Shown here: positions 1 through 64,000 of the stretch, in pieces | Layout: each line of letters starts with the position of its first letter | Numbering within the stretch: position 1 is the first letter of the stretch | Origin: Pontibacter sp. G13 | Lineage (GTDB): Bacteria > Bacteroidota > Bacteroidia > J057 | Direction of reading: 5' to 3' | Length of the DNA stretch: 64,000 nt | Assembly (NCBI RefSeq): GCF_031851795.1 | Contig: NZ_CP134696.1 | Span: forward strand, 1,483,576 to 1,547,575 | The notes under the pieces: model-generated | The model's input: the letters and a program-made list of their open reading frames with translations, nothing else | The model's database searches: none | Told to the model about the DNA's origin: nothing | Program-made: the position numbers and the translations under genes

Positions 1-402
1 AGCTTTAGGATTCTGTTGGCAGAGGACAACATCGTGAATCAGAAATTCATGACCAAGTTGCTCCAAAAAATGGGAATCCATGCAGATATCGCCAATCACG
101 GAGGCGAAGCGCTGGAAATGCATATTCGCAAACCTTATGATCTGATCTTGATGGATATGCGGATGCCTACCATGGACGGTCTCCAAGCCACAGAAGCCAT
201 CCGAAATTTGGCTCATGTCATGCAGCCGGTCATTCTCGCGTTGACAGCCAATGCCATGGAAGCCGACAAGGAGGCCTGCCTGGACGCAGGAATGGATGAT
301 TTCCTCACCAAACCGATCAAGCAAGAAGTTCTTCAACGAGCCTTAGACCACTGGCTGGCGAAACTGGAGATCATTCAACTCAAAAATGGAATGGATCCTT
401 AG
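1..402 (+). CDS. Response-regulator receiver domain, C-terminal end of a cut-off (probably hybrid kinase) protein
   Basis: The reading frame is open from base 1, so the gene begins before the window; the first internal start-like codon (TTG at 16) is not a real start. The visible 133 codons form a full CheY-like receiver: an acidic pocket (LAEDN near the start), the phospho-acceptor aspartate at visible residue 52 in [11 protein letters not shown], the conserved T in LALTANAM and the K in FLTKPIKQ. Receiver domains accept phosphate from a histidine kinase. Lying at the very C terminus, with unseen sequence before it, it is most likely the receiver of a hybrid sensor kinase; a stand-alone response regulator is the alternative. 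It is followed 90 bp later by an efflux operon on the same strand, which it might control. Confidence 0.85.
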
Positions 403-417
403 ACTTTTGGCAAAGGT

Positions 418-443
418 TTGAAAACGGTATTTTTTTACATTTG
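418..443 (+). promoter_or_regulatory. Candidate Bacteroidota promoter for the efflux operon
   Basis: TACATTTG at 436-443 matches the Bacteroidota -7 element TAnnTTTG. A TTG lies at 418-420, but the spacer is only 15 bases, shorter than the usual 17-23, so the upstream element is uncertain. The adaptor gene starts 49 bases downstream. Confidence 0.35.
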
Positions 444-492
444 GACAGACTGATGCGTTAGAAGGCGTAAGTTCCCAACAATCAGGGTATTT

Positions 493-1518
493 ATGCACCG
501 AACGAACCTTGGACGCTATGGACTGGCAATCATGATCTGCTGGTCCATGTTCGCCTGTCATTCCAATCCGCCCCCAGTCAAATCGGTTCCACTTGAAGTG
601 GAGATCCATCGTATTTCCGAAACCGACGTTCAATCCGAGTTGAAATTGGAGGGCGAAATTCATGCTACCTCACGGCACGATGTCGCGTTTCTGGTGGCGG
701 GAAGAATCTTGGAATTGAAAGTCAAATCGGGGGAATCCGTGAAGAAAGGGCAACTGCTTGCCGTCATGGACAATACGGATTATCGCCAAGGGGTGCAGAT
801 CGCCAAATCGCAGCTTGCCGAAGCCGAAGATCAGTACCAGCGGCTGTCCAATATGTATGCCGCCGGAAGTCTTGCCGAGGCTGAATTCAAGAAAGTAGAA
901 CTCCTCAAGGAACAGGCAGAGGCCAATTACAAGATCTACCAAAACAAGCTCGCCTATACCCAACTCAGAGCGCCTATTTCGGGGAAGGTCTCCCATATCT
1001 TTGCGAGGTCAGGAACCGCTGTCAGTGAAGGACAACCCGTTCTGACGCTGATCAGTGGCGCTTCCGTCTACGCATCCGCGGGGATTCCCGAAATTCAAAT
1101 TTCTCAGGTAGAATCTTCCGATACCGCCGTAGTCATCATCCCCGCCACTCAGGATACCCTACGAGGTCCGATTGACCAAATCAGTCCTACCGCCTCGGCG
1201 ATCACCAGATCCTTCCAAGTGGACATCCTGTTGGACAATGCTTCCCAAGCGCTTCGGGAGGGCATGCTCTGTACCGTATCGCTTCCTCTCGAACATCGCA
1301 GCGACCAAATCCTGATTCCCATCGACTGGGTTCAAGCGGATGCTGACGATCTGAAATATGTGTTCGTAGTGGAAGACTCCATTGCCAAAAAACGACGCAT
1401 TCTACTCGGGAATATTCACGGCAACCGCATCGAGGTCGAACAAGGACTCCAAGCAGGAGATGCCATCATTCAATCCCCTCCTACAACCCTGACCGACGGA
1501 GCACGCATTCGATACTAA
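493..1518 (+). CDS. RND efflux periplasmic adaptor (HlyD/AcrA family lipoprotein)
   Basis: Membrane-fusion adaptor of 341 residues that would link an inner-membrane RND pump to an outer-membrane channel. The N terminus has a hydrophobic stretch ending in a lipobox (SMFAC, Cys22), so it should be lipid-anchored in the periplasm. A biotinyl-lipoyl-like half (around 65-95, with VAFLVAGRILELKVKSGESV), a coiled-coil hairpin (around 100-160) and the second lipoyl half (LRAPISGKVSHIFARSGTAV) follow in the order typical of AcrA/MexA. The C-terminal part is the usual beta-barrel and membrane-proximal domain. The ATG at 493 immediately precedes the signal sequence. The pump gene begins 4 bases after the stop, so the two are one operon. 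Substrate cannot be read from the sequence. Confidence 0.9.
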   Translation: MHRTNLGRYGLAIMICWSMFACHSNPPPVKSVPLEVEIHRISETDVQSELKLEGEIHATSRHDVAFLVAGRILELKVKSGESVKKGQLLAVMDNTDYRQGVQIAKSQLAEAEDQYQRLSNMYAAGSLAEAEFKKVELLKEQAEANYKIYQNKLAYTQLRAPISGKVSHIFARSGTAVSEGQPVLTLISGASVYASAGIPEIQISQVESSDTAVVIIPATQDTLRGPIDQISPTASAITRSFQVDILLDNASQALREGMLCTVSLPLEHRSDQILIPIDWVQADADDLKYVFVVEDSIAKKRRILLGNIHGNRIEVEQGLQAGDAIIQSPPTTLTDGARIRY

Positions 1519-1522
1519 CCCC

Positions 1523-4500
1523 ATGTCCATCGTAAAATCTGCCCTGGATCATCGCCAGATCGTTTTGTTGTTTGCGGCCTTGTTGTTGGCGTATGGCACT
1601 TTTGCCTTGCTGACCATGCCGCGACGTGAAGATCCCAAATTCAATATCCGGGAGGGCCTGATCGTGGCTGCCTATCCCGGAGCCTCCAATGTGGAAATCG
1701 AACAGCAGGTAACCACCCAGATTGAGGAGTTGCTATTCAGTTTTGAAGAGGTCCGAAAAGACAAAACCTACTCCAATTCCCGTCAAGGCGTGCTGTACAT
1801 CGTGGTGGAACTACAATCCTACGTGACCAATCCCGATCCATTTTGGGCCAAACTCCAGCACGCACTCAATACCCTCAAACTGACCCAGCTTCCACCTGGC
1901 GTCATAGGTCCCGTGGTACAATCGGACTTTGGGGATACCATTGCCTTGTTGATGGCCTTTCAAAGCAAGGAACGGGACAGTCGTGAATTGCGCCAATATG
2001 TCAACCAATTCAATGATCGGCTCAGACAGCTGGAGGCGCTTTCCAAAATACGGGTCTTGGAGTCGCAGGCGGAATGCTTTTACCTGTACCTCGACAATCG
2101 CAAACTGAGTCAGTACAGAGTCTATTTACCCCAGATCTTGGCGGCACTCAGGCGAGACAATCAGATCTCACCGGGCGGAAGTATCGAAATCGGCCCACTG
2201 GAAGCACAAATCATCAACCCACATCCTTTTCAGACCCGACAAGATATCGAAGATCAAATCATCGCGGTCGATCCGACTGGAAGTGTCCTTCGGGTCAAGG
2301 ACCTGGGCAGCGTGGAACGAGGCTATCAAGATCCGCAGCAACACATTCGGGTAAATGGCTACGAATCGGTCCTCGTCTCCGTGGAAATGCAGAATGGGTT
2401 CAATATCGTGGATTTCGGCAAGGAGGTAGATGCGGTCTTGGATGCCTTCAAGACTGGAATCCCCGCCGACATCGAGATTCATAAGGTCGTGGACCAACCG
2501 CTCAATGTCTCTGAAAGCGTCAATGATTTCATCCGCGAATTCTTCATCGCCATCGTTGCCGTGATTGTGGTGATCATCCTGCTGCTGCCCTTCCGAGTTG
2601 CCCTCATTGCCACCACAGCCATTCCGATCACAGTGGCATTTACATTCGCAGTACTCGATGCAGTGGGCATCCAGCTCCAACAGGTCTCACTCGCATCGCT
2701 GATTGTGGTGTTGGGGATGCTGGTAGACGATGCCATCGTCATTGCCGACAACTATGTCGAGAAGCTGGACGAGGGAATGGATCGCTACCAAGCCGCCTGG
2801 AAATCCGCCGAGGAACTGAAAATCCCCATGCTCACCGCAGGATTGACCATCGCAGGGGCCTTTGCTCCACTATTGCTCATGTCGGGGTATGTGGGTGAAT
2901 TCATCCAGTCGCTTCCCTTGACGGTGGCCATTGCAATCAATGCCTCATTCATCGTGGCCATGTTTTTGACGCCATTTCTTTGCTATGAATTCATCCGGAA
3001 GGGGCTGAACACTCCCAGCGATTCGAAGAAATCAAGCTCCAACTCCCCCCTCAACCTCCTCCAGCAAAGCTTTGATTGGGCCTTGGAGAAAGGATTCAAA
3101 GCCCCGTGGGTGGTCTACCTGCTCGGTGTCATCTCAATCGCTGCTGGCGTGGGATGCTTTTTCCTCATTCCGCAGAAACTCTTCCCACAAGCAGAGCGAA
3201 ATCAATTTGTCATCGAACTTCGCGCCCGAGAAGGCACCTCCTTGGCGGCCATGGATTCCTTGACTAGGCAGGTGGAACAATCCATTGAGGGAGATGAGCG
3301 CCTCGTCAGTTATGCAACCTTTGTGGGCACCAGCTCGCCGAGATTCTACTACAATTATGCGCAGCAATTTCCTCAGACCAACATCGGCCAGCTCCTCATC
3401 AACACCCATTCTCACGAGGAGACGAAGGAATGGGTGAAATCACTTTCCGGCAATCTTCAGAACCAGCATCCAGAGCTCGAGCTCATCGTGAAGGAAATGG
3501 TCCAAGGACCCACCATTGCCGCCCCCGTGGAATTTCGGATTTCAGGTGAAGATCTTGCTACCCTGGAACGCCTTGGGGATTCGGTCGCCAAGATCCTTCG
3601 CACAAGTGACTTGGCTTCGCACGTTCAGTCTGATTTCAGGAATCGGCAATTGGCCATCGACATCGATCCCCGAAGGGTCGCCGCCAACCGCCTCGGAATT
3701 TCGGAAGCAACCATCACCCAAGAATTGGCCATTGCCTACACAGGATTGCCCATTGGCACCATCTGGGAAGCCAAAACGCCCCTTTCTGTCATACTCAAGG
3801 ATCAACATGCCAAGGAAGGTACGGTCGAGGAAATGGAGCAATTCTACCTCACCTCTCCACTCACAGGTGCGAGTATTCCCCTCAAAGAGGTTGCTGAGAT
3901 TCAGCCGATCTGGACACGATCCAACCTGTTTCACCGCAATGGCGTTCGGACCCTGTCGATTCTGAGTCAGGTGAAACTAGGAGGCCTGCCTAGCGAATTG
4001 GTCGAGGAGGTCCGATCCCGCATTCTGCAGATTCCGCTCCCTCCCGGTTATCAGATCACCGTAGGAGGCGAGGACGAAACACAGCGCGAGACCTTCGAAG
4101 AGATGTACCGCGTAGTGGTATTCAGTGTATTCATCATCTTCCTCCTGATCCTTCTTCAATTCAAGCAACTCAACAAAGTCCTGATCGTCCTCGCGGCGAT
4201 TCCGCTCTGTATATTCGGAGCGACCTTTGGCTTGTGGATTTCGGGTTATCCGTTTGGATTTACCGCGTTTGTGGGAGTGGCGAGCTTGATTGGGGTTTCG
4301 GTGCGCAACTCGATCATCTTGGTGGATCATGCGGACGAATTGGTCCGAGACAAAGGCATGAACATCCGGGAAGCGGGATTGGCGGCTGGAAAGCGACGCA
4401 TTCGCCCGATTTTCCTCACGACCATGGCAGCTGCAGTTGGCGTTACTCCCATGATCATTTCCGGCTCCCCCATGTGGGCACCGCTTGCCACCGTGCTGGC

Positions 4501-5932
4501 TATTGGGCTGATTTTTTCCATGATCATGACCCTCCTCACGATCCCGCTCCTCTATGCGCAATTTGGTCAAGGCCCCAAGCCTTTGAGCGGTCAAACAGGA
4601 AAAGTGACAATGATTACATTTCTCCTGATAGGATTCAGCTTGGGAACCCTTCAAGCTCAGACCATTCCGCTCGAAGCTTGCATCGACATAGCCAAAGATC
4701 AAAACCCCCAGCTGGAACTTCTGAGTATGGAGATTCAGCGGCAAGAATTGGCAGTCAAACAGGTGCGGTCTGAGTCCTATCCCAAAGTCTTGCTTGACGG
4801 AGGCGTATTCTGGTATTACAATACCGAGCGCACCACCGAAGTGGAAATTTCCATCAATGAGCTTCCCGCCATTGGGGGCATTCCTCCAATTGGACTCGGG
4901 ACAGAGTTTCTGGTGCCAGAGGGAAATCGCTTCATAGGAGTTGCCAACCTGGGTATTTATCAGCCGATTACGCAGCTGTTCAAAATTCATTCAGGAGCTT
5001 CCGTTCAGGAAACCGAGCGCGATCTCCTCCAGCAGAAATATCGAACCATTGAGCAGGAAATCAGATCCGGCATCGTCAAACTCTATGTCGGAATGTCGAT
5101 CTCAGGAATCAAACTCACCCAATACGACGACCAGATCGAATTGATCGAGGAGCAGTTGCGTCAGGCGACAGAGGCCGTAGAGGCAGGCCAAGCGCTGGAT
5201 GTGGCGTTGGTGGGATTGAAGGCAGATCGTCTAGACCACCTGACGAAGCGGCAACAAGCGGCAATCGACCAGCAGAATTATCGCATGCAGCTCAACAAAT
5301 TGCTGGAATTTCCGCTGGACAGTCTATGGGAAAGTACCGACATCCGGCTGGACTCGGTGGAGATGGGGGCATTGATGGATTGGTCTGCGCAGGATTCTGC
5401 CTTTCAGATGAGTGATCCGGTTCAATCTGCCAACCTCACCCTCCAAAAAGCAGAGTACGGGCACAAGTATTACCGACAACAGCACATTCCTGATGTGACC
5501 TTGACCGCTCAGGGATTCTATTTGGAAAATCTTCCGCTAATCCCGCAGTTCAATGGGTTCGTAGGCGCTACGCTCAGTTGGCCCATCCTTCAGTGGGGCA
5601 AAAAACGCTACGATGTAGAGCGGGCAGAACTTCAAGTCCAACAGGCACAGCTGCAACTGAATGATGCCCAGAAGGACGCCCAGCGGCAAATCGAGATACA
5701 GCGCGCCCAATTACTTCAGGCACGCGAACTCGTCAACACCGCCCAACAAGCCCTCGAATTTCGCACGGAGGCCCGACGGATCAAGGAAGATGCCTTCAGG
5801 AATGGATTGATCTCCTATCAGGATTTTTCAGATAGCCAACAGGAGCAATTGGATGCCCAAACGCAATTGATGGAAGCCAAAGCCAATATGCTCATCCAGA
5901 CCTATCAGCTTCGGCAATTGGTGGGGCTGTAA
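1523..5932 (+). CDS. RND efflux pump fused to a TolC-type outer-membrane channel
   Basis: A 1469-residue protein. Residues 1 to about 1020 are a complete AcrB-like RND transporter: N-terminal transmembrane helix, periplasmic porter loops, and the proton-relay aspartate pair D402-D403 in VVLGMLVDDAIVIADN, then a second repeat ending with the last helices (LLTIPLLYAQF). Without any stop codon the frame continues into a TolC-like domain (about 1045-1469) with the usual N-terminal helix (IPLEACIDIAKDQNPQLELL) and long coiled coils. At the junction Met1030 (base 4610) starts MITFLLIGFSLGTLQAQ, which looks like an intact signal peptide, preceded by AGGA nine bases upstream. RND-TolC fusions are known in Bacteroidota, chiefly in CusA-type pumps. 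The open question is whether one polypeptide or two products are made. Confidence 0.9.
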   Translation: MSIVKSALDHRQIVLLFAALLLAYGTFALLTMPRREDPKFNIREGLIVAAYPGASNVEIEQQVTTQIEELLFSFEEVRKDKTYSNSRQGVLYIVVELQSYVTNPDPFWAKLQHALNTLKLTQLPPGVIGPVVQSDFGDTIALLMAFQSKERDSRELRQYVNQFNDRLRQLEALSKIRVLESQAECFYLYLDNRKLSQYRVYLPQILAALRRDNQISPGGSIEIGPLEAQIINPHPFQTRQDIEDQIIAVDPTGSVLRVKDLGSVERGYQDPQQHIRVNGYESVLVSVEMQNGFNIVDFGKEVDAVLDAFKTGIPADIEIHKVVDQPLNVSESVNDFIREFFIAIVAVIVVIILLLPFRVALIATTAIPITVAFTFAVLDAVGIQLQQVSLASLIVVLGMLVDDAIVIADNYVEKLDEGMDRYQAAWKSAEELKIPMLTAGLTIAGAFAPLLLMSGYVGEFIQSLPLTVAIAINASFIVAMFLTPFLCYEFIRKGLNTPSDSKKSSSNSPLNLLQQSFDWALEKGFKAPWVVYLLGVISIAAGVGCFFLIPQKLFPQAERNQFVIELRAREGTSLAAMDSLTRQVEQSIEGDERLVSYATFVGTSSPRFYYNYAQQFPQTNIGQLLINTHSHEETKEWVKSLSGNLQNQHPELELIVKEMVQGPTIAAPVEFRISGEDLATLERLGDSVAKILRTSDLASHVQSDFRNRQLAIDIDPRRVAANRLGISEATITQELAIAYTGLPIGTIWEAKTPLSVILKDQHAKEGTVEEMEQFYLTSPLTGASIPLKEVAEIQPIWTRSNLFHRNGVRTLSILSQVKLGGLPSELVEEVRSRILQIPLPPGYQITVGGEDETQRETFEEMYRVVVFSVFIIFLLILLQFKQLNKVLIVLAAIPLCIFGATFGLWISGYPFGFTAFVGVASLIGVSVRNSIILVDHADELVRDKGMNIREAGLAAGKRRIRPIFLTTMAAAVGVTPMIISGSPMWAPLATVLAIGLIFSMIMTLLTIPLLYAQFGQGPKPLSGQTGKVTMITFLLIGFSLGTLQAQTIPLEACIDIAKDQNPQLELLSMEIQRQELAVKQVRSESYPKVLLDGGVFWYYNTERTTEVEISINELPAIGGIPPIGLGTEFLVPEGNRFIGVANLGIYQPITQLFKIHSGASVQETERDLLQQKYRTIEQEIRSGIVKLYVGMSISGIKLTQYDDQIELIEEQLRQATEAVEAGQALDVALVGLKADRLDHLTKRQQAAIDQQNYRMQLNKLLEFPLDSLWESTDIRLDSVEMGALMDWSAQDSAFQMSDPVQSANLTLQKAEYGHKYYRQQHIPDVTLTAQGFYLENLPLIPQFNGFVGATLSWPILQWGKKRYDVERAELQVQQAQLQLNDAQKDAQRQIEIQRAQLLQARELVNTAQQALEFRTEARRIKEDAFRNGLISYQDFSDSQQEQLDAQTQLMEAKANMLIQTYQLRQLVGL

Positions 5933-5939
5933 TACGCCG

Positions 5940-6467
5940 CTATCCCAGCTGTTGCGAAAGCGCATACATGGTGATCCCCGCAGCCACTGAGACATTGAGG
6001 CTATGCTTGGTACCAAATTGGGGGATTTCCAGCGAGGCATCGGACAGGTTGATGATCTCCTGATCGACGCCATCCACTTCATGTCCCATGACCATCGCAT
6101 ATTTCGCGTCGGATTCAGGCGTGAACGCATTGAGGGGAATGCTTCCTTCGGTTTGCTCCACAGATACGATTTTGACACCTTCGGCCTTGAGGGCCCTCAC
6201 CAATTCCACGGCGTTGTCGTGTGGCTGCCAATCGACACTCTCCTCGGCACCGATGGCGGTTTTGCGGATTTCCCGATGCGGGGGTTTGGGGGTGATCCCA
6301 CATAGATATACCCGCTCGATGGCAAATGCATCAGCCGTACGCAGCACCGAGCCGACATTGTGCATGGAGCGAATATTGTCCAAAATGACGATGAGGGGCC
6401 TTTTGGGGGCTTCCTTGAAATCTTCCACAGACATCCGGCCCAGTTCTTCCAACTTGAGTTTTCGCAT
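5940..6467 (-). CDS. SpoU/TrmH-family RNA 2'-O-methyltransferase
   Basis: A 175-residue protein that would transfer a methyl group from SAM to a ribose 2'-OH of tRNA or rRNA. The SPOUT knot motifs are all present: motif 1 in LDNIRSMHNVGSVLRTADAF, motif 2 in YAMVMGHEVDGVDQ and motif 3 in EIPQFGTKHSLNVSVAAGITMY. Length fits a minimal SPOUT enzyme without an N-terminal substrate domain. The frame is open further upstream, but the start was set at 6467 (MRKLKLEELGRM) because the extra 35 residues are unlike the family and a TATCTTTG promoter element lies just before this ATG. It converges with the efflux operon, whose stop is 8 bases away. The exact RNA target is not readable. Confidence 0.88.
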   Translation of the reverse strand: MRKLKLEELGRMSVEDFKEAPKRPLIVILDNIRSMHNVGSVLRTADAFAIERVYLCGITPKPPHREIRKTAIGAEESVDWQPHDNAVELVRALKAEGVKIVSVEQTEGSIPLNAFTPESDAKYAMVMGHEVDGVDQEIINLSDASLEIPQFGTKHSLNVSVAAGITMYALSQQLG

Positions 6468-6471
6468 GGCG

Positions 6472-6479
6472 CAAAGATA
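6472..6479 (-). promoter_or_regulatory. TAnnTTTG -7 element at the methyltransferase start
   Basis: TATCTTTG on the minus strand ends five bases before the ATG at 6467. No TTG is seen at the expected distance upstream. If used, transcription would start at or next to the start codon, giving a leaderless mRNA. Confidence 0.45.
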
Positions 6480-6605
6480 GCATTCTGAGCGTGGATTTGC
6501 CTGCAGGAAAGTCGTGAGGGAGATTGGTCCCCCAAACAACAAGAGCGCCCCGCTTTGGAACGCCCTTCCCATACCTATCCAAAAAAGCCAAAATATCGGC
6601 GCTCG

Positions 6606-7946
6606 TTATCGTCCCAGCGCCGTCACTTGGTCCTTCAAATCGTCCAATCTGCCCTGCTGCCCAGCAGTCAAAGTCCCCTGCAGCAAATTCACCGCCTCGT
6701 AGGGGTCAGCCAAAAGATCGTATAATCGCTCCTGACCATCCTCCCACCGAATGTATTTGTACTGGGATTCGCGGGCGGCATACCCGGTTCTACTCGGGGT
6801 ATCCCCGAGGGTCTCGGACAGGCAAAAATCCCGGGTGGAAGCGCTCTGATCTGACAACATCGGAAGGAAGCTCCTGCTGTCTTCATGACTCATCTGTGAA
6901 ACTCCCGCGATCTCGGCAATCGTGGAAAAGAGATCAATGCTATGCACCAGCTCGGACGAGCGCATGCCCGGACGCTCCACGCCTTGGCCAGCCACCACCA
7001 GCGGCACCCGAAGCCCGCCTTGGTACAGACTGCCTTTGCCCCGGCGATTGGGAAATGGCCGCTGAAGAACCTGACCACTAGTTCCATTATCTCCAATAAA
7101 GATCACGAGGGTATTTTCGCGAGTTTCCTTCGGCAATGATGCCATCACTCGCCCCATTTCATGATCGACGCTTTCGATCATCGCCAGATAGTAAGGCATG
7201 GGATTCTGGGCGATACTGGCCTCGTCTGTAGGGAGATTCCCCTGCTGGTGGAGATGCGAAGGAGGCAGATGCAATGGGGTATGAGGCGTGTTGTAGGCCA
7301 GCCAGCAGAGCCAAGGCTTGTCCTGCTGTCCGATCCAGTCGATCGCCAAATCCGTCAATTGGGTGGTGACATATTCGGTGGAAGTGGAATTTTGACCTTG
7401 CTCCGATAGTCTCCAGAAGTCATAATCCTCGACACCGCCGCGTAGGATTCCGGCGAAGTAGTCAAAGCCCATCTCATTGGGGCGCTCGGCCTCTTGCCCC
7501 GAGAGATGCCATTTCCCGATCAGTCCATACTGGTAGTCATGGTCCGAATGCAGGTCGATGTATTGCGGCAATGTCAATTCACTGGGAGAGAGGTATGCAG
7601 CATCCTCGGCATTGAGGACGCCCGTGCGGAATCCATATTTTCCGGTGAGAATCGTGGCCCTGGTCGGTGCGCAGATCGGATTGGCCCAAGCTTGCTCGAA
7701 CGTCAGACCGATACTCGCCAATGAATCCAAAGTAGGCATCGCAGGCTTGATACTTCCCTCAGGGTATCCCGGCGTAGCATCTACCCCCATGTCATCGGTG
7801 ATGATCAGCAAGATATTGGGCGGAGAAAGCGTGTCCTCAGGCGTGGGCGGCAGAGGATCAGGCACTACGGGATCAGGAGTAGGCTCCCCACATCCCACGG
7901 CAACAGCAATCATGCAACTCAACCACAGCTTATACAGGTATTTCAT
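6606..7946 (-). CDS. Secreted lipoprotein sulfatase (arylsulfatase family)
   Basis: A 446-residue sulfatase that would hydrolyse sulfate esters, probably on carbohydrates. The N terminus has a lipoprotein signal ending VAVGC (Cys19), so the enzyme is membrane-anchored outside the cytoplasm. The metal-binding DD pair (residues 51-52, IITDDMG) and the active-site signature CAPTRATILTGK are clear; Cys92 is the residue that a formylglycine-generating enzyme would oxidise. Further family motifs include GKWHLSG and FIGDNGTSG. The C terminus carries the usual small domain (KYIRWEDGQERLYDLLADPYEAVNL). No SusC/D pair or formylglycine-generating enzyme gene is nearby, so maturation must be provided elsewhere. 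Confidence 0.92.
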   Translation of the reverse strand: MKYLYKLWLSCMIAVAVGCGEPTPDPVVPDPLPPTPEDTLSPPNILLIITDDMGVDATPGYPEGSIKPAMPTLDSLASIGLTFEQAWANPICAPTRATILTGKYGFRTGVLNAEDAAYLSPSELTLPQYIDLHSDHDYQYGLIGKWHLSGQEAERPNEMGFDYFAGILRGGVEDYDFWRLSEQGQNSTSTEYVTTQLTDLAIDWIGQQDKPWLCWLAYNTPHTPLHLPPSHLHQQGNLPTDEASIAQNPMPYYLAMIESVDHEMGRVMASLPKETRENTLVIFIGDNGTSGQVLQRPFPNRRGKGSLYQGGLRVPLVVAGQGVERPGMRSSELVHSIDLFSTIAEIAGVSQMSHEDSRSFLPMLSDQSASTRDFCLSETLGDTPSRTGYAARESQYKYIRWEDGQERLYDLLADPYEAVNLLQGTLTAGQQGRLDDLKDQVTALGR

Positions 7947-8154
7947 GGCGGTTGGACAATCTCCCCGAGCAAAGGTTTAATCTCGGCAAACCGTCTTTGA
8001 ATCATCAGGAAGTTTTGAGCGATTCCGGCGGGCTGGCATAGACGATGGCGCTTAGAATCCGAGTCGCCGGACCGGGCTGATCCAGGGGTCGGCTATCGCC
8101 TCCGTCCTCGGAGTTTTCCTTCTTGGCATCCCAACCTGCCATTTCTTCAATCCC

Positions 8155-8260
8155 CTACCACGCAGAGCGGGAGCCCTCGGACCTCGCTGACGCTCGCCCT
8201 TCCCATCCCGATCGCCGCCGCAGGCCATCCGCACATGGGGGAGGAGTCAGGGCAGCATAC
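8155..8260. repeat. GC-rich dispersed intergenic repeat, copy 1
   Basis: The gap 7947-8323 holds no convincing gene. Its right half contains a GC-rich stretch that, read on the minus strand, shares the block around GTGCGGATGGCCTGCGGCGG and the following CGAGCG-CAGCGAG block with the element at 43010-43215; a shorter match (GGCCATCCGCAC) lies at 21352-21363. Short open frames here are by-products of high GC. Confidence 0.5.
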
Positions 8261-8285
8261 ATGCGTTCTAGAGAAAATCACAACG

Positions 8286-8314
8286 AAAAAGCCCAGCATA
8301 TTGCGATGCTGGGC
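8286..8314 (-). terminator. Rho-independent terminator after tRNA-Asp
   Basis: A perfect 9-bp stem (GCCCAGCAT / ATGCTGGGC) with a six-base loop is followed on the minus strand by five T residues. It begins ten bases after the encoded CCA end of the tRNA. Confidence 0.9.
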
Positions 8315-8323
8315 TTGTGTTGT

Positions 8324-8400
8324 TGGCGGTCCGGACGGGACTCGAACCCGCGACCCCATGCGTGACAGGCATGTATTCTAACCAACTGAACTACCGGACC
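8324..8400 (-). tRNA. tRNA-Asp (anticodon GTC)
   Basis: Reads GGTCCGG at the 5' end and CCGGACC plus G and an encoded CCA at the 3' end, giving a perfect 7-bp acceptor stem and 77 bases in total. The D arm (GTTCAGTTGGTTAGAAT), the anticodon arm CATGC-CTGTCAC-GCATG with anticodon GTC, and the T arm GCGGG-TTCGAGT-CCCGT are all well formed. Confidence 0.97.
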
Positions 8401-8416
8401 ATTCCGTTAGGGTGTG

Positions 8417-8446
8417 CAAATATAGCTAGTGATTGGAAGCTTGCAA
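8417..8446 (-). promoter_or_regulatory. Promoter of tRNA-Asp
   Basis: On the minus strand TTG (8446-8444) is followed after exactly 19 bases by TATATTTG (8424-8417), an ideal match to the Bacteroidota sigma-factor consensus TTG-N17-23-TAnnTTTG. It lies 16 bases upstream of the mature tRNA. Confidence 0.85.
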
Positions 8447-8484
8447 ATTTTTTCTAAAAAAATATTCAACGCTTTCCATTCAGC

Positions 8485-9261
8485 CTAGATCTGTCCTACC
8501 GATTCCGCCGGGACAAATCCTACCACTTCTTGGGTATTGGCGTCATTGACGCGGATTTTCACCCATTCTGGCTGCATATCTACGATCTCGACTTTGAGGC
8601 CTTCGTGGATGACCAGCATATCTTCTCCCTGACCGGGCGCGGATTTGACGTATGCATTCGGCGTCAAAATGATCCCGCTACCGCTATTGGCCTCTTGACT
8701 GGCACGGTTCAGGCTTACGCCTCCCACCACCAGCGCGATTACCGCTACAGCGATTCCTCCGAAAAAGCCGATACGCTTGACAATGGGTTGATCCACAAAC
8801 AAAAATACCGAAGCCAATCCCAAGACGGCAAACATCAGGATGATAGAGATCCAGGCCCATCCGGTGGAGCTCTGCGCAAAAATCACAGATTCAACCCATT
8901 CCACCACCATCAGCTTGGGGACGGGCTTTACTTTGTCCACCACACGGAGATTGGCGAGGGACAAGTTGTAGACCGCATCTTCGTTGGCGGGATTGAGCTT
9001 GATCGCCCGCTCGTAATTCAGGATAGACGCCCCGACCTGATTGGTTCGATAGTAGGCGTTTCCGAGGTTATAGTACAGCTCATCCGAGGCGTATCCCTGA
9101 TCCACGAGGGATTGGAATGCCTCGATGGCGGCTTCGTAGTTATTGTCTCGATAGGCTTCCAGACCTTGCTGGTAGGTAGCTTCCTCAGCAGGTGCTTGGG
9201 CCCAACCTCCTGTCACGGTCATCACGCACAGGATGGCGAAGAGGATGATTCGTTGTTTCAT
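8485..9261 (-). CDS. batE: BatE: TPR and SH3-domain membrane protein
   Basis: A 258-residue protein, the last gene of the Bat operon. It has a signal peptide (to about GGWAQ), two TPR repeats (about 27-100: YQQGLEAYRDNNYEAAIEAFQ and LYYNLGNAYYRTNQVGASILNYERAIKLNP), a pair of transmembrane helices around 135-185, and a C-terminal bacterial SH3-like domain (LTPNAYVKSAPGQGEDMLVIHEGLKVEIVD...WVKIRV). Bat proteins were linked to aerotolerance in Bacteroides and to stress survival elsewhere; their chemistry is unknown. BatE probably helps assemble the complex at the cytoplasmic membrane. The batD stop is 12 bases upstream. Confidence 0.9.
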   Translation of the reverse strand: MKQRIILFAILCVMTVTGGWAQAPAEEATYQQGLEAYRDNNYEAAIEAFQSLVDQGYASDELYYNLGNAYYRTNQVGASILNYERAIKLNPANEDAVYNLSLANLRVVDKVKPVPKLMVVEWVESVIFAQSSTGWAWISIILMFAVLGLASVFLFVDQPIVKRIGFFGGIAVAVIALVVGGVSLNRASQEANSGSGIILTPNAYVKSAPGQGEDMLVIHEGLKVEIVDMQPEWVKIRVNDANTQEVVGFVPAESVGQI

Positions 9262-9273
9262 GATACAGAAGGG

Positions 9274-11115
9274 TTAAGCTTTGGTGGTTTCAGTAGCGGC
9301 AGATTTCAGTTCGTCTTCTACTTGCTCGATCAGGCTAATGGAGTCATCATAGACACCCTGCATCCCTTTCGGAGCAGCAGAAGGCGCATAGAGGGCCATT
9401 TCGCAAGTCTCCAGAATCCCAGTGAGCTTGGAGATGGTCGCTTCGGAAACTCCCCGCTTGGCAAACTGGGCCTTGATATTGTCCAAGGAGATTTCGGAAG
9501 TACCGACATTGAGCTTGTCCTCGACATATCCGTACAGCGCCCGAGATACCTCGTCGTAGAATGCCTTTTCATTGCCACCGTCCAAATGCGTTTTGGCGGT
9601 GGATAGCTTCTTCTTGGCAAGCTTGGTGGCCTTTTTGGAACGAGTTCCCGCTACATCAGCCGCAGCTTCCATTCGTTTGGACTTCACAAATGACAATACT
9701 CCAATCAGCCCCAATGGCAACAGGAAAAGTAGGTAGAACCCAAATGATCCCGCAAACGAGTCCTGGGACTGTGTGAGATTGGTGGGATTGGTGTGGATAT
9801 ACCGGATGTCCTCTCCGAGCTTGGCGATTTCCTCACGGCTGAAATTACCGGGAGCAGCAGAGCCTCCATTGACAGCCTCCCCTTCCGCCTTGATCGTGAA
9901 GGCTTGGCTCGATTGGGTTTCGTACTTCCCCGTGCTGGGATTGAAATATGAAAACGATACGGCCGGAATTTCATAGGAACCGGGGTAGTTGGGAATGATG
10001 AGATATTCGTAAGCACGATAGCCACTCATTCCAGACATATTCCGAGCAAACTTCTCTTTGATGTTCGGATCGTACACTTCCAGATCACGCGGTACATCCA
10101 ACTTAGGCTCACGCAATTTCTTGAGGTTGCCCTTTCCAGAATACTTGACTTTGTAGGTAACAGGATTGCCGGTTTCGACCTCCTTGGTATCCACGCTTAC
10201 ATCCAAATCAAAATCTCCCACAAGCCCGGAGAAATTCGCAGGCTTACCCGAGGTGGGCAATTTCTCCACCGTCAGCGGAATGGTCTTGCTACCGAACTCG
10301 TAAGGATAGTTCTGGTAAGAGGGGAACATATCGTCGAAAATATTGCGGCGACGGCGACGATTCTGATCGGGAATTTGTACCACGCACTGCATAGGCAAGG
10401 CCGGTAGTTCCAATTTTCCCGCACGATTGGGGAACAAGATCATCTGGTTGACGACGGCTGTGCGGTATTGCTGACCATCCATGACTTCCACGTCGAAATC
10501 CACCGTTTGCTTGGTGAGATTTTCGGACCAAAACCCTTCATAGCTCGGTGGGTCCTGCAACTGGAAATTTCCGGCCTGAATACCGGTATGGATGTACAGT
10601 TTGTCCGTGAGGATAAGTTGTTCGCCTACATAGGCCTTCCGCTTGGAAATAGAGCGCTTGATGAAGATATATTCGGAAATCTGATCATCCAGCGAGGCAG
10701 ATTGTCCTTGCCCATTTCCGCCTTGACCTGAAGCGGCAGCGGCAGTTACCTGAACCTGAAGCGGTTCGGTCTTGATGGGTCCATCACTGGTTTCGATGGT
10801 GGCAGATCCGATGGTATAGGTTCCGGCCTTGCGGGCCATGATGACATAGCCGTAGGACAAGGACTGGCTGACCTGACCGTTGACGATCTGTGTGCTTCGG
10901 GAGGTATTGGGACCTGAAAGCACCTGAAAACCCTCGAATTTGGGCGGGGTGAATTTACCACGGGCATTGGCATTCAGTTGGAAGGTCACTTCGAAAGGCC
11001 GTTCCACCTGAGGATTCTTGGTGCCGAGATACGCGGTGAAATTCTGCCCGAAAGCCCACACCTGCATGCAGATGAGGGCCGCTACTAGCACTAGGCGTTT
11101 TGGTATGTACTTCAC
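9274..11115 (-). CDS. batD: BatD: periplasmic oxygen-tolerance domain protein
   Basis: A 613-residue membrane protein with an N-terminal signal (ending VWAFGQ), a long run of beta-sandwich domains of the BatD family (YLGTKNPQVERPFEVTFQLN, KRKAYVGEQLILTDKLY, KEVETGNPVTYKVKYSGKGNLKKL), one transmembrane helix near 465-485 (FGFYLLFLLPLGLIGVLSFV) and a cytoplasmic helical tail. It starts with GTG at 11115, which overlaps the stop of the preceding four-helix-bundle gene as GTGA, so translation is probably coupled. By family knowledge it acts with the BatA/BatB VWA proteins at the inner membrane. Confidence 0.92.
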   Translation of the reverse strand: MKYIPKRLVLVAALICMQVWAFGQNFTAYLGTKNPQVERPFEVTFQLNANARGKFTPPKFEGFQVLSGPNTSRSTQIVNGQVSQSLSYGYVIMARKAGTYTIGSATIETSDGPIKTEPLQVQVTAAAASGQGGNGQGQSASLDDQISEYIFIKRSISKRKAYVGEQLILTDKLYIHTGIQAGNFQLQDPPSYEGFWSENLTKQTVDFDVEVMDGQQYRTAVVNQMILFPNRAGKLELPALPMQCVVQIPDQNRRRRRNIFDDMFPSYQNYPYEFGSKTIPLTVEKLPTSGKPANFSGLVGDFDLDVSVDTKEVETGNPVTYKVKYSGKGNLKKLREPKLDVPRDLEVYDPNIKEKFARNMSGMSGYRAYEYLIIPNYPGSYEIPAVSFSYFNPSTGKYETQSSQAFTIKAEGEAVNGGSAAPGNFSREEIAKLGEDIRYIHTNPTNLTQSQDSFAGSFGFYLLFLLPLGLIGVLSFVKSKRMEAAADVAGTRSKKATKLAKKKLSTAKTHLDGGNEKAFYDEVSRALYGYVEDKLNVGTSEISLDNIKAQFAKRGVSEATISKLTGILETCEMALYAPSAAPKGMQGVYDDSISLIEQVEDELKSAATETTKA

Positions 11116-11480
11116 TTGATCGTGGTCGATTCGATTATCTTATAAAAGATGGCCATCAATTCCTTAGCGGCGTGTAACAATTGGTTTCGCTGAATGTCCA
11201 GTTCTGGAACTGATTGGGTATCCACCAATCTCAACCAGTAATACGTGGACTGCGCCTCCAATCCGCACGCCTTGATCCTGCTGATGTATTCCGATTTGCT
11301 GGTCGATTCCTTCGCCGAAATGAATCTGGCACCAATGGCACCCGAAGCTCTGATGAGCTGCTTGAGATCCTCGACGTTGGATACTGTCATAGGGAGAGAT
11401 TTTCCGAACTCCCGGACAGCGAGGGCAAATTGAAGGGAATGTTCTTCCAGCTGGTGTGTGCTCTGGCGGTTAGCGGACAT
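11112..11480 (-). CDS. Four-helix-bundle protein (S23 / 23S-rRNA intervening-sequence family)
   Basis: A 122-residue helical protein. The family signature is visible: HSLQFALAVREFGKSLP, then LIRASGAIGARFISAKESTSKSEYISRIKACGLEAQSTYYWLRLV, and a final helix HAAKELMAIFYKIIES. Members are often encoded inside insertions in 23S rRNA genes or stand alone; their role is unknown. The frame is open for 44 more codons upstream, but the start was set at the Met at 11480 (MSANRQSTHQLEEHS), where family similarity begins. A 156-bp AT-rich gap separates it from batC, while its stop overlaps the batD GTG by four bases. It is not a normal Bat-operon member. Confidence 0.8.
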   Translation of the reverse strand: MSANRQSTHQLEEHSLQFALAVREFGKSLPMTVSNVEDLKQLIRASGAIGARFISAKESTSKSEYISRIKACGLEAQSTYYWLRLVDTQSVPELDIQRNQLLHAAKELMAIFYKIIESTTIK

Positions 11481-11636
11481 GAGAGAAACCGTTTGAAGGA
11501 ATAATGGGTCGGACCGACGATCAGTGTAGTAACAAGATATAAGAGAAAGTCGAACTTCCAACTGACAATTATTCCCAAGGTTTTCCTCACTACCACTTAA
11601 GTAGGTGGACAATAGTAAAGAGAGACTTTTGTCTGT

Positions 11637-12497
11637 CTACCAGTCCTTTTCCACTTTGACCTTCATGGCACGCGCCTTCTTCTTCTGGAGCTCCTCATTC
11701 AATTTTTCCTCCTCGTATTGCAAAGCTTCCAACATCTGCTCGATCTCCTCCGGGGTCATATTCCGGGGCTGCTGGGGTTGTCCCTGCTGATCTTGCCCTT
11801 GTTGGTTCTGATCCTGTTGTTCTTGATTCTCGTCCTGCTGCTGATCTTGATTCTGATCCTGCTGCTCCTGATTCTGGTCCTGCTGATCTTGGTTTTGATC
11901 CTGCTGGTCCTGATTCTGGTCTTGCTGATCTTGATTTTTATCCTGTTGATCTTGGTTCTGATCGTCCTGATTCTGCTGTTGATTTTGCTGCTGCTGCAAC
12001 AATTTCATCGCATAGGAAAGATTGTACCGAGTATCTTGGTCGCCAGGATTTCTCCGAAGCGACTGCTTGTAGGCCTCGACAGATTCTTGCAGCGGGTTGC
12101 CTCCTCCATTGGGGCCACCTTGACCTTGCTGTTGGGGCATCATGCCTCCCTGTTGTTGGGCGGCAAGGGCTTCCTGCAATTTGCTATTCCCCAAATTGTG
12201 ATAGGCTTCCGCCTGCTGGACAGCGTTTTCGGTCATGGTCGCAGCCCGCTTAAATTGCTCGGCGGCTTGGGCATATTGGCCTTGCTGGTACAGGGCGTTC
12301 CCCAAATTAAAGGTACTGGCCTGATTGTCAGGATTGGCTGTCAATGCCTCCATGTATCGGGACTGAGCCCCTTGGACGTCTGATCCACGATAGGCGCGAT
12401 TGCCCAGATAGGTGGATAGTTCGCCCGAATCATCGAGAGATTGACCCCACATCGGCACAGCGGCCAATAAGCAGATTCCGGTGATAAATGCTTTCAT
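11637..12497 (-). CDS. batC: BatC: TPR protein with Gln/Asp-rich tail
   Basis: A 286-residue protein with a signal peptide (MKAFITGICLLAAVPMWGQ) and three TPR-like units (GNRAYRGSDVQGAQSRYMEALTANPD, FNLGNALYQQGQYAQAAEQFKRA, SVEAYKQSLRRNPGDQDTRYNLSYAM). After them comes a striking low-complexity tract of DQNQDQQ-type repeats, then a basic helical end (EEKLNEELQKKKARAMKVKVEKDW). The frame is open further upstream, but the ATG at 12497 is chosen because it begins the signal peptide and lies two bases after the batB stop. TPR proteins mediate protein-protein contacts, here presumably between BatA/B and other partners. Confidence 0.9.
   Translation of the reverse strand: MKAFITGICLLAAVPMWGQSLDDSGELSTYLGNRAYRGSDVQGAQSRYMEALTANPDNQASTFNLGNALYQQGQYAQAAEQFKRAATMTENAVQQAEAYHNLGNSKLQEALAAQQQGGMMPQQQGQGGPNGGGNPLQESVEAYKQSLRRNPGDQDTRYNLSYAMKLLQQQQNQQQNQDDQNQDQQDKNQDQQDQNQDQQDQNQDQQDQNQEQQDQNQDQQQDENQEQQDQNQQGQDQQGQPQQPRNMTPEEIEQMLEALQYEEEKLNEELQKKKARAMKVKVEKDW
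11788..11995. repeat. Low-complexity repeat inside batC
   Basis: Short degenerate direct repeats encoding alternating Gln, Asp and Asn (QDQNQDQQD type) within the C-terminal third of BatC. Likely a flexible linker that varies in length by slippage. Confidence 0.8.
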
Positions 12498-12499
12498 CG

Positions 12500-13531
12500 T
12501 CAGGAGGTTTTGAAGATTTCCCAATCGTTGAACAATACGCTTCTGCGCTCCGACAGGAAGTATTCCAATGTCAGGAACAAGAGTGCCAATGCAAGGAACC
12601 ATTGGAACTGGTCCTCATAGTCGGCATATACATAGGCCTCAAAATCAGCCTTTTCAGATTCTGCCAATCGTTGCTTGATCGCTTTCAACTCATCTCCTCC
12701 CCCCAGTCGGAAATAGCTTCCACCACCAGATTCGGCCACTTGCTTCAACATCGATTCATTGAGCTTGGAGAATACGATCGATCCTTCCTGATCCTGCTTG
12801 AATCCTACATTCCGACCATTCTTGATGTCGGGAACCGGCGCTCCTTTCGCAGTGCCCACCCCCATCGTGAGGATCTGCATATTCTGGTCCTTGGCAGAAG
12901 AAGCGGCATCCAAGGCCTCTCCTTCGTGATCTTCCCCGTCGGAAATAATCAGCAAGGTCCGGATGGCACTATGGCTATTGTCAAATGACTCTTGCGCCAA
13001 TTTGATCGCTTCCCCAATGGCCGTTCCCTGTGTAGGAGCCAATTCAGGGGTCACGGATTTGAGCAGGGATTTCACCGCGGCGTAATCCGTCGTGATCGGC
13101 ACCTGCAAATAGGCATTTCCCGCAAAAATGATCAGCCCTACTCGGTCTCCCGCCATCTCATCGATTAGGTTGGAGATGAATTGCTTGGACTTGTCAAGGC
13201 GATTGGGCCGGACATCCTCGGCCAGCATGGACTTGGAGATATCCAGGGCAATGATCACATCTCCCCCTTTTCTCTCCTGCTTTTCGAAGGTCTGACCCAC
13301 TTGTGGATTGGCGAGTGCCACGACGAGGGAAGCCACCGCCAAAGTCGCGAAAACGAATTTCACCTGATGCTTGCCCTTGGGCTGTCCGGGCATGAGGGCC
13401 GCCATCAGGCTTCCTTCTCCCATTTTGGAAATCGCACGCTTCCGGCTCCACATGAAATATGCGAATGCCAGTCCCAAAGGAATCAGGACCAGCAAAAGAT
13501 ATAGCGCTTCTGGATGTTCAAATTTGACCAC
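12500..13531 (-). CDS. batB: BatB: VWA-domain membrane protein
   Basis: A 343-residue protein with two N-terminal transmembrane helices (about 8-28 and 58-76), a von Willebrand factor A domain with an intact MIDAS (D97, S99, S101 in DISKS, plus T and D in SDGEDHEGE) and a C-terminal transmembrane helix near 312-330. The VWA domain binds a divalent metal and a protein partner. It starts with GTG at 13531, giving the right N terminus MVKFEHPEALYLLL. It lies between batA (25-base gap) and batC (2-base gap). Confidence 0.92.
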   Translation of the reverse strand: MVKFEHPEALYLLLVLIPLGLAFAYFMWSRKRAISKMGEGSLMAALMPGQPKGKHQVKFVFATLAVASLVVALANPQVGQTFEKQERKGGDVIIALDISKSMLAEDVRPNRLDKSKQFISNLIDEMAGDRVGLIIFAGNAYLQVPITTDYAAVKSLLKSVTPELAPTQGTAIGEAIKLAQESFDNSHSAIRTLLIISDGEDHEGEALDAASSAKDQNMQILTMGVGTAKGAPVPDIKNGRNVGFKQDQEGSIVFSKLNESMLKQVAESGGGSYFRLGGGDELKAIKQRLAESEKADFEAYVYADYEDQFQWFLALALLFLTLEYFLSERRSVLFNDWEIFKTS

Positions 13532-13556
13532 TTGATTCTATCTTCTTCGGTGAAAC

Positions 13557-14561
13557 CTAGGGGATGCTTCTTACAACGGTGTATCTCAACAGCAATTCCA
13601 GCAAGAGCAGCAAACCGCCCAAGATCAGGAAAATGTGGAACTCTTCTGATTTGCGGGTGATCCGCGTAACCTCGATCCGGGTCTTTTCCAGTTGGTCGAT
13701 CTCCTGGTAGACCTCGCTCAATGCACGTGTATTGGTCACTTGGTAGAATTTACCGCCTGTACTCTGAGCGATATTCTCTAGCAACTCCTCATCCAACTCT
13801 ACTTCCTGCTCCTGTGTGCGCGTCCCAAATGGCGTCTGCACCTTGAAAGGAGCAGTTCCGTCCTGTCCCACACCGATGGTGTAGACTCGAATGCCGTATT
13901 CCTTGGCTGCTTCCACAGCGGACATCGGGTCGATAAAGCCCCGATTGTTGACCCCATCTGTCAGGAGAATCACCACCTTGCTTTCAGTCTCTGAATCCTT
14001 GAGGCGAATGACAGAAGTAGCCAATCCCATCCCGATGGCGGTTCCTTGCTCAAGTTGGCCTTCCTTGACTCGCTTGAGCAATTGGATCAGCATTTGGTGG
14101 TCGGTCGTGAGTGGTGCTTGGGTGAAGCTTTCGCCAGCAAATACCACCAAGCCGATTCGGTCAGTCGGGCGATTGTTGATAAACTCTTCGGCCGTTTTCT
14201 TGGCGGCACCCAAGCGGTCTGGTCGGAAATCCAATGCCTTCATAGACCCCGAGATATCCAATGCCATCACGATATCAATCCCCTCAGTATCGATGTTCTC
14301 TTCCTGCAAATGATGCTGTGGACGAGCCAGTGCCACGATAAACAAGGTCACGGCCAGCATTCGCAGTACGAACAAGTATTTTTTGACCATCCCCCGAATG
14401 GGATGTGTGTGCCCAGCCAGTCCCGAAAGGATGGGAAGGCGGAGGGTCGGATACAGATCTTTGTAACGCCAGAATTGCCAGACCACAAACAGGACGGGCA
14501 GTACCAGCAATCCGAAAACCCCCGGATTGGCGAAGGTGAGATTATTCCAAAATTCCATCAT
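13557..14561 (-). CDS. batA: BatA: VWA-domain membrane protein
   Basis: A 334-residue paralogue of BatB. Two N-terminal helices (about 13-30 and 62-80) precede a VWA domain with a full MIDAS (D102, S104, S106 in DISGS; T in GTAIG; D in LLTDGVNN), and a C-terminal transmembrane helix ends the protein. Its ATG overlaps the stop of the upstream BatD-like gene as ATGA, which implies translational coupling. In the family it works with BatB and with an upstream MoxR AAA+ ATPase; no MoxR gene is in this window. Confidence 0.92.
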   Translation of the reverse strand: MMEFWNNLTFANPGVFGLLVLPVLFVVWQFWRYKDLYPTLRLPILSGLAGHTHPIRGMVKKYLFVLRMLAVTLFIVALARPQHHLQEENIDTEGIDIVMALDISGSMKALDFRPDRLGAAKKTAEEFINNRPTDRIGLVVFAGESFTQAPLTTDHQMLIQLLKRVKEGQLEQGTAIGMGLATSVIRLKDSETESKVVILLTDGVNNRGFIDPMSAVEAAKEYGIRVYTIGVGQDGTAPFKVQTPFGTRTQEQEVELDEELLENIAQSTGGKFYQVTNTRALSEVYQEIDQLEKTRIEVTRITRKSEEFHIFLILGGLLLLLELLLRYTVVRSIP

Positions 14562-15556
14562 GCTGCGGGTTCTGTCTCTGGTTCGGTGGTTTCCTCAGGT
14601 TCAGGCTTTGACAGGTCGATCTTCTTGGTCTCCTTGACCAAGTATCGAGCGATGTCCATGCTATCGAGGTGAGCTTGCTCGGAAGGGGTGAACTTGGCAA
14701 ACTTGGCCAGATCCGCCATTTCCAAGGTATCCTTGAGGTGTCGGCGCATTTTGTCTGTCAGGGGCAGCTCGCGAGCTTGGTCCATAATTTCGTGCGTAAC
14801 GGACTCCAACGCCGGAATGGAGAATTTGCGCTCCAGATAATCACGGAGAATCTCGGAGATTTCGGCGTAGTATTCTTTGACTTCCCCTGCTTGCCAGAGC
14901 TTTTTGGACTCCAACTGGGCGAGCTTCCGCATGGCAATCTCGTGAGCCGGAACAGCGGGTTTGGCTTCTACCGGTTCAGGTGCAGCCTCAGGTTTTGGGC
15001 GAGTAACCAGATAGTAGATTCCCCAACCGATCAACCCTAGCGCAATCAAAATCCCGATTCCAGCAAAAATCACCCAAGTGGGCAACGGAACTTCACGGAT
15101 CTCCTTGACGTCCTTGATTTCTGCCTGCTCGCCCAATTCCACGGTCGTAACCTCGATGGGATACTCTTCAACTGCAATGGTATCGACCGAATTGGCTCCA
15201 CCGGCAAGCATGGGGATAGCCAATGGCGGCAGAACCTGTGTTCCAGAATCAAAAGAAGTCACTACCAACATCTGGGAAGTGACCAACCTGCCTTCTTGGG
15301 AGGCCGTCCGGACAGAGTCGACAGAGATCAAATCAAAGCCCTTGAGCTGATCCTTCCAGTCTGGAAACTGAAATTCTGCCGGGGCATCGTGCAGGACAGA
15401 AACCTGCACTTGAACCTGCTCCCCGATCTGAATGTCCTGCCGATCGGTAGAATAGGCACCTTGCAGCGTTTGGGCACCTCCCGAGAGCGGAAGGAGCAAC
15501 AGACCACAAATGGCGATGGTGATGTGCCAAATACAAGCGTTCACGTTCATAAGCAT
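14558..15556 (-). CDS. BatD-like membrane protein of the Bat operon
   Basis: A 332-residue protein with a signal peptide (ending LSGGAQ), a beta-sandwich ectodomain resembling a single BatD unit (DRQDIQIGEQVQVQVSVLHDAPAEFQFPDW), one transmembrane helix at about 165-188 (WVIFAGIGILIALGLIGWGIYYLV), and a cytoplasmic helical region (about 205-315) with the pattern KEYYAEISEILRDYLERKFSIPALESVTHEI seen in DUF4381-like proteins. Two starts are possible (15556 and 15550). The gene lies between the DUF58 gene and batA, the standard place for this component, and its stop overlaps the batA start. Confidence 0.85.
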   Translation of the reverse strand: MLMNVNACIWHITIAICGLLLLPLSGGAQTLQGAYSTDRQDIQIGEQVQVQVSVLHDAPAEFQFPDWKDQLKGFDLISVDSVRTASQEGRLVTSQMLVVTSFDSGTQVLPPLAIPMLAGGANSVDTIAVEEYPIEVTTVELGEQAEIKDVKEIREVPLPTWVIFAGIGILIALGLIGWGIYYLVTRPKPEAAPEPVEAKPAVPAHEIAMRKLAQLESKKLWQAGEVKEYYAEISEILRDYLERKFSIPALESVTHEIMDQARELPLTDKMRRHLKDTLEMADLAKFAKFTPSEQAHLDSMDIARYLVKETKKIDLSKPEPEETTEPETEPAA

Positions 15557-15564
15557 TCTGGCGA

Positions 15565-15572
15565 CAAATATA
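15565..15572 (-). promoter_or_regulatory. TAnnTTTG element before the BatD-like gene
   Basis: TATATTTG on the minus strand ends nine bases before the ATG at 15556. No TTG lies at a suitable distance. It could drive an internal, nearly leaderless transcript of the distal Bat genes. Confidence 0.4.
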
Positions 15573-15650
15573 TTCGATTTTGTTCCCGTGGGGTGTTAAT
15601 ACGGCGTTAACGGCAGGGTACAAATCCTGCCGATTCCTACACCGGATGCG

Positions 15651-16568
15651 TTATTGACGCGTTCCCCGTTGGCTAAATAAGTTCATCAATTTCTGCACGT
15701 AGGAGTCACGGGTATTGATGGACAAGAAGTCCGCGCCGGACCGCAAAAAGGTCTGCCGGGTCTGAGCCAGATGATCCTTGTACCATTTGGCGTACGCCTC
15801 GCGAGTAGGGGCAGAAGCGGTATCGACCCATGCGGTTTGACCGGACTCGGCGTCCTCCACACGTGCCAATCCCATGTTGGGAAGTTCCTGCTCCCGATCA
15901 TCGTAGATATGCACCCCTACGACATCATGCTTTCCACGGGCGATACTCAGCGCATCTTTGTAGTCAGGGCCCGTATTCATGAAATCGCTCAGAACGAATA
16001 CGACACTCCGCTTTTTGAGCATATTGGTGAGATGCCGCAAGACATCTGCCAGATCGGTGCCATTGTGCTCAGGCTTGGGATCGATCAATTCGCGGATGAT
16101 TCGCAGGATATGATTCTTTCCCTTTTTGGGGGGAATGAAGGTTTCGACCTGATCGGTAAACATCATCACGCCTACCTTGTCGTTGTTCGAAATCGCAGAA
16201 AAGGACAACACCGCGGAAATCTCGGCCATGAGATCCTTTTTCATTTGGGCAACCCCATCGGCATTCAGCTGAGTACCAAAATCCGTTGATCGGCTGATAT
16301 CCACGAGCAGCATCACGGTGATTTCACGCTCCTCCTCAAATACCTTGATGTGTGGGGCATCCGTTCGGGCGGTTACATTCCAGTCAATGTTCCGGACATC
16401 GTCGCCGTATTGATAGGCCCGCACTTCGCTGAAGGACATGCCTCGGCCTTTGAAGGCGCTGTGGTAGCCTCCGGAAAATACTTGATTGCTGAGGCCGCGC
16501 GTCTTGATTTCGATTTTGCGGACTTTCTTGAGCAGCTCGGCTGTACGGTCTTGAGTGGGTTCCGACAT
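15651..16568 (-). CDS. DUF58 protein, first gene of the Bat operon
   Basis: A 305-residue cytoplasmic protein. The DUF58 core is clear (GGYHSAFKGRGMSFSEVRAYQYGDDVRNIDWNVTART), merging into a VWA-like fold with a DxSxS motif (D90, S92, S94 in DISRS). DUF58 proteins occur next to MoxR ATPases and Bat/VWA proteins and are thought to pass MoxR activity to the membrane VWA partners. The frame is open upstream by 46 codons, but the ATG at 16568 (MSEPTQDRTAELLKKVRKIEIKTRGL) matches the family start. A 94-base gap to the next gene carries a second promoter-like box. Confidence 0.9.
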   Translation of the reverse strand: MSEPTQDRTAELLKKVRKIEIKTRGLSNQVFSGGYHSAFKGRGMSFSEVRAYQYGDDVRNIDWNVTARTDAPHIKVFEEEREITVMLLVDISRSTDFGTQLNADGVAQMKKDLMAEISAVLSFSAISNNDKVGVMMFTDQVETFIPPKKGKNHILRIIRELIDPKPEHNGTDLADVLRHLTNMLKKRSVVFVLSDFMNTGPDYKDALSIARGKHDVVGVHIYDDREQELPNMGLARVEDAESGQTAWVDTASAPTREAYAKWYKDHLAQTRQTFLRSGADFLSINTRDSYVQKLMNLFSQRGTRQ

Positions 16569-16988
16569 GGATGGGTCGTTCTTGTTCGATTCGATTAAAC
16601 TCAATGGCCCGATCAGGGTCCATGGAGCCAGCAAGGCAAATATACACGGGAAGGCCATTCGGAGGGGAAAAGGAACTGTTAACGAAACGTGAATCTGTGT
16701 TGGCATTTGCCGCAGGGTGGAGATTGTCGAGGAGTACCAGAAAAATTCCCATGCAAAATTTTTGGCATTGCGTTTTGTTTGTATTTAGTATTTCCTCCAA
16801 ATCGAAAATTGAAGACAAGCTGTAATTTAATCTTTTTGGTTAATCGTGAATGGGTTGCAGATGAGGAGGTACGGGCGTATCTTGCCGTAATTTCTCAGAA
16901 ATCGTACGGGTACCACTACAGTCTCCCTTGATTGGTAATGAAGGCATCCATAGGGGGTGCCTAGCTTCTAAATATCTGGTAGTAGTTT
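16569..16988. other. Divergent intergenic region between the Bat operon and a secreted hydrolase gene
   Basis: 420 bases without a supported gene. It becomes AT-rich around 16740-16840. Apart from the TATATTTG box for the Bat operon at 16637-16644, no clear promoter for the plus-strand gene was recognised. Confidence 0.6.
16637..16644 (-). promoter_or_regulatory. Probable -7 element of the Bat operon promoter
   Basis: TATATTTG on the minus strand, 68 bases upstream of the DUF58 start. The matching upstream TTG is not obvious. Confidence 0.5.
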
Positions 16989-19900
16989 ATGAAAAAACAC
17001 TTACTGTCTCAACTATGCTTGACAGTGGGGTTGGGGCTTGGTATGCTGCATGCATCCCATGTTCAGTTCCCAGCTGACCCGCCTCAGCCGCTTCAAGATT
17101 CCCTACAAGTCATCCTCGATCAAGAGATTTCCGCATCCAATGCCGTAGGAGGAATCCTCGGCGTTCACAAACCCCAATCTTGGGCTTGGTTTGGAAGTTC
17201 CGGAAATGCCACCCTGAATCCGGTATCCACGGCCCAGCCGACCGCCAGTTTCAGAGCAGCCAGCATCTCCAAATCATTTGTCGCTGCGGCCCTGCTGAAT
17301 CTGCAAGAACAAAATACCCTGGATCTGGATGATCCCATTACCAACTGGATCGACCCAACCTTGGCAGGCACCATCAACAACGCCTCCCAAATCACCATTC
17401 GCCAGTTGCTCAACCACACCAGCGGGATCGCGGATTACGTACAAAGCAACACATTCAAGGTGGACTTCATCCTCAATGGAGTCAACCACACCTACACCCC
17501 TGGCGATCTCGTGGGGTATGGTACTGCCCAAGGCGCCTCTTTCTTGCCGGGTGCAGGCTGGGAATACTCCAACACCAATTATGTACTCGCAGCTATGGTG
17601 ATCGATTCTGCTGCGAATCAATCCTACGAAACCTACATCCAGAACGAATTGCTCACGCCTTTGGGATTGAGTGATACGTATTTCCCAACCACGCCTGCCC
17701 TCGCCGGAAATGCCATGGGAATGTTCTACGACATCACCGGAAACGGCACAGCGGATGATATCTCCACTGTACCTCCTTCCAGCATGTACGGCAGTGGCCC
17801 ATTGGTCTCCACGATGGAAGACATGATGGTGTGGATGGAATCCCTCGAATCCGAGTCGTTACTGTCTGCTAGCTCCTATCAGGAAATGAAAACCTACGTG
17901 CCGTCTGGAATTTCAGGATTTACCTATGGACTGGGGCTACAGGCTTTTGATACGCTCGGCTTCGAATCCTACGGGCACATGGGAGGAATCTTCAATAGCT
18001 CCAATCTACAATATGAGGAAGTAGAAGATTTCTACGCGGTATACAATGTGACCAATAAGGACTTTGCCCATGAAGCCCTGTTTGGACGATTGACCTCGCT
18101 CATCGAAATGGTCAATGACAGCTGCGCCAATTTCGCTCCTGCGCTCAACCTCGCAGGACAAATCGGTTTTATCCCGGGATCTACCGTAACGCTCGATGCT
18201 CCCATCGCCAACAACTACGAATACGACTGGACCATGAACCAAATGCCCGTAGGCAACGGCCAACCCTCCCTACAGGCTACACAACCCGGCACCTACGAAC
18301 TCAAAATCCGAGATGGATGGGGCTGTGAATCCCAAGTTCCCGCGGTTCAATTGGCAGTCTGCACCTTCAACCTCCAGATCAACCCCGGTGCAGATACCCT
18401 CTACAGCTGTTTCGGCCTTCCGGTCTCGCTGCAAGCAGGTAGCCCCGGTGATTCTATCAATTGGCTCAATGTCAACGGTAGCACCCTGTTCTTGAATAAC
18501 CAAAACTTCAACTACGGAGGACCGCTCCCTGTCACCATCGTCGCTCAAGGATTTGACGGAAATGGATGCATGGGGTATGATACGGTGCACATTCAGGCGG
18601 GACAGACTCCCACCCCAGACCTAGGAACCGACATCTACCAGTGCCCGGGCACCCCAGTTTCCTTCACAGAAGGAGGGCCAGCTGATTCCGTGAACTGGTA
18701 TGATGGCAATGGCATGTTGCTATTGTCCGGCTCCAAAAATTACAGCTTCAACCTGAATACCACTTCTGAGGTGATCGTAGAAGTCATCAATGATTGTGGC
18801 ACAGCTTACGACACGGTGCTGACTGTGGCGACCGCAGTACCCACCGTGGATCTTGGGTCAGATCTAGACCTATGCGAAGGAGATACCCTCGTCTTTCCTT
18901 ACACCGCACCTTATGACTCCATCAACTGGTATCATGGTGATGGCACCTTGGTGTCTGCGAATACCTCCTTCTATTACTGGGAGGCAGACACTTCCATCCA
19001 GCTGATCGTAGAGATTTTCAGCGATTGCGGAGGAGTGGGATATGATACGATCGACCTGAACGTAGCTCCCCTGCCGATCATTGACGTCAACAACTACATG
19101 CAGGCATGCGAAGGGACCGTCGTCAGCATCATTCCAACTACTACCGCGGATTCGATGAACTTCAAGGATCTTTGGGGAACGATGCTCGCAGAGGATCAAT
19201 TTGCCTATGATCAAACCTTGACGGTGAATACCTTCATCGTGATCGAAGGATACCTGAATGGCTGTGGCCCCAAACGAGACACTGTTGAATTGGAGCCTTT
19301 CCCGACTCCCAATGTCTATCTTGGTCCAGACGTTCAAGTCTGTGAAAATGATCCTTATGCCCTGTCCGTCAATTTCCCAACCAGTCAGGTCGATTGGTAC
19401 GATCTCAATGGAAACTTGCTGTCCAGCGGACTCCAGAGCTTGACCGTGCAGGTCAATACCACCAAAACCATCATCGTCGCAGTTTCCGACAACTGCGGGG
19501 AAGTGCGCGATACGATCACGCTTGAGGCAGTGCCATTGCCGATGGCGGATTTGGGGCAAGACATCGCTGGATGCTTGGGTACCGTGGAGAATTTCACCAC
19601 TGGAACGCCCTCAGATATAGTGGATTGGTACGACATGAATGGCAATCCATTGGCACAAGACCAGCAAACCTATGCCATGATCTTCGCACAGGATGGAGAA
19701 GGCTTGATCGCCGAAGTCACCAACTCTTGTGGGACAGATCGAGACACCGTGTACTTCACCGCTACCGACCGGACGGGTCTAGACCTGATTTCCACCGCGG
19801 ATGCTTGTCGTGATGAACCCATCTTGCTGACAGCGGGACAGCCCGGCGATGCCATCAATTGGGAAGATGCTCAAGGCAATATCCTCATGGTCGCCAACTC

Positions 19901-20516
19901 TCAGTTCACCTATGATGCTTCAGTCTCCAAGACCATCTTCGCGGAATTCACCGACCAATGCGGCAATGAACTCAGAGATACCGTGGTCGTGACTGTCCAT
20001 GACCGTCCCACCATCAGCTTGGGGCCCGATTACGTCGTGGACCCCGGTCATGACACCTTGCTCGTTGGTGGCCTCCCGACTGACTCCGTGAACTGGTACG
20101 ATGGGTTCGGCACACTACTGTTGGCGGACAATCCAGACTACCAAGTGACCTACACCCAAAACGTCACCATTGTGGTCGAGCAATACCCTGCCACCCGCGT
20201 ATGCGCAGGATACGACACCTTGGTTGTAGAGGTCAAAGGATTGGTGGAATCTGTGCTTCCTTCTATGGTGGACAAATTCGAGGTCTACCCGAATCCTTCC
20301 TATGGTCAGATCCAGATCGACATGGACCTGCAACAAGGAGCCGACATCACGTTCAACCTCTACAATCTGCAAGGCCAATTGGTCAAGACCCAAAGCATCG
20401 GAGTTGCAAGCCAGGTTCAACATCCGTGGACGCTCCGCGGATTGGCTGCCGGCGTGTACCTACTTCAAGTTCAAGTGGGGCATGAACGCCTGACGACCAA
20501 GATCGAGTTGCGGTAA
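16989..20516 (+). CDS. Secreted serine hydrolase (beta-lactamase fold) with Ig-like repeats and T9SS tail
   Basis: A 1175-residue exported protein. After a signal peptide comes a serine beta-lactamase/D-aminopeptidase-type domain (about 35-385) with SxxK (S92-I-S-K95), the YxN motif (Y193-S-N) and an HMGG motif in place of KTG. Then follow about eight repeats of some 85 residues, each with a core like VNWYDGNGMLL and a later cysteine followed by DT, typical of Ig/PKD-like stalks. The end (FEVYPNPSYGQIQID... LYNLQGQLVKTQ... GVYLLQVQVG) is a type IX secretion sorting domain, so the enzyme should be displayed on or released from the cell surface. A shorter paralogue is encoded at 54077-56476. 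The substrate (peptide, ester or lactam) cannot be told. Confidence 0.9.
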   Translation: MKKHLLSQLCLTVGLGLGMLHASHVQFPADPPQPLQDSLQVILDQEISASNAVGGILGVHKPQSWAWFGSSGNATLNPVSTAQPTASFRAASISKSFVAAALLNLQEQNTLDLDDPITNWIDPTLAGTINNASQITIRQLLNHTSGIADYVQSNTFKVDFILNGVNHTYTPGDLVGYGTAQGASFLPGAGWEYSNTNYVLAAMVIDSAANQSYETYIQNELLTPLGLSDTYFPTTPALAGNAMGMFYDITGNGTADDISTVPPSSMYGSGPLVSTMEDMMVWMESLESESLLSASSYQEMKTYVPSGISGFTYGLGLQAFDTLGFESYGHMGGIFNSSNLQYEEVEDFYAVYNVTNKDFAHEALFGRLTSLIEMVNDSCANFAPALNLAGQIGFIPGSTVTLDAPIANNYEYDWTMNQMPVGNGQPSLQATQPGTYELKIRDGWGCESQVPAVQLAVCTFNLQINPGADTLYSCFGLPVSLQAGSPGDSINWLNVNGSTLFLNNQNFNYGGPLPVTIVAQGFDGNGCMGYDTVHIQAGQTPTPDLGTDIYQCPGTPVSFTEGGPADSVNWYDGNGMLLLSGSKNYSFNLNTTSEVIVEVINDCGTAYDTVLTVATAVPTVDLGSDLDLCEGDTLVFPYTAPYDSINWYHGDGTLVSANTSFYYWEADTSIQLIVEIFSDCGGVGYDTIDLNVAPLPIIDVNNYMQACEGTVVSIIPTTTADSMNFKDLWGTMLAEDQFAYDQTLTVNTFIVIEGYLNGCGPKRDTVELEPFPTPNVYLGPDVQVCENDPYALSVNFPTSQVDWYDLNGNLLSSGLQSLTVQVNTTKTIIVAVSDNCGEVRDTITLEAVPLPMADLGQDIAGCLGTVENFTTGTPSDIVDWYDMNGNPLAQDQQTYAMIFAQDGEGLIAEVTNSCGTDRDTVYFTATDRTGLDLISTADACRDEPILLTAGQPGDAINWEDAQGNILMVANSQFTYDASVSKTIFAEFTDQCGNELRDTVVVTVHDRPTISLGPDYVVDPGHDTLLVGGLPTDSVNWYDGFGTLLLADNPDYQVTYTQNVTIVVEQYPATRVCAGYDTLVVEVKGLVESVLPSMVDKFEVYPNPSYGQIQIDMDLQQGADITFNLYNLQGQLVKTQSIGVASQVQHPWTLRGLAAGVYLLQVQVGHERLTTKIELR

Positions 20517-20541
20517 TCTCCTCTGCCATTCGATCCACAAG

Positions 20542-20574
20542 CGGACTGCCTTTCTAGGCGGTCCGTTTTTTTTT
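20542..20574 (+). terminator. Rho-independent terminator of the secreted hydrolase gene
   Basis: A 10-bp stem (CGGACTGCCT / AGGCGGTCCG, one G-T pair) with a TTCT loop and a nine-base T tract, 25 bases after the stop codon. The 165-bp repeat array starts directly behind it. Confidence 0.92.
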
Positions 20575-20590
20575 GAAGCTGTTTCTGGCT

Positions 20591-21110
20591 TCCTGTTTCG
20601 GCTGCAAGGTCCAATTTCCAGAACCCCAATTGGCCATTTTTTCGGACATAGCCCCACTATGCCCTGCAAAAATGGCGGCTTGGGAACCTGAAACTTGTCC
20701 CTTTCGCTTCAAAACATAAAGCCTGAAACAGCTTCTTGGGGAGGATGGGACTACTTCCTGTTTCGGCTGCAAGGGCCAATTTCCAGAACCCCAATTGGCC
20801 ATTTTTTCGGACATAGCCCCACTATGCCCTGCAAAAATGGTGGCTTGGGAACCTGAAACTTGTCCCTTTCGCTTCAAAACATAAAGCCTGAAACAGCTTC
20901 TTGGGGAGGATGGGACTGCTTCCTGTTTCGGCTGCAAGGCCCAATTTCCAGAACCCCAATTGGCCATTTTTTCGGACATAGCCCCACTATGCCTTGCAAA
21001 AATGGCGGCTTGGGAACCTGAAACTTGTCCCTTTCGCTTCAAAACATAAAGCCTGAAACAGCTTCTTGGGGAGGATGGGACTGCTTCCTGTTTCAGCTGC
21101 AAGGGTCCAT
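20591..21110. repeat. Tandem array of three 165-bp units plus a partial fourth
   Basis: Units start at 20591, 20756 and 20921, with a truncated fourth from 21086; they differ at only a few positions. Each unit opens with CTGTTTC and closes with CTGAAACAGCTTC, so it can fold back on itself, and GAAGCTGTTTC at 20575-20585 pairs with the closing motif of unit 1. The period is a multiple of three, which makes a 182-codon minus-strand frame run through it, but there is no start context or protein-like character, so I regard the array as non-coding. Confidence 0.9.
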
Positions 21111-21339
21111 GTCAGAGTGAATAAGCAGCTTGGGTGATGGGTTGAGGCTGGGCATTTTGGGCGCATCCCGGCGATCCTGCAGAAGGGGAGACGCCTAGTC
21201 ATCGGGCGCCGGGTCAGTCCCTTCCGGACTCCGCTGTCGCTCCGGTCGGTGCCAATCTGTCTTCTGGCAATCACTGCTGGCCCAGAGGCTCATGTATTCG
21301 CAGAGCAGGAGGCAGGCACCGACTGAATCCTACAGGCAC

Positions 21340-21560
21340 TTTGCGCCCCTGCAAGGCCATCCGCACCTGAGACCTAAACTCCTCGTGCGGCTGGCTCGTG
21401 TGGCGTGAGCCGACTGGAGTGTGAGGCGCAGCCGAAGTCCCGGAGGTACGGAGGGACCGAGTGCCAACGAGCACGGAAGGTGGCGACCCCGCGACGATCC
21501 TGTCCAGCGCCACCCGAGGTTTCAGCACGCGGGGGCACGCCCAAGTCATGCTCAAGCGCA
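21340..21560. repeat. GC-rich dispersed intergenic repeat, copy 2
   Basis: The stretch 21111-21644 holds no supported gene. Its right half shares several blocks in the same order with 43100-43215: GACCGAG-GCCA-CGAGCACGGAAGG, then GACCCCGCGAC, then after a spacer CGCGGGGGCACGCCCAA-TCATG. The CCCCGCG and CGCGGGG blocks form an inverted pair in both copies. Confidence 0.65.
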
Positions 21561-21644
21561 AATTCATTTCCAAGCGCCCAATAAACCGATCATTTTGACC
21601 TTTTTCAGAAAGTCTCCGAGCGTGGATATGTGTATGTTTAGTTC

Positions 21645-22478
21645 ATGGTGATCGAAGAACGGACAATCAGTTTTCAGGGGCGGCCCCTATTCCAGCGGGC
21701 CAAGTTCGAAACTCCCATGAAGCTCTCGGGGAAGATGGAGGACATGGCCTGCTTTTTCTACATGGTGGAAGGGTCGTACGATGTATTCGATGCACATGGA
21801 GCGATCCAGCTGGGGCCTCAGGAAGCGCTACTCAAAAGGTGCGGCAGCTATGTATCGCATCTGAAGGCGGGAAGCTGGGACGGCATTGTCATCTTTTTTT
21901 ATCCGGATGTGCTGCACGAAATCTACAAGTATGAGCCGCCCAGCTTCTTGGAGACGGACATACAACCGATTCCTCCAGCAAAATTGGCGGGCAATGAGTT
22001 GGTGGACAAATTCATTCACGGGCTGTTCAACTACTTTGACAATCCCGACTTGATGGACGAGGAACTGGCCCTCCTGAAGGTGAAGGAGTTGATCCTCATC
22101 CTCCTGAAATCTCATCAATACCAGCATACGCGTACATTCATCGCAGATCTCTTCACGCCTGAACGCCTCCACTTCACATCCGTCATCGAGGCCAATCTAT
22201 TCAGCCCGTTATCCTTGGAGGAATTGGCCTTCATCTGCAACAAAAGCCTTTCTTCTTTCAAGCGGGAATTCAAGCGCATTTATCAATCCTCTCCTGCCCG
22301 ATACATCAAGGAGCGCCGTTTGGAGCACGCAGCCCAGCAACTCAGGGCCACTCAATCTCCGATCTCGGACATTGCCTTCAACACGGGATTTCAGGACTTG
22401 ACGACCTTCTCCGCTTCTTTTCGACAGAAATTCAGCCAATCTCCCACGCAATACCGCATGAGCCAAATCGGAAAATAG
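21645..22478 (+). CDS. AraC-family transcriptional regulator
   Basis: A 277-residue regulator. The N-terminal half is a cupin-like sensor domain (ACFFYMVEGSYDVFDAHGAIQLGPQEALLKRCGSYVSHL). The C-terminal 95 residues contain the two AraC helix-turn-helix motifs: LSLEELAFICNKSLSSFKREFKRIYQSSPARYIKERRLEHA and ISDIAFNTGFQDLTTFSASFRQKFSQSPTQYR, the second being a classic AraC signature. The following SRPBCC gene starts 71 bases downstream on the same strand and is a plausible target. The ligand is unknown. Confidence 0.92.
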   Translation: MVIEERTISFQGRPLFQRAKFETPMKLSGKMEDMACFFYMVEGSYDVFDAHGAIQLGPQEALLKRCGSYVSHLKAGSWDGIVIFFYPDVLHEIYKYEPPSFLETDIQPIPPAKLAGNELVDKFIHGLFNYFDNPDLMDEELALLKVKELILILLKSHQYQHTRTFIADLFTPERLHFTSVIEANLFSPLSLEELAFICNKSLSSFKREFKRIYQSSPARYIKERRLEHAAQQLRATQSPISDIAFNTGFQDLTTFSASFRQKFSQSPTQYRMSQIGK

Positions 22479-22549
22479 TTGAGCGAATCTGGAAAAGCCC
22501 GGCCCTGGATTCTGGCCATCTTGAGCTTGTTCAATCAACACTCAACAAG

Positions 22550-23128
22550 ATGAAAAGAATTTTCATTCCCCTTTTCTTATTGCTCACCACTCATTCTATC
22601 ATGATGGCTCAAACCGAAAAGAAGTACAAAGTCCTGCAAATCACTCGCACCAGCGAGACGATCAACGTACCTGCCAATTCACTGTGGGAGGTCGTCCGCG
22701 AGTTTGACAATGTGGCTCTTTGGTCGTCCAATGTGGATCAGGCCATAGGCTCTGGCGAACCCGAATTCGAAGGCGCCACCTGTAGCGAACGGTCATGCGA
22801 TGTCAACAATATCGCGGGCTATAGTCGAGTCGTGGAAAAGTTGGTGCTGTTCAGCGACGAACTTCAAGAGCTGGCCTATCAACTCACGGAGGGCGCACCG
22901 GGATTTGTGGTATTTGCGCAAAACCACTGGAAAGTGAAGCAGGTCGGTCCCCAACAGTCTGCCATTCACATGGAGGTAACCCTTCATCTTAAACGCCTAC
23001 AGGGATTCTGTTTCGGGGGTCACATGCGCAGAACCATCGAGAAGAATATCGGCACAGCCATGACGGAGCTAAAAGCCTATGCCGAGGCCGGGAAGATTTC
23101 GGACAAGAAGCGTGAACGAACCTTCTGA
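22550..23128 (+). CDS. Exported SRPBCC-fold protein
   Basis: A 192-residue protein with a signal peptide (ending SIMMAQ) and a START/polyketide-cyclase-like domain: ETINVPANSLWEVVREFDNVALWSSNVDQAIGSG, then YSRVVEKLVLFSDELQELAYQL, and NHWKVKQVGPQQSAIHMEVTLHLK. This fold forms a hydrophobic cavity for small ligands. An export signal on such a protein points to a periplasmic lipid- or ligand-binding role. It directly follows the AraC regulator and may be controlled by it. Confidence 0.82.
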   Translation: MKRIFIPLFLLLTTHSIMMAQTEKKYKVLQITRTSETINVPANSLWEVVREFDNVALWSSNVDQAIGSGEPEFEGATCSERSCDVNNIAGYSRVVEKLVLFSDELQELAYQLTEGAPGFVVFAQNHWKVKQVGPQQSAIHMEVTLHLKRLQGFCFGGHMRRTIEKNIGTAMTELKAYAEAGKISDKKRERTF

Positions 23129-23255
23129 GCCACGCTGGAGACAATTCCGAAAATCCTGAACCATCCCATTTCCCATAAGTTGGAGGTCTAATCAAGTAAT
23201 GGTAGGCCATGGTATTTAGCCCTAACATTGTTGAAAAGACCCTTATCTACCGATC

Positions 23256-23543
23256 ATGGCAACGATCAACATGGGAGGCATTGTACACCTCCAGGCGGAC
23301 TTCAGATCTTGGGAAAAACTCTTTTTGGATCACGAGGACAATCGAGCACAGGTCGAAGCAGGAAATTACTTCTATGCCAAAGCTGATAGTGATACCGTCC
23401 TGCTGATCCTGAAACATGTAGATGCCGAAGAAATGCGACAACGAATGGCAAGTCCGGCATTTGCGAAACTGATTGAAGGCATTGTGGAGAGCCACGAAAT
23501 GTATGTGCTCCAACCTATGCCGACGCCTGCCGGAGGCAACTAG
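23256..23543 (+). CDS. Small protein, probable dimeric alpha-beta barrel
   Basis: A 95-residue protein that I do not recognise with certainty. The pattern (IVHLQADFRSWEKLFLDHEDNRAQVEAG...VLLILKHVDAEEMRQRMASPAFAKLIEGIV) has the beta-alpha-beta rhythm of ferredoxin-like dimeric barrels, with the typical 'F...MASPEFA' helix. It lacks a signal peptide. A longer in-frame opening does not exist, and the ATG at 23256 gives a clean start. It lies on the same strand as the AraC/SRPBCC genes but 127 bases away. Confidence 0.6.
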   Translation: MATINMGGIVHLQADFRSWEKLFLDHEDNRAQVEAGNYFYAKADSDTVLLILKHVDAEEMRQRMASPAFAKLIEGIVESHEMYVLQPMPTPAGGN

Positions 23544-23776
23544 GCAGACATGGAGGCATTCAATTGGGGCTTGGCGATTTGCTGGGCCCCGTTTCTTTTT
23601 CCCTTTGCCGAGATGACTATTTGATAAGCCCTCACTGGTCGTTTCGCCTCTGAACATCGATCGCCTAGACAGACGCTGATTGAGCGCCCACGAAACTTTA
23701 CCCAGCGTACATGTTTGCTTGATGTCAGCTTAGGAAATAATCCAGATATTGACGGGGAATTAACTCCTTCCCGCTC

Positions 23777-25231
23777 ATGAAACTCCCCACCTCCTTTTGG
23801 CTCTCATCGATCGGCGCATGTTTTTGCATCCTCTTCACAATTCAATTTGCTGACGCGCAAACGCTCGCGAGTCTCGGCACAGGCAACATCGTAGAACTGG
23901 AGTGTATCCAAAGTCCCGTTTCAGGCACCTTGGTGGCGGCCTCTATGGAGCGAGATACCCAATCCCGCACGCGAATTCTCATTCATCGAAGCGTGGATCT
24001 AGGCGTCACCTGGCAGTGGATCGACACCTTGGAACCGGAATTGGGGGATTCTGAAATGCCAGATCCAGTGATCGCGGTGGATAGTTTGGGGCACTTCCTC
24101 CTCACGTACATGCGCGTGCACAACGTTTCCAGCCCCCTGAATATCATCGCGGACCTTGAGTGCCTGAGATCCGAAGACGACGGGATGACTTGGCAGATGG
24201 TCTCTCCCCCACATTTTGCGGACCGGGTGGCCGATTATCCACAGATCCTGTCTGAAGGGGATGGCGAGGCATTTTTGGTGTATACCCACCTGAAGAATTT
24301 TCCCTTTGGTGACTCCAGCTCCCTCATTTTCAAGCGTACCACCGACGGGGGAAATAGCTGGTCGCTGGGTCAACACTTGGATGGAGATAGCCTCGAACTG
24401 ATCGGGCCAGATCTCGTGAAGGGGTTTCTCGATACGCTTTGGGTGACAGCCGGTGATCGGGACAGCAATCTTGTGCATAGCTTTGCGAGTGGGGATGGTG
24501 GCCAGACCTGGATGTTGGAGCATTCATTTTCCATTCCCAATGGAGCCAAGGCACATATCACCAAACCATTCACCTTTCCCAATCAGGCTGGAATCGGCGT
24601 CATCTCCCACATTGCCCACCTTGCGAGTACGCCACTCGTCGTCCATGTCAAATCTGGGGGCCAAACCTTCTCGCAGGTATTGGACGACGGAGCATACGCA
24701 CAAGCCTATGTCACGCCTGACAGCATCCTCCACATCATCTACAATCAGCATCAGCAAGGCCAATTCCGATTGCTGTATTGCTATTCCGAGGATGGCGGAA
24801 TGTCTTTTACATCGCCTACAGTTTTGCATGCGGGTCCTTTTGAAACCCAAGAATACGGCGAGTACCAATCGCTGCTCTACGGTTTGGATGGGTGGTTCTA
24901 TGTGGTATTTTGCGACTGGTCGGATCATTCTGCAGCGAGAATCCTCTCCTTTCCGCCCTTGATCTCGACGCATGCGGATCTCCCCACTCAACCCGTTTTG
25001 GGAGTATTTCCCAATCCTACCACTGGTCGGTTCAACGTCTCATTCCCGCAAGGTCAAGCACCCTTCAGATTGCATGTGACAGATTTGGCGGGGCGATCCT
25101 GCTTCGAATCTTTCATCTCGGACGTCAGCAAACCCATTTCCCTAGATCTCTCCCATGTCGATCCCGGTGTCTACCTGATCATCTGCAAATGGACAAATAA
25201 AACGGTGGTCGATCGCTTGATCATTCGCTAA
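23777..25231 (+). CDS. Secreted Asp-box (BNR, sialidase-like) protein with T9SS tail
   Basis: A 484-residue exported protein. A signal peptide (ending FADAQ) is followed by a beta-propeller marked by five Asp-box motifs: SVDLGVTW (72-79), SEDDGMTW (132-139), TTDGGNSW, SGDGGQTW and SEDGGMSF. The C terminus (LGVFPNPTTGRFNVSF...LHVTDLAGRSCFES...DPGVYLIICKWTNKTVVDRLIIR) is a type IX sorting domain. The fold is shared by sialidases and many binding proteins. Catalytic sialidase residues are not obvious, so a binding or adhesion role is as likely as an enzymatic one. Confidence 0.85.
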   Translation: MKLPTSFWLSSIGACFCILFTIQFADAQTLASLGTGNIVELECIQSPVSGTLVAASMERDTQSRTRILIHRSVDLGVTWQWIDTLEPELGDSEMPDPVIAVDSLGHFLLTYMRVHNVSSPLNIIADLECLRSEDDGMTWQMVSPPHFADRVADYPQILSEGDGEAFLVYTHLKNFPFGDSSSLIFKRTTDGGNSWSLGQHLDGDSLELIGPDLVKGFLDTLWVTAGDRDSNLVHSFASGDGGQTWMLEHSFSIPNGAKAHITKPFTFPNQAGIGVISHIAHLASTPLVVHVKSGGQTFSQVLDDGAYAQAYVTPDSILHIIYNQHQQGQFRLLYCYSEDGGMSFTSPTVLHAGPFETQEYGEYQSLLYGLDGWFYVVFCDWSDHSAARILSFPPLISTHADLPTQPVLGVFPNPTTGRFNVSFPQGQAPFRLHVTDLAGRSCFESFISDVSKPISLDLSHVDPGVYLIICKWTNKTVVDRLIIR

Positions 25232-25453
25232 GCGGTGGGACAAGGCTTTTTCCTTCTGAACAGCTTAGTCTATTCAGGGAAAATCGGCTGGGGAGGCAAT
25301 ACATCACGCGTGAAAGTTTGTATAATGAAAAGTTCACGTCCCCATAAAAAATGAGCCCAATCCGGAATGTGAATCTAGTTGGGGATTTCAATGGAATTGA
25401 TCGTCTGGTCGCGATAATATGTCCTTCTCATTATCACGCAGACGAAAACCATC

Positions 25454-28123
25454 ATGGACTACGCAATCCGGCTTTCAGCCAACCATTCCATTCAGGAGGA
25501 TTTCTCATCTGGAAATACGCTCCAAACCCAAGATTTTTCCATCCAATGCTGGCTCAAGACCACTGCTTCGGGCCCTTTGGTATTGCATCATTCGCAGCAA
25601 TCCGGCACTTTCTTCCTCTTGGAAATCATCGCAAGGGGTCATGTTCAGTTTTCAGTCCAGACCCCAGACGGTTCACAAGCAATCGTTACGGACTTGGGCG
25701 GCATCGACAACGGAGCTTGGTGGCATCTGACAGCCCGCAAACAGGGAAATCAGCTCTCCTTATTTGCCAATGGTAAGCAGACCGCCGTGACCGAGACCAC
25801 CATGCATCCACTCGGCGAACAGGTCGTGGAAGGCATCATGATCGGGAAGAATCTGATGCGCGGAAATCTACCCCAGTTTTTTGAAGGGGAAATGGGAGAG
25901 GTTTCTGTCTGGGATCGCCCGTTATCCGATGCAGAAATCACAAAATTCTACCACAATCCTGCGGAAGGAAATGAAGCTGGACTAGTGAGTCTTTATCCGT
26001 TCCAATCGGCGGAACAGGGACAATCGCTTTCCAGCCAAGATCATTTGGTCAAGCTTCCTGAGCAGCGCGTCACGCTCGAAATCAAGAACAATTCCCCGAA
26101 TGATTTTACGCTTTCGCTTCCGGACATTCTCACCCGCAAGGAATGGCCTGCCAAGATTCCGGCGCATGCAACTGTGAAGGTGGAGCTCGAAAATGCCCGT
26201 CCTTGCTTCAGCACCTCCATCACCTATCAGGTGGAAGCTTCGGAGGGCAAGACCTTTTTCACGATCGACATCAATAAATCCCTGACGGATTATGATTCCT
26301 TTGTCCGTGCGGAAATCTCGCCGGATCTCGAGCGCGAGGTAAAAATCGATGAAAACAAGCCTTTGGCACTCGAAGCTACCCTATTGATTTCCGAGAATCT
26401 CGTCATTGTCAATGCCCGCCATCTGAACCAATTCCTGCAAGCGGTCATCCCCGCCGTGGGCAAAGAGCATGTGGTGACGGCCATGGATTTTGACGAAAAG
26501 ACCCGGACCGCAGAAAGCACCGCCAAGCAGATCATCACCTATAATCAGGCTTGCCAGATTTTCAATCGCCGCATCCAGACCAAGCCCCTCGCTATCGTCT
26601 ATTGCCAGAACAAGGACGATGTCGCAATCACCTTCAAGAAGGCCAAGGAATTCAATCTGCCTATCCGCGTGCGATCCGGCGGGCACGATCACGAAGGCGA
26701 ATGTATGGGCACCAACACCATCGTCATCGACATGATGGGACTGGATACGCTGAATGAGTTTACTGCGAATCGGGACCATGTATGGCCAATCTCCGTGGCG
26801 GAAGTGGGCGCCGGAAATCGTTTTATTCGATTGACTGCCGCATTGGCTCAGAACAAGGTCATGATCCCCCACGGAACCTGTGCGACCGTTGCCATTCCGG
26901 GCTTCCTCATGGGAGGCGGCTGGGGCCCCTGGACGAGAAAAGAGGGCATGTGCTGCGAGCATCTAATCGGTGCAGAGATCGTGCTGGGAGATGGAACAAT
27001 CGAAACGGTGGCGATGGAAACCCTGACGGCTCACGCAGATGGCCGGGATGTCACGCTGCTTCGGAAAAACAAACCTGAGCTTCTATGGGCCCTGAAAGGC
27101 GGTGGGGGCATGAGCTATGGAATTGTCACCAAGTTTTTCATCCAGACCTTCAAGCTGCCAGATACGCTGATCAAATTCGAACTGGAATGGAATCCGTACG
27201 ACACCAACCAAGTGTTGACAGGCAATCTTCCCACGCTGAAAATCCTCACTCAGTGGGAGCAGGCGATCAATTCAGCCAGTACTCCAGATCTGACGGGCAC
27301 CAACCTCAAGATCAATGGCAAGCCTTACACGGGGAGCTTTGATCCCGAGTCGGTGGTCCACAATTGCCTGATGTATGGCTATTGGGAAGGCAAGAATCGG
27401 GAGCAGGCCGAGACTTCCTTGCGTGCCTTTATCCAGCAGTTCTTCACCGATCATGGGGTGAAACCCGCAGATATTCGGATCGATGGAATTGGGGGATTGG
27501 GCGATCCCTACCAATTCAAATTGGGGGCTTGGGACCGTGAGTCCTTCCACCATGTGCAACTCAGGTCGCAATCCAACAGCTCCGATCCACTCCCCTACCC
27601 TCCTGATTTCGATGAACCCGCTCCTCACAAGATCACGTCTCGACTCGTGGACCACAACGGGCTTGGTGACGCGGGCAGGGCGGCGCTATTGCGAAGCCTC
27701 ACATCCGAGCTGATCCTAGCAGGCAATCGTTCCAAAGGGATGTTCAACTATGTGACGCTGGGCGCAATCGCTGGAGATTTCTACCGCAAGATGACGTCCG
27801 AGCAGAAGGAGAAAAGCGCCTTCCCGTACAAGGACAAGCAGTACACGATCCAGTACCAGACGTGGTGGAATCTGCAATTGGAGGAAAAGGAGAAGCTGCA
27901 GGACAATCCTGTTTACACCCGTGTAAACCGCGCACTGGATTGGATGGAAGTCTGCCGCGATTATGACATTCCGAATACTTCTGGGGCATTCATCAGCTTC
28001 AAGGATGATTCGATTCCGACGAAGACCTATTTCGCCCAGAGCTACAAGCGGCTGATCGAGATCAAGGATGAATACTCGAAAGACCCTGACAATCATTTTC
28101 GGACTAGGAAGACAATTATTTAG
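25454..28123 (+). CDS. LamG-like domain fused to a berberine-bridge FAD oxidase
   Basis: An 889-residue protein with three parts. Residues 1-180 are a LamG/concanavalin-like sandwich (FSIQCWLKTTASGPLVLHH, GAWWHLTARKQGNQLSLFANGK, GEMGEVSVWDRPLSDAEITKFY). Residues about 200-290 form a small beta domain that resembles aegerolysin-type sandwiches. From about 375 on it is an FAD-linked oxidase: RVRSGGH with H411 as the usual FAD-attaching histidine, and HGTCATVAIPGFLMGGGWGP with C476 where bicovalent enzymes attach FAD a second time. The end (YKRLIEIKDEYSKDPDNHFRTRKTI) is the berberine-bridge substrate region. No signal peptide or T9SS tail is seen. Oligosaccharide oxidation is a reasonable guess, not shown. 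Confidence 0.88.
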   Translation: MDYAIRLSANHSIQEDFSSGNTLQTQDFSIQCWLKTTASGPLVLHHSQQSGTFFLLEIIARGHVQFSVQTPDGSQAIVTDLGGIDNGAWWHLTARKQGNQLSLFANGKQTAVTETTMHPLGEQVVEGIMIGKNLMRGNLPQFFEGEMGEVSVWDRPLSDAEITKFYHNPAEGNEAGLVSLYPFQSAEQGQSLSSQDHLVKLPEQRVTLEIKNNSPNDFTLSLPDILTRKEWPAKIPAHATVKVELENARPCFSTSITYQVEASEGKTFFTIDINKSLTDYDSFVRAEISPDLEREVKIDENKPLALEATLLISENLVIVNARHLNQFLQAVIPAVGKEHVVTAMDFDEKTRTAESTAKQIITYNQACQIFNRRIQTKPLAIVYCQNKDDVAITFKKAKEFNLPIRVRSGGHDHEGECMGTNTIVIDMMGLDTLNEFTANRDHVWPISVAEVGAGNRFIRLTAALAQNKVMIPHGTCATVAIPGFLMGGGWGPWTRKEGMCCEHLIGAEIVLGDGTIETVAMETLTAHADGRDVTLLRKNKPELLWALKGGGGMSYGIVTKFFIQTFKLPDTLIKFELEWNPYDTNQVLTGNLPTLKILTQWEQAINSASTPDLTGTNLKINGKPYTGSFDPESVVHNCLMYGYWEGKNREQAETSLRAFIQQFFTDHGVKPADIRIDGIGGLGDPYQFKLGAWDRESFHHVQLRSQSNSSDPLPYPPDFDEPAPHKITSRLVDHNGLGDAGRAALLRSLTSELILAGNRSKGMFNYVTLGAIAGDFYRKMTSEQKEKSAFPYKDKQYTIQYQTWWNLQLEEKEKLQDNPVYTRVNRALDWMEVCRDYDIPNTSGAFISFKDDSIPTKTYFAQSYKRLIEIKDEYSKDPDNHFRTRKTII

Positions 28124-28141
28124 GGTTGGGGTTTTGTGGCC

Positions 28142-28540
28142 GGGCTTTGAAAAACCCGGTTGTGAGGTGTCGTCCCTACAGGACTTGGAGGGATGCTGCC
28201 CTGCGGGCTGGTATGGTTGGCCTAGGGCTGGATGGGGCCGGGGTTTTGAGTCGGGCTTTGAAAAACCCGGCTGTGAGGTGTCGTCCCTTCAGGACTTGGA
28301 AGGATGATGCCCTGCGGGCTGGTGTGGTGGCTGCAGGGCTGGATGAGGCGCGGGCTTGAGGCCGGGTTTTGAAAAACCCGGCTGTGAGGTGTCGTCCTTT
28401 CAGGACTTGGAAGGATGATGCCCTGCGGGCTGGTGTGGTTGGCCTAGGGCTGGATGGGGCCGGGGTTTGGAGTCGGGCTTTGAAAAACCCGGCTGTGAGG
28501 TGTCGTCCTTTCAGGACTTGGAAGGATGATGCCCTGCGGG
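28142..28540. repeat. Four tandem 111-bp units (module A array)
   Basis: Module A begins GGGCTTTGAAAAACCC and continues GGCTGTGAGGTGTCGTCC-TACAGGACTTGG. Copies start at 28142, 28253, 28364 and 28475, exactly 111 bases apart. Each can form small hairpins (GGG-TTT/AAA-CCC, GTCC/GGAC, GCCC/GGGC). Further single copies start at 29740, 30177, 30563, 42272 and 42535. The region 28124-28955 has no supported gene apart from the repeats; 28760-28955 is AT-rich and precedes the lipoprotein gene. Confidence 0.9.
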
Positions 28541-28702
28541 CGCCCAACCAAGGTGTCATCCTGAACGCACATGGCCATGGCCTATGCGATGGCGGGCGAT
28601 TCAGGATCTGGGGAGCAGGCCGGGCATACGTTTCTGCCAAGATTCTGAATAAATCTCCGGCGCACGGGGCAATCCTTCGGATTTTTCAGAATGACATGTG
28701 GG
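28541..28702. repeat. Module B repeat, copy 1
   Basis: About 160 bases carrying two nested inverted pairs: ATCCTGAA (28558-28565) with TTCAGGAT (28600-28607), and ATTCTGAA (28642-28649) with TTCAGAAT (28685-28692). Nearly identical copies lie at 30233-30392, 42076-42237 and 42338-42498. The layout resembles paired REP-type hairpins. Confidence 0.88.
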
Positions 28703-28955
28703 TGGGGGGTTGGAGGTGGCATGCTCACGCTTGGGAGATTCCACCTATGCCGTAGACGGGCAGGCCGGGGCGAATGGCAGCTGGAATGAATTAGCATAAA
28801 GGAATCTTGAGAGAAGAATTCATTCCTTATTAAGGAAATATTCTATATTTACACACATTACGATAAAACAGAATAGAGCTATTTTTTCGGTTTACATAAA
28901 GTCACTCACCGACAATTTACTCATACATCCTTTATACCAATTTCAACTGTTACTT

Positions 28956-29708
28956 ATGAATACTTTTCCAAGCCTTCCTTCATTGGGTTTAATGTGCCTA
29001 ATTCTATCACTAACAAGCTGTGGACCCTCAAAGCAAGAACTTAACGAAAAGAGAATGGCAGACTCTCTACGAAAGGCGCAAATACAAGCAGAAATTATCG
29101 CTGATAGAGAACTAGCACAGCACCAAAAGCATCAACAATCCATGCAGACAGGAGCGACGAATATAAAGCTCTCCCTGACTGAACTGAGAAATGACATCTC
29201 ACGTGATTTGCTCAGAAAAGAGAAGCAGCTTGCAGAGGCAAAAAAATTCAAACTAGGTCGTTCCAAAAAGCAAAAAGAGCGCACCATTCAATCCTTGAAT
29301 CAGGAAATCTCATACCTTCGATCAACAGATAGGCAATTAAACTATCTGATATCCTCCTACCGTCCAAATTTTGAAGGAAACGGCATCCTGGATCCTTACG
29401 CTCTCATTGACTTTGTCCAAAATGTCGCTCGAAATGGTGGCAATTCAGAACTCAACTCTCTGATTGACCCTTATGGAAATACCGACAAATCAGGCCTGTA
29501 CATTTGCTTGCTAGACCTTCTTCCTGAAAAAAGTAAACAGAGGTTTATCATTCAATATCGAAACATCTCGATAGAGAGCACCAACTACCAAAATGGAGGT
29601 ACTGCCACTATTCGAATTAAAGTTGGAGCATCGAGCTCGTATAGTGAGGAATGGTTATTGGCCAACCGAGGTGGATCATGGTATTTGCTTGAGGTTAAGC
29701 CGGTATAA
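28956..29708 (+). CDS. Hypothetical lipoprotein with coiled coil
   Basis: A 250-residue protein I do not recognise. It has a lipoprotein signal (LILSLTSC, Cys22), then a charged helical, probably coiled-coil region (about 30-130, many K/E/Q), then a globular part with FQIQYRNISIESTNYQ-like strands. Its DNA is more AT-rich than the flanking host genes, and it sits alone between two blocks of modular repeats, so it looks like a separately acquired cassette. No partner genes are adjacent. Confidence 0.75.
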   Translation: MNTFPSLPSLGLMCLILSLTSCGPSKQELNEKRMADSLRKAQIQAEIIADRELAQHQKHQQSMQTGATNIKLSLTELRNDISRDLLRKEKQLAEAKKFKLGRSKKQKERTIQSLNQEISYLRSTDRQLNYLISSYRPNFEGNGILDPYALIDFVQNVARNGGNSELNSLIDPYGNTDKSGLYICLLDLLPEKSKQRFIIQYRNISIESTNYQNGGTATIRIKVGASSSYSEEWLLANRGGSWYLLEVKPV

Positions 29709-29739
29709 TTCTGCTTAATTTAGTTGGAACCTCTCTGTT

Positions 29740-30627
29740 GGGCTTTGAAAAACCCGGCTGTGAGGTGTCGTCCCTACAGGACTTGGAGGGAGGCATAGCC
29801 TTAGCATCATTTGAGAACCCCAGAAAATCCTGCGACTACCAGTGCGTGGCGGGATTTTTCTGGGGTCTTGCTTTCCTGTAGGTTGGGCGCCTGCTGAGCA
29901 TCAAAAAGGCCCACACACCGCCTTTTGCCTCATCCCTGAAAATCCCCGCGATGGATGGTGCGTGGCGGGATTTATCAGGGATCCCACGTCCCTGCAACGG
30001 GAGTCGCAGGTTGGGCACCCGCAGGGCTGGAATATTGCATAAATTCCCCAACACGTCATTCCCGAAGGGCATTGGCCGAGGCTGATGGGAAGGGGCCCTA
30101 TCGGGAATCTCCCTGAGCGTGCATGGCATCTCAGGGATTCGCCGAGGGGGCCGGTGTGGAGCCGGGTTTTGAGGCCGGGCTTTGAAAAACCCGGCTGTGA
30201 GGTGTCGTCCCTACAGGACTTGGAGGGAGGCTGCCCAACCAAGGTGTCATCCTGAACGCACATGGCCGAGGCCTATGCGATGGCGGGCGATTCAGGATCT
30301 GGGGAGCAGGCCGGGCATACGTTTCTGCCAAGATTCTGAATAAATCTCCGGCGCACGGGGCAATCCTTCGGATTTTTCAGAATGACATGTGGGGAGGGGG
30401 TTGGAGGTGGCACGCTCGGGCTTTGGGCGGTTCCATTTTTCAGGCTTTCACGTCATTCTTGAAGGGCATTGGCCGAGGCAAAGGCGCGTTGGAGCCCTAT
30501 CGGGAATCTCCCTGAGCGTGCATGGCATCTCAGGGATTCGCCGAGGGGGCTGGGGTGGAGCCGGGCTTTGAAAAACCCGGCTGTGGTATGTCGTCCTTAC
30601 AGGACTTGGAGGGATGGTGGGTGCCAA
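29740..30627. repeat. Mosaic of repeat modules A, B and C, left side of the defence block
   Basis: The whole gap 29709-30639 is repeat mosaic with no supported gene. In order: module A (29740), GC-rich filler with a duplicated GCGTGGCGGGATTT motif (29846 and 29962), module C (30053-30150, CGTCATTC-GAAGGGCATTGGCCGAGG through CATCTCAGGGATTCGCCGAGGGGG), module A (30177), module B (30233-30392), module C again (30451-30550) and module A (30563). The last module ends a few bases before the stop of the DUF4268 gene. Confidence 0.88.
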
Positions 30628-30639
30628 ATCCGATCCACT

Positions 30640-31749
30640 CTACACCTGAATGCTGGAGACGTATTTCCGGAAAACTGGCTCCATTCGCTCCGATGCGTCG
30701 ATGAGAAATTCAATCATGGAAGGCCAATCTTCTCGGTTGAAAATGTTGACCTGATTTAATTGAAGCCTGATTCTGGAGGCTGTTTTAGTATCTAGCCGTT
30801 CCCAATCCAAACTACTCCCAATCGCGCCCTCAATGTCTTCCTTATGAATGAGGAGTTCATCAAAAATTAGCTTATTCTCCTCCTGCTTGGCTCGACTCAG
30901 ATACAGTTCAGCCCTACAGGTTGTCTTTGTCACAACTAGGTTCAAGGAGACACCCGTCTTTCCCAAGCCAGAAGAAATCCAATTGTCTCGCGAGGCAGAT
31001 ATGTTTTGGAATAGGGTAGTCCTAGAGTCGCATACCTCAAAGAATTTTTGCCAAAACTCATACCTGATCTGCTTCCCACGCTTGGCGGTCTCTTGGGTAG
31101 AAATTTCATTCTCCGACTTCCGGGCCATTCCGATCATGAAATCTTCCGTATCCGGCACAGGCAAAATTTGGTTCATATCCAGAAACAGATGCTCGCCAAG
31201 CCTGTAAGGCGTCGCCTTGAAGCACTGGACCCGCAGGTTGAAATTCATCAGCCACAGCACCAGGCTCGTAACCTCTTTGCGAAATTTCCCCGCCACCAAC
31301 ATAATCCGCTGGGTACTGCCCGGATTCAAGATCAGTTCCTCGAAATCTTGCCCATTCAAAAATTCCGAGAGGTTTTCCTCGGCACTTCCGCCCTGACGCG
31401 TCTTGTTCAGGTAGTGTTGGTAGATTTCGCGGATTTGCTCTTTGGTCAATTCGGCACAATAGGAGGCGTATTTCATCGCCTGCCACGTGACATCGCGGCC
31501 GCTGTCGTCTAGTTTATTTTCGATGATGACCAGGCTCCCCTGCTTGTCCAAGGCCAGCAAATCCAATCGCTCCCGCGTATCGTCGAATCCGTCAAATTCC
31601 TTCTGGATGATCAGGAGTTCCTCGCCCAAGGCTTCGGGATGACCGGCGAGCCACTCTTGCAAATGCTCGCGTTCGCGGAAACCCAGCTCGGAGAAAGTGG
31701 GCTGGTGGAGTTTGGTGAGGGAGTTGGAGTTGGGGTCGATGTGATACAT
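30640..31749 (-). CDS. DUF4268 protein with NucS-like PD-(D/E)xK nuclease domain
   Basis: A 369-residue protein. The N-terminal third carries a nuclease-type motif, RERLDLLALDKQGSLVIIENK, with the D...ExK spacing of the PD-(D/E)xK superfamily and similarity to NucS/endonuclease domains (WLAGHPEALGEELLIIQKEFDGF before it). The C-terminal half (WQKFFEVCDSRTTLFQNISASRDNWISSGLG...RAELYLSR) is the DUF4268 domain. Such proteins are frequent in defence islands, often beside restriction systems. It is on the same strand as the hsd genes and starts 63 bases after hsdR, so it may be the last gene of that operon. Its base composition is closer to the host than that of hsdR. Confidence 0.85.
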   Translation of the reverse strand: MYHIDPNSNSLTKLHQPTFSELGFREREHLQEWLAGHPEALGEELLIIQKEFDGFDDTRERLDLLALDKQGSLVIIENKLDDSGRDVTWQAMKYASYCAELTKEQIREIYQHYLNKTRQGGSAEENLSEFLNGQDFEELILNPGSTQRIMLVAGKFRKEVTSLVLWLMNFNLRVQCFKATPYRLGEHLFLDMNQILPVPDTEDFMIGMARKSENEISTQETAKRGKQIRYEFWQKFFEVCDSRTTLFQNISASRDNWISSGLGKTGVSLNLVVTKTTCRAELYLSRAKQEENKLIFDELLIHKEDIEGAIGSSLDWERLDTKTASRIRLQLNQVNIFNREDWPSMIEFLIDASERMEPVFRKYVSSIQV

Positions 31750-31812
31750 GAGGGTGGGTGAAGTAGGAATTATTTAGGACAATGTCATGCCTTTCTGAAT
31801 ATTCCCTAGCCA

Positions 31813-34779
31813 TTAATAATACTCTTTTATATATGCATAAGCCCGATCAAACAAGACCTGATCCTTGTGCAATTTATATTTCAATAATTGCTTTCTAAGT
31901 GACTTCTGCACCTCACGTTCACCAGCATTGGTTTGCTGCCAACCAGGGAAGCTCACTACTCTTACTATAGCGTCAATATCATTTACGATTCGTTCTACCA
32001 CAGCAGGTGTTTCGTCTGTTTTTAGCTCCAAAAACAAATCTGATAGAGCAGTCTTTGGTGATTTTTCTTCAAATAACTCTACTAATTCTTTTTCTGCTTG
32101 GACCGTCTCTTTCGCTATTTTACAGAGCTCTTTTACGAATTCAATGGATGTGATTAATCCTCTTTCGGCTTTGTCTCGAAGGGCTTCCAATCGTTCGCTT
32201 AGCTTCTTAAATATTGGATTTTGACCATGTTTTTTGAAACGCTTGACCAAAATCTTTTCTAATTGCTTAGCGCTTTTAGGGTCTGGATTATTGAAAATGT
32301 CTTCTATCACATCTGCATCTAAGACAAACTCTTCCAATTGATGCACGTCTCCTACATGAACATTTTCGTGAATCAACTTGGTGGTTTGGGCCCCTAGCGA
32401 GAACCATAAGAGCTTTCCAATATTATCAGATGCTGGTTTAACTGATTCAAACACTTGAGAAAGCCATTTATAGTCTGCATAATACACATCCAAGATATTG
32501 TCCGGTGATAACGACTCCCAAAGCTTTGAAAGGTATTTATAGTCCTTGGCAAAGGCATCTTTGGCTTCATCTGTTTTGATCGCGTTTTGAGCTGCTTCCA
32601 ATCCTTCAAAACCATCTAATGTTCTATCTACGCCTTCAAAATGGCTCAATGCATCTTTCATGGCTTTAGGCAACTTTCCTCTTAGTTCAGAAAGGTTTGA
32701 TATTACTTGCTTAACAGACTCCTCATCAAATTGCAAGGCTTTTACAGCATCATCAAATACACCAAAATAATCTACGATTCTCCCAAAAGTTTTATCTGGA
32801 TATAATCTGTTGGTTCTACATATGGCTTGCAACAATGTGTGGTCTCTTAATGACTTGTCTAAGTACATGGTTTGTAGGACAGGAGCATCAAAACCAGTCA
32901 ATAACTTTGCTGTAACTATAATGAACTTGGTAACAGAAGAAGGGTCACTGAATTTCTCTACAATCTTTTCCTGCTGACTCTTATCAACGCCCCATTTTTG
33001 TTTGAATTCAAAGTCGTCATTGGCAGAAGTGGACATGACCACCACGCTAGCTTCTTCAGGGTAGTATTTATCTAGTTCTTCCTTGTATTGCACACATGCA
33101 TAACGATCCGGTGTTACAATCATGGCTTTGAAACCATGAGGCTCTACTTTTTCTTTGAAGTGATTGGCAATGTCCTCAACTATTTTAGAAACACGTTCTG
33201 GTGATTTCAAGAAGGCCGCCATTTTAGCCGACTTTTGATTCAAAGCATCTGCATCTTCATCTGATAAAGCGGTACTTTCCTTGAATTCCGCCATGGCTTT
33301 ATCGATGGTTTCTGTATCTACATGAACATCGACTAACCTTGGCTCGAAATGTAATGGTAAGGTTGCACCATCGCGAATAGAATCATGAAAGGTGTATCGT
33401 GACATGTAGCCACCTTCATCTTCTTCAGATCCAAAAGCCCAAAAGGTGTTCTTGTCTGCTTTATTTACAGGTGTTCCTGTTAGTCCGAATAGGAAGGCAT
33501 TTGGCAAGGCAGCGCGCATGGTACGGCCTAAATCTCCTTCTTGTGTTCTGTGCGCTTCATCTACCAATACAATCACATTATCACGCGTATTCATATTGGG
33601 TTTGGCATCACGGAACTTATGAATCATGGAAATGATAATCTTCCGTGTATCTCTTTCCAATAAAGTTTGTAATTCGCTGATACTATCCGTGCTGACTACA
33701 TTGGCGACATCGGCAGCATCAAATGTGCCTGATATTTGTGTATCTAAATCCGTACGGTCGACCAAAACAATAACAGTAGGGCTTTTTAACTCCGGTTCCC
33801 GTCTTAATTTCCGGGCTGCAAAGACAATTAGGAAAGATTTTCCTGAACCTTGAAAATGCCAAATCAATCCCTTCTTAATACGCCCTTCCTTTACACGTTC
33901 TACAATTTTATTTGCACCCTCATACTGCTGAAAACGCGGAATAATTTTAATTCTGCGTTTCTTTTTATCCGTTGAGAACAAAGAGAAATTCTGCATAATA
34001 TCCAGCAAACGAGCTGGACTTAATAAATCAGACAATTCCTTTCCGACTTCTGAAAGACCTAAACGTTTTGCAATGGTATCTTCAGCATTTTCTAAACGCC
34101 AAGGTGCCCAAAATTCTAATGGACATCGAACTGCACCATAGTACAATTCCTTTCCTTCTGTGGCGAAAGACAGAATGTTAGGCACAAATAGTTGCGGCAC
34201 CGCATTTTCATAAATTTCATGTACTTCATAAGCTCCATCTAACCAACTTACTGAAGGACGTATGGGGGTTTTAGCTTCACCAACAACCACAGGAATTCCA
34301 TTGATCATCATGACGATATCTGGAATTTTGGTTTCTCTATGATGAATGCGGTATTGATTGGTAACTACATAGATATTGTTGGATAAATCTTCAAAGTCTA
34401 TAAGGTGAACAGGCACATGACGGTTGTTCTCTCCAAAAGGCATGGTTTTTTCGCCAGTCATCCACTTGAAAAACTCTTCATTGGCTTTGACCAACCCCAC
34501 TTGGTTTACAGCAATTAATACTGCCCTGAGTTTATATATGACCTCATCGGCCAATTCTGGTTTCGCAGCAATGGCTGGGTTTAAGCGAATGAGTGCTTCT
34601 TTAAGCTCAGACTCTACCAAAACTTCATTTACACCACGTTGTATTTCATCTGAAGATTTATACACCCACTGTGCACCATAACCAGCTTTTGGTTCATTGG
34701 TTTCATTGTTATTTAGATTCACCCCACTGAGTTGGTGGATGATGTAGTATTCTACGCTGTTTAGTTCTGTAAATCCCAT
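31813..34779 (-). CDS. hsdR: Type I restriction enzyme, HsdR subunit
   Basis: A 988-residue restriction and translocation subunit. An N-terminal PD-(D/E)xK nuclease is visible (IPDIVMMINGIPVVVGEAKTP, ExK motif). The SF2 motor follows: Walker A in FQGSGKSFLIVFAARKL, motif II LVDEAHRTQ, motif III FLFGLTGTPV, and motif VI around QAICRTNRLYP. The C-terminal helical region binds the HsdM2S core. The gene starts three bases after the nucleotidyltransferase stop, so it should be translated from the toxin/antitoxin-like operon's mRNA as well as from any upstream hsd transcript. The DNA is AT-rich, unlike the flanking host genes. Confidence 0.95.
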   Translation of the reverse strand: MGFTELNSVEYYIIHQLSGVNLNNNETNEPKAGYGAQWVYKSSDEIQRGVNEVLVESELKEALIRLNPAIAAKPELADEVIYKLRAVLIAVNQVGLVKANEEFFKWMTGEKTMPFGENNRHVPVHLIDFEDLSNNIYVVTNQYRIHHRETKIPDIVMMINGIPVVVGEAKTPIRPSVSWLDGAYEVHEIYENAVPQLFVPNILSFATEGKELYYGAVRCPLEFWAPWRLENAEDTIAKRLGLSEVGKELSDLLSPARLLDIMQNFSLFSTDKKKRRIKIIPRFQQYEGANKIVERVKEGRIKKGLIWHFQGSGKSFLIVFAARKLRREPELKSPTVIVLVDRTDLDTQISGTFDAADVANVVSTDSISELQTLLERDTRKIIISMIHKFRDAKPNMNTRDNVIVLVDEAHRTQEGDLGRTMRAALPNAFLFGLTGTPVNKADKNTFWAFGSEEDEGGYMSRYTFHDSIRDGATLPLHFEPRLVDVHVDTETIDKAMAEFKESTALSDEDADALNQKSAKMAAFLKSPERVSKIVEDIANHFKEKVEPHGFKAMIVTPDRYACVQYKEELDKYYPEEASVVVMSTSANDDFEFKQKWGVDKSQQEKIVEKFSDPSSVTKFIIVTAKLLTGFDAPVLQTMYLDKSLRDHTLLQAICRTNRLYPDKTFGRIVDYFGVFDDAVKALQFDEESVKQVISNLSELRGKLPKAMKDALSHFEGVDRTLDGFEGLEAAQNAIKTDEAKDAFAKDYKYLSKLWESLSPDNILDVYYADYKWLSQVFESVKPASDNIGKLLWFSLGAQTTKLIHENVHVGDVHQLEEFVLDADVIEDIFNNPDPKSAKQLEKILVKRFKKHGQNPIFKKLSERLEALRDKAERGLITSIEFVKELCKIAKETVQAEKELVELFEEKSPKTALSDLFLELKTDETPAVVERIVNDIDAIVRVVSFPGWQQTNAGEREVQKSLRKQLLKYKLHKDQVLFDRAYAYIKEYY

Positions 34780-34782
34780 AGC

Positions 34783-35469
34783 TTAGCTGTTTAGTATTTG
34801 GGTGATTTTTTCTTCTACGATAGGTAATCGTTCGTCTAACATTAATGGGTGGATATGTGCCATTAAGACTTCTTGCATTAAGCCTTTCTTGCCAATGATT
34901 TGTAATTCCGTTTTTAAAAAACTTATAATGCGTTCATCATCATTTGCAATTTCTTCTGCGATGTTTATACGGTTATCCAACACATAAACAATGTCTTCAA
35001 TATCATGACTGGTTCGATAATCTGATCCTCTATCCTTAAAAGCTTCAAATTTGGTGGCTAAATAACAAGGCGCCGATAATATGTTTATCTCTTGATCTTT
35101 TGCTTTTGCTGTCCACAGCTTTTCAAAACCAATTTTGTACCAACGGTTGGCCGGCCCCAGAGGACCATCTTCGGTAGCCATAATATCTACCGGAATATCT
35201 TTGTATTTGTAACTGCAAATGGCATGGCCATGAGGATCGGGATGAAAGCCTAGTGCTCCTAATTGTGCCTGTACCTTTTCCCAATGATGCAGGTTTACAA
35301 TATTCAAGGTCATATCAATATCTTGTGTAGGACGAATTTCATCGGCAGCTGGGTCGTCTGTATACAAACTTACCACAGCACCACCAACAAACACCATCTC
35401 CTGCTTAATCTCTTGAAGCGCCTCTGCTACTTCAGCTACTACGGCAATATTGATGGTTCTATTCTCCAA
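34783..35469 (-). CDS. Nucleotidyltransferase, probable toxin of a toxin/antitoxin-like pair
   Basis: A 228-residue protein with the minimal nucleotidyltransferase signature: a GG pair in MVFVGGAVVSLYTDD and, after a normal spacing, the D-x-D pair in TQDIDMTLNIV. HxxxIPVDIM and a helical C-terminal half follow. Enzymes of this type move a nucleotide onto protein or RNA, and include AbiEii/MNT toxins. It overlaps the upstream winged-helix gene by 11 bases and is followed after three bases by hsdR. The toxin role is inferred from the fold and pairing; the sequence does not prove it. Confidence 0.78.
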   Translation of the reverse strand: MENRTINIAVVAEVAEALQEIKQEMVFVGGAVVSLYTDDPAADEIRPTQDIDMTLNIVNLHHWEKVQAQLGALGFHPDPHGHAICSYKYKDIPVDIMATEDGPLGPANRWYKIGFEKLWTAKAKDQEINILSAPCYLATKFEAFKDRGSDYRTSHDIEDIVYVLDNRINIAEEIANDDERIISFLKTELQIIGKKGLMQEVLMAHIHPLMLDERLPIVEEKITQILNS

Positions 35470-35983
35470 GGGCTAATCGCATTTTTAGGTCTGCAATGGC
35501 TAATTCTTTTTCTCTTGCCCTGCCTACACGCACAGCATCTACCAAAGCCAACAATTCATGTAAATTAGCATCTTTTAGAGCAGCTTCAGGCACGGAGGGA
35601 TACAAAGGTACGATACTATGTCCTCTCACACTTCCTTTACCATAAGGCCAAACATATGCTTCTGTACTTTGAATTTGTTCCTTTAAAGGACTTGCTGAAT
35701 GCGATGTAGGTACACCTCGAACCACAGGTCCTGGTTTTTGAGGAAATACATAACGCAAACCATATTGTAAAAACTCAAACAAAGCCATTCGCATCACTGT
35801 TTTTCCGTTAGGTGCTAATAGCCCTGCGTATTTTGATCGATTTAATGATTTGCTTATCTCTGATTGGCTAATGCCCAATGCCTCGGCCAGTGGTTTTTGA
35901 AACCAAGGTTCGTTACCGTAACTCACTATTTTTAGTAGAATGACGATATCATGCGGGCTCATTATTTGCTGTTTCCCCTTCAT
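35459..35983 (-). CDS. Winged-helix regulator, probable antitoxin partner
   Basis: A 174-residue protein with an N-terminal winged helix-turn-helix (ILLKIVSYGNEPWFQKPLAEALGISQSEISKSLNRSKYAGLL). The middle has a conserved-looking GPVVRGVPTSHSASPL stretch with YVWPYGKGSVRGHSI, and the tail is helical. It overlaps the nucleotidyltransferase gene by 11 bases, the arrangement of AbiEi/AbiEii-like pairs. Two near-identical palindromes lie just upstream (35984-36009 and 36050-36075), suggesting autoregulation. A second possible start is Met8 at 35962, which would move the first palindrome off the coding start. Confidence 0.75.
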   Translation of the reverse strand: MKGKQQIMSPHDIVILLKIVSYGNEPWFQKPLAEALGISQSEISKSLNRSKYAGLLAPNGKTVMRMALFEFLQYGLRYVFPQKPGPVVRGVPTSHSASPLKEQIQSTEAYVWPYGKGSVRGHSIVPLYPSVPEAALKDANLHELLALVDAVRVGRAREKELAIADLKMRLALGE

Positions 35984-36009
35984 TTATTCCATATTCGAAT
36001 ATGCAATAT
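35984..36009 (-). promoter_or_regulatory. Palindromic operator-like site 1
   Basis: Contains the perfect 14-bp palindrome CATATTCGAATATG (35990-36003), extended by ATT/AAT with one mismatch. It touches the start codon of the winged-helix gene. It matches site 2 at 23 of 26 positions. Confidence 0.75.
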
Positions 36010-36049
36010 TACCTGTTTTGTGCTTGAAAACCAATTTTTTCAATGTGAT

Positions 36050-36075
36050 TTATTCCGTATTGGAATATGGAATAT
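36050..36075 (-). promoter_or_regulatory. Palindromic operator-like site 2
   Basis: Half-sites ATTCC-TATT and AATA-GGAAT in dyad symmetry, 66 bases from site 1 and 23 of 26 positions identical to it. It lies between the hsdS stop (36101) and the winged-helix gene, where that gene's promoter should be. Confidence 0.75.
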
Positions 36076-36100
36076 CAATACCCTTTCTTAACCCCATGCC

Positions 36101-37330
36101 CTAAAACACTTGATTGATTAAACTTTTTTGAAGGGATTGAGAACTCGAGATTTTATCTAAACAAGTCTTCTTACTAGCTTCTACCTGGTCTATTCTTTCC
36201 ATTATCTCAAGTTGAATGTTATAAGGTGGAACAGGTATTTTTAAATCATACACTTCATTTTTATTAAAATTTGCTTGATTTACAGCTCTTCTAGCTAATC
36301 CGAGAAATATCTCAGAAATCCGATAAAAATTAAAAAGATGCATAAGGTATTTATTATGCATCGATTCTTCATCACATCGCATCCTAAGTATGAAGGAGGC
36401 AAATGTGTAATCTCTTTGGTCATTCTCAGGTTGATTGAAAATTGCTGATTTACCAATGAGTTCAGCAGAATTTCTCCAGTTAAACAACACATCTCCAGAG
36501 TGTAAAGTCACTCGATCATTCATTTTAGCATAATTAATTGACCTTACAATGGAATAATCCAAATTCCCTTCTCTGTCGATCTCAGCAGTACTAATTATGG
36601 GAATTCCTTTGGGATTTTGATTACTAGGAATTGATATGGAAATACCATATTCAATATCAGGTACTACTTCCTTTATTGAAACTAATTTCCATGAATTATT
36701 AGGTAAAACAATGTCATCGGCACGATTAACTTTTTTACCATTCATAAATGCATTTAAGTATTCAATTTGCTTGATCCTTTCTATTTTTGATAATACAGTA
36801 CGTTCTTTCTCAATCACATCATCTATAGCCCAAAGTAATTTGGCCAGTTGGGCTTGTTGGTCTTTGGGAGGGAGGAGGAATTCGTAGTTGGCTAAATCTT
36901 TAAATTTAACTCTTGGCGAAAGACCACCTGCTGAATGTTTAACCGCATAATCAAAGAATTTCTCATTGTTTACAATAAACGGAAGTAACTCAGACATCAA
37001 TTTTTCATTTGCTCTAAATACGGTTATGTCTCCAGAACAAATTCCGCTAAATGATGCTTGAGCGGCTTTCTTTAAATAGGCTCTTCTTCTACCAAACAAG
37101 ACATCACCAATTGCAAACCTTTTAGTAAAAGTGGTTGACTCCTCCAGGGTCGCGGAATTCTTTAGGTGAATGTTTTCTGGCTCAATATGCTCCAAACCAA
37201 CCACATGCTCTATTCCATCAGCATGAGGGTTTTTTGATGACTCTTTAGGTTCAAAAACAACATCTCCGAATTTTACAGGAGTCCAATTGGTTTTATCAAT
37301 TGATAATTTTTCATCTATCATTGTTTCCAT
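36101..37330 (-). CDS. hsdS: Type I restriction-modification specificity subunit HsdS
   Basis: A 409-residue DNA-recognition subunit with the two-target-domain layout. The first target domain covers about 1-150 and ends in the conserved block YEFLLPPKDQQAQLAKLLWAIDDVIEKER, followed by the spacer helix. The second covers about 205-370 (NSWKLVSIKEVVPDIEYGISISIPS...) and ends with YDLKIPVPPYNIQLEIMERIDQVEASKKTC, the matching second helix. The start codon overlaps the hsdM stop by one base (TGATG). The target sequence cannot be predicted from this alone. Confidence 0.93.
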   Translation of the reverse strand: METMIDEKLSIDKTNWTPVKFGDVVFEPKESSKNPHADGIEHVVGLEHIEPENIHLKNSATLEESTTFTKRFAIGDVLFGRRRAYLKKAAQASFSGICSGDITVFRANEKLMSELLPFIVNNEKFFDYAVKHSAGGLSPRVKFKDLANYEFLLPPKDQQAQLAKLLWAIDDVIEKERTVLSKIERIKQIEYLNAFMNGKKVNRADDIVLPNNSWKLVSIKEVVPDIEYGISISIPSNQNPKGIPIISTAEIDREGNLDYSIVRSINYAKMNDRVTLHSGDVLFNWRNSAELIGKSAIFNQPENDQRDYTFASFILRMRCDEESMHNKYLMHLFNFYRISEIFLGLARRAVNQANFNKNEVYDLKIPVPPYNIQLEIMERIDQVEASKKTCLDKISSSQSLQKSLINQVF

Positions 37331-38796
37331 CAGTTTCCTAGTATTTCAAAAAGTTCATTCATTGATTCCTTTAACTTGGAACCTGATTCAATCCAGTTTT
37401 CATACGAATCTTCAAATGGTAGAATCTCACTTCCTCCTTCCTTTTTAGGTTGCACATATAAACTAATCGCCATGTTCCCTTTGTTATTCAACACCTCATC
37501 ATTACTCATTAGTGCCGCAAAGTTTTCTTGACTTTCGAACTTCTGATATGCTTTAAATATTTTGTCAATATGCTTTGATTCAAGAAAGCCCATAGTCTTT
37601 TCTTGCTTCACTTCATTTACCGCATTGATAAAAAGAATCTTTCCTTTTTTATCCGGAGACTTATTGGTTTTGGTAATCAATAAACAAGCTTCCATTGGTG
37701 AGTTGTAGAAAAGATTTGGTCCTAAGCCAATCACACACTCCACCAAATCCTCTTCAATCATCTTTCTTCGCATTTCTGCTTCAGAATCTCTAAAGAGTAC
37801 ACCATGCGGCCAAAGTGAAATAGAACGTCCGTTGTCGGTATCTAAACTCTTTTGAATATGCTGCTGAAAAGCATAATCGGCACAACCTTGTGGTGGTACT
37901 CCCCATAGATTACGTCCGTAAGGGTCATTGGTAAAAGCTTTTTGGTCCCAAGCTTTAATAGAATAAGGAGGATTGGCCAAAATCACATTAAACTTCTTTA
38001 GCTCATCATGATGCAAAAAAGCAGGATTGGCTAAGGTATCGCCACGTACAATACTAAACTCCTCAATACCGTGCATAAACATGTTCATACGTGCAATGGC
38101 AGAGGTAATGAGGTTAATTTCTTGTCCGTATAGTTTCAACGTACGGTATTCCTTACCTTCATCCTTTAAATGCAAAGCACAGTTCAATAACAAACCACCA
38201 GAACCACAGGTAGGATCATATACCGATTCACCTGGTTGAGGGTCCATGATTTTGGTCATAAGCGTTACTACTGTTCTGTTCGTATAAAACTCTGCTGCAG
38301 TGTGCCCGCTATCATCTGCAAACTCTTTAATGAGGTATTCGTAGGCGTTTCCTAGTTTATCATCAGGTATATTGCTTAAGCTCAGTTTGTGTTGCGAGTA
38401 ATGCTCAATAAGATTAGTGAGCGTTTCGTCACTCAGACGATTTTTGTTGGTCCAAGAAGCATCACCAAAAATTCCATATAAGGTATCTGGATTAGCCTTT
38501 TCAATAGCACGCATGGCATCTTGTAAGGCCACCCCTACATTTACGGTTGTTTCTCTTACATCTTTCCAATGCGCACCTTCAGGCACTTGAAAATGGTGGT
38601 GCTCTGCAAATGCAGCATATTCCATATCGCCATCACTTTCCGTTAAGGCATTTTCAAACTCTTCATCGTATACATCACAGATACGCTTGAAGAATAGTAA
38701 TGGAAAAATATACTGCTTATAATCTCCTGCGTCTATGGTGCCACGCAATTGGGTAGCTGCCCCCCAGAGGTATTTTTCTAATTCTTTTTGGGTCAT
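37330..38796 (-). CDS. hsdM: Type I DNA methyltransferase subunit HsdM (second copy)
   Basis: A 488-residue N6-adenine methyltransferase subunit. The N-terminal helical HsdM domain (YLWGAATQLRGTIDAGDYKQYIFPLLFFKRICDVYDEE) is followed by the SAM-binding motif I (VYDPTCGSGGLLL) and the catalytic NPPY motif (VILANPPYSIKAWDQ). Length is normal and no damage is seen. It follows the first hsdM after a single base and precedes hsdS with a one-base overlap. It is clearly related to, but well diverged from, the copy before it. Confidence 0.94.
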   Translation of the reverse strand: MTQKELEKYLWGAATQLRGTIDAGDYKQYIFPLLFFKRICDVYDEEFENALTESDGDMEYAAFAEHHHFQVPEGAHWKDVRETTVNVGVALQDAMRAIEKANPDTLYGIFGDASWTNKNRLSDETLTNLIEHYSQHKLSLSNIPDDKLGNAYEYLIKEFADDSGHTAAEFYTNRTVVTLMTKIMDPQPGESVYDPTCGSGGLLLNCALHLKDEGKEYRTLKLYGQEINLITSAIARMNMFMHGIEEFSIVRGDTLANPAFLHHDELKKFNVILANPPYSIKAWDQKAFTNDPYGRNLWGVPPQGCADYAFQQHIQKSLDTDNGRSISLWPHGVLFRDSEAEMRRKMIEEDLVECVIGLGPNLFYNSPMEACLLITKTNKSPDKKGKILFINAVNEVKQEKTMGFLESKHIDKIFKAYQKFESQENFAALMSNDEVLNNKGNMAISLYVQPKKEGGSEILPFEDSYENWIESGSKLKESMNELFEILGN

Positions 38797-38797
38797 A

Positions 38798-40279
38798 CTA
38801 TATAAATTCCTTTAGAATCATTTTGAACTTTTCTTCAGCTTCCAAACTATCGTTCCAAGCTTGTTTCAAATCCGCTAATGCCTCCTCCACACTTGGTAGA
38901 TTGTCCTCAATAATCTTCTCTACATACAAAGGGATATTGAGGTTGAAATCGTTTTCTACTAAATCCGCTTTAGAAGCTACCTTTACATAGTTCTCCACAT
39001 CTTCAAAAGCATTGTACCAATCAAAAATTTGATTCACATGCTCTGGTTTGAGGTGGTTCTGCGCTCTACCCACACGTATCTGGTCTGAAGCATCAATAAA
39101 TAAGACTTTCTCTTTTTTGCTAGCTTCTTTTTCTTTTTTGAAGACCATTACGCAAGCTGCTAGTTGTGTGCCGTAAAAGATATTGGGACCTAGACCTATT
39201 ACCGCCTCTAGTATATCTTGCTCTAGTAAAGCTTTTCTAATTTTTCCCTCAGCGCCTTTTCTAAACAATGCTCCATGCGGTAGCACTACCGTCATTCTTC
39301 CAGAATCGTTCATGGATTTAATCATGTGCTGTACCCAAGCCATGTCACCGTTCCCTTTAGGTGGAACACCAGCAATATTTCTTCCATAAGGATCATTGGT
39401 CCAGTTTTCGGCTCCCCATTCTTTTAGCGAGAAAGGCGGGTTTGCAATCACACAATCAAACGTTTTCAATCCATCTGCCTCAAAAAAGGCAGGATTTCTA
39501 AGGGTGTCTCCTCGTTGAATTTGAAAGTCTTCAATTCCGTGTAAGAACATGTTCATTCTGGCAATGGAGCTTGAAGTCAAATTCTTCTCTTGCCCAAAAA
39601 GCTTTAGTGTCCTATAATCTTCCTTGGCATCTTTTAAATGATCTACGCATTCCAGTAGCATTCCACCAGTACCGCAAGCAGGATCATAAATAGTTTCCCC
39701 CTCATGAGGGTCAAGGATTAGCCCTAACAAATGAACTACTGAACGCGGGGTATAAAATTCTCCTGCTTTTTTATTGGTTAAATCTGCAAAATGCTTGATT
39801 AAGTATTCGTAAGAATTACCAAGCAGGTCAGCATCTACATTGCTATTGCATAAATCATATTGAGAGAAATGCTCGATTAGGTCAACCAGCAATCTATCCG
39901 ATAACTTATTCTTATTGCTCCATTGTGCATCTCCAAAAATGCCATACAAGAATTCTTGATTTGCTTGTTCAATTCCTCTTAGGGCTTGTTCAATAGCTAA
40001 CCCCATATTGGTTGTTGTCTCACGCACATCTTTCCAATGGCACTCCTCTGGAATAACAAAGCGGTGAAATTCTGGAAGATTGGCGTATTCTACATCTCCA
40101 TCAGATTCCTCCAGCGCCATCTGATACTCTTCATCGTATACATCCGATATTCTTTTAAAGAAAAGTAATGGAAAAATGTACACCTTAAAATCCGAAGCGT
40201 CTACTGGACCTTTTAGAATCCAGGCAGCCTTGGAGAGGTATTGCTCTAATTGTGATAATGTAATTTTTTCTTTTTTCAT
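38798..40279 (-). CDS. hsdM: Type I DNA methyltransferase subunit HsdM (first copy)
   Basis: A 493-residue HsdM. The same N-terminal domain (YLSKAAWILKGPVDASDFKVYIFPLLFFKRISDVYDEE) is followed by motif I (IYDPACGTGGMLL) and motif IV with a Phe variant (VIANPPFSLKEWGAENW). NPPF is a normal alternative to NPPY in this family. The open frame extends 11 codons upstream, but the ATG at 40279 (MKKEKITLSQLEQYL) matches the family and sits four bases after the stop of the disrupted regulator. Both HsdM copies look intact, so the locus could build an M1-M2-S complex or one copy may be redundant. Confidence 0.93.
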   Translation of the reverse strand: MKKEKITLSQLEQYLSKAAWILKGPVDASDFKVYIFPLLFFKRISDVYDEEYQMALEESDGDVEYANLPEFHRFVIPEECHWKDVRETTTNMGLAIEQALRGIEQANQEFLYGIFGDAQWSNKNKLSDRLLVDLIEHFSQYDLCNSNVDADLLGNSYEYLIKHFADLTNKKAGEFYTPRSVVHLLGLILDPHEGETIYDPACGTGGMLLECVDHLKDAKEDYRTLKLFGQEKNLTSSSIARMNMFLHGIEDFQIQRGDTLRNPAFFEADGLKTFDCVIANPPFSLKEWGAENWTNDPYGRNIAGVPPKGNGDMAWVQHMIKSMNDSGRMTVVLPHGALFRKGAEGKIRKALLEQDILEAVIGLGPNIFYGTQLAACVMVFKKEKEASKKEKVLFIDASDQIRVGRAQNHLKPEHVNQIFDWYNAFEDVENYVKVASKADLVENDFNLNIPLYVEKIIEDNLPSVEEALADLKQAWNDSLEAEEKFKMILKEFI

Positions 40280-40283
40280 TGTC

Positions 40284-40472
40284 TTATGTCGGCATAATAA
40301 ATTCACGCACATTTACCTCTAGAATACGTGCGATTTCATTCAGTACTTCCAAGCGCGGCTGGTGTCTATTTTGTACATCAGCATTCACCAAGTTGTAGCT
40401 CTTTCTTAGTTTTTCAGCTAAAAAAGTCTGCTAGATTCCTTTTTCTTCTAGTACTTTTCTTAATTCTGTCAT
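40284..40472 (-). pseudogene. XRE-type helix-turn-helix regulator interrupted by an amber codon
   Basis: Translating 40472 down to 40284 gives a 62-codon XRE-like protein: MTELRKVLEEKGI, then TAG at 40433-40431 (codon 14), then QTFLAEKLRKSYNLVNADVQ and RLEVLNEIARILEVNVREFIMPT. The part after the stop is a typical lambda-repressor-type HTH, and family members normally have Lys at the stop position (one base from AAG to TAG). It lies directly before the first hsdM with a four-base gap, where such leader regulators commonly control restriction operons. As written it cannot make a complete domain unless the amber codon is read through. Confidence 0.8.
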
Positions 40473-40857
40473 TTAGTTTCAGAATTGGAAAGGATAAATT
40501 TAAGAATTTAGATTTAATATATCGTATTTCGTGATTTAAAACGCTTGAAATACCTAGTAGGATGGTGTTGGGGAAGTGAAAGCTCGTTTGCTGCGGAGAC
40601 ACTGAGCAGAAAATTTGCTTGAACATGGGATTGGGTTTTTACTGGAATGGCATACAACGGTTTGGCTATATGCAGTGCCACGTAAGGCATTGTGTAATAG
40701 GTTTTGTTAGCCACCGCTTTATTTATTCCTATTTGAAGGACTCCATCCCCCCTACCCCTACATAGGCTCATACTTCAACACCACCTCATCCTCCAATTCC
40801 TAATCTTCACTCAAAAGCGGCAGATTTTCCCTCTGAAAAAATGAGGGGATTGAGAAT
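40473..40857. other. Intergenic region upstream of the hsd operon
   Basis: 385 bases, very AT-rich near 40480-40560 where the hsd promoter should lie; no clear TAnnTTTG box was found. The part 40645-40725 contains GCATACAACGGTTTGGCTAT, a later GGCATTGTGTAATAGG and TTGTTAGCC. This reminds me of one arm of a Bacteroidota intergenic cassette element, but the matching second arm is missing. No gene is supported. Confidence 0.4.
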
Positions 40858-41856
40858 TCATTCTTCCTCTTTTATGAGGATGCCATGCTTGAGGCAATAC
40901 GCCTCGATCTTATCACTATCCTTCAAGAAAGGATCACAAAATTTCCCAAATGCCTCTTCTTCATATTTGAGTTGCCGACCTTCCACATCGAGTAGTTGGG
41001 CTGAGAAATCCAGAAACTCTCGGAAGCCTTCATTCACATGGCAGATCTTGTCCATCGTGGTTGGGTCCAGGTCGCGATAGGATGCGGGAAACAAGATCTC
41101 AGAGGTGAATACGTCTGCACTCAGCTGAATAACGCCAATTCCGAAGGAGCGATTGAGGCGCTCCAATTCCGGCAAGATGCTGGAAGCAAAGTCAAAGGCG
41201 ACCAAATAGCCGAAATTGGCCCAGCTGGAATTGGAGACTGCCTGAAAGTAATATTGCTTGAGTTCGGAATCTGTTTGGATTTCCTTCTTGATTTCGTAGG
41301 AAGAAAGATTGAGGAGGCTGGAAGGATCGGTAGACTTTAGAAACTTGCGGGAGCTTTTGTGCTTGAGGTCCAGAAACTGAACACCCACCATATCCGGATG
41401 AATCCACTTCTGGTTGCGATCCCGGCTGTTTCTCGACGTCTCGTGCAGAATGGTTTTGGACTTGATCTCCCGAGTTTCCAAAAAGGAACTGAGCAAGAGA
41501 TGCAGGTCTCTTTCCTTGTAGGAGGGTAGCGATTGAGGCTTTATTCCGTTTTTCTCTGCTTCCCCTAAATCTGATTCTCCGCTACTGACTTTCTCGCTGA
41601 TTTCCTTGTTTTGTGTGAGGTAGTATCTCAACTTCTTGTCACTTCCTTTAAATCGAGAAACTCTACTATCCTTGTTTCGAATAAATTCTCCCAATAATGC
41701 AGAAACGGTAGCCATTGGGGTTTTGGCTAATCCGAAATCATAATACCCGTTCGCCATTATATGATCAAAGACCTGCTTGTAGGTCATCGGATTGTTGGTA
41801 TCCTGCAGGGATCTCAGCGCAGCTTCTTTGATGGTTTTGGGTTGTGGAATGGCCAT
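40858..41856 (-). CDS. HARE-HTH plus PD-(D/E)xK-like protein (HrgA/COG2958 type)
   Basis: A 332-residue protein. The N terminus is a HARE-HTH/HB1 winged helix (TIKEAALRSLQDTNNPMTYKQVFDHIMANGYYDFGLAKTPMATVSALLGEFIRNKDSRV), a domain found in restriction and chromatin proteins. The middle to C-terminal part has a nuclease-like pattern: HPDMVGVQFLDL, then LSSYEIKKEIQTD with an ExK motif, then ASSILPELERLNRSFGIGVIQL. This is the arrangement of HrgA-type proteins associated with restriction systems. It lies upstream of the hsd operon on the same strand but with a 385-base gap, so it has its own promoter. Confidence 0.78.
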   Translation of the reverse strand: MAIPQPKTIKEAALRSLQDTNNPMTYKQVFDHIMANGYYDFGLAKTPMATVSALLGEFIRNKDSRVSRFKGSDKKLRYYLTQNKEISEKVSSGESDLGEAEKNGIKPQSLPSYKERDLHLLLSSFLETREIKSKTILHETSRNSRDRNQKWIHPDMVGVQFLDLKHKSSRKFLKSTDPSSLLNLSSYEIKKEIQTDSELKQYYFQAVSNSSWANFGYLVAFDFASSILPELERLNRSFGIGVIQLSADVFTSEILFPASYRDLDPTTMDKICHVNEGFREFLDFSAQLLDVEGRQLKYEEEAFGKFCDPFLKDSDKIEAYCLKHGILIKEEE

Positions 41857-42063
41857 TGGGCTTTAAATTAATTCGGTCATAAAAATAGAAAGAATATCAG
41901 TTTAATTCTACGCTTCGACACATTCTGACCTTCGCCATGTGAAGGGGGTTCCACTCCCAGGCATGGGGATGCGCGCATACAGTGCATGGGATTGGTGTTC
42001 GAGAAGATTTGGGAGGGTCTTTGAAGGTTGGGGTTTGGGATCGGGGTTTGAGCTTGGAGGGAG

Positions 42064-42560
42064 GATGCCCTGCGGGCGCCCAACTAAGGTGTCGTCCCGA
42101 ACGCACATGGCCATGGCCTATGCGATGGCGGGCGATTCAGGATCTGGGGAGCTAGCCGGGCATACGTTTCTGCCAAGATTCTGAATAAATCTCCGGCGCA
42201 CGGGGCAATCCTTCGGATTTTTCAGAATGACATGTGGGGAGGGGCTGGGCATGCATGCGCGGGCTTGGGCCGGGCTTTGAAAAACCCGTCTGTGGGATGT
42301 CGTCCTTACAGGACTTGGAGGGATGATGCCCTGGGGGCGCCCAACCAAGGTGTCATCCTGAACGCACATGGCCATGGCCTATGCGATGGCGGGCGATTCA
42401 GGATCTGGGGAGCAGGCCGGGCATACGTTTCTGCCAAGATTCTGAATAAATCTCCGGCGCACGGGGCAATCCTTCGGATTTTTCAGAATGACATGTGGGT
42501 GGGGGGTTGGGCATGCATGCGCGGGCTTGAGGCCGGGCTTTGAAAAACCCGGCTGTGGGA
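42064..42560. repeat. Mosaic of repeat modules B and A, right side of the defence block
   Basis: In order: module B (42076-42237), module A (42272), module B (42338-42498), module A (42535). Copies are nearly identical to those at 28.1-30.6 kb. The whole gap 41857-43354 lacks a supported gene; ORFs in it follow the high GC of the repeats. Part of module C appears inverted at about 42776-42852. Confidence 0.88.
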
Positions 42561-42627
42561 TGTCGTCCCTACAGGACTTGGAGGGATGATGCCCCGAAGA
42601 AAAAGGCCCGCGGGGCAGCTAGGATGC

Positions 42628-42673
42628 TCCTTTTCAGTAGGGAGCCCATGAAAGGCTCCCCTACTGAAAAGGA
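42628..42673. repeat. Long inverted repeat (19/20-base arms)
   Basis: The left arm 42628-42646 and right arm 42654-42673 are reverse complements except for one extra G in the right arm; the loop is seven bases (CATGAAA). The arms read TCCTTTTCAGTAGG-GAGCC. There is no T tract, so it is not a standard terminator. Confidence 0.88.
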
Positions 42674-43009
42674 CAAGTCTCGGCAGGCACGAGGCTTGAG
42701 ATCCCGCATAAATTTCCCCACCCGCAGGTGCCACCGCGTCGAAATTTTGCGGGATGAGGCATTTTTTTTGTTTGGCATTCATGCAGGCGCTCAGGAGATC
42801 CCCGATCGGCGCCTTCGCGGCAAGCCGAGGCCATTGCCGTTGGGAATGACGGGATGGGTTTAGATAGATTGGCCAAAAGCCCATTTACAGATGCAGTATC
42901 CGAGCAAAAGATCCTATTTGTGCGCTGAGGTTTTGGTTGGAGCCAGGGAAGGAAATGTGAGATTGGTATGCCCAAATGAGCATTTTCTGACGCAGGAACC
43001 GGGCAAAAG

Positions 43010-43215
43010 ATCCAGCAAATGTGCGGAGGGCCTGCGGCGGCGTGATGGGCCTGGAGTGGCCGACTTCAGGAGGAGTCTCGGATCTGGAGGCGGCGATATC
43101 TCGCCTCCAGATCCGAGACCGAGCGCCAGCGAGCACGGAAGGGCCAGACCCCGCGACATGACTGCCAAGGGGCACTTACCAGCCAGAATCGCGGGGGCAC
43201 GCCCAAATCATGACT
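43010..43215. repeat. GC-rich dispersed intergenic repeat, copy 3, with perfect 18-bp hairpin
   Basis: Shares its left part with 8155-8260 (reverse strand) and its right part with 21340-21560. In its centre, 43075-43092 and 43102-43119 are perfect 18-base inverted arms (GTCTCGGATCTGGAGGCG) around a nine-base loop. The right part carries the CCCCGCG...CGCGGGG inverted blocks. Confidence 0.8.
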
Positions 43216-43260
43216 AGATTCTACGCCTACCTTAAAACTTTCAGTGCATCATATATTCGC

Positions 43261-43290
43261 ATTTAACATCTGATTATCAGCATGTTAAAT
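43261..43290. promoter_or_regulatory. Interrupted palindrome upstream of the UPF0158 gene
   Basis: ATTTAACAT and ATGTTAAAT (9-base arms) enclose an inner CTGAT-T-ATCAG pair, so the whole 30-base block is symmetrical apart from one extra C. It lies 65 bases before the next start codon and may be an operator. Confidence 0.5.
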
Positions 43291-43354
43291 ACCCAAAAGG
43301 GTTGCATCTGATCCGGATATTTGACAAATTCATATAACCATTATTCGTCATATC

Positions 43355-43885
43355 ATGGATTCAGAAGCCTTGACACACCAAATCCGCTGGGAAACGCTGC
43401 TCGCCGAGGTAGCAGCCGCCATGAATGACCCCAGCGCCTCCTATGCACTCGATCTAGAGACCTATGAAGTGGTCCCACTTGCCAGTGATGTTCGTCTTTC
43501 GCCGCCTGTTTCTTTGGATGAGGAAGAGGAAGAGTTGGATGTTTTCCCTGAATGGGTGCAAGAATCCGGCCCTGCCTCGGTGATGGAATCTCATGAACCT
43601 GATCGGTTTCTGCATATTCAGCGGGATAAAACTGCGGAATTGCTCAAGGTGGTCAATCGGTTTATCGAAACCATCCATCCTGCCTCGGATCGGCATGATC
43701 TGGAACGGGCATTGGAACAGGACAAACCCTACTACAGCTTTTTGCGGGAACTTTCGTATCACGCTTTCTTCCACAGTCGATGGGAAGATTTCAAGAATGA
43801 GATCTACCGCGAAAAGGCGGAAGCATGGCTCAAATCGAAGGGAATCACCCAACCGAGAGCGGTGAGCGATTCTGAGTTGTCCTGA
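43355..43885 (+). CDS. UPF0158 family protein
   Basis: A 176-residue acidic protein. The family pattern is seen in ALDLETYEVVPLASDV near the start, followed by an acidic stretch (DEEEEELDVFPEW), then FLHIQRDKTAELLKVVNRFIETI and the closing RWEDFKNEIYREKAEAWLKSKGI. The function of UPF0158 is unknown. No signal peptide or transmembrane segment. It is the first host-like gene after the repeat region, and DNA composition returns to the host type here. Confidence 0.82.
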   Translation: MDSEALTHQIRWETLLAEVAAAMNDPSASYALDLETYEVVPLASDVRLSPPVSLDEEEEELDVFPEWVQESGPASVMESHEPDRFLHIQRDKTAELLKVVNRFIETIHPASDRHDLERALEQDKPYYSFLRELSYHAFFHSRWEDFKNEIYREKAEAWLKSKGITQPRAVSDSELS

Positions 43886-44030
43886 CAGCACGCCTGCTCG
43901 AAAACCTGCCTAAGCATAACCCACATGTTGTTGAAGCTTTCCATTATTCCGGCCTTGGAGTCCATTGGCCGCATGGAAACATTTGTCCGGTGGATGGGTT
44001 GATCGGATGTGTTTGTGTAAATTTGACCTC

Positions 44031-44723
44031 ATGTCCTCATCTACCAAGCAACCTCGATTGCCCATCCACTCGGTCGCCCATTTCTCGCCCACCGAGGCCT
44101 ATCTGCTGCTCGAAGTGGGAAATTGCACGTATCGCGGCTTGGTCAAGTACACCTTTCTGGATCTGGTGGCTCGCGGATTTCTGCAACCTGCTTTCGGAGC
44201 ATCCCGATTGCCTGAGGTGGAGTATTTGGGTGCGCCTGAATCGACCTCCAAGCTCGAACGGGTGTATCTGGACGCTTTTGACGACGCGCACCCGTCCCTG
44301 CCGTTGACCAGTCTTCTCAAACAGGTGGACAAAAAGGCCAAAAACAAGAAAAAACTCCTACAACGATTCTTCGTTTCTCATCGGGACTATGAGCACCTGT
44401 TCACTTCCGGAGGATTTTACCGCTTTTTCGGAATCGTGGAACTTTCCAATGAGGGCTATCGCGCCCAGAAAAATGTCCGATCGGCCCTGAAAGCGCTCTC
44501 CGACCAATGGCTCTCGGAACTCGCGGAAAAACGCCCATCTGCAGCGGAATCCATCAAACCCTCTGCCGCCTTTTTGTGCCTGACGGAAGAATGGGAGCGA
44601 TTGTCTCAGGTGGAAAGTGCTCAATCTGATTCTTTTCCCCTTCGAGAAACGCTCTTGGAACTCGCCAAACTGGAGCGGGTATTTGATGAGGCTTTTGCCA
44701 TCAAGCACGGGATGTCGGATTAA
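44031..44723 (+). CDS. Hypothetical protein, possible TIGR04222-like
   Basis: A 230-residue protein not recognised with confidence. The start was set at 44031 (MSSSTKQPRLPIHSVAHFSPTEAYLLLE) because the upstream 22 codons are rich in Cys/Trp and lie in the leader. The sequence FSPTEAYLLLEVGNCTYRGLVKYTFLDLVARGFL looks like a winged-helix-type segment, and the rest is helical with many Leu/Lys. No membrane segment or signal. It is preceded by a 145-base gap and followed by 90 bases before the next gene. Confidence 0.6.
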   Translation: MSSSTKQPRLPIHSVAHFSPTEAYLLLEVGNCTYRGLVKYTFLDLVARGFLQPAFGASRLPEVEYLGAPESTSKLERVYLDAFDDAHPSLPLTSLLKQVDKKAKNKKKLLQRFFVSHRDYEHLFTSGGFYRFFGIVELSNEGYRAQKNVRSALKALSDQWLSELAEKRPSAAESIKPSAAFLCLTEEWERLSQVESAQSDSFPLRETLLELAKLERVFDEAFAIKHGMSD

Positions 44724-44812
44724 TTGCCCGCATGAATGATGGGCATGGTGATTTTCGCAAATAATCAACCTTTCCTTTTTTTAGATTATTTGAATGTTCG
44801 GTATTTTTGAAC

Positions 44813-45487
44813 ATGCCGCGCCTTTACTTCCTGTTGTTTCCCTTGCTCGCCGCGCCCTTTTACTCTGTCTCCCAACAACTTCTGGAAAGATTTCCAGCCG
44901 TTGAATATGCTGAACCTTTGAGTGTCCCCAATTATCGGATTGTGCAAACCTTGAAATTGGACGACGACCGTTACCTCTTGGTGGGAGCCCCTACCCGATC
45001 ATCCGAGCAAACCGCTGGACTCCGGCTCTATCTCCTCTGCCGGCAACCTGACCAGACATTTACGATCACTGCCGAATCGGTAGGCATTGGCGATTCCGAC
45101 ATCTATCGGAGCTATGTATTTGCCTATGACTCCACCCGTATCCTCGTGGTCTCCGAACCCGGAACCGAGTATGCATGGGAGCCAGATCTGCATTGGGTCG
45201 AAGGCACGGCCTTGAATCACATCGGGAATCTGGATGTGGTGATCAATTACGGCGAGGAGAAGCAAGGGGAACCCACAATCGGCCATTTGAGGATCTGGAA
45301 GGACGAGGAGGGATTTTCTTTGGATCTGCAAGGCGGATCTGGACCGAATGGCCATCCGGTCTATCTCCTGTTTCATCCGGGGCAGGCAAGTTCGCGACTC
45401 TACCAACGGGACCAAATCAGCTATCATTGGACTCCTGCGGCTGGTCTTCAATTGTCTCTCACTGGCCAACCCATTCAAACTCGATGA
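44813..45487 (+). CDS. Hypothetical exported protein
   Basis: A 224-residue protein with an N-terminal signal (MPRLYFLLFPLLAAPFYSVSQQ). The body is beta-rich (YRIVQTLKLDDDRYLLVGAPTRS, RLYLLCRQPDQTFTITAES, HIGNLDVVINYGEEKQGEPTIGHLRIW) with no domain I recognise. The ATG at 44813 is preferred to the TTG two codons upstream. Its stop overlaps the start of the next gene as ATGA, so the two are probably translated together and may work together at the cell envelope. Confidence 0.7.
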   Translation: MPRLYFLLFPLLAAPFYSVSQQLLERFPAVEYAEPLSVPNYRIVQTLKLDDDRYLLVGAPTRSSEQTAGLRLYLLCRQPDQTFTITAESVGIGDSDIYRSYVFAYDSTRILVVSEPGTEYAWEPDLHWVEGTALNHIGNLDVVINYGEEKQGEPTIGHLRIWKDEEGFSLDLQGGSGPNGHPVYLLFHPGQASSRLYQRDQISYHWTPAAGLQLSLTGQPIQTR

Positions 45488-45966
45488 AACCTATTACCTG
45501 GCTCTGGATCACGGGCATTGGATTCCTTTCGGGCTGTGGTGACCGGGGGACCTATTCGCCATCCGACTCTGCCTCACTTACTGCGGGCAATCCTTGGTTC
45601 CACACCACCTATCAATTGGTGATTGTACCTACCGAGCACGACCCTTGTGAGAAGCCCACTCAGGCGGCATCCCGATGGCTGGCCTTTACGGACGAATCCA
45701 ATTACCAATACCGACTCACCTCCCAAACTGGCACCCGCACGTACGAAGGCACCTATACCTTCGACGGCTCCTTGCTCAAACTGCGGCTAGAGATGGCCGA
45801 CACCCCCACCAGCATCCCGGAGACCGAAGCTCAGGTCTTCCGGGTGCGCCAGTGCCCCGATGGACCTCGTCTGATCAGGCCGTTGAGTCAAGGAGTGGAA
45901 ATCGCATTCCCAACCTCCCATCTCCCCTCCAGCCCCCAATCTGCCAGTGTCTCCTCCATGAAATAG
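45484..45966 (+). CDS. Hypothetical small lipoprotein
   Basis: A 160-residue protein with a lipoprotein signal (MKPITWLWITGIGFLSGC, Cys18). The mature part reads like a lipocalin-type or beta-barrel 'heat' domain: YQLVIVPTEHDPCEKPTQ, RWLAFTDESNYQYRLTSQTGTRTYEGTYTFDGSLLKLRLEM. The frame is open further upstream inside the preceding gene, but the ATG at 45484 starts the signal and overlaps the previous stop by four bases. Function unknown. Confidence 0.72.
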   Translation: MKPITWLWITGIGFLSGCGDRGTYSPSDSASLTAGNPWFHTTYQLVIVPTEHDPCEKPTQAASRWLAFTDESNYQYRLTSQTGTRTYEGTYTFDGSLLKLRLEMADTPTSIPETEAQVFRVRQCPDGPRLIRPLSQGVEIAFPTSHLPSSPQSASVSSMK

Positions 45967-46040
45967 CCGTTTTGGCCAAATTGGGCTACCTTGCTTTATA
46001 CCGGAAATGGAAGCATCCATCTCCGCCAACGCTTTTGACT

Positions 46041-47210
46041 ATGAAATTTCTTCGCGCGATCACAAGCTACCTCTTCCTCTGGGTAGCATTCGGGAGTCTC
46101 CATGCCCAGCAATCTGCCTACTATCCGCCTGCACATGGCGACTGGGCCACCAAAACTCCCCAGGAAATGGGGTTCGATGCTGCGTTGCTGGACTCGGCCG
46201 TGGCCTTTGCCGAATCCCACGAATACACGGGTTCGAGAGATCTCCGGCAAGCGATCCTCAAAAGCTTTGAATACGAGCCCTTCCACAAGATTCTAGGTCC
46301 CACCAAAAAACGGGGAGGGCCGGCAGGTCTCGTACTCAAGGATGGATTTGTCGTCGCGGAATGGGGGGACCTTGATCGGGTGGACATGACCTTTAGTATC
46401 ACCAAAAGTTATCTCTCCACCGTGGCGGGTCTTGCGGCACAGGATTCTCTGATTGGGGTCCATGATCCCGTCGGTGAATATGTCTGGGACGGCACTTACG
46501 ATGGCCGACACAATGCGCAGATCACTTGGGCGCATCTCCTGAATCAATCATCGGATTGGTCCGGCACGCTATGGGGCGGGCACGACTGGGCAGATCGACC
46601 TCCACGCGAAGGGAATCTGGATGATTGGGAACGCCGTGAACTTCATACTCCCGGCACCCACTTCAAATACAATGACGTCCGGGTAAATCTCCTCGCCTAC
46701 TCGCTCTTGCAAGTATGGAGAAAACCACTCCCTCAAGTGCTCAAGGAACACATCATGGACCCGATTGGAGCCAGTAGTACTTGGCGATGGTTTGGCTATG
46801 ACAATTCTTGGGTGAATGTCGATGGCGTGAAGATGCAAAGTGTCAGTGGAGGAGGGCATTCCGGTGGCGGCATGTTCATCAATACTTGGGATCATGCAAG
46901 GTTTGGGTTATTGTTTCTGCGAAATGGTCAATGGAACGGCAAACAACTCATTTCTCCGGAATGGATCTCGCAGGCCACTCAGCCCTCTCCAGCCAACGAC
47001 CGATACGGATTCATGTGGTGGCTCAATACCGACACCGACCGCGCCTGGGAGGGCGTTTCACATGAAGTCTACTACGCTGCGGGTTTTGGGGGGAATTTCA
47101 TCGTGATTGATCCGACTCAAGAGGTGGTCATCGTCACCCGTTGGTTGGAGCCTTCGCAGATCGGCACGCTGACACAGCAGATTCTGGGTGCATTGAAGGA
47201 CGGGAAATAG
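46041..47210 (+). CDS. Exported serine hydrolase (beta-lactamase family, class C-like)
   Basis: A 389-residue enzyme with a signal peptide (ending FGSLHAQ). SxxK is S119-I-T-K122 (TFSITKSYLSTVAGL), the second motif is YND (FKYNDVRVNLLAYSLL) and a GHSGGG segment follows. Such proteins hydrolyse peptides, esters or beta-lactams in the periplasm. The start was set at 46041 rather than far upstream, because the signal peptide begins there. It is unlike the two T9SS hydrolases in the window: it has no repeat region and no sorting tail. Confidence 0.85.
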   Translation: MKFLRAITSYLFLWVAFGSLHAQQSAYYPPAHGDWATKTPQEMGFDAALLDSAVAFAESHEYTGSRDLRQAILKSFEYEPFHKILGPTKKRGGPAGLVLKDGFVVAEWGDLDRVDMTFSITKSYLSTVAGLAAQDSLIGVHDPVGEYVWDGTYDGRHNAQITWAHLLNQSSDWSGTLWGGHDWADRPPREGNLDDWERRELHTPGTHFKYNDVRVNLLAYSLLQVWRKPLPQVLKEHIMDPIGASSTWRWFGYDNSWVNVDGVKMQSVSGGGHSGGGMFINTWDHARFGLLFLRNGQWNGKQLISPEWISQATQPSPANDRYGFMWWLNTDTDRAWEGVSHEVYYAAGFGGNFIVIDPTQEVVIVTRWLEPSQIGTLTQQILGALKDGK

Positions 47211-47335
47211 CCGCTCGCGCCCGAGGGCATCAACTATTCATTTCAATTTTCGTAGCTTATTCTGTATGGAAAATTGACTTTGAGTACATGTACCTTCACC
47301 CGACCTTGTATCGGGTTTCATAATCTTGTTGATCC

Positions 47336-47809
47336 ATGACATTTCCCATCAAGCAATTGCTGGCTTTAGGTTTCTGTATCCTGCTCTCATTTCCCGCTTT
47401 CGCCCAAATAGACGGAGCCCTCCTCAAGGCCGACGTCATCATGAAAGGGTGCGCTTTGGACTCTATCGATCTTGAATATCGCATCAAACTCGATCTGGTC
47501 GAACAGCCTCAAGTCCAATATGCGGTATCGTGGATTGGCGCTGACGAGACCATGCGGGATTGTCTGACTTTCGGAAAAATCGTCATGATCGTCTCTCATC
47601 CCAAATTGGGCAGGGGGCAGATCATTCTGGATTCGAAATTCAAGGAGTCCGAAGAAGGGCCGCAGTACGGCAAGGGCAGCAAGCGATGGAATACTTTTGT
47701 GAAGCGTCTGGATGAAGGCAAAGCTCCCACCAAAATTCGATATTACACCGAACGGGAAGCCAAGCAGTTTTTCAAGGAAGGAAAAATCATCGATTTCAAA
47801 GTACAATAG
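47336..47809 (+). CDS. Hypothetical exported protein
   Basis: A 157-residue protein with a signal peptide (MTFPIKQLLALGFCILLSFPAFAQ). The mature part has no recognised domain; it contains two cysteines (GCALDSIDLEYR and RDCLTFGK) that could form a disulfide. The next gene, a methyltransferase, starts only three bases after its stop, so both belong to one transcript. Confidence 0.65.
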   Translation: MTFPIKQLLALGFCILLSFPAFAQIDGALLKADVIMKGCALDSIDLEYRIKLDLVEQPQVQYAVSWIGADETMRDCLTFGKIVMIVSHPKLGRGQIILDSKFKESEEGPQYGKGSKRWNTFVKRLDEGKAPTKIRYYTEREAKQFFKEGKIIDFKVQ

Positions 47810-47812
47810 CGA

Positions 47813-48394
47813 ATGCCAAAACCGATCTACGAAGATCCACAGCAAGTCGAAGTCTACGTGGACATGGTCAAGGACTACGACGGCACTGAAATCCTCGAAT
47901 GGGTTGCGCGTCATCTGCCGGATGGTTCAACCCTACTCGAACTGGGCATGGGGCCGGGGATGGACCTAGACCTCCTCCTGACTCGATTCAAGGCCACAGG
48001 ATCGGATTACTCGGACATATTCTTGAGTCGATACCGCAAACAGCATCCTGATGCGGACCTGCTGGAACTCAACGCCATCACGTTGGCGACAGATCGGACG
48101 TTCGATGCGATCTTTTCCAACAAGGTGCTGATTCATTTGGGGTTCGATGATTTGGCGAAATCTTTTGCCAGGCAGCGCGAATTGGTTCCCATGGGCGGGA
48201 TGCTCTTCCATACCTTTTGGCGGGGCGAAAAGGTCGAACACCATCACGGGATGGCCTTCTATTATTATTCAGCGGCCAACCTCCGGGAAGCTCTCGGTCA
48301 AGGCTGGGAAGTGGTGGAATGCTCCTCCTACACTGAATTCGACCAAGCAGATTCTCTCAAGCTCGTAGCCCGGAAAGTCAGTCGGGAAGACTAG
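47813..48394 (+). CDS. SAM-dependent methyltransferase (class I)
   Basis: A 193-residue enzyme. Motif I (STLLELGMGPGMDLDLLL) with the E-x-G-x-G-x-G glycine loop is intact, the motif II acidic region is seen in KATGSDYSDIFLSRYRKQHPDADLLELNAITL, and FDAIFSNKVLIHL corresponds to motif IV. The fold is that of small-molecule methyltransferases; the substrate is unknown. It is coupled to the preceding exported-protein gene by a three-base gap. Confidence 0.85.
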   Translation: MPKPIYEDPQQVEVYVDMVKDYDGTEILEWVARHLPDGSTLLELGMGPGMDLDLLLTRFKATGSDYSDIFLSRYRKQHPDADLLELNAITLATDRTFDAIFSNKVLIHLGFDDLAKSFARQRELVPMGGMLFHTFWRGEKVEHHHGMAFYYYSAANLREALGQGWEVVECSSYTEFDQADSLKLVARKVSRED

Positions 48395-48468
48395 TCAATA
48401 TTTGTTTTCCGGGGCCCAAAATGCCCATTCAGCGGGTCTGGAGGTTATTGGTGGAAAGCTCATTCACC

Positions 48469-48669
48469 ATGAAGAAACTTCGACTAATGGCTATCTTGGC
48501 CTGCTGCACCTTTGCTGTCTCTGTGATCACCCCATTTGTCTGGGTAGCATTGAGCCAGCAACCCGCCCAAATACTCCCCTCCCCTGAACAGGCTGGCATA
48601 TCAGCCCCTCATTCCCCCAAAACAAACAAGAAGGAATCTCCTCCAAACGCAATCGGCGATTTGGAGTGA
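48469..48669 (+). CDS. Small hypothetical membrane protein
   Basis: A 66-residue frame starting MKKLRLMAILACCTFAVSVITPFVWVAL, one transmembrane segment or uncleaved signal, followed by a Pro/Ser/Lys-rich tail. An open stretch upstream to 48421 exists, but the ATG at 48469 is the better start. Whether it is a real gene is uncertain; there is no family I recognise. Confidence 0.35.
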   Translation: MKKLRLMAILACCTFAVSVITPFVWVALSQQPAQILPSPEQAGISAPHSPKTNKKESPPNAIGDLE

Positions 48670-48701
48670 ATGGGGTATTTTAGGCATATATCCCACTCTC
48701 C

Positions 48702-49862
48702 ATGCAGGGAAACATCCGTTGTTTTCCTTCGCTCTTGAGCCTCCTGCTGATCGTTTCGATGGCGATCGGACAATCCAAACAGTCCATTTCCTTCCGAGAT
48801 ACCTTGGACGGAAAGTCTGACATGAGCCAATGGCTGATGGAAGCCCGTGGATTTGTGCCCATACCGTCCATCATCACCGAACCAGCCCTTGGGTATGGCG
48901 GGATGCTGGGCGGGCTGTATCTGCATCGCAAAAAGGTGGCGGGGGTTTCCGACGAGCGTGGGATCGAATCGCTTCCCAGTATGTCTTTTGCCGCGCCATT
49001 GGCTACTTCGAATGGCACGTGGGCGGTCTTTGGGGGACATTCGCATGTATTCAATGAGGACCGAATCAGGCTTCTGGTGATGGGGGGATATTTCAATATC
49101 AACCTTGAATACTATCAGCTCCTCAATCAGGACCTGCCTTTTCCCATCAATTTCAACCAAAAAGGCTGGCTCGTATTCACCCGATTGATGATGCGGATCA
49201 AGGACTCCAACTTCCTGATCGGACCACTTTACCGATTTCAGACGACAGATGTAGGGGTCCGATTCAATGCTTCCGATCCGATTTTGGACGACTTGGAGGA
49301 TCTCCTTCAGGCCAAATTCCAGACGGCGGGTTTGGGGGTCCATTGGAAATGGGAGACGCGCGATTATTCCTTTACCACCAACAAGGGAAATCTGGTCAAT
49401 CTCCAATACACCTACTACGACAAATGGCTTGGCGGGGACTTCACCTATCATCGACTCAATACCCAGTATTTCGGTTATTTCAAACCTTGGCGAACTCCCG
49501 TGATGGGCTTTAGGGTGGACGGCAAATTTTCCTTCGGAGATATTCCCACCTTTTTCAAGCCCTATGTGGACATGCGCGGGGTTCCAGCCATGCGCTACAC
49601 GGGCGATCACGTCATCGTGCTAGAAAACGAGGAGCGCATAGATCTCACCAAGCGTTGGGCACTGGTCGCATTTGGTGGAGTAGGAATGACCTCCTCCACG
49701 ACGGATCAATTTGTCCTCGAATACGCCACTTTCAACGCAGGAGGAGGGTTTCGATACAATCTGGCCCGACTATTCAACATGTACATGGGAATCGATGTCG
49801 GGGTCTCCAAAGAGGATTGGGCATGGTACATCACCTTTGGAAGTGCATGGAGTCAAGGGTGA
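48702..49862 (+). CDS. Outer-membrane beta-barrel, Omp85/surface-antigen type
   Basis: A 386-residue protein with a signal peptide (ending SMAIGQ) and many alternating strands ending in aromatic residues. The conserved BamA/TamA-type block is visible: VDMRGVPAMRYTGDHVIVLENEERIDLTKRWALVAFGGVG, and the chain ends near GSAWSQG. There are no POTRA domains, so it is a stand-alone barrel; such short Omp85 relatives are common in Bacteroidota and may insert or transport lipids or proteins. Confidence 0.82.
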   Translation: MQGNIRCFPSLLSLLLIVSMAIGQSKQSISFRDTLDGKSDMSQWLMEARGFVPIPSIITEPALGYGGMLGGLYLHRKKVAGVSDERGIESLPSMSFAAPLATSNGTWAVFGGHSHVFNEDRIRLLVMGGYFNINLEYYQLLNQDLPFPINFNQKGWLVFTRLMMRIKDSNFLIGPLYRFQTTDVGVRFNASDPILDDLEDLLQAKFQTAGLGVHWKWETRDYSFTTNKGNLVNLQYTYYDKWLGGDFTYHRLNTQYFGYFKPWRTPVMGFRVDGKFSFGDIPTFFKPYVDMRGVPAMRYTGDHVIVLENEERIDLTKRWALVAFGGVGMTSSTTDQFVLEYATFNAGGGFRYNLARLFNMYMGIDVGVSKEDWAWYITFGSAWSQG

Positions 49863-49983
49863 GTTTCCCGCATATTTGACCTTCCCAATTCCCATTCGGG
49901 AAACCATTTGTTCCGAAATGGGTTGAAGTGGCACGATCTCGGAATCAGCTGACCGCTTGAACGTTACATCAAATTGTATAACC

Positions 49984-50571
49984 ATGGCACAAGGTGCGAT
50001 CCCATCTATTCTTCGAGCATTCAAGAATTGGTGGCTTTTTGCGGTAGTGGGCATTCTCTTCATCCTACTTGGCGTATGGGTGCTCAACAATAAATTGGAA
50101 AGCTATGTAGGCTTGAGCCTCTTTTTCGGATTGAGCATCCTGTTTTCAGGCGTATCGGAAATGGTCTTTTCCCTGAGCAATCGTGATCATCTGGATGGAT
50201 GGGGCTGGTATCTGACGGGGGGCATCTTCAGTTTGATCATGGGGATCATCCTCCTGATGTTCCCGGGACTGACGATGGTGACCCTGCCCATTTTCCTCGG
50301 CTTTTGGCTCCTATTCCGTGGAGGCTCTCTCATCAGCTTTTCCTTTGACATCCGAGATCTAGGGGCTTCGGCATGGTGGTGGATGCTCCTCGGGGGAATC
50401 TTGGTAGGCGCATTTGGCCTATTGGTCCTGTTCCGCCCAGCAGTGGGAGGCATGACGATCATTTACTACACGGGATTCTCGTTCATCCTACTCGGGTTAT
50501 TGCTCGTTTTTTTCGGGCTCAAACTCAATAGTGTCAAAAACCACGTCAAGGACCGCTTGGCTCCTCAATAA
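49984..50571 (+). CDS. HdeD/DUF308 family membrane protein
   Basis: A 195-residue protein of about six transmembrane helices. The family rhythm shows in WWLFAVVGILFILLGVWVLNN, SLFFGLSILFSGVSEMVFSL, GWYLTGGIFSLIMGIILLMFPG and WWWMLLGGILVGAFGLLVLFRP. HdeD in Escherichia coli takes part in acid resistance at high cell density; the role in Bacteroidota is unknown. The start was set at 49984 (MAQGAIPSILRAFKNWW), nine codons after the first possible start. Confidence 0.85.
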   Translation: MAQGAIPSILRAFKNWWLFAVVGILFILLGVWVLNNKLESYVGLSLFFGLSILFSGVSEMVFSLSNRDHLDGWGWYLTGGIFSLIMGIILLMFPGLTMVTLPIFLGFWLLFRGGSLISFSFDIRDLGASAWWWMLLGGILVGAFGLLVLFRPAVGGMTIIYYTGFSFILLGLLLVFFGLKLNSVKNHVKDRLAPQ

Positions 50572-50592
50572 TGCTGAACAATTCAGTAAGCG

Positions 50593-50636
50593 ATAGGGTT
50601 AAGGCATTGGAAGAAATTTCAACGCCTTAACCCTAT
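50593..50636 (+). promoter_or_regulatory. Long hairpin just before the light-repair cluster
   Basis: Perfect 13-bp arms ATAGGGTTAAGGC (50593-50605) and GCCTTAACCCTAT (50624-50636). After one mismatch the stem continues with TTGGAA/TTTCAA around a GAAA loop. There is no T tract. It ends five bases before the ATG at 50642, so it would sequester the ribosome-binding region or serve as a protein site. Confidence 0.65.
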
Positions 50637-50641
50637 TCTAC

Positions 50642-50908
50642 ATGGATCTATCTCCTACCCAAATTGACCGAATCATCGAGATGGCCTGGGAAGACCGGAC
50701 GCCTTTCGATGCCATCAGGCTTCAATTCGGGCTTGCAGAACCGGAAGTGATCAAGCTCATGCGGAGGGAAATGAAGCCCAAATCTTTCAAGCGGTGGAGA
50801 AAACGGGTATCAGGCCGTAAAACCAAGCATGTAGCCAAAGCCCCAGATGACATGGACCGCTTTCGCTGCTCTCGCCAAAGAATCATTTCCCTCAATCGCA
50901 TCACCTGA
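50642..50908 (+). CDS. TIGR03643/DUF2805 family protein
   Basis: An 88-residue helix-turn-helix-like protein: [61 protein letters not shown]. The pattern is that of the TIGR03643 family, which is regularly found beside photolyase/cryptochrome genes. The HTH-like part suggests DNA binding. It starts the cluster at 50642-54061, with the photolyase 8 bases after its stop. Confidence 0.85.
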
Positions 50909-50916
50909 TCCCTGCT

Positions 50917-52404
50917 ATGCAAGTATGTTGGCTCAAACGAGACCTTAGGCTTCACGATCACGCTCCCATTGCTTCCTGCATCGAGTCAGGAGAACCCACG
51001 CTCCTGCTCTACGTGTTCGAGCCCATGCTCCTGCACGATCCTCATACTTCCGAGCGCCATCTCCAATTCATCTGGCAATCCCTTCAAGACCTCCAATCCC
51101 AGCTCGCTCCCTACGGGACCGAAGTGCTCATCGTGCACGGGGAGATCATCGAGGTGTTGGAAACGCTACACCGATTCAAGGGAATTTCCCAACTGGTATC
51201 GCATGAAGAGACGGGCATCAACGCGACGTTTCTGCGGGATCTCGAAGTGGCCAACTGGTGCAAAATTCAGCAAATCCCCTGGAAGGAATATCCCACCAAT
51301 GCGGTCATCCGGGGGCTGAAAAATCGGACAGGATGGAATGCCGCTTGGGCGGATACCATGAATGCGGAAACACTGTCTTTTCTGCCACAACCTGAAAGCT
51401 TTCTGAACTTGACCGAGATTGGATCAATTGCCCAAAGACTCAATCTGTTTGAGCCAGACTTTCGGGAAGATGTGGCACTATTTCAGCGAGGCGGTGAACG
51501 CCATGCTTGGAAGGTATTGGTGGACTTTCTGGAGAATCGAGTTCCTCTGTACCAAAAGAGCATTTCCAAACCTCAGGAGAGCCAATTGGGTTGTAGTCGG
51601 TTGTCGCCGTATTTGGCTTGGGGAAATTTGTCCATCCGTCAGGTATACCATCACACAAGATGGACCAAGCACATCAGCCCGCATCAACGGGACTTAGCGG
51701 CCTTTGAATCTCGGCTGCATTGGCACTGCCATTTCATCCAGAAGTTCGAGATGGAATGCGAGATGGAGTTCCAATGTCTCAATCGTGGGTACCAATCCTT
51801 CAACGATGGCCAAAACATCCGGCCCGATTGGATTCGGGCATGGGAAATCGGGCAGACAGGTTTTCCGATGGTAGATGCCTGCATGCGGTCCCTGAATCGC
51901 ACCGGGTACCTCAACTTCCGGATGCGGTCCATGTTGGTGTCATTCTTCTGTCATCATCTCAATCAACCCTGGCAAGCGGCCGCTCACCATCTGGCTCGGC
52001 AATTCTTGGACTTCGAACCGGGTATCCACTATCCGCAGCTTCAGATGCAAGCTTCTACCACGGGCATTCACACCGTCAGGATCTACAATCCCGTCAAACA
52101 ATCTCAAGAGCACGATCCGGAGGGAACGTTTATCAGGAAATGGGTACCAGAACTGACCAAGTGTCCGGATGAATACCTCCACGAACCCTGGACCTATCCT
52201 CCCATGCTCCAGCAGATGGGCAACTTCAAGTTGGGGCGAGACTACCCGTTTCCCATCATCGACCTTCAGGCCCATAGCAAGGAGGCCAGAAGCCGGTTGT
52301 GGGAGATGCGCAATTGGCCCGAAGTCCAAGCAGACGCTCCCAGGATCTTGAATAAGCACACCATGCGCCAGCATCCATCTTCCTCCAGCTCATTTTCGGC
52401 ATGA
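50917..52404 (+). CDS. Cryptochrome/DNA photolyase family protein
   Basis: A 495-residue protein with an N-terminal antenna domain ([35 protein letters not shown]) and a C-terminal FAD domain ([101 protein letters not shown]). Photolyases repair UV dimers with blue light. In the block where Escherichia coli photolyase has ...WQW..., this protein reads [11 protein letters not shown], so the FAD-proximal tryptophan of the electron-transfer chain appears replaced. The stop overlaps the next gene as ATGA. Confidence 0.88.
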
Positions 52405-52547
52405 AAAAAACCCACCTTCCCACCAAAATCTGTGCGACTTGCGGTAGACCATTCGCTTGGCGCAAAAAATGGAAATCCTGCTGGGAGGAAGTCAAATATT
52501 GTAGTCACGCATGCAGAACCCGACGAAATTCCGCGAAATCCGCCTAA
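52401..52547 (+). CDS. DUF2256 small zinc-ribbon protein
   Basis: A 48-residue protein, [18 protein letters not shown] then [20 protein letters not shown], ending RRNSAKSA. CxxC and CSHAC pairs plus the RPFAWRKKW core are the DUF2256 signature, a family that co-occurs with photolyase genes. It probably binds zinc. Its ATG overlaps the photolyase stop by four bases, and its last 37 bases overlap the following gene in another frame, a strong sign of one tightly coupled operon. Confidence 0.85.
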
Positions 52548-54061
52548 TCCTCGGAGACCAGCTCAATGATCGGCACAGCTGGTTTGCTCTGATAGATCCT
52601 GAAATTTGCTATGTCTTGATGGAGATTCGCCCGGAAAGCGAATATGTCACCCACCACATCCAGAAAGTCGTGGGGATTTTTTGGGCGATGCGAAATTTTG
52701 CGAAACGATTGAGGAAAAAGGGCCATAAGGTGCGCTACTATCAGATTTCCGATCCTGACAATCTGCATGGATTCGCGGAGAATCTGCATGAAATGGTCAA
52801 ACAGACGGGAGCCATCAAGCTGGCTTATCAGGAACCGGATGAGTATCGGCTCGACCAATTATTGGCACAAAGTCTCCCACAAGATGGACTGGAGGTGGAG
52901 CAAGTATCCTCCGAGCATTTTCTTTCGGAGCGTGGAGAATTGGAAGCCTTTTTCGCTGGAAAGAAGCAATATCTCATGGAGTTTTTCTATCGAGATATGC
53001 GGAAGAAATACCAGATCCTCATGGAGGGCAATCAGCCTGTCACGGGGAAATGGAACTACGATCACGAAAACCGCAAGAAGCTCCCCAAAGGTGTAGAGGT
53101 TCCTCCTCCGATAGCGTTTTCGCATGACGTATCCTCCCTCCTGCACGAAATCGAGGAATCCGGCATTCAGACCATTGGCACGATCGAGCAGACACGTCAT
53201 ATCCTCCCGGCCAATCGGGAAGAGGCCTGGGAAGTGTTCCAGTACTTCATGGAGCATTTGCTGCCAAATTTCGGGAAATATCAGGATGCATTGACGGAGC
53301 AGTCATGGTCCGTTTTTCACAGCAGGATCAGCTTTGCCCTCAACCTCAAAATGCTCCATCCACTGGAGATCATCCGAGCAGTGGAAGCTCGGTGGCTGGA
53401 AACCTCCGAATTAGCATCTCTCCCCGCGGTCGAGGGATTTATCCGACAGATTTTGGGATGGCGGGAATTTGTCCGAGGCATCTACTGGGCCAAGATGCCA
53501 GCATATCGGACCCTGAATTTCTTTGATGCGAAGCGTGATCTGCCCGGCTACTTCTGGAATGGGCAAACCCGGATGAGGTGCATGAGTCGGGCGATCGGGC
53601 AATCCCTTCAACACGGCTATGCGCATCACATTCAGCGATTGATGGTTACGGGCAATTTCTGCGCACTGGCCGGAATCGACCCTGCACAGGTGGATGCGTG
53701 GTATCTGGGCATCTATGTGGATGCCTTCGAATGGGTGGAAATCACCAATACCCGAGGGATGAGCCAATACGCCGATGGCGGCATCATCGGTTCCAAACCC
53801 TACGTTTCGTCGGCCAGCTATCTCCACAAAATGGGCGATCATTGCAAATCCTGTGAATACTCCCACAAAGAAAAAACAGGTCCCAACGCCTGCCCATTCA
53901 ATAGCCTCTATTGGCACTTTCTGGACAGAAATCGGGACCTACTCGGGAAAAATCCCCGCATGACCATGATGTATCGGCTCTGGGACAAGATGGAATCGCC
54001 CAATCAGCAAGCCCTTCTGGAAAAGGCGGAAGACGTCCTTGCGCATCTGGAAGAGCTTTGA
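52511..54061 (+). CDS. Iron-sulfur bacterial cryptochrome/photolyase (PhrB/CryPro type)
   Basis: A 516-residue protein of the photolyase-related COG3046 type. The antenna part begins [17 protein letters not shown], and the FAD part includes [56 protein letters not shown] and SLYWHFL. Cys357, Cys445, Cys448 and Cys461 have spacings of 88, 3 and 13, identical to the four 4Fe-4S ligands of Agrobacterium PhrB (350, 438, 441, 454), a (6-4) photolyase. So this is probably a (6-4) photolyase with an iron-sulfur cluster. It overlaps the DUF2256 gene and ends the cluster. Confidence 0.92.
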
Positions 54062-54076
54062 CAAGCCATCTCCTGC

Positions 54077-56476
54077 CTACTGAACTTGAATCGGCAATGC
54101 TTCCACATTTCGGTGGGAAACAAACTGCAAGAGGTACATGCCCGCGGAAATGCCATCGAGCGACCATTGGATGGACTCGTTGGGTCTGCCGGGCCAATCT
54201 ATCTGCTGGACGATGGCTCCCCGTACGTCTATCAGCATCAGGGTTCCTTCCTCGTATGGAGTCTCCACATTCAATAGATTGGTGGCTGGATTGGGCCAAG
54301 CTTGGAGGGTCGCTGCTTTTGTGGGCACATTCACCTCCATCCAATCAGTCCGGCTTTGCGTACCATCCAGATCCGTTTGCGTAATTCGATACCATCGAGC
54401 TTGGGGATCAGGCAATGCGTCCTCCCATTGATAAACTTGCAGGTCTCGAGATTCCCCTACAGCTTCCACACGTCCGATTGACCGAATGATTCCTTGGGCC
54501 TCCAAGCGCTCCACGTCAAAGTATGCATTGTTGGTTTCACGCCAAGTACCCCACTCCAGCAAGACTCGCCCATCCTGCCAATTTCCCTGAAAATCGGCCC
54601 ATTCCACGGGAGCGATCATTCCGGCAAAGGCCATGACTTGAATGGTTTCCTCATTGGGGCAAGTCATGCCTGTAGGGATCATTTCCACAGTAATGGCGGT
54701 ATCGCCATTGACTTCAAGGAGGAAAGAACTGGTATTGGCCTCGAGGAGGGTACCGGTTTCGGTATACCAATTGACCGAGTCTCCCGGGCTTCCTACACTC
54801 AACAAGGTATCAGAACCCAGAGAGATCGCCAGTACGGGGTCCAAGCCGGAGTTGGCCTTGGGATAAGATTGCACAAATACCGTATCAAATGCCTGGCCGC
54901 ACACATTGTGGATTTCGGCCACGATAAGATTCCCGGTATCGGTAGGCGCCCAAGAGAAGCTCTGCTGAACGAGAAAGCTCGAATTCACGCCAATCGCTTT
55001 CCACTGCACAGAATCGCCCTTCCAACTGCTGGTAAGCGGAATCGGTGCATCTTCGCAGCCACGGAGGGTATCGGCAGCTGGATTTACCCATTTGGGGGAG
55101 ACACAATCCACCCATTCCACCTCGGGCAAGGTATCGCGGCATCCCCAACCATCTTGGACAATGGAGCGGTATGTACCGGGCTGTGTCGCGGCAAACGAGG
55201 CGGTATTAGCTCCTACGGGAGTTTCATCCCATTGCCACTGGTACTGATAATCGCCTCCTACAGAAGCCTGCAGATTGAGTGGGGCCACGCCCTGATAGGC
55301 TACCTGTCCAGCGACATTCAGATTGGGCTGGAAGAGCTGGCAACTGTCTTGGACCAATTGCATGAACTGGGTCAGGTCCTGCATCATCTGGTCATGGGGA
55401 AACCCTTCGTGGGTGGTATTGTAGACGATTCTCCAACCATTGGCACCGATGGTCTGCATATTGGAACTGTTGAAGACTTCACCTGAATGGCCAAATCCCG
55501 TGAACGGCCCAAATGCGTAGGCTTGCAAGCCAAGACCGTATTCAAAACCGGGAGTCCCTGTAGGCCCTAGGCTTTTCATTTCGGTCCATTCCGCCGCTGA
55601 GAGGAAGCTTTCGGTCTGAATTGCCCGGACCCATTTCATCATATCCGGCAGTTTGGAAACCAACGGACCACTTCCGAATAGGACACTGGGCGGAACTTGC
55701 GTGACAAGATCAATCGTCCCGTTGTTGTCGATATCCGAGTAGGTTCCCATTTGGGCGCCACTCAGGATATTGGCGACGGGAAAATAGGTCTGGGTCATCC
55801 CCATAGGCATGAGGATCTGATTCAGGACATAGGTTTCGTAGGACATCATGGAGGCAGATTCGATGATCATCGCCGCCAAGACGAAATTGGTATTGGAGTA
55901 GAGGAACCCCATTCCGGGAGCAAATGCAGCCCCAAGGTCCACACCATATCCCACCAACTCCTCAGGGGTATAGACATAGCTGGGCCCATTATTGAAGAAA
56001 TCGTTGAAGAACAGAGAGCTTCCTACATAATCGGGAATTCCCGAAGTATGGGCGAGGAGTTGTCGGATGGTGATTTGATCTCCGTAGGCAATGGTTTGGA
56101 CCAGTGCAGGGTCCAACCAGACACCAAGGGTATCGTCCAAATCCAATGTGCCTTGCGATTGGAGTTTGACCAAGCTTGCGGCGATGATGGATTTGGAAAG
56201 GCTTCCAATCCGGAAAATCATATCCTCGTCCGCAACGATTCCTGACCCTGCAAACGCATGGCCCGAGGCTCCTTGCCAGCGCCATTGGTCGGGGGATTCG
56301 ATCATCATGATTCCTCCAGCGGCCCCAGATGCAGTGAGGTGTTGCTGGAAAATGCCCAGCAGGGAATCCTGAAGGGGGAGCGGTGGCATCGGTAATCCTT
56401 GTCCAAAAGTAAAGGAACTAACAAAAAGTAAACTTCCTAGCAGACAGGAAATCAGAGTTGAGTTGTTAACATGCAT
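54077..56476 (-). CDS. Secreted serine hydrolase with T9SS tail, shorter paralogue
   Basis: A 799-residue exported enzyme. Signal peptide, then a serine beta-lactamase-type domain with S92-L-S-K95, YSN in FLYSNTNFVLAAM and GHSGE in place of KTG. S and K occupy the same residue numbers as in the protein at 16989-20516, and long stretches align, so the two are paralogues. Only about two of the Ig-like repeats remain (DSVQWKAIGV, DSVNWYTETGTLL). A second domain (LLEWGTWRETNNAYFDVERLEAQG) precedes the T9SS tail (LQAWPNPATNLLNVE...GMYLLQFVSHRNVEALPIQVQ). It converges with the photolyase operon, whose stop is 15 bases away. Confidence 0.9.
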   Translation of the reverse strand: MHVNNSTLISCLLGSLLFVSSFTFGQGLPMPPLPLQDSLLGIFQQHLTASGAAGGIMMIESPDQWRWQGASGHAFAGSGIVADEDMIFRIGSLSKSIIAASLVKLQSQGTLDLDDTLGVWLDPALVQTIAYGDQITIRQLLAHTSGIPDYVGSSLFFNDFFNNGPSYVYTPEELVGYGVDLGAAFAPGMGFLYSNTNFVLAAMIIESASMMSYETYVLNQILMPMGMTQTYFPVANILSGAQMGTYSDIDNNGTIDLVTQVPPSVLFGSGPLVSKLPDMMKWVRAIQTESFLSAAEWTEMKSLGPTGTPGFEYGLGLQAYAFGPFTGFGHSGEVFNSSNMQTIGANGWRIVYNTTHEGFPHDQMMQDLTQFMQLVQDSCQLFQPNLNVAGQVAYQGVAPLNLQASVGGDYQYQWQWDETPVGANTASFAATQPGTYRSIVQDGWGCRDTLPEVEWVDCVSPKWVNPAADTLRGCEDAPIPLTSSWKGDSVQWKAIGVNSSFLVQQSFSWAPTDTGNLIVAEIHNVCGQAFDTVFVQSYPKANSGLDPVLAISLGSDTLLSVGSPGDSVNWYTETGTLLEANTSSFLLEVNGDTAITVEMIPTGMTCPNEETIQVMAFAGMIAPVEWADFQGNWQDGRVLLEWGTWRETNNAYFDVERLEAQGIIRSIGRVEAVGESRDLQVYQWEDALPDPQARWYRITQTDLDGTQSRTDWMEVNVPTKAATLQAWPNPATNLLNVETPYEEGTLMLIDVRGAIVQQIDWPGRPNESIQWSLDGISAGMYLLQFVSHRNVEALPIQVQ

Positions 56477-56877
56477 GAGTACACTAGATAGAAGCAGGGT
56501 GAATCATCACGCGAGTAATGAGTCCTATCGAGCAAGTAGATGGACGCTAGATGAGCAATTATTTGTCCTACTACTTATTCACGCATTCAAACCAAAAGAC
56601 TAAATAGATGTTTAAACAATGATCAAAAAAACAGCTTTTCTTGATGTATGGCTAAACAAATATTCGTGATTGTTCAAATTTATTTAAAATGGTACAATAA
56701 AACGACCCACATTCAAATCTTTTTGACAATAATTTATCATTACGAGATTGCACAAAATGCGAATTACCTGACAGCCAGCAAGCTGAAATACCCAAACACC
56801 AAAAAACAGGCCCACGGGCCTGCTCCTAGATGCTGGTAAAATAGTCGAATCTCTATATCGTATTTGCCTGAATCTTC
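56477..56877. other. AT-rich intergenic region
   Basis: 401 bases between two minus-strand genes, with no supported coding sequence. The right third carries the terminator of the upstream gene at 56801-56822. The rest is AT-rich and should contain the promoter of the serine hydrolase gene; no clear consensus was found. Confidence 0.5.
56801..56822 (-). terminator. Rho-independent terminator of the T9SS cargo gene
   Basis: On the minus strand CAGGCC-CGTG-GGCCTG is followed by six T residues (56806-56801). It lies 55 bases after the stop codon at 56878. Confidence 0.85.
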
Positions 56878-57858
56878 CTAGTGGACCATGAGCTTGACGG
56901 TCTTGAAAGTTTCTCCTGTTTGTACCCGAATCAGGTACAAGCCAGCTTCCCAATCGCCAATTTCCCAGACTTTCAAGCCGCTCATATCAGGCTGAATCGT
57001 CTCGGACATGACTAGCTTTCCGGTTGGACTAAACACCTGAATATCGGCAGCTTGTGGGTTTCTCATTCTCAGGATCAACTCGTGGTCGGTGGGGTTAGGA
57101 TATACGTCAAAGTCCTGGATGGCGTCGCCCAGACTGGCTTCTACCACCTCTGAGTATGAAAATGCGCCGTCGATATCTACTTGCTTGACTCGATATGCCT
57201 GAAGACCGGAGACTGGCAGATGATCGACAAATTCGTAGGATTTTTGGGAAGCGCTATTCCCCGCACCATCGACAGAACCTATGGTCTGAAACTCTCCACG
57301 ACCAATTTTGCGCTCTACTTCGAAATGGTGGTTATTGGATTCGCTATGGGTAGACCAAGCGATTTGCACCGTGTATGCCTGAACATCGGCTTGAATGCCA
57401 GCCCATGTTACCGGAACCACCAACGAGCCCTGCACATCGCCACTTAGGACCGTGATGGAACCACAGCCCCCAATCTGGTCTGTCCAGGTTCCCAAGGTCA
57501 AATCTGGCGGATACGGATAGGAAGCGCTGGAATTGGAGTACAGCAAGGATTCGTAGTCGGGCGGATTGGGCGTAGCATCACCGTCGCCCAAGACTTCCCA
57601 GCGGCTATTGGCCGTACTCCATTGGATCAATGCCTCGAAGCCGGAACCAGCACCGCCCAATCCCCAATGCTCCCATAGATAGGAACCCGTCGAGGTTTTG
57701 TAGGAATATCGGGTAATGGCACCATCTACGACTGTGCCGTCTTGAACCAGCGACTCTGTGGCCCCTGAGTAGAAATTCGGACACAGGCGAGCATTGATTT
57801 GGCTGAATGCAGGCATCCCCGCAAACACCAGCAAGAGTGAGAGGATTTGAGTTTTCAT
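56878..57858 (-). CDS. Secreted protein with T9SS tail
   Basis: A 326-residue exported protein: signal peptide (ending MPAFSQ), an N-terminal domain with YSGATESLVQDGTVVDGAITRYSYKTSTGSYLWEHWG that I do not recognise, a fibronectin-like segment (VQIAWSTHSESNNHHFEVERKIGRGEFQTIGSVDGAGNS), and a type IX sorting domain (DFDVYPNPTDHELILRM...VFSPTGKLVMSETI...GLYLIRVQTGETFKTVKLMVH). The gene follows the two tail-collar genes on the same strand. The EVER...F.TIG block also occurs in the serine hydrolase downstream, a common pre-sorting module. Confidence 0.85.
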   Translation of the reverse strand: MKTQILSLLLVFAGMPAFSQINARLCPNFYSGATESLVQDGTVVDGAITRYSYKTSTGSYLWEHWGLGGAGSGFEALIQWSTANSRWEVLGDGDATPNPPDYESLLYSNSSASYPYPPDLTLGTWTDQIGGCGSITVLSGDVQGSLVVPVTWAGIQADVQAYTVQIAWSTHSESNNHHFEVERKIGRGEFQTIGSVDGAGNSASQKSYEFVDHLPVSGLQAYRVKQVDIDGAFSYSEVVEASLGDAIQDFDVYPNPTDHELILRMRNPQAADIQVFSPTGKLVMSETIQPDMSGLKVWEIGDWEAGLYLIRVQTGETFKTVKLMVH

Positions 57859-57880
57859 GGTGGTAAAGATTATAAAGACT

Positions 57881-57906
57881 TGGACTGCCTATTCAATGGC
57901 AGTCCA
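57881..57906 (-). terminator. Hairpin between tail-collar and T9SS cargo genes
   Basis: Perfect 9-bp stem TGGACTGCC/GGCAGTCCA with an eight-base loop, placed right after the stop of the collar gene at 57911. Downstream on the minus strand the sequence is T-rich but broken (AGTCTTTATAATCTTT). It may terminate or attenuate readthrough. Confidence 0.55.
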
Positions 57907-57910
57907 TTGA

Positions 57911-58432
57911 TTAGGATCTATTTGGAAAAATGCCGTCCAAGCAGATGATGAAGTTGATCACCAGACTGGGCTGCGAAATGTAGATAGGCTGATTGCCTCC
58001 TGTGTAGCCCAAAGCCACTTGGCTCATTTCGGTCAAGTTCTGGTCGTCCGTGCTGTACTCCTTGTCGAAAACCAAGGTGTTGGCGAGGACATTCCCAACC
58101 GGACTGGCGGAGTTGCCATTGGCTGGCGTAGCCTGAAGCGCATGGTTGTGGGCGGGGATATTTTGGACCAACAGTTGGATCTGCTCCCAGCCATAATAAT
58201 CTCCTACCTCTGGCGCCATAGCTCCTCCCTGATGCAGGGGAATTCTGCCTCGCAAATCGGGGAGACGAAAGTCTGTGACTCCATTCCCACCATATTGAGT
58301 ACCCAGAATGGCATATAGCGGGGGGAATTCCACGATATTTATGTATTGCCCTTGGCACAGAGCCCAACCCTCTGGTGCGAAGTTGGGCGCCCAAGGGCGA
58401 ATTTCACCTGTATAAGCGTTTGATATGGACAT
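57911..58432 (-). CDS. Phage tail-collar domain protein (microcystin-dependent-protein type)
   Basis: A 173-residue protein whose N-terminal half is a tail-collar domain: GEIRPWAPNFAPEGWALCQGQYINIVEFPPLYAILGTQYGGNGVTDFRLPDLRGRIPLHQG, followed by a loop region and the closing QPIYISQPSLVINFIICLDGIFPNRS. Such genes are widespread outside phages; MdpB is one example. No signal peptide is present. Its paralogue lies 42 bases upstream on the same strand (58475-59005). Confidence 0.9.
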   Translation of the reverse strand: MSISNAYTGEIRPWAPNFAPEGWALCQGQYINIVEFPPLYAILGTQYGGNGVTDFRLPDLRGRIPLHQGGAMAPEVGDYYGWEQIQLLVQNIPAHNHALQATPANGNSASPVGNVLANTLVFDKEYSTDDQNLTEMSQVALGYTGGNQPIYISQPSLVINFIICLDGIFPNRS

Positions 58433-58474
58433 GATAGCGGTGAGTTTGACCTTAGTTGAATGGGAAGAAATCGT

Positions 58475-59005
58475 CTAGCTCCTTGTAGGATAAATCCCTT
58501 GTAGACAAATGATGTAGGAAATCACCATGCTTGGCTGGGTAACAGGAAATCCTTTGCCCAATCCTGTACTCCCAATCGCTGATTCATTCATCTCCTTCAA
58601 GTTCGAATCATCCGTGCTGTACTCGCGGTCCAATCCGGTGGTGTTCGCCAATAGCGCATTCTCGGGTGCTGCGGTATCACCCGTGTTTGGCTGCGCTTGA
58701 AGCACATGGGTGTGGGCGGGAAGTTGATCCACAGTCAAAACCGTGAAATCTGATCCATATGCCTGTCCCAAATACCGGGTAGAAAGCCCTACCCCGGTTC
58801 CGCTTCCCACAGGAGCGCGACCTTGAAGATTGGGAAGGCCGAAAGTAGTGGTTCCATTGCCTCCATAGCTGTTGCTGAGGAGCGAAAACAAAGCTGGATT
58901 GTCTTGGATTGCCAAAATCTGGCCATTGCAAAGTGCCCATCCCTCGGGTGCATAATTCCCTCCGAACAATCGGATTTCTCCGATATATGCTTCTACTGCT
59001 GGCAT
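58475..59005 (-). CDS. Phage tail-collar domain protein, second copy
   Basis: A 176-residue paralogue of the preceding gene with the same layout: GEIRLFGGNYAPEGWALCNGQILAIQDNPALFSLLSNSYGGNGTTTFGLPNLQGRAPVGSG and the closing GFPVTQPSMVISYIICLQGIYPTRS. The cores are clearly related but the middle loops differ. A third member is not seen. No other phage structural gene lies nearby, so these are not remains of a full prophage. Confidence 0.9.
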   Translation of the reverse strand: MPAVEAYIGEIRLFGGNYAPEGWALCNGQILAIQDNPALFSLLSNSYGGNGTTTFGLPNLQGRAPVGSGTGVGLSTRYLGQAYGSDFTVLTVDQLPAHTHVLQAQPNTGDTAAPENALLANTTGLDREYSTDDSNLKEMNESAIGSTGLGKGFPVTQPSMVISYIICLQGIYPTRS

Positions 59006-59538
59006 AAATTGGGTTGATTGGTTTGTGTGATGGAAGAGATGATTGTGGGGCTTTGGAATAGCTCAAAGTTGGGCCTTACACTGCTCGAAATTCAACTCTG
59101 ATGATTCGAAATTTTTTCACGGAAAATAATCCATACCACTCCCCTACATGTTTGCCTGATAGGTTTTTTACATCAACGGCGAAAGGATTAGGAAAAATGA
59201 ACCCAACGAATTCGCAAAGAGACCGATAGCTCCCCTTGAGACACAAGCGACATTTCTCCGAATTTCCAGAATAATTACGTGGATGATCTTACCATTTCCC
59301 GATCCAAACCGCCTAACGGATTTAGCCTCTCAAGTTTTCATGATGAATTCCTTGGCCAAACGGATTCATCATTACACCTCATCCCTAGCTGCCAAACCTG
59401 ACAGTCATCAAGTAATGCGCAGGAGAATTGTCATGGGTAGCGGAGGAGTCTCTACGCTTTTAGGCTTAGGGAAATGGAGCCAAAACAAAAAGGCCCTACC
59501 AGATGGCAGGGCCTTTTATGAACAAAAGTGAAGTTATT
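59006..59538. other. Intergenic region before the tail-collar genes
   Basis: 533 bases with no convincing gene. An 82-codon open frame at 59283-59531 runs through the terminator hairpin and has no family resemblance, so it was left out. The right end carries the terminator of the dehydrogenase gene. Confidence 0.6.
59487..59517 (-). terminator. Terminator of the 2-oxoacid dehydrogenase gene
   Basis: A 10-bp stem AAAAGGCCCT/AGGGCCTTTT with a 10-base loop, 22 bases after the stop at 59539. On the minus strand the stem ends in a T tract, and the plus strand also ends in T residues, so it may work in both directions. Confidence 0.85.
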
Positions 59539-61965
59539 TTACAGGAAGTCCGGGAATCGTACCGGATCAACCTCATTCATCAAACCATAAACAGATTCGA
59601 AAATGTCTGCCACTTGAGGCTTGGACCAGTAATCTCCATCATCACCGAAAGCAGCTCTGTGTGCTTTGGCAGTCAGCGTACGTGGTTCCGAATCCAAGTG
59701 GTAGTAACCTTCTTGAACCTCCAGCACTTGCTGCATCATGTAGGCAGTAGCACCACCCGGTACGTCCTCGTCGAGGAACAAGATCCGGTTGGTCTTCTTG
59801 AGAGATTCAACAATCTTGTGGTGAATGTCGAATGGCAACAAGGTCTGGACATCGATGATCTCCACCTCAATCCCACAGCTGGCCAATTGCTCAGCAGCCT
59901 CCATAGCGATGCGGCAGAGCGCACCGTAGGTTACGATGGTCACATCTGATCCTTCACGAATCACCTCTGGAACGCCCAATGGCTCGGTCATTTCCGCCAA
60001 GTTGGTCGGAACGGCCTCACGCAGACGATATCCATTCAGCACTTCCACTACCACGGCAGGATCGTCGCCTTGCATCAAAGTGTTGTAGAATCCTGCTGCC
60101 TTGGTCATGTTTCGCGGAACGGCGATATGCATGCCTCGCAACGCATGAATCATCATGCCCAATGGAGAACCAGCATGCCAGATCCCTTCCAATCTATGAC
60201 CACGCGTACGAATGATGGCAGGAGCTTTTTGTCCGCCTGCGGTCCGGTACAAGATAGTCGCCAAGTCGTCAGACAACGTCTGAAGCCCGTAGATGAAGTA
60301 ATCGAGGTATTGGATTTCGGCAATCGGACGCAAACCACGCAGCGCCAAGCCCACGGCCTGTCCCATGATCGTTGCTTCCCGAATCCCAGTATCCATCACG
60401 CGATTGATGCCATATTTTTCCTGAAGCCCCTTGAAGCCTTGGTTGACATCGCCCAATTGGCCGACATCTTCTCCAAAGGCCACAACTCTCGGATCTCTGC
60501 CGAAGAGCGAATCGAAGGCACGGTTCAAGATTTCGAAACCGGGCTGCATCTCAGGTTCTGCATCGTACTGTGCAGGTACGTGCTCGACCTTCATGGGAGA
60601 GAGATCGGACTCACTCAGGAGATACGTATCGTACCGATATTCACCGGCAGCTTTTTTCTCCTTTCTCCACTTGCGGATGCGATCGACCTCAGGCGCATCC
60701 ACACCACGAAGCAACAACAACGCTTGATGCGCGACAGCCATCGCCTCACGACGGGAAGGCTCCAACGTCTTTTTGAGTTCTGCGGCCAACTCTTGTAGGG
60801 TCTGCTTCTCGGTTGCAACCGAGGCAGCCTGAAGGATCAGGGTCGCCAACTCTTCATTTTCCGCCTTGATCGGGTCTTGGAATTCCTTCCAAGCACGGTT
60901 CTTGGCATCCCGCACAGTCTTGCGGGCAGTTTTTTCCATCGCAGCCAATTCCTCCTCTGTAGACAATTCATTGTCGAGGACGTATTGACGGAACTTGGTG
61001 AGGCAATCCATTTCGACTTCCCACGCCAAGCGCTCTTTGGTTTTGTATCGTTCGTGACTACCGGAGGTGGAGTGCCCTTGCGGCTGAGTTACCTCCACGA
61101 CATGGATAATCGAAGGAACATGTTCGTTGCGGGCCAAGTTGGTAGCGGCAGTATAGGCTTCGAGGAGCGCCTCGTAATCCCATGCCTTAACTTGGAAGAT
61201 CTCGAATCCGCGTTCCGTTTCGGTACGCTGGAAGCCGGACAACATTTCGGCCAGGCTCGTTTTGGTCAATTGGAATTCATTGGGTACGGAGATCCCGTAA
61301 CCATCATCCCAGATAGACATGACGAGTGGTGCTTGAATCACCCCGATCGCGTTGAGGCTTTCCCAGAAATGACCTTCTGCAGAACTTGCATTCCCGATGG
61401 TGCCGAACACTACTTCATTGCCACCCCGGGAGAATTGGGTGAGCTGCTCCAGTTCGGGGATTTCCCGATAGAGCTTGGAAGCCTGGGCGAGACCAGTCAG
61501 CCGAGGCATTTGAGAAGCGGTGGGCGAAGCGTCGGGGGAAGAATTGTAGAGTTTGGTCAAATCCTTCCAATTGCCTTGAGCATCCAGATTTCGGGAAGCG
61601 AAGTGGGCGTTCATTTGTCGCCCTGCGGAGTTGGGTTCCGCCTCCACATCTGGATTGGCATATAATTGAGCAAATAATTGCTGAAGGGAGGAAATGTCAG
61701 TAGCCAAGGCGAAAGTCTGATCCCGGTAGTAGCCGGATCGGATATCACCAGGTTGGAACACCTTGGCCATCGCGATTTGTGGTAGTTCCTTACCGTCTCC
61801 GAAAATCCCGAATTTGGCTTTGCCAGTCAGGACTTCCCGTCTTCCCAGCAAGCTGGCTTGACGGCTTTCGTACACGAGACGATAATCATTGAGCACCTCT
61901 TCAGGCGACAAAACGTCTTTGATTGTATCTGTCAAATTTAGATTAGAATCAACGCTCATAGTCAA
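59539..61965 (-). CDS. 2-oxoacid dehydrogenase E1, alpha and beta subunits fused
   Basis: An 808-residue thiamine-diphosphate enzyme. Residues about 1-400 are the alpha part: GSGYYRDQTFALA-like block, ThDP motif IGNASSAEGHFWESLNAIGVIQAPLVMSIWDDGYGIS (GN...DD variant of GDG...NN), and the phosphorylation-loop-like TQPQGHSTSGSHERYK. Residues about 470-808 are the beta part: FDSLFGRDPRVVAFGEDVGQLGDVNQGF, GLALRGLRPIAEIQYLDY, EGSDVTIVTYGALCRIAMEAAEQL. Such fusions are usual in Bacteroidota and supply acyl groups to an E2, as in pyruvate or branched-chain acid oxidation. No E2 or E3 gene is nearby, so the substrate cannot be told. Confidence 0.92.
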   Translation of the reverse strand: MTMSVDSNLNLTDTIKDVLSPEEVLNDYRLVYESRQASLLGRREVLTGKAKFGIFGDGKELPQIAMAKVFQPGDIRSGYYRDQTFALATDISSLQQLFAQLYANPDVEAEPNSAGRQMNAHFASRNLDAQGNWKDLTKLYNSSPDASPTASQMPRLTGLAQASKLYREIPELEQLTQFSRGGNEVVFGTIGNASSAEGHFWESLNAIGVIQAPLVMSIWDDGYGISVPNEFQLTKTSLAEMLSGFQRTETERGFEIFQVKAWDYEALLEAYTAATNLARNEHVPSIIHVVEVTQPQGHSTSGSHERYKTKERLAWEVEMDCLTKFRQYVLDNELSTEEELAAMEKTARKTVRDAKNRAWKEFQDPIKAENEELATLILQAASVATEKQTLQELAAELKKTLEPSRREAMAVAHQALLLLRGVDAPEVDRIRKWRKEKKAAGEYRYDTYLLSESDLSPMKVEHVPAQYDAEPEMQPGFEILNRAFDSLFGRDPRVVAFGEDVGQLGDVNQGFKGLQEKYGINRVMDTGIREATIMGQAVGLALRGLRPIAEIQYLDYFIYGLQTLSDDLATILYRTAGGQKAPAIIRTRGHRLEGIWHAGSPLGMMIHALRGMHIAVPRNMTKAAGFYNTLMQGDDPAVVVEVLNGYRLREAVPTNLAEMTEPLGVPEVIREGSDVTIVTYGALCRIAMEAAEQLASCGIEVEIIDVQTLLPFDIHHKIVESLKKTNRILFLDEDVPGGATAYMMQQVLEVQEGYYHLDSEPRTLTAKAHRAAFGDDGDYWSKPQVADIFESVYGLMNEVDPVRFPDFL

Positions 61966-62166
61966 AAAATATCCCGAAAATTAGCGATTATATCAAGAAC
62001 CGTCAAGTTGACTTTTCCTGACTCAACCTACCAAAAACAAAACTCACCCCCCTCAATAACCTAAAGATCAATAGATTAAGAATTATTTGACCAATTACTG
62101 ACATTCAGGGTGTTTTTCTGCTTTCGGCACCACTTTTGGTACGAGAATATAAAACAATAACCTGAA

Positions 62167-62418
62167 ATGGTACAAACGATGACTTTCCCTAATCTTCCAA
62201 CCCAAGATCTTTTCGAGGATACACGCCTTGAACGTCAGCCGATCCTCCCGGAAACGGAGATAGAAAGCCTGAAATTGGCCCTATTGGTCCGCTCTCAGCA
62301 ATCTTCTGACGACCAATCCCTTGAATCTGCCTACGAACGCCTCGGCGAGTTGCTCAAACGATACCATGAACTCGCTGCAGAAATCCAGCAATTTCGTTCA
62401 GAATTGCTCTTTGGATAA
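62167..62418 (+). CDS. Small coiled-coil protein of unknown function
   Basis: An 83-residue hydrophilic protein. The C-terminal half, LESAYERLGELLKRYHELAAEIQQFRSELLF, has the heptad-like spacing of a coiled coil. No family is recognised. It lies alone between the divergent E1 gene and tatA. An earlier, alternative start is not available; Met5 is possible. Confidence 0.5.
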   Translation: MVQTMTFPNLPTQDLFEDTRLERQPILPETEIESLKLALLVRSQQSSDDQSLESAYERLGELLKRYHELAAEIQQFRSELLFG

Positions 62419-62513
62419 TCCCAACTCAGGCCGCACCTATCCAGAATGATCCTGAAACCTCTCTGCGAAACGTGTCAGCGAATTTCCGCTTAGATTATTC
62501 TGGAAGATTGTCG

Positions 62514-62521
62514 TATCTTTG
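62514..62521 (+). promoter_or_regulatory. TAnnTTTG -7 element upstream of tatA
   Basis: TATCTTTG at 62514-62521, 35 bases before the tatA ATG. A suitably placed TTG is not evident. Confidence 0.55.
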
Positions 62522-62556
62522 CGTGAGTTGACTTTTTAACCATAAAGATCGAGGTC

Positions 62557-62775
62557 ATGCAATTTCTTTTCATCGGTGGTCTAGGAGGTCCTGAGGTTCT
62601 CTTGATCCTATTGGCGATCTTGTTGTTGTTTGGTGCCAAAAAGATTCCCGAACTCGCCCGTGGGCTCGGCAAGGGTATTCGCGAATTCAAGGATGCTTCC
62701 CGTGAGATCCGTCGCGACATCGAGGATGCTGCCTCCGTGGACGAGCCTTCTCGACTAGACAACAACAAATCCTAG
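62557..62775 (+). CDS. tatA: TatA/TatE family twin-arginine translocase subunit
   Basis: A 72-residue protein with one N-terminal transmembrane helix ([31 protein letters not shown]) and the amphipathic helix [25 protein letters not shown]. FGxKKxPEL and GxGIxEFK are the diagnostic TatA patterns. TatA oligomers form the pore that exports folded proteins with twin-arginine signals. The gatA start codon (GTG) lies 13 bases after its stop, so the two may be cotranscribed. Confidence 0.93.
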
Positions 62776-62788
62776 TACAGATTTTACT

Positions 62789-64000
62789 GTGAAATCTTAT
62801 AAAACGCTCGCTGACATCCAGCGGGACCTGTCAACCGGATCGGTGTCCTGCATCGATCTGGTTGATTTGTATTTGGGACGCATTGAAGCCCAACCCCATC
62901 TCAACCTCTTCATCGAAGTATTCGCAGACGAAGCCCGACAACGCGCACAGCTCATCGACCAAAAATTGGCCGAAGGAACCGCCGGAAAACTCGCAGGCCT
63001 CGTCATCGGCATCAAGGACGTCCTCTGCTATCAAGGACATGGCCTGACTGCCTCCTCCCGCATGCTAGAGGGATTCGATTCCATGTTTACCGGTACCGCG
63101 GTCCAACGACTGCTCGACGAAGATGCCATCATCATCGGCCGACAAAACTGTGACGAATTTGCGATGGGTTCCTCCAATGAAAATTCCCATTACGGTCCCG
63201 CACGAAATCCGGTAGATCCCGATAGGGTTCCCGGTGGATCATCCGGAGCCTCGGCCGCTGCCGTCGCCGCCGGAATGTGCCATGCCTCTTTGGGCTCCGA
63301 TACTGGAGGCTCAGTTCGACAACCTGCAGCATTTTGTGGAACGGTGGGCCTAAAACCTACCTATGGACGAATCTCACGATGGGGATTGATCGCCTATGCA
63401 TCTTCCTTTGATCAGATCGGCCCATTGACCCAATCTGTAGAGGATGCCGCCCTATTGCTATCCGTGATGGCAGGACCGGATGGACACGACCAGACAGCCG
63501 CTTCCGAATCCGTGGAAGCCTACGAAACGAAGCTGTCCATTTCCCCCAAAAAGATCGGTTATCTCAAGGAAGCCTGGGAGCATCCGAGCCTCTCTCCGGA
63601 AATTCGGGCGCAATTGGACACGTCCATCGCAAAACTGGAAGCAGAGGGACACGAAGTCGTACCGGTAGAATTTGAGTTGCTGGAGTATGTGGTGCCTTGC
63701 TACTACCTCCTGACCACCGCGGAAGCATCGTCCAACTTGGCGAGATATGATGGCGTGCGATATGGCCATCGATCCGAATCGGCGCAGGATCTGTCGGAAA
63801 CTTACCTTGCCTCCAGAAATGAAGGGTTTGGACAAGAAGTCAAGCGACGTATATTACTCGGGACTTTTGTGCTCTCCGCAGGATATTATGACGCCTACTA
63901 TACCCAAGCCATGAAGACCAGAAGGTTGCTTAGGGATGGCATCTACAAATTGTTCCAGTCGTGCGACGCACTATTGCTCCCCACGACTCCCTCCACTGCA
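62789..64000 (+). CDS. gatA: Glutamyl-tRNA(Gln) amidotransferase subunit A, cut off by the window end
   Basis: 404 codons are visible and no stop is reached before base 64000. The start is GTG at 62789; no in-frame ATG is available before it. The Ser-cisSer-Lys triad is intact: K76 (GIKDV), S151 (GGSSGASAA) and S175 (GSDTGGSVRQP), with spacings of 75 and 24 that match Staphylococcus aureus GatA. GatA releases ammonia from glutamine for conversion of misacylated Glu-tRNA(Gln) into Gln-tRNA(Gln), together with GatB and GatC. Closing residues and the C-terminal part lie beyond the window. Confidence 0.95.
   Translation, partial: MKSYKTLADIQRDLSTGSVSCIDLVDLYLGRIEAQPHLNLFIEVFADEARQRAQLIDQKLAEGTAGKLAGLVIGIKDVLCYQGHGLTASSRMLEGFDSMFTGTAVQRLLDEDAIIIGRQNCDEFAMGSSNENSHYGPARNPVDPDRVPGGSSGASAAAVAAGMCHASLGSDTGGSVRQPAAFCGTVGLKPTYGRISRWGLIAYASSFDQIGPLTQSVEDAALLLSVMAGPDGHDQTAASESVEAYETKLSISPKKIGYLKEAWEHPSLSPEIRAQLDTSIAKLEAEGHEVVPVEFELLEYVVPCYYLLTTAEASSNLARYDGVRYGHRSESAQDLSETYLASRNEGFGQEVKRRILLGTFVLSAGYYDAYYTQAMKTRRLLRDGIYKLFQSCDALLLPTTPSTA

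Follow-up and report, generated by a model that had tools for sequence, protein, structure and literature searches.

Introduction

The first gene of a type I restriction operon in enteropathogenic Escherichia coli encodes RptR, a small protein that is conserved together with its site across genomes and that represses its own promoter, where palindromes lie near the −10 box, as shown experimentally (PMC12255303). It has 79 residues, a fold other than XRE and a 6-bp palindrome, TAGCTA, and is found in Gammaproteobacteria, mainly with type I systems (PMC12255303). The C proteins of type II restriction-modification (R-M) systems (PMC3115060) and HsdC of Mollicutes (PMC5282649) are also small helix-turn-helix (HTH) proteins that are encoded within the operon and act on their own promoter, with the C-box and GTGTTA direct repeats, respectively, as binding sites. 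BrxR and related WYL regulators form one family found beside many defence systems, and are WYL-domain proteins with a ligand-sensing domain (PMC9122601, PMC9122589). Among the operons themselves, PacII-type type I R-M systems pair m6A and m4C methylases, and the part of their description available to us gives no leader regulator (PMC9613975).

Here we describe the leader gene of a type I R-M operon in a 64,000-nucleotide stretch of the genome of Pontibacter sp. G13 (hereafter the window). In contrast to RptR, the leader belongs to a family of canonical XRE proteins in Bacteroidota with a 19- to 21-bp dyad and many defence types behind it; the leader itself is XRE by Pfam rather than RptR-like, and no TAGCTA occurs in its upstream sequence. 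Unlike the WYL regulators, it is a bare HTH of about 60 residues. The C proteins and HsdC are tied to R-M and differ in their sites, whereas this family, whose action on its own promoter is predicted, also heads BREX, argonaute-type and Tmt operons. By sequence, the family profile matches CylR2 and the solved XRE structures 3bs3 and 3omt. CylR2 is a 66-residue dimeric repressor, which controls cytolysin genes, and 3bs3 and 3omt are uncharacterised. Among open-licence papers we found no published account of an XRE-and-operator leader module before Bacteroidota defence operons, although such a search is weak evidence. We propose, with a probability of about 0.77, that a mobile leader module, made up of an XRE gene and a palindromic operator, has decayed at this locus, where control has been lost and the operon has stayed open.

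Results

The operon behind the leader consists of the following genes:

38798–40279, minus strand: hsdM1, with AGEF and NPPF motifs, m6A type (motifs as in PMC9613975)
37330–38796, minus strand: hsdM2, with AAEF and NPPY motifs, m4C type (motifs as in PMC9613975)
36101–37330, minus strand: hsdS
35459–35983, minus strand: 174-residue protein with no Pfam match, a possible antitoxin-like partner to judge by its position
34783–35469, minus strand: AbiEii-like nucleotidyltransferase
31813–34779, minus strand: hsdR

The motifs of the two M subunits are those that define PacII-type m6A/m4C type I R-M systems (PMC9613975), and place the operon among them, its methylation being predicted from the motifs. 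Of 80 related loci, 71 have an M1–M2 pair, and the two genes are often separated by additional DNA. The AbiEii-like gene and its 174-residue partner, between hsdS and hsdR, are possibly a toxin–antitoxin pair nested in the operon. Strong purifying selection acts on hsdM1, the hsdM2, hsdS and hsdR frames are open, and the defence genes still look functional. The operon lies on an island with a G+C content of 0.35–0.43, compared with 0.48–0.55 elsewhere in the window (near 0.52), which suggests horizontal arrival. A search of plasmid DNA matched only distant hsdM genes. After hsdR, at the island end, lies a gene for a 369-residue DUF4268 protein (30640–31749), and a 332-residue HARE-HTH protein is encoded on the same strand upstream of the leader (40858–41856), also within the low-G+C island.

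The leader and its main lesions are as follows:

40284–40472, minus strand: XRE leader gene remnant of 62 codons, aligned with 25 intact relatives
40431–40433, minus strand: in-frame TAG at codon 14, Lys in most relatives and AAG in L059
40455–40469, minus strand: codons 2–6, with an apparent frame shift and its restoration, from nucleotide alignments against L059 and L033

L059, the closest leader, comes from Flavobacteriaceae bacterium RhTr2. The frame runs from an ATG at 40472 to a TAA at 40286–40284, four bases before the hsdM ATG at 40279. Re-reading confirmed the preliminary description in its coordinates, in the TAG at codon 14 (40433–40431), in the four-base gap and, for the most part, in the Lys that it ascribed to relatives at this codon. 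An in-frame ATG at 40312 was also considered as the hsdM start and was rejected because L059 stops soon after it in that frame. When read with an X at the stop, the leader frame matched Pfam HTH_26 and HTH_3 above their cut-offs, and is therefore a true relic of the XRE (Cro/C1-type HTH) family rather than a chance frame. As a family sequence directly before a defence gene, the window copy takes the place of a Bacteroidota XRE defence leader, and it lacks the intact reading frame of that family owing to the TAG and further lesions. No second family member was found in the host genome, where the next best match had an E-value of 0.67, so there is none that could act in trans. Among the 80 closest hsdM relatives, this leader precedes only two, and such operons therefore do well without it.

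The intact relatives form a family of about 60 residues in Bacteroidota that heads many types of defence operon. Searches with the window protein detected family members in 27 of 395 genomes sampled across the phylum, and a profile search (E 1e-12) detected them in 74 of 395 genomes from the class. We took the DNA behind more than 50 leaders for neighbour analysis, and in nearly all cases a codirectional, usually large gene starts within about 50 nucleotides of where the XRE match ends. Among 49 leading genes scanned, 15 matched N6_Mtase, 13 HsdM_N, 8 N6_N4_Mtase, 6 HSDR_N, 4 the EcoP15I C-terminal domain and 2 C5 methylases, with single cases of MmeI, MazG, Schlafen-type, GmrSD, DUF4062 and AAA ATPase genes. 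PADLOC models at the leaders included BrxC, TmtA, PDC-M11A, SspE/HEC-06-like, argonaute-associated and DpdF-like proteins and type IIG enzymes. The systems headed by leaders thus span type I, III, IIG, MmeI and C5 R-M, BREX, argonaute-type, Tmt and other defence. Leaders lie directly before type I systems on plasmids of Segatella hominis and Bacteroides uniformis, and on a viral contig (L303) one precedes DNA-methylase-like and helicase-like genes that by eye resemble a type III pair.

Upstream of the leaders, mostly 43–48 nucleotides before the ATG, is a palindrome close to TATCTCA-N5-TGAGATA, which scored at least 11 of 14 in 33 of 55 leaders and at least 12 in 21 of 55. In dinucleotide-shuffled upstream sequences about 1% reach 11 and nearly 0% reach 12, a comparison that is not fully independent because an earlier upstream set, which overlaps with this one, had served for deriving the consensus by eye; the negative control is independent. 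No operator was found upstream of 76 of the 77 close hsdM relatives that lack an XRE gene, the remaining locus scoring 11, and the mean best score at these 77 loci was 8.40, compared with 8.45 in shuffles. Bacteroidota promoters have a −7 box with the consensus TAnnTTTG, and where leaders have a recognisable box of this kind, the operator mostly sits about 14–17 nucleotides 5′ of it. The corresponding elements in the window are:

40518–40538, minus strand: putative operator TAAATCA-N7-CGATATA, dyad 5/7, from comparison of the dyad with L059
40495–40502, minus strand: putative −7 promoter box TAAATTTA (TAAATTAG in L059), from sequence and spacing

The window upstream region scores 10 of 14 against TATCTCA-N5-TGAGATA, in the expected place, and the closest homologue has the variant spacing, TATATCA-N7-TGATATA, with a dyad of 7/7. 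Compared with L059, the window dyad thus appears to be eroding, from 7/7 to 5/7.

The leader gene had been described as intact except for the TAG and as broken by this single amber codon. This description does not survive alignment. Against both L059 and L033, codons 2–6 are best explained by two one-base indels, a deletion and an insertion that together restore the frame. In 25 intact relatives, 35 alignment columns reach a conservation of at least 90%; the window differs at nine of these, not counting the stop (N2T, R3E, I4L, K5R, W17F, G23R, M28L, Y32D and L58F), compared with none in L059 and at most three in any intact relative. Relative-rate counts assign 9–13 private amino acid changes in XRE to the window line and 0–2 to L059, depending on the outgroup, compared with 11–15 and 5–10 in hsdM across eight times the length. 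In the Nei-Gojobori comparison with L059, XRE has a dN of 0.133, a dS of 0.334 and a dN/dS of 0.40, which is a rough value from 61 codons but stands in large contrast to hsdM (dN 0.037, dS 1.68, dN/dS 0.02) and points to relaxed selection. As to the proposed check against close relatives, for AAG at codon 14 or for an equally degraded frame, L059 reads AAG and its frame is not degraded. Judged from its sequence, the leader is a decaying pseudogene of an ordinary kind, in which the amber codon is one sign of a wider decay. Between the window and L059, 30 of 189 bases differ in the XRE frame, which is too few for a gene dead since the lineages split, so that either the loss is recent or some constraint was kept; the decay is probably recent. 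L059 is the only close homologue found, and most changes are dated against this single neighbour. An indel pair that exactly restores the frame would be a coincidence in a neutral relic, and counts mildly against the decay reading.

Discussion

Family, position, shared operator and decay can be read from the DNA, and from these we infer XRE binding and negative autoregulation. An intact XRE dimer would bind the operator, which lies a short distance 5′ of the −7 box, and restrain its own operon, as other small leader regulators do; the leader position together with the palindrome suggests such negative autoregulation by analogy with RptR (PMC12255303). The operon would have arrived in Pontibacter on the low-G+C island. 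There the leader would have lost its coding function through the TAG, the apparent double indel and changes at conserved residues, and the operator dyad would have started to erode. The same promoter probably still drives both methylase genes, hsdS and hsdR, now with no XRE to control it. The idea in the preliminary description that a leader regulator has been lost is supported, with relatives that keep the operator and the position in the operon, and its attribution of the loss to one codon is not. That the loss frees the operon presupposes repression, which is itself our deduction.

The opposite sign of control must be weighed. XRE could be an activator that works like a C protein from a site near −35, in which case its loss would have reduced or abolished expression of the restriction operon instead of releasing it. 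The distance of 14–17 nucleotides between operator and −7 box in most leaders with a box is a place that would allow activation, and by eye the leader upstream sequences contain no obvious TTTG −33 element. Against activation, an operator over −33 usually represses, 77 close hsdM relatives manage without XRE, and in the window hsdM1 remains under strong purifying selection with hsdM2, hsdS and hsdR open. We consider activation unlikely, and repression remains the preferred reading.

The remaining alternatives concern the stop codon itself. A sequencing or assembly error at the TAG is very improbable: the codon is a base substitution in a three-contig assembly, and the same 189 bases hold many independent substitutions and the apparent double indel next to a clean hsdM. 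The suggestion that amber readthrough might tune the operon, by setting the amount of XRE, finds some encouragement in the remaining frame, which is open to its natural stop, and in the CAG directly after the TAG. A TAG followed by CAG is part of a known leaky context. Nevertheless, the release factor RF1 is present in the genome (prfA, E 3.6e-149), the amber at codon 14 occurs in no relative found, and residues at invariant positions behind the stop have decayed too. The search for an amber suppressor tRNA that had been proposed found no CTA or TTA anticodon among 63 tRNAs read by ARAGORN (64 RF00005 matches), with 150 of 320 first-look candidates scored and one partial match (L221) giving no tRNA call. 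A pattern search, for which the RF00005 and ARAGORN analysis is the better test, matched less often than its reversed control and turned up no CTA-anticodon tRNA. The leader thus has neither a conserved stop with a conserved downstream frame nor a suppressor tRNA among those read to indicate programmed readthrough, which we regard as extremely improbable. It is scarcely credible that translation restarts after the TAG, at the in-frame TTG and GTG of codons 28–29, and yields a regulator that is diverging but still works, because from the HTH alignment this product would begin inside the recognition helix and lack the first two helices.

Decay of a leader is not confined to the window. The other leaders with stops or frameshifts number at least seven, in six genomes (G212, G112, G131, G304, G162 and two in G405), although several of these assemblies are drafts and may have introduced some of the breaks. 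In the four loci checked (G212, G112, G304 and G162), the next gene is open, indicating that leader loss is recurrent and survivable, and a Pfam-complete hsdR lies behind the broken leaders of G112, G304 and G162. In G405, the two broken leaders lie about 3.5 kb apart on one contig (L291), each before a type III mod-like gene.

A broken gene is ordinary, and the family behind it is the more interesting result. One control cassette of XRE and operator may have been shuffled before unrelated anti-phage systems across Bacteroidota and repeatedly discarded once settled, the window holding a copy in the course of being lost; we give this broader proposal even odds. The combination of XRE and operator offers a sequence tag for finding new Bacteroidota defence operons, and raises the question of whether leaders serve as a brake while an operon enters a new host and can afterwards be dispensed with. 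A different small gene occupies the position before hsdM in five loci that lack XRE, mostly from Proteobacteria (L090, L094, L113, L121 and L135), where an excisionase-like HTH (ILTLKEVAxYLKLAEKTAYRLA) is encoded just before hsdM.
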